This document shows, in pieces, positions 1 through 33,957 of a stretch of DNA of 33,957 nucleotides. Origin of the DNA: Bernardetiaceae bacterium (GTDB taxonomy: Bacteria > Bacteroidota > Bacteroidia > Cytophagales > Bernardetiaceae); assembly GCA_020832465.1 (NCBI GenBank), contig JAFIER010000003.1, positions 1-33,957 of the forward strand, in the 5' to 3' direction. The notes beneath the pieces are model-generated. The model was not told the DNA's origin. It was given only the letters and a program-made list of their open reading frames with translations, and did not search any database. Position 1 is the first letter of the stretch. Each line of letters opens with the position of its first letter. The position numbers were made by a program, and so were the translations under genes.

Positions 1-2
1 CC

Positions 3-647
3 GAGAAAAAACTCATAAAACCCTACTATACGACAGCTCAATTTGAGCGTTACTCTGCAAATCCGAATCATGATTTATGGATTATTTATACGCCCTCGAG
101 TTTTAATAAACCCGACTCAATGCACGATTACTCCAATTTGAAAGCACATCTAGACCGTTTTGCAAAGGTAATCACTTCGGATAATAAGCCTTACGGATTG
201 CATAGGGCACGCAAAGAGCAGTTTTTTAAAGGTGAGAAAATTATTGTGCAGCGCAAATGCCCACAAAAACCCGTGTTTACCTATACAGATTTTGACACTT
301 ACGTATCGGCAACTTTTTATATCATTCAAACTACAGATTGGGACATGAAATTTCTAACAGGCTTACTCAACTCACGCCTTATCGAGTTTTGGTTACGACA
401 TAAAGGCAAAATGCAAGGCAATAATTTTCAGATAGATAAAGAACCGCTTTTGCAAATTCCGATAGCCAAACCTACAAAAACACAAGAAAATAAAATCTCT
501 AAAATTGTCAATCAAATCATCTCCCAAAAACAAAAAAATTCAAAAGCAGATACAACAGATTTAGAAGCACAAATTGATGCAATGGTATATGAACTTTATA
601 ATTTGAACGATGAAGAAATTCAGGTTATTCAACGAGGAGCGTTATGA
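3..647 (+). CDS. DNA adenine methyltransferase / type IIG restriction enzyme, C-terminal fragment (5' end outside window)
   Basis: The frame is open from the window edge, so the gene begins upstream; the first in-frame ATG at 120 is internal. The visible 214 residues look like the C-terminal target-recognition half of Eco57I/TaqI-like N6-adenine methyltransferases. They contain a LWIIYTPSSFN stretch, a GNNFQIDKEPLLQIPI segment matching the usual place where the recognition domain ends in QIPIP, then a Lys/Gln-rich helix and a DLEAQIDAMVYELYNL tail typical of these proteins. The catalytic NPPY motif would be upstream and is not visible. The stop lies inside a second short reading frame carrying another methyltransferase N-terminus. 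Family assignment is fairly sure; whether the protein also cleaves DNA cannot be judged from this part. Confidence 0.8.
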   Translation, partial: EKKLIKPYYTTAQFERYSANPNHDLWIIYTPSSFNKPDSMHDYSNLKAHLDRFAKVITSDNKPYGLHRARKEQFFKGEKIIVQRKCPQKPVFTYTDFDTYVSATFYIIQTTDWDMKFLTGLLNSRLIEFWLRHKGKMQGNNFQIDKEPLLQIPIAKPTKTQENKISKIVNQIISQKQKNSKADTTDLEAQIDAMVYELYNLNDEEIQVIQRGAL

Positions 648-747
648 TGAGAGCCTCGATACGAAAAAACGAAAACAAACTGGTGCATTTTATACGCCTG
701 TTTATATTGTACTTTATGCGCATTCGCCCCTTCATTATGGAAAATAA
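610..747 (+). pseudogene. Truncated N-terminus of a second DNA methyltransferase (motif X stub)
   Basis: An ATG at 610, in a different frame from the preceding methyltransferase and overlapping its last 38 bases, opens a 45-residue frame. It reads RYDESLDTKKRKQTGAFYTP followed by VYIV and stops at 745-747. KRKQTGAFYTPxYIV is the hallmark N-terminal motif (motif X region) of Eco57I-like N6-adenine methyltransferases. After about VYIVLY the similarity ends, and ctaB follows in the opposite direction 56 bases later. This is therefore a stub left by a deletion or rearrangement that removed the rest of a tandem methyltransferase gene. An alternative ATGA-overlapping frame (644-784, 46 residues) shows no family resemblance. 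Confidence 0.6.
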
Positions 748-802
748 AGCCCTATATTTGGAAAGCTACTCAGTTAGTAGTTAAATACTTAGCAGTTTTC
801 TA

Positions 803-1702
803 CTAAATTTTATCTAGAAGCAAAGCGACTTGTACTATCGGCAAATAGAAAAATGAAGAGAACATAAGCATCAATGCAGATTTTCTATCTCCTTTACGCA
901 CCAACAAAAAAGAGGGTATCAAAAAAAGTGCCCCACAAATAGATATAATAATAGCTGAGGTGATGCCAGCCATGCCAAAATACCAAGGCATCAAACCCAC
1001 GGGGAGTAAAAAGAGTGTATATGCCATAATTTGTAATGCAGAGTGCAAACTCTGTCCACCACTTGGCAATAAATTAAACCCTGCTTTGCTATAATCTTCA
1101 TGCCCTACCCATGCAATAGCCCAAAAGTGAGGGAACTGCCAAGCAAACTGAATTAAGAACAATAAAAAGCCATAAAAACCTATTTCACCCGTAGCTGCTA
1201 CCCAGCCAATAAGTGGGGGCAGTGCACCAGGGAAAGCACCTACAAAAACCGCAATAGGAGATTTTTGTTTCAAGGGCGTATATACAAAACCATAAAGCAA
1301 AAGCGAAACCAGTGATAAAATAGCAGTAAGCAGATTTAGAAATACAGCGAGCATAATAGTGCATATAATTGACGAGACTAACGTAAATATAATGCCCTCC
1401 GAAACACTCAAAGTGCCCGTAGGCATAGGGCGATTTTGAGTGCGTTTCATGAGCTTATCTAAGTCGCGTTCCCAAATTTGATTGATAGTATTAGCCCCTG
1501 CCGTTACAAAAAAACTACCCAAACAAAGAAAGAAAAAAGCCAGCCAGTCTATTGTGTTTGCTCCCATAGCATAACCTATTGCTCCCGAGAATACGACCAA
1601 TGCCGAGAGTCTGAATTTGCTTAATGCAAAAAATTGCTTGGCTTTAAATAAAATATTAGGAACAGCCATAGTTTCTTGAGTACTTGTTTTTGTGGGAGAC
1701 AT
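803..1702 (-). CDS. ctaB: Protohaem IX farnesyltransferase (haem O synthase)
   Basis: This is a UbiA-superfamily integral membrane prenyltransferase that adds a farnesyl group to protohaem IX to make haem O, the precursor of haem A for cytochrome c oxidase. Seen in the sequence: about eight hydrophobic segments and the first Asp-rich prenyl-diphosphate site within NTINQIWERDLDKLMKRTQN, followed by RPMPTG, which is characteristic of CyoE/CtaB. The second conserved loop includes HEDYSKAGFNLLP. Its 299 residues match the family length. It lies 91 bases downstream of ctaA on the same strand, so co-transcription is likely. The start at MSPTKTSTQE is plausible; a start at MAVPNILFKA (residue 12) is possible. 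Confidence 0.95.
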   Translation of the reverse strand: MSPTKTSTQETMAVPNILFKAKQFFALSKFRLSALVVFSGAIGYAMGANTIDWLAFFFLCLGSFFVTAGANTINQIWERDLDKLMKRTQNRPMPTGTLSVSEGIIFTLVSSIICTIMLAVFLNLLTAILSLVSLLLYGFVYTPLKQKSPIAVFVGAFPGALPPLIGWVAATGEIGFYGFLLFLIQFAWQFPHFWAIAWVGHEDYSKAGFNLLPSGGQSLHSALQIMAYTLFLLPVGLMPWYFGMAGITSAIIISICGALFLIPSFLLVRKGDRKSALMLMFSSFFYLPIVQVALLLDKI

Positions 1703-1793
1703 AGTTATATTGAATAAAAAAAGTGTATGATATAAAAGCCAAAATATTCAAAAAATAAAATCGTGAGTATGTAACAAAATTACAATAGGCTAT

Positions 1794-2762
1794 TTATGCC
1801 ATTTTTCTCGATACTAGTTTATCGTAATAAAGCAATAAGAGCAATACGAATTGAAAGCCAAAAATGGCAGTGCCAAAGAGCAAATGAAGGGGTTGTAAAT
1901 AAGCAGGAAAACCTAAGTAACCCAAACCTATACCAGTCAAAAACTCTAAACCTAAAACAACCATAAGCCAAAAAGTCCAAAATCTAAAAGGACTACGCTC
2001 ACTTGTCGTATTCCTTCTCACTTGCAGCCAAAGCCATACATTGATAGCCACCAAAACCCAAGAAAACGAACGGTGTATGTAAAACTCTATACCTAATGAT
2101 TCTACCCAAGTTTCACGTGCTGATTCGCCTAATTTTTTGGCTACAATATCAATAGCTTCACGTACCTGTGTGCCTAATACAATCTGAATAATCGTAAATA
2201 AAAGTGCAACGATAAGCACCCAGGAAATATTAGATGGACGAAGCAAATCTTCAAAAACCAAAACCTCGTCATGCGCACGCATAACAGTATAAATCAGAAC
2301 ACCCACAATAACAATTGCCAAAAGCATGTGAAGTGTTATAATAAAAGGGTGCAAGTCAGTAGCTACAACAACAGAGCCAAGCCACCCCTGAAAACCAACA
2401 AGCAGGAATGCAAAAAGAGAAAGATAAAATACACGCCTATCTGTTTTGAAAAATCCAAAAGATAAAACAAAGGTAACAAATACAGCAAAACCTATCAAAA
2501 CACCAATCAAACGATTGATGTACTCAGTCCAGGTATGAAAGGCATTAAAATCCGCTATTTCCTTACCCTGCACTTCAAATATGGTTTTGTAATCCACAGG
2601 AAGTTCGCTCACATCAGTAGGCGGTACCCACTGCCCAAAACATTTAGGCCAATCAGGACACCCCATACCAGAGCCCGTGCTACGCACAATTCCACCCACT
2701 AAAATCAATAAATAGACTAAGAGGATAGTTAAGATACCAAATTTTCGATAAGTTGCTCGCAT
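1794..2762 (-). CDS. ctaA: Haem A synthase (CtaA/COX15)
   Basis: This inner-membrane monooxygenase oxidises the C8 methyl group of haem O to the formyl group of haem A. The 322 residues form about eight transmembrane helices in two homologous halves. Candidate haem-ligand histidines lie in HTWTEYINRLIG, TLHMLLA, HRSFSW and LQPLHLLFG, and the first external loop carries the SGMGCPDWPKCFG motif found in bacterial CtaA and COX15. It precedes ctaB, giving the order of the pathway in reverse. A -7-type promoter box, TATCTTTG, is visible on the minus strand at 2790-2783, close upstream of the start; no good -33 box is apparent. Identification is secure. Confidence 0.95.
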   Translation of the reverse strand: MRATYRKFGILTILLVYLLILVGGIVRSTGSGMGCPDWPKCFGQWVPPTDVSELPVDYKTIFEVQGKEIADFNAFHTWTEYINRLIGVLIGFAVFVTFVLSFGFFKTDRRVFYLSLFAFLLVGFQGWLGSVVVATDLHPFIITLHMLLAIVIVGVLIYTVMRAHDEVLVFEDLLRPSNISWVLIVALLFTIIQIVLGTQVREAIDIVAKKLGESARETWVESLGIEFYIHRSFSWVLVAINVWLWLQVRRNTTSERSPFRFWTFWLMVVLGLEFLTGIGLGYLGFPAYLQPLHLLFGTAIFGFQFVLLLLLYYDKLVSRKMA

Positions 2763-2935
2763 ATTTCTTTGATTTCAAATCGCAAAGATATAATCAAAAG
2801 TCTTATTAGACTAATTTTAAAGGAAAAAATTTCATAATTATAAAGCCATTGGTAAGGTAAAAGGTTTGAACAGGCTAAGGTTATCTTGATAGCATTAACA
2901 ATAATTCACTATAAAAAAGCGGTTTTGTTCCATTA

Positions 2936-3196
2936 TTACCAATCAAAAACAGCTATCCTTAGCGCATTTAATTCTTTATTTCCACTCTGCTCCATTTTCT
3001 AATCCGATACTTCTTTGGTGCTTGCCCATTGTCTTATGCCAAGCCAATACACTTGCTTAGTCCCCAATAATTATGAACGGTAGCATTTGCAGTAGCATTT
3101 TTTGTATATTTGTTTGAGGGCATTTTCTGCTGTATCGTTGAGCTTACACTCAATGATATATATACCTGTTGTCATTTTAGCTTAGTTTTGCCGTTC
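2936..3196 (-). pseudogene. Decayed PD-(D/E)XK nuclease / AAA-ATPase-like protein (DUF1703-type) C-terminus
   Basis: Reading one minus-strand frame from about 3196 gives TGIYIIECKLNDTAENALKQ at 3172-3113, then a TAA at 3073-3071. The same frame continues with LLGTKQVYWLGI, STKEVSD, a TAG stop and KMEQ, down to a stop at 2938-2936. The pattern IYIxEXKLNxTAExALKQIxxKxY, then VYLxGIxF and DWKxE, is the C-terminal nuclease-like domain that follows the AAA-ATPase-like domain in a family very abundant in Bacteroidota. The TAG sits where the family has Trp, as expected from TGG to TAG. No ATPase domain is found upstream. It is a fragment broken by at least two stops and truncated at the 5' end. Confidence 0.55.
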
Positions 3197-3648
3197 AATA
3201 TTTTTTTGCTTTTTTTTTGCTTTTTATGTTTTATATGAATCCCAAATATGTTATCTTGCCACTATCTTTACAATAGATAAGAACAAAACATTAGTGTTTG
3301 ATGTTTTGCTTTAAGTATAAGGTTTGCCAGATATAGTGGCGATATCAAATCCAAAAAACAGGTGTGAAGTTTTTTAAGAAGGCATAGCGCCTTTATACAC
3401 TACGACCTCACGTTGTCAATTCTATCCTAATAAAAAATAACAGTAATCGCTATCAAACACCTCAAATCAAAATATTGAGGTTTGTCTTGGTATAGAGTGC
3501 ATTTCAAATTAGTGCGTGAATGAAATTACAATTTCATGCGCAATAAAAACTATTCTCGCTGTGTTTGATATTCTCTACACACACAATTTAGATAGTTTAA
3601 AATGCGCCCTTGGTAACTCTATTATTTTATATTTTACCAATAAACAAT
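3197..3648. other. AT-rich gene-free stretch upstream of the TPR lipoprotein gene
   Basis: No reading frame here resembles a protein. Visible structure is limited to a direct repeat of TTGCTTTTT at about 3208-3228 and a short stem AAGGC/GCCTT near 3380-3394. No promoter with both Bacteroidota boxes could be found before the lipoprotein start. Confidence 0.4.
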
Positions 3649-4719
3649 ATGGAAAAAATCATACGTTTTTTTATAGGATTATGTCTTTTATTAGGCTTAT
3701 TTGCTTGTGAGGATTTAAACAATCCTAATCAAAATGAGCGTGAGTCTTCACTTCTCGATACTGTATCTGACACTTCATCAGAGCATACTCATCCGAATGC
3801 TAATGAAGCGGATTATGCGCAGATTCCTGATTCTAAGGTCAGAACAATCAAACCCTTGGTCATTTCTGGTGTGCCGCAGGCTGCTCTTCCCGATGATATA
3901 GTAAATTTAGCGATTGCCGAGATGCCTAATCAAGATAATTTGCAACTCTTAGGACAGCGTATAGATAGTAGCTGGCATCATTTAGCTATTTTTCCAGAGC
4001 ACTTTTATTATAATTACAATAAAATTATGGAAGTTGCTTTTGAGAATGATTATATTAAATTTTGTAGTCAAGAGCCTTTTAAAGCTACTATAGTGTGCGG
4101 TCTTTTTGAGTGGAATCCTACACTTCGTCGCCTTCGGTTAGAGTCCGATTATAGCGAAGACCAGTCGGAGTTATTGCTTATAGAGGCTAGGCGCTTAGCT
4201 CAAGAATGGAAGTTTAAAGAATCTATAGCAGTATATGATCGCATTTTATATCCACAGGCTTATTTTGATGCCTCATCAGAAGCTATTCGCTTAATAGAAG
4301 CAGCCCATAGCAAGGCTTTTTACTTATATCAACAAGGCGATTTTATAGAAGCGGCTGATATGTTAGATGCTATTTTTGATTTTTGGGGTGCAAATTTTTT
4401 GCTTGAGGTCGAGGGTAGAGCATCTTTAGAAGAGAAATTGAAAAATTATCCACAATTTACAGTAAGTCGCTGGTTGCAAATTATGACTGATTATGGTTTG
4501 TTTTTGCTTAAAGCTAAAAAATATGAGCGAGCTATTACTGTGAATAACTTAGTCGTTCGCGTTGCGCCAGATATTCCCAATGCTTATCTACAGCTCGGTG
4601 ATGCTTATTTTGATATTGGACAAATGGAGGCTGGACGAGCGGCTTATCGCAATTATAAAAAGCACATGCAGCGGCTTGATAGAAAAGTTCCTGAACGAGT
4701 AGAAATTCGTATAGAGTAA
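3649..4719 (+). CDS. Lipoprotein with tetratricopeptide repeats, function unknown
   Basis: The start at ATG 3649 is preferred because it places a lipoprotein signal at the N-terminus: MEKIIRFFIGLCLLLGLFAC, with the lipobox cysteine at residue 20. The upstream TTG at 3610 would bury this signal. The mature protein begins CED, has a Ser/Asp/Glu-rich linker to about residue 60, a middle region without a recognised motif, and TPR-like helices in the C-terminal half. These include RLAQEWKFKESIAVYDRIL and a clear final repeat ending AYLQLGDAYFDIGQMEAGRA. It is likely anchored in the outer or inner membrane and acts as a protein-interaction scaffold. It stands alone between repeat-rich gaps, so its partner cannot be inferred from context. 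Confidence 0.75.
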   Translation: MEKIIRFFIGLCLLLGLFACEDLNNPNQNERESSLLDTVSDTSSEHTHPNANEADYAQIPDSKVRTIKPLVISGVPQAALPDDIVNLAIAEMPNQDNLQLLGQRIDSSWHHLAIFPEHFYYNYNKIMEVAFENDYIKFCSQEPFKATIVCGLFEWNPTLRRLRLESDYSEDQSELLLIEARRLAQEWKFKESIAVYDRILYPQAYFDASSEAIRLIEAAHSKAFYLYQQGDFIEAADMLDAIFDFWGANFLLEVEGRASLEEKLKNYPQFTVSRWLQIMTDYGLFLLKAKKYERAITVNNLVVRVAPDIPNAYLQLGDAYFDIGQMEAGRAAYRNYKKHMQRLDRKVPERVEIRIE

Positions 4720-4824
4720 GTTTTATAAGCACCAGTACTTTTTTATTATTTCAGCAGGTGTATGTTTATGAGCTTATTAAATAGCTAAAAAAGGCTGTTA
4801 CTTTTGTACCCTTACTTATAATGG

Positions 4825-4951
4825 ATCATACTACTATACATATTTCCATAGCGTGGGGTTTGTAAACCCCCACGCTATGTAAAAATAGGCTTAGAAATGC
4901 CATTTCTTAAAGAAATGTTATTTCTGGCTAGCGAATGTATAGTAGTATGAT
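4825..4951. mobile_element. MITE-like element, copy A, with perfect 17-bp terminal inverted repeats and AATGG target duplication
   Basis: ATCATACTACTATACAT at 4825-4841 is the exact reverse complement of ATGTATAGTAGTATGAT at 4935-4951. The element is flanked directly by AATGG at 4820-4824 and again at 4952-4956, which looks like a 5-bp target duplication. Inside are two hairpins: CATAGCGTGGGG/CCCCACGCTATG at 4847-4879, and a weaker AGAAATGCCATTTCT/AGAAATGTTATTTCT pair at about 4893-4925. No coding capacity is present, so any movement would depend on a transposase from elsewhere. Diverged copies with the same order of parts occur at 18501-18626 and, partly, at 13836-13954 and 26355-26453. Confidence 0.75.
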
Positions 4952-4957
4952 AATGGA

Positions 4958-5848
4958 TTACTTTTTGATTTTTTTAATCCACTTTTTACCTATCAATACT
5001 TTCACCAATAATATTAGATTTCCAAAGGAAAGCCCGCCCTTGCTCAGGGCTTTCCAAGCAAAATAAAGGGATTTCTTTCGGTTATAATCTAAGTAGGCAT
5101 GTATGGCACAAAAACGATAAGAGTGGGTTTGAAGTATTTGTTTTTCTTTATTGGAGAGTTCAAGCTCGGTTATAAGTTTTTGTGTTGCTCGTACCCTTGC
5201 TTCTATGAGCTTTTGATTTTGCATCATAGAACGTCCGTCGTGGTCTATGACGGTTATTGTAATTGCATCGATGAGATAAAGAGGATTTTGATACGTATTC
5301 AGCACGCAAAAAATCCAATCTTCACAAAGATTAAAATCTGCTGGAAAAGGCACGACCTTTAGGCTACGACGTATAGCAAAAAGTGCATTTAAAAAGCTAC
5401 CTTTGAGAAAAGATTTGTAGTCGTGGCTTCCTGCTGCTAAAGCACAGACAGGAGCCCGAACGAGTTTGCCGTTTGTATTGATTTGAAATTTTGTAGCAAA
5501 AATATGATAGTCTTTATGTTCTAAAATAGCCTCCTTTAAAGTTTGCAAATGATTTTCGTGCATATAATCATCAGAATCAAAAAATACTACAAACTCACCC
5601 TTGGCGTGTGCAAAGCCATAGTTTCGGGCAATAGAACGCTCTTCATTTTTTTTGGGGAGATAGCGAACATTGTCTTTATAATGGGTATGAATCAGTTCGG
5701 CAGTTTGGTCGGTGCTTCCGTCATCTACAAGGATAAGTTCAAAATTTTGATAGCTTTGATTTAGCACTGAATCAAGTGTATTGCTTAGCCGGTTAGCCCG
5801 GTTATAAGTAGGAATAACTACGGAAAAAAAAGGTATTTTTTCAGACAT
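4958..5848 (-). CDS. Family 2 glycosyltransferase
   Basis: The 296-residue GT-A fold enzyme transfers a sugar from a nucleotide-sugar donor, probably in assembly of a surface polysaccharide or glycoconjugate at the cytoplasmic face of the membrane. The N-terminus FFSVVIPTYNRANRLSNTLD, the ELILVDDGSTD strand and the metal/donor-binding FFDSDD motif (about residues 90-95) are the GT2 signature. The C-terminal half is variable, with basic residues at the end (KKWIKKIKK), and no transmembrane span is evident. It is not in a polysaccharide cluster: the neighbours are a kinase gene and a lipoprotein gene, so acceptor and sugar are unknown. The MITE-like element ends 6 bases beyond its stop codon. 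Confidence 0.85.
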   Translation of the reverse strand: MSEKIPFFSVVIPTYNRANRLSNTLDSVLNQSYQNFELILVDDGSTDQTAELIHTHYKDNVRYLPKKNEERSIARNYGFAHAKGEFVVFFDSDDYMHENHLQTLKEAILEHKDYHIFATKFQINTNGKLVRAPVCALAAGSHDYKSFLKGSFLNALFAIRRSLKVVPFPADFNLCEDWIFCVLNTYQNPLYLIDAITITVIDHDGRSMMQNQKLIEARVRATQKLITELELSNKEKQILQTHSYRFCAIHAYLDYNRKKSLYFAWKALSKGGLSFGNLILLVKVLIGKKWIKKIKK

Positions 5849-5896
5849 ATTTTTTGTATTAGCATGCGCTCACTGCTGTTAGATTTACAAAGAAAA

Positions 5897-5927
5897 GAAC
5901 TAACAGTGTTTTTCACACTGTTAGTTC
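5897..5927. terminator. Hairpin of the AACTAACAGT family
   Basis: GAACTAACAGTG (5897-5908) pairs with CACTGTTAGTTC (5916-5927), with a 7-base loop. It lies between the kinase stop (5944) and the glycosyltransferase start (5848), both on the minus strand, so it may terminate kinase transcription. It shares its core with the hairpins at 30959 and 33090, but the inner part differs while remaining paired. Confidence 0.55.
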
Positions 5928-5943
5928 AAACTAAATACTAAAA

Positions 5944-8900
5944 CTATTGCACTTTTCTTAGTTGTGATTCAATCATTTTGAGTAGGAGGTTATAATCTAC
6001 GGGTTTTGTAAGATACTCGTCTGCCCCTGCCTCTATGCACTTATCCCTATCTTCCTTCAAGGCTTTTGCTGTTACGGCAATAATTGGAATATGCTTGAGG
6101 TTCTCGTCTGCTCTTATGGCACGCATAGTTTCGTAACCATCCATTACGGGCATCATGATGTCCATCAAAATAATATCTATATTTTCTTCTGCCAATACAT
6201 CAAGAGCCTCTTTTCCATTGAGTGCTTCATGAATTTCAGCTTCGTGATTTTCGAGTGCAGAAGTGATAACAAACACATTTCTAATATCATCATCGACAAT
6301 TAGAATATTTTTGCCTGCAAGCAAATCAGAGCCTTCACCTTCTTCTAAAAATGCTTCGAGGTTTCCACTTAGCGCTTCAGGAGATTCTTTTGCTATAGAA
6401 ACATTATTGGTCTCAGCTTTATGTTTTTTCACTTGTGTGGCCTCAGCAGTATTTTTTTGTTCTTTTATTGTTATAGACTTTGCATCTGCACCCTTTGTTT
6501 TTTTGTTATGGGTTTGTGTATCTAAGGGAAATGACTTATCCTTCGCCTTGTTTTGGGCTGTGGTGTTTGGTCTTTCTTGGTACACTTTATGCAAAAAGAT
6601 GCGTGCCTTTTCGATGAGTTCTTTGTGCGCCTCTGGGTGCTTTATAATAATTCCTACGGCATATAGGCGCAGTTCCTCCTTTTCTTGCGGCGTTAAGTCT
6701 TTGCCTGTATAAATAATGACGGGAAGGTCGATGTTTTGTTCTTTGAGGTATCGGCACAAACCGAGACCGCTCCCTCCTGCCAAATTCAAATCAGCAATAA
6801 TAGCATCATATTGATCTTCTTTGAGTGCAACTCGGGCTTCCTCTTCGGAATATACACCTTTGCATACCACACCTTCTTGATTAAACAAATCGAGTAGAAA
6901 CTCTTGCTGCACTTCGTTATCTTCTACGATAAGTAAATGCTTCGTTTTTCGGCTCGATATTCCTGCAAGTTTCATTACAGTTTCTTTGACGTGATTTGCC
7001 TCTACGGGTTTTTGAAGGTATCCAATAGCCCCCTTCTCGAGTAGCTCAAGGTTGCGATCATTGGCAGATACAATACTAACGGGGATATGCCTAAACTCGG
7101 GTTTTTGCTTGATTTGCTCAAGGAGTTTTGCACCGTTAATATCGGGTAGGTTTAAGTCTAATAGAATGCCTACGGGATTAAACTTTTTAATATCTTTCAA
7201 AACCTGCTTGCCCTGCGTAGCAATAATGGCTTTAAAACCAATATTTCGGCTAATCTCAGCCAAGCTATTAGCATAATCAATATTATCTTCGACAATCAAA
7301 ACAAGAGCATCTCCATCATTGATATGGTCTCTGTCGTCATCAATTTCTATATAAGAGAGCCGAGGCTTGATATGAGGTTTTGAAGTACTTTGCGTTTTAA
7401 TATTGGCAAGTGTACGTGAAATAGGCTGTTCTACGGCTTTTACTTTATGCGTATTGCCATCTTTATCTTCAAAATTTACTTCGACTTGTCGGTTCTGAAT
7501 TTTCTCTTCGCTCAAATGATTTTCGTATGGAATTTGCACAAAAAACTCACTTCCTTTGCCATCTTCACTACTTAAATTAACCTCTCCGCCCAAGAGTGCA
7601 CTCATTTCTCTTGCAATAGATAAGCCTAATCCGGTGCCACCAAACTCTCTTGATACAGATCCATCAACTTGCTGGAATGCTTCAAAAATAATTTTTTGTT
7701 TGGCTTCTGGGATGCCTATACCAGTATCTATAACAGATATTTTTACGGGTAGCTTAGGATCACCACTATCGGCGAGCTTGAGCGTAACGCTACCTTGTTT
7801 TGTAAATTTAAAGGCATTAGATAAGAAGTTTTTAAGTACTTGCGCAATTTTATCTCTATCGTTATAGAGTTCGCAATTGAGCTCATCTACGATATGAAAC
7901 TCAAGTCCTTTTTGCTTGGCAACCTCTTCGAAAAGCGCCTGCAACTGGTCTACAAGTTCTCGTGTATGGAAGTGATAAATATTTACGACCATTCTTCCCG
8001 CTTCTATTTTAGAAATATCTAAAATATCATTGATAAGCGTAAGTAAATCATTTCCAGATTGATATATAATTGTTGCTTTTTGTACGTCTTTGACACTAAG
8101 CCCTTTTCCAGTATTTCTTCTTAGCATATCAGAAAGTAAAATAATGGAATTGAGTGGTGTGCGCAACTCATGCGACATATTAGCCAAGAACTCTGATTTA
8201 TATTTACTTGCCCTTGTAAGTTCGGCCGCCTTCTCTTCGAGTTCGTGCTGTGCGTACATAAGGTCTTCATTTCTTTTTTGAAGCTCTTCGCGTTGAATCT
8301 CGAGCTGTTCTTGTTGCTGCTGAAGCTCTTCGTTGCTTTGCTGTAGCTCTTCGGACTGCTGTTGCATTTCTTCGGTTTGCTGTTGCAATTCTTCAGCTTG
8401 TTGCTGGAGCTTAACTTGCTGTTTTTTAAGCTCTTCATTAGCTTCTTCTGCTTCTTTTGCCTTGAGCTGGGCTTCTTTTTTGGCTTGCTGTGCACTCTCG
8501 AAAAGTACTTGAATACGCTCGCTCTGCAAAGTTGAATAAATATGAGAAGCCATTGTCTCTGAGGCTTCTTGAATAAGCCGTTTTTTTAGTGGCGTAAAAG
8601 CTTCATGAGAAGCTAACTCTACTACAGCACAAAGCTCGCCTTCATATACAAGTGGGAAGGCATAAGTATTAAGCGGTTTACGGCTTACTGTACCGCTATT
8701 GATCTCGAGCTGTTGCTCTTGAATATTTTTTAATAAAATAGGTTTTCGCTCAAGTGCAACTTGACCTACGATGCCCTCTCCCATCTTAAACTCCGTGGAA
8801 AGTCTATCGCGCTCTACAAAAGCATAGCTACTATAAAGCCTAAGCATTTTATCCTTCTCTTCATATACATAAAAAACACCACAACCTACTTCCAAAAACT

Positions 8901-9915
8901 CTCCTAAAAATGAAATTGTGCGCTGCGAGACTTCACGTGCAGTAAAATGCCCTGAGAGAAGTTGGTTGAGTTTGTGCATACCCTCTTTGAGCCAATTTTG
9001 GTCGCGCAAGGAATCCGTCATTTTAGCTATTGATTCGCCAAGCTCGTCTTTTTCACTACGTATATTGACTTTGGTTTCGTAGTTGCCTTGTGCAATTTCT
9101 TCTGCTTGCTGAACCAGGCTGTCTAAGTTTTCAGAGATAAGCGTCAAGCTTTTTGATACTCTACCAATTTCATCTTTTCTTGCTTCATTGACTACTTTAT
9201 CCTTATTCAAATCCCCTACGGCAATGCAGGCTGCCTTTTCCTCAAGGCGCATAATAGGGCGGCTGATATGATAGTTCACAACAAAAGGCATAAAAAAGGT
9301 GAGCAATAAGATAAAACCTGCACCTAAGCCCCCTTTTATAAAAGTAGCCCTAACGGTGTTTTGCGTATCTTGCTGTACTTTTTCGGCTACCTTTTCTTTG
9401 GTATCAATGAGCTTATCAATAATTTCTTTTAATTTTTCAGATTTATCTTGCAACTGACCGTACAAAACAGCTACTGCCTCTGCCTGCTTATTTTCCTCAA
9501 TTGCGAGCCGTAAAACTTCAATTCGGCGCACTTTAAAATCATCGAGTGTTTTGATGTAAGATTCATATATTTTCCTTTCGTTCTCGGCAGTGAGATATTG
9601 CTCAAGCTCTCTACTCCATTGTAGAATGTCTTGTTCGTATGCCTGCACTTGCGATCTGTATATCTCTTTTTGTGAACTATTCTCCGTAAGCAAAATATCT
9701 CGTGTTTTGGATAGCGTCATGGGATACGCCTCTGCAATATGCGTAAGCAATTTAATGGCTTTAAAATGCTTGCTTGCCATTTCGTTAGATGTCTCTTCAA
9801 GATGCTGGACATCTTTGAGCAGAAATACACCTGTAAGGACAACGCCTAAGGCTATAATCAAATAGCTAAAAGTTAGCTTGTAAGTAATTCTAAGATTATT
9901 GTTCAACCAACGCAT
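5944..9915 (-). CDS. Hybrid sensor histidine kinase: 2 TM, HAMP, GAF, Gln-rich coiled coil, HisKA-HATPase, three receiver domains
   Basis: This is a membrane-anchored two-component hybrid of 1323 residues. Order: TM1 (about 12-32), a roughly 160-residue helical extracytoplasmic sensor, TM2 (about 195-215), a HAMP-like linker to about 310 (HAMP repeated or extended), a GAF domain (about 330-450), and a long coiled coil with repeated EELQQQ units (about 475-570). Then HisKA with FLANMSHELRTPLN, phospho-acceptor His582, and HATPase_c with DTGIGI and GTGLGL. Three receiver domains follow, with candidate phospho-Asp 920 (LLDLNLP), 1042 (IIADLNLAGG) and 1252 (LMDIMMPVMDG). A low-complexity Lys/Thr/Ala-rich linker (about 1135-1195) precedes the last receiver, the most canonical one. 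No cognate regulator lies nearby, so the output path is unknown. Confidence 0.93.
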   Translation of the reverse strand: MRWLNNNLRITYKLTFSYLIIALGVVLTGVFLLKDVQHLEETSNEMASKHFKAIKLLTHIAEAYPMTLSKTRDILLTENSSQKEIYRSQVQAYEQDILQWSRELEQYLTAENERKIYESYIKTLDDFKVRRIEVLRLAIEENKQAEAVAVLYGQLQDKSEKLKEIIDKLIDTKEKVAEKVQQDTQNTVRATFIKGGLGAGFILLLTFFMPFVVNYHISRPIMRLEEKAACIAVGDLNKDKVVNEARKDEIGRVSKSLTLISENLDSLVQQAEEIAQGNYETKVNIRSEKDELGESIAKMTDSLRDQNWLKEGMHKLNQLLSGHFTAREVSQRTISFLGEFLEVGCGVFYVYEEKDKMLRLYSSYAFVERDRLSTEFKMGEGIVGQVALERKPILLKNIQEQQLEINSGTVSRKPLNTYAFPLVYEGELCAVVELASHEAFTPLKKRLIQEASETMASHIYSTLQSERIQVLFESAQQAKKEAQLKAKEAEEANEELKKQQVKLQQQAEELQQQTEEMQQQSEELQQSNEELQQQQEQLEIQREELQKRNEDLMYAQHELEEKAAELTRASKYKSEFLANMSHELRTPLNSIILLSDMLRRNTGKGLSVKDVQKATIIYQSGNDLLTLINDILDISKIEAGRMVVNIYHFHTRELVDQLQALFEEVAKQKGLEFHIVDELNCELYNDRDKIAQVLKNFLSNAFKFTKQGSVTLKLADSGDPKLPVKISVIDTGIGIPEAKQKIIFEAFQQVDGSVSREFGGTGLGLSIAREMSALLGGEVNLSSEDGKGSEFFVQIPYENHLSEEKIQNRQVEVNFEDKDGNTHKVKAVEQPISRTLANIKTQSTSKPHIKPRLSYIEIDDDRDHINDGDALVLIVEDNIDYANSLAEISRNIGFKAIIATQGKQVLKDIKKFNPVGILLDLNLPDINGAKLLEQIKQKPEFRHIPVSIVSANDRNLELLEKGAIGYLQKPVEANHVKETVMKLAGISSRKTKHLLIVEDNEVQQEFLLDLFNQEGVVCKGVYSEEEARVALKEDQYDAIIADLNLAGGSGLGLCRYLKEQNIDLPVIIYTGKDLTPQEKEELRLYAVGIIIKHPEAHKELIEKARIFLHKVYQERPNTTAQNKAKDKSFPLDTQTHNKKTKGADAKSITIKEQKNTAEATQVKKHKAETNNVSIAKESPEALSGNLEAFLEEGEGSDLLAGKNILIVDDDIRNVFVITSALENHEAEIHEALNGKEALDVLAEENIDIILMDIMMPVMDGYETMRAIRADENLKHIPIIAVTAKALKEDRDKCIEAGADEYLTKPVDYNLLLKMIESQLRKVQ

Positions 9916-10394
9916 GTAATTTTTTTATTAAGTTTGGCAATTTTTTATTTTTTTATAAAAATGCTAAAAAACGATATTTAAAATAGCTAAGTAGCTGTTT
10001 TAGCATGTTTGTTATTGTTTTTAGACTATGAAAAAGTCCGTATATAGCATCGGCTACATTAGGCTTTTGTATGTTTTGTGCATTATAAATGAAGCACTTA
10101 GATATAAAATATCATAAAACCGCATCTACTTACTAATCTTTCAAGCTAAAAATGCTAATTTTTTAGCATAATAAAAAATATTTTTGTGCTTGATACAAAA
10201 AAATAAATAAATGTGTGCTTAATGCAAAGATAAATAGGTAATCTTAAGACAATTTGATTTTGCCTTTGGCACACAAAAATTATGCGTCTTTACGTTTACT
10301 TATTCAAGAAGCATGATTTTAACGACTTAAACAAATTACAGGCTTATTTTTCGAGGAAACCTTGTTTTTTATCGATAAATTTTTGTTTTGATAG
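9916..10394. other. Gene-free AT-rich stretch between aroB and the hybrid kinase gene, with two ATGCTAA palindromes
   Basis: No coding frame is supported. ATGCTAAAA at 9961-9969 pairs with TTTTAGCAT at 9998-10006, and ATGCTAA at 10152-10158 pairs with TTAGCAT at 10163-10169 across a 4-base loop. A minus-strand TATCTTTG box (10232-10225) could be the -7 element of a kinase promoter, leaving a leader of about 300 bases; no matching -33 box is obvious. The stretch must also hold the end of the aroB transcript, but no hairpin with a U-tract is convincing. Confidence 0.4.
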
Positions 10395-11447
10395 TTATTT
10401 TAAAGCCGAGCTTTTTTCTATATAATAATTCAGAGCCTGCTGTACTTCGCTTAGCGAGATGCCAACATCTATTTTTGGTTTTCCTATCTGCTCGAGCAGA
10501 ACAGCCCTAATTTGCTGTTTTTGATTTTTTTTATCTAACAATGTAAGTACAGCTATAGCCTCCAAATCCTGTTTTTTGATGTGTATAATAGGAAAATGCT
10601 TGTTTATGTAACGCACAATACGCTTAAAGTCTTCAGCCTCTAATCCTATTTTGTTCATAGAAATCCAAGCCTCGCAAATCATACCTACGGCAACGCACTC
10701 TCCGTGTAAGTAAGTTTTTCCTATTTTTTCTAAAAAATAACTTTCTATGGCGTGCCCTATGGTATGCCCAAAATTGAGTATTTTACGCCTTCCTTGCTCT
10801 TTGGGATCTTCCAATACAATTTCTGACTTTATATGTACGGCGCGCAAAACCTGACTATTCCAAGCGAGTGCATCTATACTTTGATTTTCTATATCGTTCC
10901 AACCCTCAGCATCAGCAATAAGCAAATGCTTAATCACCTCAGCAAAGCCAGAAATAAGTTGCTCTCTTGGCAATGTTTTTAAAAAGTTGGTATCTATGAG
11001 TACTTTATAAGGCTGTGCAAAATTACCTAAGATATTTTTATACCCCATAAAATCAATACCTACTTTTGCGCCAACGGAAGCATCAGCTTGCGCCAAAAGT
11101 GTAGTGGGAATTTGTATAAAATCAATCCCCCGCATATAAGTGGCCGCTGCAAAGCCCCCCATATCTCCAATTACACCACCACCTAAATTGATAAGCAGGC
11201 TTTTACGATCAGCGCCCCCTGCAATAAGAGCCTGCCAAATATGCGTTAAAGTATTAAGATTTTTGTGTACCTCGCCACTGCGTATTTCTATAATTTTATG
11301 GTCTTTGGGCAATTTGTTATGGATCAAAGGATAGCAATACTGTTTGGTATTTTCATCGAGAAGTACCCAGCAACTGCTATAATCCAATTGAAAATTAGGC
11401 ATATCACCAATAGACAAAAACGAAATATGATCGGTGTTAAAAGTCAT
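10395..11447 (-). CDS. aroB: 3-Dehydroquinate synthase
   Basis: This catalyses step 2 of the shikimate pathway, converting DAHP to 3-dehydroquinate with NAD and a divalent metal in the cytoplasm. Visible signatures: the NAD/dinucleotide region LLINLGGGVIGDMGGFAAAT, RGIDFIQIPTTLLAQADASV, the substrate region KNILGNFAQP, and metal-ligand residues in GFAEVIKH, NFGHTIGHAIE and YLHGECVAVGM. The start at 11447 (MTFNTDHISF) gives 350 residues, the usual length. The frame is open to an ATG at 11531, but the extra 28 residues have no counterpart in the family. It stands alone, without other aro genes. Confidence 0.93.
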   Translation of the reverse strand: MTFNTDHISFLSIGDMPNFQLDYSSCWVLLDENTKQYCYPLIHNKLPKDHKIIEIRSGEVHKNLNTLTHIWQALIAGGADRKSLLINLGGGVIGDMGGFAAATYMRGIDFIQIPTTLLAQADASVGAKVGIDFMGYKNILGNFAQPYKVLIDTNFLKTLPREQLISGFAEVIKHLLIADAEGWNDIENQSIDALAWNSQVLRAVHIKSEIVLEDPKEQGRRKILNFGHTIGHAIESYFLEKIGKTYLHGECVAVGMICEAWISMNKIGLEAEDFKRIVRYINKHFPIIHIKKQDLEAIAVLTLLDKKNQKQQIRAVLLEQIGKPKIDVGISLSEVQQALNYYIEKSSALK

Positions 11448-11650
11448 AAAATATTGATTCTCTTTTTTGATTTTTAGTTGTGCATAATTGCGTAGCACCC
11501 TTAGTGAATGAATGCACGTCAAATTTATCATTTGTACAAAATTTCTACGCTCTATTTGTAGTGCTAACTCGTAGCAGGAGCTTCTAAGTTAGCTATAGCG
11601 CAAGGCTTGATTTTCTCTCTACAGGGTTTTGGGTGTGCGCAGGGAGGTGG

Positions 11651-13684
11651 CTACTGTTTTTTATCAAAAATAAGCAACATTTGATTAAATTCCATTGCTG
11701 CGGCACGTATCTCATCATAAGAAGCGAGTTGGTCGTGGCGGTAATAATTATTGCCGTAGTATTCCATAATTTTGATTTTGACAAAGGTATTATCGCTATC
11801 GAGTTCGTAATCTACTGAAAAGCGTAGGGGAGTCTGTTTGCCAATTACCTGACGTGACAAATCAGTCAAATTACGAATCATATATCCCTCGGGAATTTCT
11901 AATTGTATTTCAGTTATAAACATCTCGGGATGGCTTCGCTCGACCCCTTCTTTAGGCAGGGGCAGTAGATTTATTTTGGGGTGTGCATCTAATAATGCAC
12001 CTATTCGGAAGAGGTAACGACTACCCGCTTCTTCTAAGATAGAGACGGAGCTCAGCTTGCCTTGTAAACACAAAAAATCTTCTCCAAGCAATCCTATGTC
12101 CATAGGTTTTGAATGATTCAGATGCGTAATATTGAGTTTTTCGTTGTATGTATTATTTGGCAATCTCAGTTTAAAATGCGTAGCAAATACAGCCTCTGGG
12201 CAGTTGGTATTGCTAATTTTTTGTTTATTTTTTAGTGCATTATAGCCTTTATAGCTTCGTTTGAGTTCGAGTTCTGTCTCTCGTTTTTCGATATTAATTT
12301 TTACTTTGTAATGCGTATGCACACCGCTATTTTCTTCACGTTGTTTCTTGATGCGTTGCGTATAGTAGTTAGCATCTATGACGGTGCCGAGTGTGAGTTT
12401 TTTGATAAAAAGCCCTGTATTATTCAAGCATTCGACGGGAATGATGCCAAGGCTATAGTTTTTGCCGTGTAGTGGGGCGAGATAAAGCCCTGTTTGCGGG
12501 AAGTAAAATAATACTTGTGTAATGTAGTCCCAAGTAGGAAACTCTTCGTCAAAATCTTTTTCTTGTTTATTTGTGGTAGCGACAAGCTGATGTGGGATAT
12601 TAGCTTGTTCGAAAAAAGCGGTATAAATTTTCAGTAAGTCGTAAGTATTAGCATAACCTTGCTCCATAATATCAAGGAGGTTGTTGGCTGTTTTTTGGTT
12701 GATAGCAGCAGGCACAAGTCGGACTCTATTTCGCAGGAAGGAATCAATATGTACAATTTTTTTCATATCGTCTTGCTCTTCTTCGTCTATGAGTGCTTCT
12801 ATTTGTTTTTGTATAGCATCGACCTCTTTGCTCTCAAGAATTTTATAAGCACTACGGCTTAATCCACCAGCGATTTCTCCCCAAGTGAGCAGTTCGCGAT
12901 AATCTTGTTGATACGGGTGTGCTATTTTAAAGTGTACACGCTGCAAATGCGCTTCATAACGGCGATAGGGCATTCTATATAAGGCGGGGATAAAGTCTTT
13001 GTAGCACCTCCAGATTTGATAATCCTGCTCTTGGCTGTGCACTGCGTGAGCAAAACCGTTGTAGCTACGCAAAACAAAATCATAATCTAAGGGTGAAATC
13101 AGTTCATAAGTAACATCAAAAGTAGGCAAATCGGATTGTATATATTCAAAATCGCAAATTTCGGCATCACGCTCTACGGTATATAGATATTCTATCTGCG
13201 AGCCGATTTCTACGCCATCAAAAGCAAATATTTTATAACTATGGTGCGATAATCCATCTTGTGGATAAATATCTTTAATATCAGAGAGTCCTAAGTTTGT
13301 TACCCGCCCCTGCTGACTAATCGAGCGCGCTTTGATTTGTACAAGCTTACCCTCAGGAATAGACAAAGTAACTTTATTAAAACGTTCTATGGCTTGGTTG
13401 TCGTGTAAACTAATAATTTTATGGCGCGTCTCGCGAAGCCTAAGGTCTGCTACAGTCTCACCCGTAAAAAAATGAAGTCTATGAAAAGATTTACGAATGA
13501 CAGCAGAGTATTGATTTTCAATATCTAGTCGTTCGTTGCGCTCTGGGTGTTCAGACCAATTATAAAGTGTATCCTTAGTAAATATTGTCGCTTCTTGTGC
13601 TAAAACCAAGGAGGAGGATAAAAAAAACAGTGCAGAGAACAAAAAACTATTTTTTTTTAGCAAAGGAGTAATAGTCATAGTCAT
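11651..13684 (-). CDS. Exported DUF3857-like / transglutaminase-fold protein lacking recognisable catalytic residues
   Basis: The 677-residue protein starts with a signal peptide (MTMTITPLLKKNSFLFSALF, then LVLAQE with likely cleavage near AQ). The N-terminal beta-rich region, with conserved phrases such as IKARSISQQGRV and DGVEIGSQIEYLYTV, resembles DUF3857. The central part resembles a transglutaminase core, and a C-terminal beta domain follows. Where the core has its catalytic Cys (usually G-x-C-x-x-K), this protein reads GYANTYDLLKIYTAFFEQAN, and the His position reads TWDYITQVLFY, so enzymatic activity looks lost. It is probably periplasmic or surface-associated; its role is unknown. Family confidence is moderate, from remembered pattern only. 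Confidence 0.7.
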   Translation of the reverse strand: MTMTITPLLKKNSFLFSALFFLSSSLVLAQEATIFTKDTLYNWSEHPERNERLDIENQYSAVIRKSFHRLHFFTGETVADLRLRETRHKIISLHDNQAIERFNKVTLSIPEGKLVQIKARSISQQGRVTNLGLSDIKDIYPQDGLSHHSYKIFAFDGVEIGSQIEYLYTVERDAEICDFEYIQSDLPTFDVTYELISPLDYDFVLRSYNGFAHAVHSQEQDYQIWRCYKDFIPALYRMPYRRYEAHLQRVHFKIAHPYQQDYRELLTWGEIAGGLSRSAYKILESKEVDAIQKQIEALIDEEEQDDMKKIVHIDSFLRNRVRLVPAAINQKTANNLLDIMEQGYANTYDLLKIYTAFFEQANIPHQLVATTNKQEKDFDEEFPTWDYITQVLFYFPQTGLYLAPLHGKNYSLGIIPVECLNNTGLFIKKLTLGTVIDANYYTQRIKKQREENSGVHTHYKVKINIEKRETELELKRSYKGYNALKNKQKISNTNCPEAVFATHFKLRLPNNTYNEKLNITHLNHSKPMDIGLLGEDFLCLQGKLSSVSILEEAGSRYLFRIGALLDAHPKINLLPLPKEGVERSHPEMFITEIQLEIPEGYMIRNLTDLSRQVIGKQTPLRFSVDYELDSDNTFVKIKIMEYYGNNYYRHDQLASYDEIRAAAMEFNQMLLIFDKKQ

Positions 13685-13835
13685 AGCAATAAAACGAGTA
13701 AGGTGTAAAATTAACTCAAGAAGGCTTGGGTAGTATGCGGTGGATTAAGTGCCAATTACTACAGAAAAACACTGCAAAATGACTATTTACAACAATAAAA
13801 CAACAATAAGAGTTCAATGCAATTGCAAAAAAAAA

Positions 13836-13954
13836 TTTAGAAATAACATTTCTGTCGGAAATGTTATTTCTAAAAATTTTTACGTTTTAGTTATTAAACG
13901 TCTGCTGACTGCACTACAAACCCTACGCTATAGAAAACTCTATAGTGGTATGAT
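13836..13954. repeat. MITE-like repeat family, copy C (partial)
   Basis: TTTAGAAATAACATTTC (13836-13852) pairs exactly with GAAATGTTATTTCTAAA (13858-13874). Further along, CAAACCCTACGCTAT, then TATAGTGGTATGAT (13941-13954), match the second hairpin arm and terminal repeat of the elements at 26355-26453 and 4825-4951. The other arm of the second hairpin has been replaced by unrelated sequence, and no matching left terminus was found. The copy sits just after the nrdB stop and may act as its terminator. Confidence 0.55.
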
Positions 13955-13972
13955 GCTTAATGTCTATTGCAA

Positions 13973-14974
13973 TTAGAAATCTGCGTCTAAGGTAAATTTA
14001 GGTTTTTCTTTATCGCTATTTTCGCTCATAACGCCTGCTTTTTGATACTCAGACACACGTTTTTCAAAGAAATTTGTTTTGCCTTGCAAAGAAATCATTT
14101 CCATAAAAGGAAAAGGATTTGTAGCATTAAAATGCTTTTCCAAACCGAGCTCGAGGAGTAATCTATCAGCTACAAATTCTATGTATTGGCTCATAAGATC
14201 AGCATTCATACCGATAAGCCCTACGGGCAAGGCATCACAAACAAACTCTTTTTCGATGGCTACGGCATCTAAAATAATTTCTAAAATACGTTCATTAGGT
14301 AATTTATTTTCGATATACTGCGTATAAAGCAAGCAAGCAAAATCGCAATGCAAGCCTTCATCGCGCGAAATAAGTTCATTTGAAAAAGAAAGCCCCGGCA
14401 TCAAACCGCGTTTTTTTAGCCAAAAAATTGAGCAAAAGCTACCCGAGAAAAAGATACCCTCTACAGCTGCAAAAGCCACTAAACGCTCGGCAAAGCTCTC
14501 ACTTTCAATCCATTTCAAAGCCCATTCGCCCTTCTTTTTTACGCAAGGTACGGTATCTAAGGCATTAAAAAGCATATTTTTCTCTTCATTATCTTTGATG
14601 TAAGTATCAATAAGTAATGAATAGGTTTCAGAATGTATATTTTCCATCATAATCTGAAAACCATAGAAAAATTTAGCCTCTGAAAGCTGTACTTCGTGCA
14701 AAAAATTTTCTGCTAAATTTTCATTAACAATACCATCAGAAGCGGCAAAAAAAGCTAACACGTGTTTTATAAAATGCTTTTCACCGTCATTTAAGCTCTC
14801 CCAGTCTTTCATATCCGAAGAGAGGTCTATCTCTTCGGCTGTCCAAAAAGAGGCTTCTGCTTGTTTGTACATTGCCCAAATATCATCGTGCTGAATGGGA
14901 AAAATAACAAAACGATTGGGATTGTGGCGTGTAAGAATACCGCTTTCGTTATTATTTTTTTTATTACTGCTCAT
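13973..14974 (-). CDS. nrdB: Ribonucleotide reductase class I beta subunit (R2)
   Basis: This is the small subunit of aerobic ribonucleotide reductase, which holds the di-metal/tyrosyl-radical cofactor for making dNTPs. All cofactor positions are present with canonical spacing: Asp80, Glu111, His114 and radical Tyr118 (ENIHSETY), then Glu172 (EGIFF), Glu206 and His209 (RDEGLH). The C-terminus ends FTLDADF, the same heptapeptide eukaryotic R2 uses to dock on R1. 333 residues is normal for this eukaryote-like R2 group. nrdA is not adjacent. A -7-type box TACCTTTG lies on the minus strand at 15154-15147, divergent from the trmH promoter, giving a leader of about 165 bases. Confidence 0.95.
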
Positions 14975-15194
14975 ATAAACGTGAAATTATCAAATAAAGG
15001 TAATGTTTTTTTATATAACAGCCCGTAGGTTTTTTGGTTTAGATTTTGTTCAAAATCTTGTAATACCTATCTGATATGCAATCTTATATTTTAATTAGCA
15101 ATTAGCTAATAAAATTTGCAAAATAGACTGTTTTTAATTTTTCAAGCAAAGGTACAAAAAAGAAGCCACCTCTAAAAAAAAGAGGCTTATTATG

Positions 15195-15226
15195 TTTTGA
15201 TTTTTGTAAAAAAAATTATTCCTTTG
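15195..15226 (+). promoter_or_regulatory. Bacteroidota-type promoter for the TrmH-family gene
   Basis: TTTTG (15195-15199), 19 bases, then TTCCTTTG (15219-15226), close to the TTTG-19/21-TAnnTTTG consensus of the Bacteroidota primary sigma factor. Transcription would start near 15233, about 22 bases before the ATG at 15255. The opposing nrdB -7 box at 15147-15154 makes this a compact divergent promoter region. Confidence 0.45.
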
Positions 15227-15254
15227 CATAGTTATAACCAATAAGTAATCCAAA

Positions 15255-15788
15255 ATGCGCAAACTGCGAACAGAAGAAATCCAAAGACCTGAGCTCAAAG
15301 ACATCTCACAAAGCAAAAAATTTCCTATATGCTTGGTGCTCGATAATATCCGAAGCATGCACAACGTCGGTTCTGCCTTTCGCACTGCCGATGCACTTGG
15401 CGTGCAACATATCCACCTCTGCGGTATTACTGCGCAGCCACCACATCGCGACATCAATAAAACAGCACTTGGCGCTACCGATTCCGTCGATTGGACTTAT
15501 ACTAAAAATATTAGTGAGTTGCTCCTATCACTCAAAAATGAAGGGTACAAAATTGTATTGATAGAACAAACAAACAAAAGCCACTCGCTCGAAGATTTTT
15601 ATCCCGAACCAGTAGAAAAATATGCTTTTGTGTTTGGTAATGAAGTTTTTGGATTAAGTGAGCAGAGTCTTCAGCACGCTGACATAGCCATTGAAATTCC
15701 GCAATATGGCATAAAGCATTCATTTAATGTATCTGTAAGTATGGGTATCATACTTTGGCATTATGTCATGAACATATTGAGAAACTAA
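15255..15788 (+). CDS. TrmH/SpoU-family RNA 2'-O-methyltransferase
   Basis: This is a SPOUT-fold, SAM-dependent methyltransferase of 177 residues, expected to methylate a ribose in tRNA or rRNA as a dimer. The three family motifs are in order: NVGSAFRTADALG (motif 1), FGNEVFGLS (motif 2) and HSFNVSVSMGI (motif 3, the trefoil-knot SAM site). It is a minimal catalytic domain without the N-terminal substrate-binding extension of RlmB-type enzymes, so it resembles TrmH-like proteins acting on tRNA, but the target nucleotide cannot be read from sequence. Start supported by the promoter just upstream. Single gene, divergent from nrdB. Confidence 0.9.
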   Translation: MRKLRTEEIQRPELKDISQSKKFPICLVLDNIRSMHNVGSAFRTADALGVQHIHLCGITAQPPHRDINKTALGATDSVDWTYTKNISELLLSLKNEGYKIVLIEQTNKSHSLEDFYPEPVEKYAFVFGNEVFGLSEQSLQHADIAIEIPQYGIKHSFNVSVSMGIILWHYVMNILRN

Positions 15789-15827
15789 ATCTGCAACATG
15801 AGCTTACTTAAACTTAGATATTTGTTT

Positions 15828-16775
15828 TTATGACAATGATTTAGCAGGCTTAGCTTTTTCTATTTTACGAAAACGCCCAGGGGTAATATTTTCGTGCTTT
15901 TTAAATACTTGCACAAAATAATTTACGCTACTAAAACCTATATCATAACTGATTTCACTAATGCTTCGCTTTGTCCGCTTCAAAAGCGATTTAGCTTTTT
16001 CAATGCGCTCATTGGTTACAAACTCAATGGGTGTCATGCCAAATTCATTTTTAAAGCAACGAAAAAAGTGCGCCTGGCTCATACAAGCTTCATCGCAAAG
16101 TTTATCTATAGATATGGGTTCTTGCAAATGTTCTTTAATGTATTTGACGGCATAGGCAAGTCGATTAGAAGTAGCATGCTGCTCGCAATTATCAATAAGC
16201 AAGGTTCTTGCACGTGTTTGTAAAATGCGTATCAGCAGTTCTTGCAAAGTATGTTTGGCAAAAAAATCCTTAGCGGGGTTATCCTCCATAAAAAGTTGGA
16301 TAAGCCTTGTAAGAGTTTGATAAATACCGTTGTCATTTGTAAAATGGAAATTATCTTTTTCTAAATGCCATATATCACTTTTTTCGGTGCGCGGGAAGCT
16401 CTCATTTAGCATTTGAAGTGTTTGCTCTATTTGTTCGTCAGAGATAGCCAAAGCAAGGCACTGCGTAGGATTTTCCCAAGTAGCTTCGGGGAAATCTATT
16501 TTCATACATTCATTGGCAGGTAATACAATGGACTCTCCTGGTAGAAACTCAAAGGGAGTTTGGTCGCGCAAGTGCATCATTTTTTTACCCTTTAGCATGC
16601 TTGCTAAAGTCGGGTGTGAAAATTTAAGGCTAAACGAATGTGCAACTTCTAAGGTTTCGTAAATATTCAGTTCGGCATGTTCTAAATTATAAAAGCGGCG
16701 ACTCTCCACCAAAGTATCTATTTGATGGGGTTTGCTGCGCACGCTATCTAAAACGGGAGCAAAGTTAGATGGCAT
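15828..16775 (-). CDS. AraC-family transcriptional regulator
   Basis: The 315-residue regulator has an N-terminal ligand/dimerisation half resembling the AraC N-terminal type (about residues 30-190) and a C-terminal double helix-turn-helix DNA-binding domain (about 205-305). The latter contains ISIDKLCDEACMSQAHFFRC as the first HTH and ISEISYDIGFSSVNYFVQVF, then PGRFRK, as the second HTH and family signature. The effector and target promoter are not apparent: flanking genes are a TrmH-family gene and a permease gene, neither obviously regulated by it. The start gives MPSNFAPVLD, which is plausible. Confidence 0.92.
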   Translation of the reverse strand: MPSNFAPVLDSVRSKPHQIDTLVESRRFYNLEHAELNIYETLEVAHSFSLKFSHPTLASMLKGKKMMHLRDQTPFEFLPGESIVLPANECMKIDFPEATWENPTQCLALAISDEQIEQTLQMLNESFPRTEKSDIWHLEKDNFHFTNDNGIYQTLTRLIQLFMEDNPAKDFFAKHTLQELLIRILQTRARTLLIDNCEQHATSNRLAYAVKYIKEHLQEPISIDKLCDEACMSQAHFFRCFKNEFGMTPIEFVTNERIEKAKSLLKRTKRSISEISYDIGFSSVNYFVQVFKKHENITPGRFRKIEKAKPAKSLS

Positions 16776-16923
16776 AAAATTTTATTGTGTGTATGTGTTG
16801 TGTTATAAAGATGCTTATCTTGCTATTTGCGTGATAGCATATCTATATATTTGAATATTTTTAAATATACACAACAAAACGCTAAAAATCCAAATTTTAT
16901 GGCATTTTTTTTTGAACTTTTAT

Positions 16924-17011
16924 GAGGCTAAGTACTTGCATCGATTAAATAGCTAAGAGTTATGGTAGCACTCTCCATTTTTTAATTCAAATTTAATCGC
17001 TACTCAGCCTC
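16924..17011. repeat. Long imperfect palindrome between the permease and AraC genes
   Basis: GAGGCTAAGTA (16924-16934) pairs with TACTCAGCCTC (17001-17011) with one mismatch, and CGATTAAAT (16942-16950) pairs with ATTTAATCG (16991-16999). The halves are separated by a 7-base bulge, with a 40-base loop in the middle. It lies just downstream of the permease stop (17046) and could terminate it, but there is no clear U-tract. Confidence 0.45.
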
Positions 17012-17045
17012 TCTCTGCCATAGTGCGTTTTTCCTACTCCGCCGC

Positions 17046-18290
17046 TTATTTAGATATATGCGCACTTGCTTTCGTACGCGCTGCGTTGCGCGCTGGTATG
17101 TAAGCTGCACCTGCTGTTATCAAAAGTACGGTAAGAGCTACATAAATAAAATCGAGCGGATTGAGTTCTACGGGATAAGCATTATGAAAAGGAGAATCAA
17201 TTCCTAAGCCTACGATGCCAAACTCCATTTGTATAACAACAATCAAAAAACCTATGACTAAGCCCGAGATAATTCCTACACCGCCAATAATTGCACCTTC
17301 GTATAGAAAAATATTGCGTATAAACTGCGGTCTTGCACCTAAGGATTCTAAAAGCGCAATATCCTGACGCTTCTCAATAGCAAGCATTGCCAAAGAAAAG
17401 AAAATATTAAAAGATGCCACTGCCATTACAAAGGATAGGGCTATAAAAGTAAAAAGACGCTCTATCTTAAAGGCTTTCAAAATGAGTTCCTGTTGCTCAT
17501 CAGCATTTTTTACCCAAAAATCTTCACCTATAATGGCTTGTACTTCACGCTGTACGGCTCTAATTTTTTTACGGCTATCGTAGTTTGTTTTGATTTCTAA
17601 AGCACTCCGCTCTGATTTATAGCCCGTCAGTTCCTGAGCAAAATCTATAGGTACAATAATCATATTTTGATTAAACTGCTCCTCAATGCCTAAAACGCCA
17701 CCCGCCATAATACTCAAACGTCTAAAATTTTTCAAAGGGTCGCTGATATTTACTTTCTTATCGCGCTCGGGATACCAAAGCGTTAGGGGGGTAAGCTCGT
17801 CTCTTATGTTCACTGAAAGTTGCATACTTACGCCATATCCTAATAAAGCATACCAATAAGCGTCTTCTTTGAGGCGGAATTTTCCATCGAGTAGACGTGT
17901 ATCTAGTGCGTATTGCTGATTAAAATTTTCAGTAACACCCTTAAATTTAATTGCCATTTGAGCATCTCCATAACGAAGCAGTGCATTATCTTCAATAATT
18001 TCTGTAATAGCTCTAACCCCCTCCAAGTCAATTATTTTTTTTTGAATCTCAGCATCAAGGACAAAAGTTTTCCCCTGCTTAGGCACAACAAGCAACTCTG
18101 GATTGTGCGATGTATGCAACTCCCGTGTAATGCGCTCCAAACCATTAAAAACCGATAAAATAACAACCATAGCTATCGTGCCTACGGCTACACCGACCAT
18201 AGAAATACCCGTCAAGATATTGATAAAATTTTTCTTTTTCTTAGAAAAAAAATATCGCTTTGCTATGAATAATGCAGTATTTGACTTCAA
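17046..18290 (-). CDS. LolC/LolE-type ABC transporter permease (FtsX/MacB family)
   Basis: This is the membrane subunit of an ABC system, in this family usually lipoprotein release or another non-import, mechanochemical function. The N-terminus FIAKRYFFSKKKKNFINILT, then GVAVGTIAMVVILSVFNGLE, is the first transmembrane helix region. A large periplasmic MacB-like domain follows, then three C-terminal helices with the FtsX signature (LAMLAIEKRQDIALLESLGA). The chosen start is TTG at 18290, giving 414 residues, normal for LolC/E, and starting a few residues before the conserved FIAKRY. The frame is open to ATGs at 18383 and 18395, but that extension is Phe-rich translated AT tract. No ATPase gene is adjacent. 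Confidence 0.85.
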   Translation of the reverse strand: MKSNTALFIAKRYFFSKKKKNFINILTGISMVGVAVGTIAMVVILSVFNGLERITRELHTSHNPELLVVPKQGKTFVLDAEIQKKIIDLEGVRAITEIIEDNALLRYGDAQMAIKFKGVTENFNQQYALDTRLLDGKFRLKEDAYWYALLGYGVSMQLSVNIRDELTPLTLWYPERDKKVNISDPLKNFRRLSIMAGGVLGIEEQFNQNMIIVPIDFAQELTGYKSERSALEIKTNYDSRKKIRAVQREVQAIIGEDFWVKNADEQQELILKAFKIERLFTFIALSFVMAVASFNIFFSLAMLAIEKRQDIALLESLGARPQFIRNIFLYEGAIIGGVGIISGLVIGFLIVVIQMEFGIVGLGIDSPFHNAYPVELNPLDFIYVALTVLLITAGAAYIPARNAARTKASAHISK

Positions 18291-18696
18291 ATTTAATTTT
18301 TTTAGTTGATAAGAAATCCTAAAAAATAAGTCCCCAAAAAAAAATATACAAATGCCGAACTTATTAGAACGCCCAAAATACATATTCTTAACCAAAAAAA
18401 CTACTTTTTAGCCGTGAGAAATTGCATTTATCTGAAAATATTGCTTCTAAATACGAAAATTGCTTAATTTTTGTGTATCTTTACGTTCATATAAATTTAA
18501 CCATACGGCTATATGCACTTTTCCATATCGTGGCGTTTGAAAATCACACGCTATGAAAAAATGGACTTAGCAATAAGAGGTCTTAAAGACATGTTATTGC
18601 TGACTCACGAATGTATAGCAATATGGAATATAACACTAAAAACTACTGTTTACCCAAAGAAACAATGAACAAGTGTTTAAACAATAAAACCCTAAT
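18291..18696. other. Intergenic stretch between divergent permease and BLUF genes
   Basis: It contains the MITE-like copy at 18501-18626 and otherwise AT-rich sequence. A TATCTTTA box on the plus strand at 18476-18483 resembles a -7 element but has no matching upstream TTTG at 19-21 bases. If used, it would transcribe through the repeat element into the BLUF gene, placing the element in the BLUF 5' leader. Confidence 0.4.
18501..18626. repeat. MITE-like repeat family, copy B
   Basis: The copy starts CCATACGGCTATATGCA and ends ATGTATAGCAATATGG, which are imperfect inverted repeats. Inside, CCATATCGTGGCGTTTGA pairs with the CACACGCTATG side as the first hairpin, and CAATAA/TTATTG with AGGTCTT/AAGACA forms the second. 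The order, spacing and total length (126 bp) match the intact element at 4825-4951, while sequence changes in one arm are often matched in the other. No target duplication is evident. Confidence 0.6.
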
Positions 18697-19119
18697 ATGT
18701 TAGCTCAATTACTATACGTAAGTAACAGAAACTCAAATTGTACGCAAGAGGAGATTGATAATATCTTAGCTGCTTGCAAAAAAAATAACCCTCCTTTGTA
18801 TATCACAGGCGTGCTTTTGTACTCCGAAAGAAAATTTATTCAATTAGTTGAAGGCGATTTTAATACGCTCATGACACTTTATGATAAGATTAAAATTGAC
18901 CACCGCCACAGCGAAGTCATGATGATTTCCTGCTCGCCTATTAAGGAGAAGTCTTTCCCAAGTTGGCACATGGCAACTAAAAAAATAGGTGCAGAAACTA
19001 TTGACTATAGCACCGACATGACCGAACAAGACAAAGCCTTTTTTGATGAAATGCTCTTAGGTAACGAATCAGATGGAAAACGAGTAATCAAACTCCTAAA
19101 AACTTTTTTAGAGAGTTAG
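18697..19119 (+). CDS. Stand-alone BLUF-domain blue-light photoreceptor
   Basis: The 140-residue protein is a single BLUF domain that binds FAD and senses blue light by rearranging a hydrogen-bond network. The key residues align in register with AppA: Tyr7 (LLYVS), Asn31, Gln49 (FIQLVEGD) and Trp90 with Met92 (FPSWHM), corresponding to Tyr21, Asn45, Gln63, Trp104 and Met106. There is no attached effector (no EAL, GGDEF or cyclase), only a C-terminal helical tail of about 40 residues, as in PixD/Slr1694-like short BLUF proteins that act through a partner. No obvious partner is adjacent. The family is secure, the output unknown. Confidence 0.95.
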   Translation: MLAQLLYVSNRNSNCTQEEIDNILAACKKNNPPLYITGVLLYSERKFIQLVEGDFNTLMTLYDKIKIDHRHSEVMMISCSPIKEKSFPSWHMATKKIGAETIDYSTDMTEQDKAFFDEMLLGNESDGKRVIKLLKTFLES

Positions 19120-19135
19120 ATAACTAAAAAATTAG

Positions 19136-19288
19136 GTAACTACTCAGGTACTCAAAAGTGTGTATCATAGGTATTTAAAAGCTATTTAATTTTAGAAATA
19201 ACATTTCTGGCAGAAATGTTATTTTTAAAATTCGGTACTCAATATCTATTATAGCCGTGTTTGGGGTCCTCAAGACCTGAGTAGTTAC
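19136..19288. repeat. 153-bp inverted-repeat element with 14-bp perfect termini and internal hairpin
   Basis: GTAACTACTCAGGT (19136-19149) is the exact reverse complement of ACCTGAGTAGTTAC (19275-19288). Centred within is the common hairpin AGAAATAACATTTCT (19194-19208) with AGAAATGTTATTTTT (19212-19226). It occupies almost the whole gap between the convergent BLUF and beta-helix genes, so it may act as a two-way terminator; the long outer repeat is MITE-like. No flanking direct repeat was recognised. Confidence 0.55.
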
Positions 19289-19294
19289 GATTTT

Positions 19295-20137
19295 TTAATA
19301 TTGAAAATCGCCTATTCTGAACCTATTATACTCTATCATAGAGCCTTTATTCAGAATTATACCAGACTTTGAAGCAAAATAATCCGTACTATTAAACTTT
19401 ATTAAGCAGTTATTGAGTGTAATATTTCCACTCCCTTCTATAGCAAAAAGTTTATTTTGTGCATACTGTTTATCTACGTTTAAATCTGTATTGCGGTTGT
19501 CTTTGATTATGCAATCATTAAAAACTACACTATTGCAATTCATAAAATAAAAAATATCGTAAGAGGAGTTATCCGTAAAATAAGTACTACTAAAAATTAC
19601 AGACTGGGTATTTATCATCGAGATAGCCCCATAGGTACAGCTTCTTACCGTACTTTGTGTCATCGTAATATTTTCTGTATTGCTACTCTCGATACCATAA
19701 GTACCACTACCATATAAAATACTCCGATTGACATGCAAACCCTCCCCGCCTTCAAAACGAATTACAGAACCCATGCAATAGCCTTTGCTAGCCCCATGCC
19801 CTATTTCAACAAAATCAAGTTGGATATTAGTGCAGTTCTTAAAAAGCAAAACAGCAGCATACTCATCTTCTACTACAAGCTCGGCAGGGTACTTGCCTAC
19901 CCCCTTAATCGTAAGATTAGAAATATTAGCAATCAAAAAACCCTCTGAAACACCATACTCTCCAATCGTACCATACTCGGTCAAATCATAAAGTCCGTAC
20001 TCCATTTCTATAATTGTATTAGAGTTTATAGCTTTGACAAACTCAGCTACATTTCGAACTTTTACCCTTGTTTGGGCATAACTAAAAGAAACTAAAAAAC
20101 AAAATAAAAGCGTACATAAAACTGTTTTTTTGAACAT
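19295..20137 (-). CDS. Exported right-handed parallel beta-helix repeat protein
   Basis: Starting at MFKKTVLCTLLFCFLVSFSY (ATG 20137) gives a clean signal peptide cleaved near YAQ; the longer frame to 20164 adds nine residues before it. The remaining roughly 255 residues are a run of short strands spaced at about 22-25 residues with Asn/Ser/Thr turns, for example NISNLTIKGVGKYPAELVVE, NTENITMTQSTVRSC and GSGNITLNNCLIKFN. This is the pattern of pectate-lyase-like beta-helix proteins (Beta_helix/PbH1 repeats). No catalytic site can be assigned. It is likely secreted or surface-bound and could bind or modify polysaccharide. Confidence 0.75.
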   Translation of the reverse strand: MFKKTVLCTLLFCFLVSFSYAQTRVKVRNVAEFVKAINSNTIIEMEYGLYDLTEYGTIGEYGVSEGFLIANISNLTIKGVGKYPAELVVEDEYAAVLLFKNCTNIQLDFVEIGHGASKGYCMGSVIRFEGGEGLHVNRSILYGSGTYGIESSNTENITMTQSTVRSCTYGAISMINTQSVIFSSTYFTDNSSYDIFYFMNCNSVVFNDCIIKDNRNTDLNVDKQYAQNKLFAIEGSGNITLNNCLIKFNSTDYFASKSGIILNKGSMIEYNRFRIGDFQY

Positions 20138-20347
20138 ATAATCGTAAAAAAAATAATAGCGCAAGGTGCCATAGAAAAATCTTCAAATAAAACAACAAGA
20201 TATTACCTTTCTAACGAAAAAGCAATAAATTGCAATAAAATAATTGGAGTTACTCATAAAGCCTCAAAAATAAATCTTATTTTTAAAGTTGTTGATTTGC
20301 ATAACTCCTTCTATAAATAAAATTCTGACATAAAATTACGCATCATT

Positions 20348-21100
20348 ATGCTTGCCAAACGAATTATTCCCTGCCTTGATGTCAAAGATGGGCAGACTGT
20401 AAAAGGCGTACAATTTGAAAATCTTATTTTTGCCGGCGATGCCGTAGCACTCGGCACACGCTATGCCCAAGAAGGGGCTGACGAACTTTGCTTTTTAGAT
20501 ATCACAGCTACGCAAGAAAAACGAAAAACCTTGAGCACGCTCGTCAAACGAATTGCCAAGCACGTAGATATTCCCTTTACAGTAGGCGGTGGCATTAGTA
20601 GCCTCGATGATATCTCAGCAGTGCTCGAAGCTGGCGCTGATAAAATTACGATAAATAGCGCAGCTGTTCATAATCCAGACTTAATTGCAGAAGCCGCCGC
20701 GCGTTTCGGCTCGCAATGTATCGTACTCGCAATTGATGCCAAAATGGAAAAAAACGAATGGTATGTATATACACACGGTGGCAAAAAACGCAGCCCATAC
20801 AAACTTTTCAGCTGGGCAAAAGAAATGCAAGAACGAGGCGCAGGAGAAATTCTTTTTACTGCAATGAATCAAGATGGTATGAAAAACGGCTTTGCCCTTG
20901 AAGCCACAGATAAGCTCGCCAAAATGTTACATATCCCTGTAATAGCCTCGGGGGGGGCAGGCAAACTATCCCATTTTGAAGATTTATTTATCAAAACAAG
21001 CGCAGAAGCTGGGCTTGCAGCCAGTATTTTTCATTTTAATGAAATCCCCATACCTACACTCAAAGCCCATTTGAAAACCAAAAATATTGCTATAAGATAG
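20348..21100 (+). CDS. hisF: Imidazole glycerol phosphate synthase, cyclase subunit
   Basis: HisF uses ammonia delivered by HisH to convert PRFAR to imidazole glycerol phosphate and AICAR in histidine biosynthesis. The 250-residue TIM barrel contains the catalytic Asp11 (IIPCLDVKDG) and Asp130 (VLAIDAK), and the phosphate-binding loops FTVGGGISS and IASGGAGK. The length is typical. Other his genes, including hisH, are absent from the window, so the pathway is dispersed or the operon is broken here. The 394-base gap to rpoB includes a strong hairpin (21174-21213) that might end this transcript. Confidence 0.96.
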   Translation: MLAKRIIPCLDVKDGQTVKGVQFENLIFAGDAVALGTRYAQEGADELCFLDITATQEKRKTLSTLVKRIAKHVDIPFTVGGGISSLDDISAVLEAGADKITINSAAVHNPDLIAEAAARFGSQCIVLAIDAKMEKNEWYVYTHGGKKRSPYKLFSWAKEMQERGAGEILFTAMNQDGMKNGFALEATDKLAKMLHIPVIASGGAGKLSHFEDLFIKTSAEAGLAASIFHFNEIPIPTLKAHLKTKNIAIR

Positions 21101-21173
21101 CAACAAATAATAAATTTACAACTAAGCTGAAGGTTTATGAGGCTGGTGCAATGCATATTTACGAAGGCATAAG

Positions 21174-21213
21174 TTTAGCACTCACATTTTATGACAGGCA
21201 GGTGAGTGCTAAA
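21174..21213. repeat. Hairpin downstream of hisF, upstream of rpoB promoter
   Basis: TTTAGCACTCAC (21174-21185) pairs perfectly with GTGAGTGCTAAA (21202-21213) across a 16-base loop. There is no following T-run, so a classical intrinsic terminator is doubtful. It lies about 160 bases before the promoter boxes, making a terminator for hisF or a protein-binding palindrome more likely than an attenuator in the rpoB leader. Confidence 0.4.
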
Positions 21214-21372
21214 GTCGCTACACCCTGTTTGCTCTCCTGACCAAACACAAACCAAGTAATTTTGGCACGCACCCTGTAAGGCTTAAAAAAGACTGGAATG
21301 GCATAGATTTAAATTAAAAGACTAATACCTTAGGCAGGTTATGCATAATAAATCAAAATATTTGCATTAAAA

Positions 21373-21404
21373 TTTGCCTCTTTGAATAAAATTTCTTACC
21401 TTTG
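21373..21404 (+). promoter_or_regulatory. Bacteroidota consensus promoter of rpoB
   Basis: TTTG (21373-21376), a 20-base spacer, then TACCTTTG (21397-21404) fit the TTTG-19/21-TAnnTTTG consensus. Transcription would begin near 21411, leaving a leader of about 84 bases before the TTG start codon. Confidence 0.55.
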
Positions 21405-21494
21405 TAGGATATTTTAAGCATGTATTACTTCATAGTCAAGTAATTACGCTAAACTATTGGTTATCAATCCGTTCACTTCAAAACAAGATAAGCA

Positions 21495-24400
21495 TTGGCT
21501 ACTGTAAGAGACGGCAGAACAAATTTCAGTAAGACGCGTTCCATTCTGGATTATCCAGACTTTTTGGAAGTGCAGGTTAAATCCTTCAAAGATTTTTTTC
21601 AACTCGGAACTTCACCAGACAAGCGCAAGCGAGAGGGGCTTTTCAGAGCTTTCATGGAAAACTTTCCCATCAATGACTCACGCGACAATTATTTGTTGGA
21701 GTTTGTGGATTATGTAGTAGATCCGCCCAAATACGCCGTTGAAGAGTGCGTAGAGCGTGGTCTGACCTACTCCGTACCGCTCAAAGCCAAATTAAGGCTT
21801 TCTTGTAATGATGAGGATAATGATGAGTTTGAAACTATAGAGCAGGAGGTCTTCTTGGGTAATATACCCTATATGACCGAGTCTGGTTCTTTTGTTATCA
21901 ATGGCGCAGAACGTGTCATTGTATCACAATTGCACCGCTCGCCGGGTGTGTTTTTTGCGCAAAGCAAGCACACAAACGGCACTAAACTCTATTCCGCTCG
22001 TATTATACCCTTCAAAGGCTCTTGGATAGAGTTTGCAACCGATGTGAATAACGTTATGTATTCCTACATCGACCGCAAAAAGAAGTTTCCTGTAACAACC
22101 CTATTGCGCGCCATTGGTTATGGCTCCGATAAGCAAATTTTAGAACTTTTCGGACTCTCGGAAGAGATTAAAGCCAATAAGAAAAATCTTAAAGCTGCCG
22201 TAGGTAGAAAACTCGCTGCAAGGGTTTTACGTACTTGGACAGAAGACTTCGTAGACGAAGACACAGGAGAAGTAGTATCTATAACAAGAAATGAAGTATT
22301 ATTAGAACGAGACTCAGAAATCGAAGACGAGCACATCGAAACGATTATCGAATCCGGTACTGAATCTGTAATTTTGCATCGCAAAGATATTAACATTACA
22401 GACTATGCTATCGTCTATAATACGCTACAAAAAGATAACTCAAACTCCGAAAAAGAAGCCGTAGAACAGATATATCGGCAACTTCGAAATACAGAAGCAC
22501 CAGACGAACAAACAGCAAGGGACGTTATACAAAGCCTATTTTTTAGCGAAAAACGATATGACTTAGGCGAAGTAGGACGTTACAGAATCAACAAAAAGCT
22601 AAACCTTGCCTTAAGCATGGACGTGCGCGTCCTCACAAAAGAAGATATTATCGAGATTATCAGATATTTAATTACACTGATAAACTCCAAAGCCGTAGTA
22701 GATGACATCGACCACCTCTCTAACAGAAGAGTGAGAACCGTCGGAGAACAGCTATATTCACAGTTTGGTGTAGGATTAGCACGTATGGCACGTACTATCA
22801 AAGAACGAATGAACGTCCGTGATAACGAAGACTTCAAACCCGTCGACCTTATCAACGCACGTACATTATCATCGGTTATCAATTCCTTCTTCGGGACAAA
22901 TCAGCTCTCGCAGTTCATGGACCAAACTAACCCGCTGGCAGAAATTACGCACAAAAGGCGTATGTCTGCACTCGGTCCTGGTGGTCTCTCTCGTGAACGT
23001 GCTGGTTTTGAAGTAAGAGACGTACACTATACGCACTACGGCCGCCTTTGTACTATCGAAACGCCAGAAGGTCCAAATATCGGACTTATCTCCTCGCTTT
23101 GCGTACATGCCAAAGTAAACTCTATGGGCTTTATAGAAACCCCATATCGTTTTGTGAAAAATGGTATAGTGGCCAAAGAAGTGGAGTACCTCACTGCTGA
23201 AGAAGAAGACAACCACCATATTGCACAGGCTAATGCAGAACTCAGTGAAGAGAATACTTTCGAAACAACAAGAGTAAAATGTCGTTACGAAGGTGATTTT
23301 CCACTCACAGAACCGCAAGATATATCCTATATGGACGTAGCGCCGAACCAAATTGTATCGGTAGCCGCATCGCTTATTCCATTCCTCGAACACGATGACG
23401 CTAACCGCGCTTTGATGGGATCTAACATGCAGCGTCAAGCCGTACCACTACTAAGACCAGAAGCACCCATCGTAGGTACGGGTCTTGAAAAAAGAGTAGC
23501 TATGGATTCGCGCGCACTTATTATTGCTGAAAGCGATGGCGTTGTCCATTATGTAGATGCTAAAAAAATCATTATAAAGTACGATTGGACAGAAGACCAA
23601 AGACTCGTAAACTTCGACGACGAATACAGAACTTACGAACTCATTAAGTTTAAACGTACAAACCAAGATACTTGTATAAACCTCAAACCTATTGTCCTGA
23701 AAGGACAAAGAGTAGAAAAAGGACAAGTTCTATGCGAAGGATATGCAACAGAAGGTGGAGAACTTGCCATAGGACGAAACCTCAAAGTAGCATTTATGCC
23801 TTGGCAAGGCTACAATTTTGAAGATGCTATTGTTATATCGGAGCGCATCGTGCGTGAAGATATTTATACTTCTATACACATAGACCTCTACGACCTCGAA
23901 GTCAGAGACACTAAACGTGGTGAAGAAGAACTTACATCTGAAATCCCGAACGTAAGCGAAGAGGCTGTGCGCAACCTCGACGAAGAAGGCGTTATCAGAG
24001 TCGGTGCAGAAGTATTCGAACAAGATATACTTATAGGTAAAATCACGCCCAAAGGTGAAACAGACCCTACACCCGAAGAAAAATTATTGCGCGCTATCTT
24101 TGGAGACAAAGCCGGAGACGTAAAAGATGCTTCATTGCGTGCACCCGCTTCTTTGAGAGGTATGGTTATCGGTACGAAATTATTCTCACGTCCTAAAAAA
24201 GACAAAGATACTCGTGCACAAACACGAAAAGAAGTTGAGCAACTCAAGAAAAACTATAGCCGTTCGCTGCTCAAAACCAAAGAAATGATGATTGATAAAC
24301 TTACAGAACTGCTCGACGGGCAAGTCTGTCAAGGTATAAATCACAAATTTGGAGACTCTATTATGAGCAAAGGCGTAACCTTCTCTAAGCCCAATATCAC

Positions 24401-25358
24401 GGCTAACCTCTTCCCTGATAAAAATATTTATCGAGACGAGAGCAACTATAACGTACCAGAAGAAGCTAATTTTATCGGAGACCTCGAACTCGAAAATTGG
24501 ACTAACGATAAAAAAATTAACGCGCTACTCGAAGCATTAGTACGAAACTACGTACAAAAACGCAACGAAATTACCGCTGAATTCAAAAGAGACAGATTTG
24601 CCCTCGAAGTAGGTGATGAACTGCCCCCTGGAATTGTCAAAATGGCAAAAGTATATGTCGCCAAAAAGAGAAAACTAAAAGTAGGTGATAAAATGGCGGG
24701 TAGGCACGGTAACAAAGGTATTGTAGCACGTATCGTAAGAGACGAAGATATGCCTTTCCTAGAAGACGGAACTACAGTCGATATCGTTCTTAATCCTCTT
24801 GGCGTACCCTCACGTATGAACTTAGGACAAATTTATGAAACACTGCTCGGATGGGCAGGTCTAAAAATGGGTGTAAAATATGCCACACCTATTTTCGACG
24901 GCGCAACAGAAGCAGAAGTACTAGAAGAATTACGAAAAGCAGGTGCCCCTGACTGGGGAAGAACTAAACTCCTCGACGGAAGAACAGGTGAGTATTTCGA
25001 CCAACTTGTTACCGTAGGTGTTATGTACGTCCTAAAACTCGGACACTTAGTTGATGACAAAATGCACGCACGTTCCATAGGTCCTTATTCTCTTATTACC
25101 CAACAACCACTCGGCGGTAAAGCACAGTTTGGTGGACAGCGTTTTGGAGAAATGGAAGTATGGGCATTAGAGGCTTTTGGTGCATCGCACGTACTAAGAG
25201 AGTTGCTTACTGTAAAATCCGATGATGTCATAGGAAGAGCTAAAGCTTATGAAGCCATTGTAAAAGGTGAAAACCTACCTAATCCGAATATCCCTGAATC
25301 ATTCAATGTACTGATTCACGAACTAAGAGGATTAGCACTCGAAATTACACTCGAGTAA
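21495..25358 (+). CDS. rpoB: RNA polymerase beta subunit
   Basis: The full-length 1287-residue beta subunit forms the catalytic core of RNA polymerase with beta-prime. It starts at TTG 21495 ([13 protein letters not shown]) because an in-frame TAA sits two codons upstream and no ATG fits. The rifampicin region [20 protein letters not shown], then [13 protein letters not shown], is intact, with Gln473, Asp476, His486, Arg489 and Ser491 corresponding to the E. coli resistance positions in their sensitive form. [12 protein letters not shown] and the C-terminal rpoC-contacting region ending [17 protein letters not shown] are present. Unusually, no rplL precedes it and no rpoC follows: two hairpins and the convergent ung gene come next. 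Confidence 0.98.
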
Positions 25359-25364
25359 GCAGTA

Positions 25365-25408
25365 ATTTCAGAAATGACATTTCTGCCAGAAATGTTATTT
25401 CTGAAAAT
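25365..25408. terminator. Hairpin of the AGAAATAACATTTCT family after rpoB
   Basis: ATTTCAGAAATGACATTTCT (25365-25384) pairs with AGAAATGTTATTTCTGAAAAT (25388-25408) around a 3-base loop, with one bulge or mismatch. It begins six bases after the rpoB stop. Each arm is itself a near-palindrome, as in other copies of the family. Confidence 0.6.
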
Positions 25409-25431
25409 TTAATAGCACTATAATAGAAAAC

Positions 25432-25473
25432 AAAAGCGACATAATCTTTAAAGAATACGTCGCTTTTGTTTTT
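25432..25473. terminator. Bidirectional intrinsic terminator between rpoB and ung
   Basis: AAAAGCGAC (25432-25440) pairs with GTCGCTTTT (25459-25467), followed by GTTTTTT on the plus strand and preceded by an A-rich tract that becomes T-rich on the minus strand. It suits both the rpoB transcript and the convergent ung transcript, and closes rpoB off from any downstream gene. Confidence 0.7.
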
Positions 25474-25491
25474 TAAACCTAAGAAGCTAAA

Positions 25492-26157
25492 CTACCAATC
25501 TATCGCTTCAAAGCCATGTTCAACTAAATAGGCATTCGCTTGACTAAAATGCCCATTGCCAATAAAAGTACTATTACGCACAAGCGGAGAGGGATGCACT
25601 GATTTGAGCACCAGATGCTTTGATGTATCTACAATACTTCCTTTCTTGTGTGCCGCACTCCCCCAAAGCATAAAAACAACATGCTTTTTTTCTTGTGAAA
25701 TTTTTTGAATCACTGCATCTGTAAAGATTTCCCAGCCTTTGCCTTTATGTGCATTGGCTTTGCCCTGCTCGACAGTAAGCACACTATTGAGCAATAATAC
25801 ACCCTGCCCCGCCCAGCGTTCGAGGTTGCCGTGTGGTGGAATAGGTTTGCCTAAGTCCCTTTTGATTTCTTTAAATACATTTTGCAATGAAGGGGGGGTG
25901 CGCACACCTTCATTTACAGAAAAACACAATCCATGCGCCTGCCCCGCACCGTGATAAGGGTCCTGCCCCAAAATCACAACTTTTGTTGCTGCAAAAGGAC
26001 TGTGGTCAAAAGCACTAAAAATTTGCTTACCCGGCGGATAAATCGTTTTATGCTTATATTCCGATTTTACAAAAGCTACCAAAGCATCAAAATAAGGCTT
26101 TGCAAACTCTTTTTCTAAAACCCCTTTCCAAGAGGCTTCTATATTGACATCTGCCAT
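25492..26157 (-). CDS. ung: Uracil-DNA glycosylase (family 1)
   Basis: This enzyme excises uracil from DNA to start base-excision repair. The water-activating motif GQDPYHG (Asp66, His69), the CFSV uracil-stacking region, the LLLNSVLTV strand and the catalytic HPSPLVRN loop (His188) are all present. Starting at ATG 26157 gives 221 residues, normal for the family; the frame extends to a TTG at 26178, which adds seven unsupported residues. It is convergent with rpoB and shares the terminator between them. Confidence 0.96.
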   Translation of the reverse strand: MADVNIEASWKGVLEKEFAKPYFDALVAFVKSEYKHKTIYPPGKQIFSAFDHSPFAATKVVILGQDPYHGAGQAHGLCFSVNEGVRTPPSLQNVFKEIKRDLGKPIPPHGNLERWAGQGVLLLNSVLTVEQGKANAHKGKGWEIFTDAVIQKISQEKKHVVFMLWGSAAHKKGSIVDTSKHLVLKSVHPSPLVRNSTFIGNGHFSQANAYLVEHGFEAIDW

Positions 26158-26288
26158 AATTTTTTTAGTTGTAGTCAATTCAATATTTCTTTTAGGTGCG
26201 TATAATAAGTGCGATATAGCAAGAAAGCCCAGATTCGACGACTATTGCCTCGCTAACCACAAAGCCAAACCTCAGAGCTAAAATAACA

Positions 26289-26335
26289 AAATACTTACTC
26301 TCCCCCGTGCATAGTAAGTATTTCAGCCGTACGGC
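26289..26335. repeat. Hairpin plus adjacent 10-bp palindrome
   Basis: AAATACTTACT (26289-26299) pairs perfectly with AGTAAGTATTT (26313-26323) over a 13-base loop containing CCCCC, followed two bases later by the perfect palindrome GCCGTACGGC (26326-26335). It lies upstream of both flanking divergent genes, so an operator role is possible, as is repeat debris. Confidence 0.4.
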
Positions 26336-26354
26336 AACCTTGCTAAATGTACCC

Positions 26355-26453
26355 AGAAATAACATTGCTTTGAGAAATGTTGTTTCTAAACTCTTTTTTC
26401 CATAGCGTAAGGTTTGCAAATCCTACGCTATGGAAAAAAGTATAGTGGTATGA
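26355..26453. repeat. MITE-like repeat family, copy D (left end missing)
   Basis: AGAAATAACATT (26355-26366) pairs with AATGTTGTTTCT (26376-26387, one G-U). Next, TTTTTTCCATAGCGTA pairs with TACGCTATGGAAAAAA in a hairpin around 26394-26439. The copy ends TATAGTGGTATGA (26441-26453), identical to 13 bases of copy C and close to the terminal repeat of copy A. It lies in the opposite orientation to copies A and B. Confidence 0.55.
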
Positions 26454-26614
26454 CCTACAATACATAATAAAATAATGACTAAAATGTTATTTGAGAAAAT
26501 TTTGGGCTATAATTTGGATTTCTAACAAAAAAGCCGTACCATGAAAGTGTTCAATTTTGGTATTAAGTAGCATCGTTAGAGATAACCTAAAAATAAATTT
26601 GATTTTGATTTTGG

Positions 26615-26645
26615 TTTGCGTCCTCACTTATTAACCAATACTTTG
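26615..26645 (+). promoter_or_regulatory. Probable promoter of the ATP-grasp gene
   Basis: TTTG (26615-26618), 19 bases, then ATACTTTG (26638-26645) approximate the Bacteroidota consensus. The predicted start of transcription near 26652 lies after the alternative TTG codon at 26650, supporting ATG 26695 as the translation start. Confidence 0.4.
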
Positions 26646-26694
26646 AATATTGTATAATCAAACTATTCACAAAAACACCATAACTAACTATTCT

Positions 26695-27921
26695 ATGTCT
26701 GAATGTATAGCCCTAATAGGTTGGAGTCTTCCCGCCATCGAAAGTGTCAAAAAACTCAATAAAAACTATGTTGTAGTCTCTTTTCCAGATTTTGAACCCT
26801 ATGCTAAAGAAAATGATATTCCATTTGTAGGCTGGAACTTCAACGAATGGAATGAAAGCTCTAATGCACTTGCATTAGCAGAAAAAATGGCACCTCATGG
26901 CGTACATATAGCCGTAGCTCTTTTTGAAGAAACCGTTGAATGGGCTGGTGCGCTCAATTCCATTTATCGCAAAGATGATAGAGTGCTCAACCGCGCCATG
27001 CTCTGCCGTAATAAAGCCATGATGAAGCGAAAAGCTATGCTTAGTGGTTTGCGTGTAGGCATGTTCGAAGAGGTTAATGACTTAGACAGTGTACATAAAT
27101 TTATGGGACGCCTCAATGAAGCTAATTTACAGCTCAACGGTGAAGAGGATTATTGGGTACACCTCAAGCCACTTAGTGCTATGGGTACTGTAGGTCATAA
27201 ATTATTACGCAACAAAGAAGCCATAAACGAGCGCGTCGTAGAGCGCGATTTCCCTTGTTTAGTAGAAAGCCACTTACCTGGACAAGAGTTTTCTTGTGAG
27301 GTATTCGTACATAATGGTAAAATTCAACACCTCAATATTACCGAGTATGTCAAATTAGGATTTTCTAACTTCGTACCTTGCTCACCCGAAATGGAGGCCA
27401 AAAGGGACCTTATTTATGCTGCTAACGAAAAATTAGTCAAAGCATTTGGTATCGAATACGGTATGTTGCACCCCGAGTGGTTCTTAACAGAAGACGGAGA
27501 TATTAGCTTTGGAGAGACGGCAATGCGTGTGCCGGGCGGTCATATTTTCGAACTTATAGAAATGAGTAGTGGCGTGAATGCCTATCAAGCCCTTGTGCTT
27601 TGTAGCGACCCGAAAACTACACAAGAAGAGCTCGATGAGCTTTTTGCACCCGTACGCAACAAAAAAGAAGAGCTATATGCTGGCAGTTTAATGGTTTATC
27701 CAAGCCCTGGTCATATTACAAAACTCAATGTGCCGGCAGAGCTAACAGAAGATTCTTATTTTGTAGAACATACACTTTTCGAACCTATTCACGATATTAA
27801 AGTACCACAGGAGAGGGAAGGGTTTGGCAACCACTACGGAACGATATTCTTCAAAGGAGAAAATTCGCAGCGCATGCGTGAGCTATTATTGCACTACGAA
27901 AACGTACCTTTTTACGTATAG
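26695..27921 (+). CDS. ATP-grasp enzyme, substrate unknown
   Basis: The 408-residue protein (MSECIALIGW) has the layout of carbamoyl-phosphate-synthase/biotin-carboxylase-like ATP-grasp ligases. There is an N-terminal pre-ATP-grasp domain (about 1-100), the ATP-binding fold with VHLKPLSAMGTVGHKLLRNK as the likely nucleotide-binding loop, and the metal-binding segment HPEWFLTEDGDISFGETAMR, where Glu and Arg match the family's catalytic triad region. PGGHIFELI and a C-terminal beta domain follow. Such enzymes join a carboxylate to an amine or thiol through an acyl phosphate. Neighbours give no hint: menA begins 123 bases later on the same strand. The family is sure, the reaction unknown. Confidence 0.8.
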   Translation: MSECIALIGWSLPAIESVKKLNKNYVVVSFPDFEPYAKENDIPFVGWNFNEWNESSNALALAEKMAPHGVHIAVALFEETVEWAGALNSIYRKDDRVLNRAMLCRNKAMMKRKAMLSGLRVGMFEEVNDLDSVHKFMGRLNEANLQLNGEEDYWVHLKPLSAMGTVGHKLLRNKEAINERVVERDFPCLVESHLPGQEFSCEVFVHNGKIQHLNITEYVKLGFSNFVPCSPEMEAKRDLIYAANEKLVKAFGIEYGMLHPEWFLTEDGDISFGETAMRVPGGHIFELIEMSSGVNAYQALVLCSDPKTTQEELDELFAPVRNKKEELYAGSLMVYPSPGHITKLNVPAELTEDSYFVEHTLFEPIHDIKVPQEREGFGNHYGTIFFKGENSQRMRELLLHYENVPFYV

Positions 27922-28044
27922 ATACAAACAAATTTATACACAAGGCAAATACTGCCTTATATTCAAACCTTACAATTCGCTTTAGCGTTGTAAGGTTTTA
28001 CTTGTATGTAAGACATAGTGTTGTTTCCATTTTTGACTAAAAAT

Positions 28045-28950
28045 ATGGTAGATCTAAGAAATTTGAAAGCATGGATAGAAGCCGCCCGTCTGCGCACACT
28101 ACCACTTGCCTTAGCCAGCATTATTGTGGGTAGCTTATTAGCAGGCGATGCTTTTCGGCTTGAAGTACTTTTGCTCTCTGTGCTGACGGCTACGCTATTA
28201 CAAATTTTATCCAACTTTGCCAACGACTATGGCGATACACAGCACGGCGCAGATAGCCGGGAGCGCGAAGGCCCCTCTCGTGCCGTGCAATCAGGTTTGA
28301 TTTCGCCCAAAGCAATGTGGCGCATGATTCTTATTTTTGGTGTACTTTCATTTGTCTCGGGGCTTATTTTGTTGTACGTAGCTTTTGGCATGGCTAACTG
28401 GTCGCATTGGCTTGTTTTCTTAGGGCTTGGCATAGCTTCTATTTTTGCAGCTGTGCTTTATACTATGGGCAAACGCCCTTATGGATACATGGGCTTAGGC
28501 GATATTTCAGTATTTTTATTTTTTGGTTGGATAGGCGTAGGCGGTACAAATTTTTTACACGGTTTGCTTTGGGATAGCGCTCTTATGCTACCTGCCACGA
28601 GCTGCGGGCTTTTGGCAGTAGCCGTACTCAATTTGAATAATATCAGGGACATAGAATCCGATAAAAAAGCGGGTAAAAACTCTATTCCCGTACGCCTTGG
28701 GCGGGTACGTGCCATGTATTATCATTGGATACTTTTGCTAGTTGCTATAAGTGCTTCTGTAATTTATGTATTTCGCCAGCCTTGGCAATGGCAGGAGCTA
28801 TTGTTCTTGTTTGTATTACCTTTGCTCTTTATCAATGGGCGTGCTGTTTGGCAGAAGCGTAGCGCAGCCGCACTCGACCCCTACCTCAAACAAATGGCAA
28901 TATCAGCCCTGCTTTTTGCATTGCTTTTGGGCTTAGGGCATTGGGTTTGA
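28045..28950 (+). CDS. menA: 1,4-Dihydroxy-2-naphthoate polyprenyltransferase
   Basis: This UbiA-family membrane enzyme attaches a polyprenyl chain to dihydroxynaphthoate in menaquinone biosynthesis, the quinone expected in Bacteroidota. The first aspartate-rich site is NFANDYGDTQHGADSREREG and the second is NNIRDIESDKKAGKNSIPVR, both with MenA-specific spacing, among about eight hydrophobic helices. Starting at ATG 28045 (MVDLRNLKAWIEAARLRTLP) gives 301 residues; the frame extends to a GTG at 28018. No other men gene is near. Confidence 0.94.
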   Translation: MVDLRNLKAWIEAARLRTLPLALASIIVGSLLAGDAFRLEVLLLSVLTATLLQILSNFANDYGDTQHGADSREREGPSRAVQSGLISPKAMWRMILIFGVLSFVSGLILLYVAFGMANWSHWLVFLGLGIASIFAAVLYTMGKRPYGYMGLGDISVFLFFGWIGVGGTNFLHGLLWDSALMLPATSCGLLAVAVLNLNNIRDIESDKKAGKNSIPVRLGRVRAMYYHWILLLVAISASVIYVFRQPWQWQELLFLFVLPLLFINGRAVWQKRSAAALDPYLKQMAISALLFALLLGLGHWV

Positions 28951-29062
28951 ATGCAATATTAAAATACTTGACAAAGCCTTGAAGTTTGTAAAAGTTGTTC
29001 ACACAAATTTCATATCAAAGCATAAAATGCGTATTTTTGTGCTTCAGAATCTAAAAGAAAAT

Positions 29063-30934
29063 ATGACTATGCAGAATCAATACGATATAATTGTGGTAGG
29101 TGGTGGACATGCAGGCTGCGAAGCCGCACATGCCGCTGCACAGCTCGGCTCAAAAGTTTTGCTCATTACTATGGATATGAACAAAATTGCACAGATGAGC
29201 TGCAACCCCGCCATGGGCGGAGTTGCAAAAGGGCAAATTGTCAGAGAAATTGATGCTATGGGCGGTCTCTCAGGGATTGTTTCTGATAAAAGCATGATTC
29301 AATTTCGCATGCTTAATCGCTCAAAAGGTGCTGCTATGTGGAGCCCCCGTTGCCAAAGTGACCGCATGCAATTTGCCGAAATTTGGAGACTTGCCCTTGA
29401 GAAAAATCCTAATGTCGATTTTTGGCAAGAAATGGCAACCGAACTTATCGTAGAAAAAGGAATGCTCAAAGGAGTGCGCACACAGCTCGGCGTAGAATTT
29501 CGTGCAAAAGCCGTAATTCTCACCAACGGCACATTCTTGAACGGGCTTATTCATATCGGTGAAAAAAACTTCGGCGGTGGAAGAGCTGCTGATAGAGCCT
29601 CCGTAGGACTAACCGCACAATTGCAAGCACTCGGCTTCGAATCTGGACGCATGAAAACCGGAACGCCACCCCGCGTCGACGGAAGAACACTCGATTATAG
29701 CCGCATGGAGGAACAAGAAGGAGATGAAAATCCTTCTAAATTCTCTTATTCTGATGAGACTCAAGCACCCAAAAAGCAACGCAGTTGCTTTATCACTTAC
29801 ACAAACCCAAAAGTACACGATACGCTCAAAACAGGTTTTGACCGATCGCCCATGTTCAACGGACGCATACAAGGGCTCGGACCCAGATACTGCCCATCTA
29901 TAGAAGATAAAATTGAGCGATTTGCAGAGAGAGACCGCCATCAAATTTTCGTAGAGCCCGAAGGTTGGAATACCGTAGAGGTCTATGTCAATGGATTCTC
30001 GACCTCATTGCCTATGGACGTACAGTATGAAGCTTTGCGCCAAATCGTAGGCTTCGAGAACGCCAAAATGTTCAGACCAGGGTATGCCATAGAGTATGAT
30101 TATTTCCCGCCGACGCAGCTACGTGAAACTTTGGAAACTAAGCGCATCGAAAACCTCTACTTTGCAGGACAAATCAATGGCACTACAGGATACGAAGAGG
30201 CCGCCTGTCAAGGACTTATGGCAGGCATAAATGCACACCTCAAAATTAGAGGAGAAGCAGCTTTTACACTCGACCGCTCCGAAGCCTATATCGGTGTGCT
30301 CATCGATGACCTTATACATAAAGGCACGGACGAGCCTTATAGAATGTTTACCTCCCGTGCAGAGTATCGCATTTTGTTGCGCCAAGATAATGCCGATGAG
30401 CGGCTTACAGCAAAAGCCCATAAACTCGGACTCGCCAGCGATAAAAGACTTGAGCGAGTGAAACAAAAGCAACAAGATGTAAATGCTATAAGAAAAATAC
30501 TTGCCGAAAAAAGCATTGCACCCGAAGAAATAAATGCTGCCTTAGAAGCACTCGGCACAAGCGGTCTCAAACAAAAAATTAAAGCGCAAGATATTTTGAG
30601 AAGACCACAAATAGACCTCCCTACTTTTTGTAAAATTAGCCCTACACTCGGCAATTTGCTCAAAAATTATGACGAGGAAGTCTTAGAACAAGCCGAAATT
30701 CAAACTAAATACGAGGCTTACGTCGAAAAAGAAAAACTTATGGTCGAAAAAATGCAACGTATGGAAAACCTCAAAATCAAAGATACCCTCTCCTATGACG
30801 AAATTAAAGCACTCTCTGCGGAAGCGCGTATCAAACTCAGCAAAATCAGACCTCAAACCCTCGGACAAGCCTCCAGGATTAGTGGCGTAAGTCCTGCTGA
30901 TGTCTCGATTTTGATGATTTATCTTGAAAAATAA
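29063..30934 (+). CDS. mnmG: tRNA uridine-5-carboxymethylaminomethyl(34) synthesis protein MnmG (GidA)
   Basis: MnmG is the FAD-binding partner of MnmE that modifies the wobble uridine of several tRNAs. The FAD motif VVGGGHAGCEAAHAAAQLG is at the N-terminus, and MSCNPAMGGVAKGQIVREID and MKTGTPPRVDGRT are family signatures. The second dinucleotide region YFAGQINGTTGYEEAACQGL and the C-terminal SRISGVSPADVSILMIYL helical domain, used for MnmE/tRNA contact, are complete. The start at ATG 29063 gives 623 residues, the usual size; an earlier frame to 28979 is untypical. A TATTTTTG -7 box at 29032-29039 also favours this start, though no -33 box is evident. mnmE is not adjacent. Confidence 0.96.
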   Translation: MTMQNQYDIIVVGGGHAGCEAAHAAAQLGSKVLLITMDMNKIAQMSCNPAMGGVAKGQIVREIDAMGGLSGIVSDKSMIQFRMLNRSKGAAMWSPRCQSDRMQFAEIWRLALEKNPNVDFWQEMATELIVEKGMLKGVRTQLGVEFRAKAVILTNGTFLNGLIHIGEKNFGGGRAADRASVGLTAQLQALGFESGRMKTGTPPRVDGRTLDYSRMEEQEGDENPSKFSYSDETQAPKKQRSCFITYTNPKVHDTLKTGFDRSPMFNGRIQGLGPRYCPSIEDKIERFAERDRHQIFVEPEGWNTVEVYVNGFSTSLPMDVQYEALRQIVGFENAKMFRPGYAIEYDYFPPTQLRETLETKRIENLYFAGQINGTTGYEEAACQGLMAGINAHLKIRGEAAFTLDRSEAYIGVLIDDLIHKGTDEPYRMFTSRAEYRILLRQDNADERLTAKAHKLGLASDKRLERVKQKQQDVNAIRKILAEKSIAPEEINAALEALGTSGLKQKIKAQDILRRPQIDLPTFCKISPTLGNLLKNYDEEVLEQAEIQTKYEAYVEKEKLMVEKMQRMENLKIKDTLSYDEIKALSAEARIKLSKIRPQTLGQASRISGVSPADVSILMIYLEK

Positions 30935-30958
30935 AAACATAAAAAACCGCTTTTTAGA

Positions 30959-30997
30959 TTTAGAACTAACAGTTCTCTGAGAACTGTTAGTTCTAAA
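30959..30997. terminator. Hairpin with self-palindromic arms (AGAACTAACAGTTCT) after mnmG
   Basis: AGAACTAACAGTTCT (30962-30976), CTG, AGAACTGTTAGTTCT (30980-30994), with flanking TTT/AAA pairs. The whole is a perfect stem, and each arm alone can fold (AGAACT/AGTTCT). It begins 24 bases after the mnmG stop and probably acts as its terminator. Confidence 0.6.
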
Positions 30998-31005
30998 ATT
31001 TACAG

Positions 31006-31068
31006 CTGTAGCCCGAAGCTCCAGCTTCGGAAATAGTCTAAAACGAAGCTGGAGCTTCGTTACTACAG
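31006..31068. repeat. Compound palindrome, CTGTAG ... CTACAG with self-palindromic arms
   Basis: CTGTAG (31006-31011) and CTACAG (31063-31068) enclose CGAAGCTCCAGCTTCG (31014-31029) and its complement CGAAGCTGGAGCTTCG (31044-31059). Each of the latter is itself a hairpin with a 2-base centre. No coding frame. It follows the mnmG hairpin directly and precedes the PRPP amidotransferase gene by about 110 bases. Confidence 0.6.
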
Positions 31069-31181
31069 GCAATAGAGATATTTATTAGATGTCAAATGGT
31101 TAGACTGTCAAAACTATTAGTTCGAAATCTTACATAACTCTACTTAATAATCTAAATCATTACTCAAAACATTATCATTTC

Positions 31182-33080
31182 ATGAGCGACAAACTTCAAC
31201 ACGAATGCGGTATTGCATTTATTAGGCTTCGCAAGCCTTTTGCCTATTATGTAGAAAAATACGGCTCAATGGCTTATGCGATTAACCGACTTTTTCTACT
31301 CATGGAAAAGCAACACAATCGCGGACAAGACGGCGCAGGTGTAGCTTCTATCAAACTCAATGTAAGCTATGGTAAAACCTATATGGACCGCTTGCGTTCG
31401 GTAGAAGAGCGTCCAATTCACGATATTTTTGCTAAAATTGGTAGTGGTTTTGACGCACAACTTCAAAATCCTGAACAAACCAATATCGAAGCCCTCCAAA
31501 CCAAAATCCCCTTTGCAGGCGAACTTTTATTAGGGCATTTGCGCTACAGCACCTACGGTAAAAATGAAATGAGATTTTGCCACCCCGTGATGCGAAGTAG
31601 CAACTGGAGAAGCCGAAATCTACTCATGGCTGGTAATTTTAATATGACTAATGCCGAAGAACTATACCAAAACCTCATTGAGCTAGGGCAGTATCCACAA
31701 GAACGAGGAGATACGATTACTGTACTCGAAAAAGTAGGGCATTTCTTAGACCTTGCCAATCAGCATTTATATGCCAAAATAAAAGCCGAAAATCCCGATT
31801 GGAATAACCAACAAATTATACCCGAGATTGAACGACAAATAGACTTGCACCGTGTGCTTAAAAGAGCTTGCAAAGATTTCGACGGCGGATATGCCATGGT
31901 CGGTCTCACAGGGCACGGTGATGCTTTTATTGCAAGAGACCCCGCTGGCATTCGCCCCGCTTATTTTTATGCCGATGAGGAAGTCATTGTAGCAGCATCT
32001 GAAAAACCCGCTATCAAAACTACTTTTAATTGCAATTACGAGGATATTCAAGAAATACAACCCGCCACAGCACTCGCTATCAAAGCCGACGGGAGTTATA
32101 GCATTGACTACTTTACAGAGCCACTGCCCAAACGTTCATGTACTTTTGAGCGTATTTATTTCTCACGTGGCACAGATCCCGAAATCTATACCGAACGCAA
32201 AAACTTAGGACGGCAACTCGCCTCAAGAGTCCTCGATGCTGTAAAGCACGACCTCGCTAATACGATATTTTCTTATATTCCCAACACTGCCGAAACCGCT
32301 TTTTTGGGTATGATGAAAGGAATTGAACACTACCTCATCGAGCAAAGAAACGACTCTTACGACCACCAAAGCGAACTCGGTAGCCAAAAACTTCACGAAG
32401 TACTCTCCTTCAGACCACGTGTAGAAAAACTTGTCGTTAAGGATACTAAAATGCGTACTTTCATTACAAACGACAACTCAAGGGACGACCTCGTTACGCA
32501 CGTTTATGATACGACTTACGAAATTGTACGCAAAGGCATTGATACGCTCGTCGTTATTGATGACTCGATTGTAAGAGGAACGACCTTAGAAAAAAGTATT
32601 CTGCGCATGCTCGACCGCTTAGAGCCTAAAGCCATTGTTATTGTATCCTCTGCACCGCAAATTCGTTTTCCAGATTGTTACGGTATTGATATGTCTAAAA
32701 TGGAAGAGTTTATTGCTTTTAGAGCTTTGATTTTACTGCTCAAAGAGCGTAACCTTACCCACCTTTTGGATAAAGTCTATGCAGAATGCCTCGCCTCTTT
32801 TGGGCGAAAAGACCCAGGAGAAGAAAACTACGTCAAACAACTTTATGCTGAGTTTTCTGATGAAGAGATTTCTGATAAAATTGCCGAGATTATCAGTGTA
32901 AACGGTATTCAAGCCAAAGTAAAAGTGATTTATCAAACCGTAGATGATTTGCACAAAGCTTGCCCTAATCACACTGGAAATTGGTACTTCACGGGAGACT
33001 ACCCCACAAAAGGCGGAAATCGCGTAGCCAATCGTGCTTTTGCTAATTATATGGAGGGCAAGAAAGAAAGGGCTTATTAA
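31182..33080 (+). CDS. Long-form glutamine amidophosphoribosyltransferase (PurF-like)
   Basis: This Ntn-hydrolase fused to a type I phosphoribosyltransferase makes phosphoribosylamine from glutamine and PRPP, the first step of purine synthesis. MSDKLQHECGIAF places the nucleophile at Cys9, implying removal of an eight-residue propeptide. HNRGQDGAG, the glutamine-site RYSTYG and the PRPP loop VVIDDSIVRGTT identify the two domains. At 632 residues it is much longer than standard PurF (about 470-500), with extra segments around 160-215 and 350-420 and at the C-terminus. Bacteroidota are known to carry such a long paralogue beside normal purF, so whether this is the main PurF is open. Confidence 0.85.
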   Translation: MSDKLQHECGIAFIRLRKPFAYYVEKYGSMAYAINRLFLLMEKQHNRGQDGAGVASIKLNVSYGKTYMDRLRSVEERPIHDIFAKIGSGFDAQLQNPEQTNIEALQTKIPFAGELLLGHLRYSTYGKNEMRFCHPVMRSSNWRSRNLLMAGNFNMTNAEELYQNLIELGQYPQERGDTITVLEKVGHFLDLANQHLYAKIKAENPDWNNQQIIPEIERQIDLHRVLKRACKDFDGGYAMVGLTGHGDAFIARDPAGIRPAYFYADEEVIVAASEKPAIKTTFNCNYEDIQEIQPATALAIKADGSYSIDYFTEPLPKRSCTFERIYFSRGTDPEIYTERKNLGRQLASRVLDAVKHDLANTIFSYIPNTAETAFLGMMKGIEHYLIEQRNDSYDHQSELGSQKLHEVLSFRPRVEKLVVKDTKMRTFITNDNSRDDLVTHVYDTTYEIVRKGIDTLVVIDDSIVRGTTLEKSILRMLDRLEPKAIVIVSSAPQIRFPDCYGIDMSKMEEFIAFRALILLLKERNLTHLLDKVYAECLASFGRKDPGEENYVKQLYAEFSDEEISDKIAEIISVNGIQAKVKVIYQTVDDLHKACPNHTGNWYFTGDYPTKGGNRVANRAFANYMEGKKERAY

Positions 33081-33089
33081 GTAGCCGCC

Positions 33090-33128
33090 TATAGAACTAA
33101 CAGTTCTCAGAGAACTGTTAGTTCTATA
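33090..33128. terminator. Hairpin with self-palindromic arms between convergent amidotransferase and Uma2 genes
   Basis: AGAACTAACAGTTCT (33093-33107), CAG, AGAACTGTTAGTTCT (33111-33125), extended by TAT/ATA. It differs from the copy at 30962-30994 only in the loop. Its right end overlaps the stop codon and the last sense codon of the Uma2 gene (stop 33126-33124), so it serves both convergent transcripts. Confidence 0.65.
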
Positions 33129-33729
33129 ATTTTAAGTCAGCATAAATTTCAGCCATCGGAATAGATAAATCCAAAGAAGGCAGATGCAAGTCTTGTGCTA
33201 CGTCATCAAAAATATGCAGTTGCCACTGATTTTCGGCTTGATAAGAAAAAACCTCAATGCGCGCTTGCTGTGCATCAATAAGTACATAATCTTTCAAAGT
33301 TGAAAGTTTTTGGTAGCTTATAAATTTTTCTTTGCGGTCGTAAGTTTCGGTGGAGGGCGAGAGCACCTCGATGATTATCGTAGGATTACAAACCGCATCG
33401 TTGCGCTCCTCCCAGAGTTCGGGTGCCCCGCAAATAACCATCGCATCGGGATAAAAAAAAGCATTCGCTTCGGCTACTGCTAATTTCATATCGCTATTTA
33501 GCACTCGGCAAGGCGTTTTCTTTAATCGAGCATAAAGCTCACCAAAGACTCTGCCACTAATCATATTATGGCTCACAGTGCCTCCTGCCATGGCTAAAAC
33601 CTCACCTTCACGGTACTCATGTTTTGCCGTAGCTTGCGCTTCATAAAACAAATACTCCTCGGGCGTAGCAAAAAACCGCTCTTGGGAAGGTGTTTCTTCT
33701 TCTGTTAAGGCTTGTTTGGCTGCACTCAT
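33124..33729 (-). CDS. Uma2-family (DUF820) putative restriction endonuclease-like protein
   Basis: The 201-residue protein has the PD-(D/E)XK nuclease fold of the Uma2 family, common in Bacteroidota and cyanobacteria. Motifs visible: the KHEYREGEVLAMAGG start of the domain, SHNMISGRVFGEL, the catalytic Asp95 in FFYPDAMVICG, Glu121 in IIIEVLSPST, and the following basic DRKEKFISYQ. These residues fit an intact active site. The biological role of Uma2 proteins is not established; some have been linked to mobile DNA. The last codons overlap the hairpin at 33090-33128, so the gene may be a mobile acquisition or its end may have been rewritten by repeat insertion. Confidence 0.88.
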   Translation of the reverse strand: MSAAKQALTEEETPSQERFFATPEEYLFYEAQATAKHEYREGEVLAMAGGTVSHNMISGRVFGELYARLKKTPCRVLNSDMKLAVAEANAFFYPDAMVICGAPELWEERNDAVCNPTIIIEVLSPSTETYDRKEKFISYQKLSTLKDYVLIDAQQARIEVFSYQAENQWQLHIFDDVAQDLHLPSLDLSIPMAEIYADLKL

Positions 33730-33807
33730 CTTTTGCTTATTTATTTTGGTGTATAAAACTAATGATTTTTCTGAAGAAATAGTGCCGAAATGAGCCTGTT
33801 TTTTTGA

Positions 33808-33957
33808 TTACAAAAGGTTTAGTTTTTTCATAAAACGGCTTTTATAAGATGCCCCTATGGGAATAGTTTTGCTTGGCATAACGACGCTGAGGTCTTCTAT
33901 GCTTTGAATTTTTGAAAAATTGACAATATAAGAACGATGTACTCGGATAAAATCAGC
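33808..33957 (-). CDS. LytTR-family response regulator, C-terminal end (start outside window)
   Basis: The minus-strand frame is open to the window edge and stops at 33810-33808. The visible 49 residues read ADFIRVHRSYIVNFSKIQSI, then TIPIGASYKSRFM. This is the end of a LytTR DNA-binding domain, where FIRVHRSYIVNxxxI and IPIGxxY are the family's signature strands. The receiver domain, if present, would lie beyond 33957, and a partner histidine kinase of the LytS/YehU type would be expected nearby. Confidence 0.85.
   Translation of the reverse strand, partial: ADFIRVHRSYIVNFSKIQSIEDLSVVMPSKTIPIGASYKSRFMKKLNLL

Follow-up and report, generated by a model that had tools for sequence, protein, structure and literature searches.

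A 123 bp MITE family in a Bernardetiaceae bacterium with ends resembling those of an IS4-family insertion sequence, the probable source of its transposase

The DNA analysed here, termed the window, is a stretch of 33,957 nucleotides from a Bernardetiaceae bacterium (contig JAFIER010000003.1, assembly GCA_020832465.1). At positions 4827–4949 it holds, on the + strand, a MITE of 123 bp that carries no gene; the borders were established by comparing the flanks of other copies. The element has perfect 15 bp inverted ends, with CATACTACTATACAT as the left terminal repeat (4827–4841, + strand) and the right terminal repeat at 4935–4949 on the − strand, where the + strand reads ATGTATAGTAGTATG. A 9 bp target duplication, ATAATGGAT, is found at 4818–4826 and again at 4950–4958. 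The right duplication shares its last base with the stop codon (4958–4960) of a glycosyltransferase gene, and this codon is 8 bases from the right border of the MITE. The two genes at this site are convergent. The first-pass annotation of the locus had proposed an element of 127 bp with 17 bp ends and a 5 bp duplication, AATGG, ending 6 bases past the glycosyltransferase stop. The inverted ends and the duplication are real, but their extents and the distance to the stop codon have been revised: the two outer bases of the supposed ends, together with AATGG, belong to the 9 bp duplication, which overlaps the codon. An intermediate estimate of 16 bp ends and a 7 bp duplication was dropped after more copies, and MITEs of other genomes, were compared.

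Two inner hairpins are present on the + strand, one at 4847–4879 (CATAGCGTGGGG...CCCCCACGCTATG) and a second at 4893–4925 (AGAAATGCCATTTCT...AGAAATGTTATTTCT), the latter a copy of a palindrome found genome-wide. The element as a single strand folds at −58.7 kcal/mol (z = −9.6), and none of 200 shuffled sequences was equally stable. There is no open reading frame; both the hairpins and the absence of a gene stand as originally described. A second, older copy of the MITE is found in the window at 18502–18625 (+ strand); it is 80% identical to the family consensus, and its 9-base flanks agree at seven of nine positions by eye. A different dispersed repeat, about 93 bp long (TAAGCACCAGTGCTTTTTTATTATTTCAGCAGGTGTCTG...CCCTTACTTAT), directly adjoins the first MITE on its left, at 4725–4822. 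This repeat has 18 matches in 1.21 Mb of the genome, three of which, the one in the window included, have a MITE at the same end. What looked like an unoccupied version of the window site, in L179, is merely the end of this neighbouring repeat and was not counted.

The genome of the bacterium (4.6 Mb searched, in 289 contigs) has 144 forward and 149 reverse matches to the 15 bp end with at most one mismatch, a total of 293, versus 1 + 2 (three) for a control pattern. Forty long matches to the element were scored and show 83–100% identity. A profile search of 1.21 Mb found 87 full-length and 146 partial copies, some of the partial matches being other repeats that have a hairpin in common with the MITE; the sampled stretches were picked partly for holding matches, and copy density is likely overestimated. 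The bacterium has well over a hundred copies of the MITE. Full-length copies are almost exclusively outside open reading frames (85 of 87, with two inside), though 79% of the sampled sequence is open reading frame. Their median identity to the consensus is 89%, and length variants of 69–149 bp have the same ends and duplications and differ mainly by deletions or additions within the hairpins. The window copy is 93% identical to the consensus and about 92% to the nearest sampled copy; the earlier suggestion of recent movement therefore holds in a relative sense only. In the relatives searched from the same family and order, there are hairpin-sized matches but no full-length copy. Of the two results named in the first-pass annotation as grounds for refutation, a lack of further copies and the presence of the element in all related species at one place, neither was obtained. 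In one copy (L167, 6107–6318) a repeat with ends GGTGTAC...GTACACC has seemingly been inserted into hairpin 2; repeats therefore nest in this genome.

The 9 bp duplications are not confined to the window copy. Flanks agree at no fewer than 8 of 9 bases in 38 of 64 candidate end pairs, a level reached by 0.05% of random sites; the 64 pairs had been selected for good ends or good flanks, and 38/64 is a biased rate. In the 38 clear insertions every duplication has a different sequence, and the target consensus is ATNNNNNAT. Two copies have exact empty sites. The copy at L199 19168–19291 splits a dispersed repeat of which at least six copies are unoccupied; the 9 bp are single when the site is empty and double around the MITE. 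The copy at L200 18182–18303 interrupts a sequence whose match at L105 1529–1599 is unoccupied; there the 9 bp are again single, and they are double around the MITE. The element accordingly has these properties of a MITE: it is short (the class spans about 30–300 bp), without a transposase gene, flanked by target duplications and present in many dispersed copies.

The first-pass annotation had pointed to an insertion sequence with the same kind of ends as something to be looked for, and one is present in the bacterium's own genome, with an intact transposase gene. It is 1,224 bp in length (contig C277, 26832–28055; L133 1458–2681) and has perfect 15 bp ends, CATACTACTAGACAA/TTGTCTAGTAGTATG, and one intact open reading frame that encodes a DDE/YREK transposase of 384 amino acids. 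The C277 ends and those of the window MITE are the same at 13 of 15 positions, differing at positions 11 and 15, and many MITE right ends agree with the insertion sequence at 14 of 15. The interior of the insertion sequence bears no likeness to that of the MITE, and therefore the MITE is not a simple deletion of it. The contig and the insertion sequence end at precisely the same base, as repeats break short-read assemblies in this way; the nine flanking bases on the left are ATAGCTAAT. No other close transposase is found in the assembly.

The C277 transposase matches the Pfam family DDE_Tnp_1 (E = 5.5e-22; 78.9 bits, above the cut-off of 23). Among NCBIfam models it matches IS4_2 best (E = 1.1e-43), at 149.7 bits, just below a cut-off of 152 that is the threshold of one model and not a defining trait of the IS4 family. 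Both hallmarks of that family (De Palmenaer et al., 2008; PMC2266710) are found. The catalytic residues D105, D169 and E278 have spacers of 63 and 108 residues (D-63-D-108-E), within the IS4 spacing D(60-110)D(100-150)E, and Y271, R274, E278 and K285 form the Y(2)R(3)E(6)K motif. The single open reading frame and a duplication of about one helix turn (9 bp, as read from the MITEs and from relatives) also agree with the IS4 family. Members of the IS4Sa subgroup are 1150–1750 bp in length, with CA------T ends and duplications of 8–10 bp (De Palmenaer et al., 2008). The C277 insertion sequence is alike in all these traits, its duplication length being that read from the MITEs and relatives; the MITE differs in having no transposase. 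A sequence search of the PDB with the transposase gave no match, and a single-sequence structure model had a pLDDT of 37.6, too low to be of use. The element represents a new MITE family within the IS4 family, IS4Sa-like as judged by the ends, size and duplication length of the C277 insertion sequence.

A hybrid of the two elements is found in another contig of the genome (G000:C194; L163 757–917). It consists of the MITE, with its left end, followed by the last 31 bp of the insertion sequence, and reads GGTTTGGAT, MITE, ATAGCTAAATTAGCTTTTGTCTAGTAGTATG, GGTTTGGAT; the 31 bases that follow the MITE match the last 31 of the insertion sequence exactly, and one perfect 9 bp duplication encloses the whole. 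As both kinds of end are found inside one duplication, they have probably been used together. The simplest history would be the insertion of a MITE into the end of an insertion sequence copy, after which the left end of the MITE and the right end of the insertion sequence moved jointly.

Related transposases, which lie beside comparable ends, lend independent support to the link between MITE and insertion sequence. In Persicobacter sp. JZB09 a transposase of 43% identity belongs to an insertion sequence with ends CATACAGCTAGACAT, and five of five copies have exact 9 bp duplications. Relatives in Spirosoma (ends TAAATCCGC) and Bernardetia (ends GGAAATAGT) likewise have similar ends and 9 bp duplications. 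Metagenome-assembled genomes (MAGs) of Saprospiraceae contain MITEs of about 125–134 bp with ends exactly as in the window MITE and with 9 bp duplications, and the interior is unrelated. One of these MAGs (G292) has an intact transposase, 44% identical, between TACACTACTGGACAT ends; in two of the three with exact MITE ends, no close transposase was found. In a further genome (G039) the MITE ends equal the end beside a decayed transposase, CATACTACTATACAA. In other genomes, most end pairs that lie far apart are weak or join two separate MITEs, and only a 1,211 bp pair in G004 encloses a transposase; this decayed insertion sequence pointed to the intact one in C277. Further MITE interiors are found in other genera of the order, and the viral contigs searched have no MITE with both exact ends. 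From these comparisons, it is the ends that define the mobile unit, and the interior is free to vary.

Very likely, then, the element is a non-autonomous MITE that is moved, or was recently moved, by the IS4-family transposase of the C277 insertion sequence or of a close relative. The original proposal of a transposase acting in trans thus gains support from the many copies with distinct duplications, from the C277 insertion sequence and from the hybrid. The transposase would bind the 15 bp ends and excise the MITE, which would be joined to target DNA cut with a 9 bp stagger, with a preference for ATNNNNNAT and mostly in intergenic regions; repair of the gaps would duplicate the 9 bp. The C277 transposase probably moved the window copy itself, the chemistry would be cut-and-paste, and the system may be active at the present day.

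A variant of this explanation differs in the identity of the enzyme only: a different IS4-type transposase, now lost, with ends CATACTACTATACAT may have moved the MITE, and the C277 insertion sequence would then be a cousin. The differences at end positions 11 and 15 and the unrelated interiors are consistent with such a loss, as are the exact MITE ends in Saprospiraceae MAGs, two of three of which yielded no close transposase. In the hybrid, however, one end from a MITE and one of the C277 type are used as a single unit, many right ends agree with the insertion sequence at all but one position, and the assembly has only one close transposase. A lost enzyme is possible but somewhat doubtful. 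Far less credible is spread by recombination, or within a larger duplicated segment, in place of transposition. The 93 bp repeat does adjoin the window copy and two other MITE copies, but apart from this the copies have different flanks, the 9 bp duplications are distinct, and the exact empty sites within two other repeats contradict such a process; its probability is taken to be close to nil.

The conservation of the hairpins raises the question of whether the element is a structured RNA, or a REP-like palindrome maintained for a function at the ends of genes (mRNA end or stability), and not primarily a transposon. Compensatory changes keep the pairing in both hairpins: 47 cells are changed on both sides versus 15.5 in shuffles, a count that kinship among copies inflates, and the score is 0.099 versus 0.019–0.035 when the hairpins are slid. 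The strong intergenic bias, and the roughly 250 occurrences of hairpin 2 outside the MITE in 1.21 Mb, are also in keeping with such a role. Against it, the 9 bp duplications are clear and all different, and there are empty sites. In addition, the stem formed by the ends frequently lacks pairing (30 of the 51 copies have a mismatch at one pair, and 22 of 51 at another), the end sequence being otherwise well conserved. The element has no match in Rfam, and a terminator scan of it revealed no terminator-like site. Palindrome symmetry can be accounted for by selection, but also by repair through template switching. An RNA or REP-like identity is thus considered quite improbable, and the MITE reading is retained, with ends that appear to be conserved as sequence and hairpins as palindromes.

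Mobile elements of a comparable kind are the MIC231/IS231 cassettes of Bacillus cereus (IS4 family), in which non-autonomous DNA between IS4-family ends is mobilized by a transposase supplied in trans. The MIC231 cassettes bear genes and are larger, whereas the MITE described here is a 123 bp hairpin element in many copies. The MIC231/IS231 mobile insertion cassettes are cited in PMC6542083. The Correia, ERIC, Chunjie and QMITE2 elements are also small, multi-copy and mostly intergenic, with inverted ends, target duplications, hairpins and size variants, but differ in ends and partner; the review of prokaryotic MITEs in which they are treated does not mention the IS4 family (PMC10969869). BrickBuilt of Porphyromonas gingivalis is likewise an intergenic MITE in Bacteroidota, but it has IS5-like ends and a minisatellite core (PMC4596501). 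The open-access papers searched gave no match for the terminus sequences or for IS4Sa together with MITE, although absence there is no proof that the family is undescribed. An abundant MITE family in Bacteroidota thus has a likely intact partner insertion sequence, a natural hybrid and exact empty sites, and cross-mobilization is therefore directly testable.

The hairpins are not confined to the MITE. The hairpin 2 motif has 374 matches in 1.21 Mb, 255 of them outside the MITE, versus one for a control with reversed arms. Perhaps the MITE is a composite, in which ends recognized by a transposase captured genome-wide palindromes that were spread or kept by another route. This tentative reading is based on the abundance of hairpin 2 outside the MITE, including at least one repeat family whose ends differ, on the presence of hairpin 1 in repeats with other ends in related genera and on the same ends being found around other DNA in Saprospiraceae; if correct, ends and hairpins would be interchangeable modules. 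Y1 transposases (the REP-associated type) were considered as a source of hairpin 2; they are present in the genome, but no hairpin 2 was found at their loci, and they therefore fail to account for the palindrome.

Within the window, copies of hairpin 2 are found at 19194, 25370, 30962 and 33093, often just past stop codons, e.g. 12 bases past that of rpoB. Hairpin 1 (TTTCCATAGCG..GGGTTTGCAAACCC..CGCTATGGAAA) is found in repeats with other ends, such as AACGTTATCACGGTT...AACCGTGATAACGTT (L031–L046, mostly genus g2). A further repeat family, with ends GGTAGT...ACTACC, surrounds a variant of hairpin 2 (GGTAGTGTATAACAAGTAATGCTTAGAACTAACAGTTCT...GACTACC); examples are found in L092 near 7002, L093 near 4775 and L101 near 18835.
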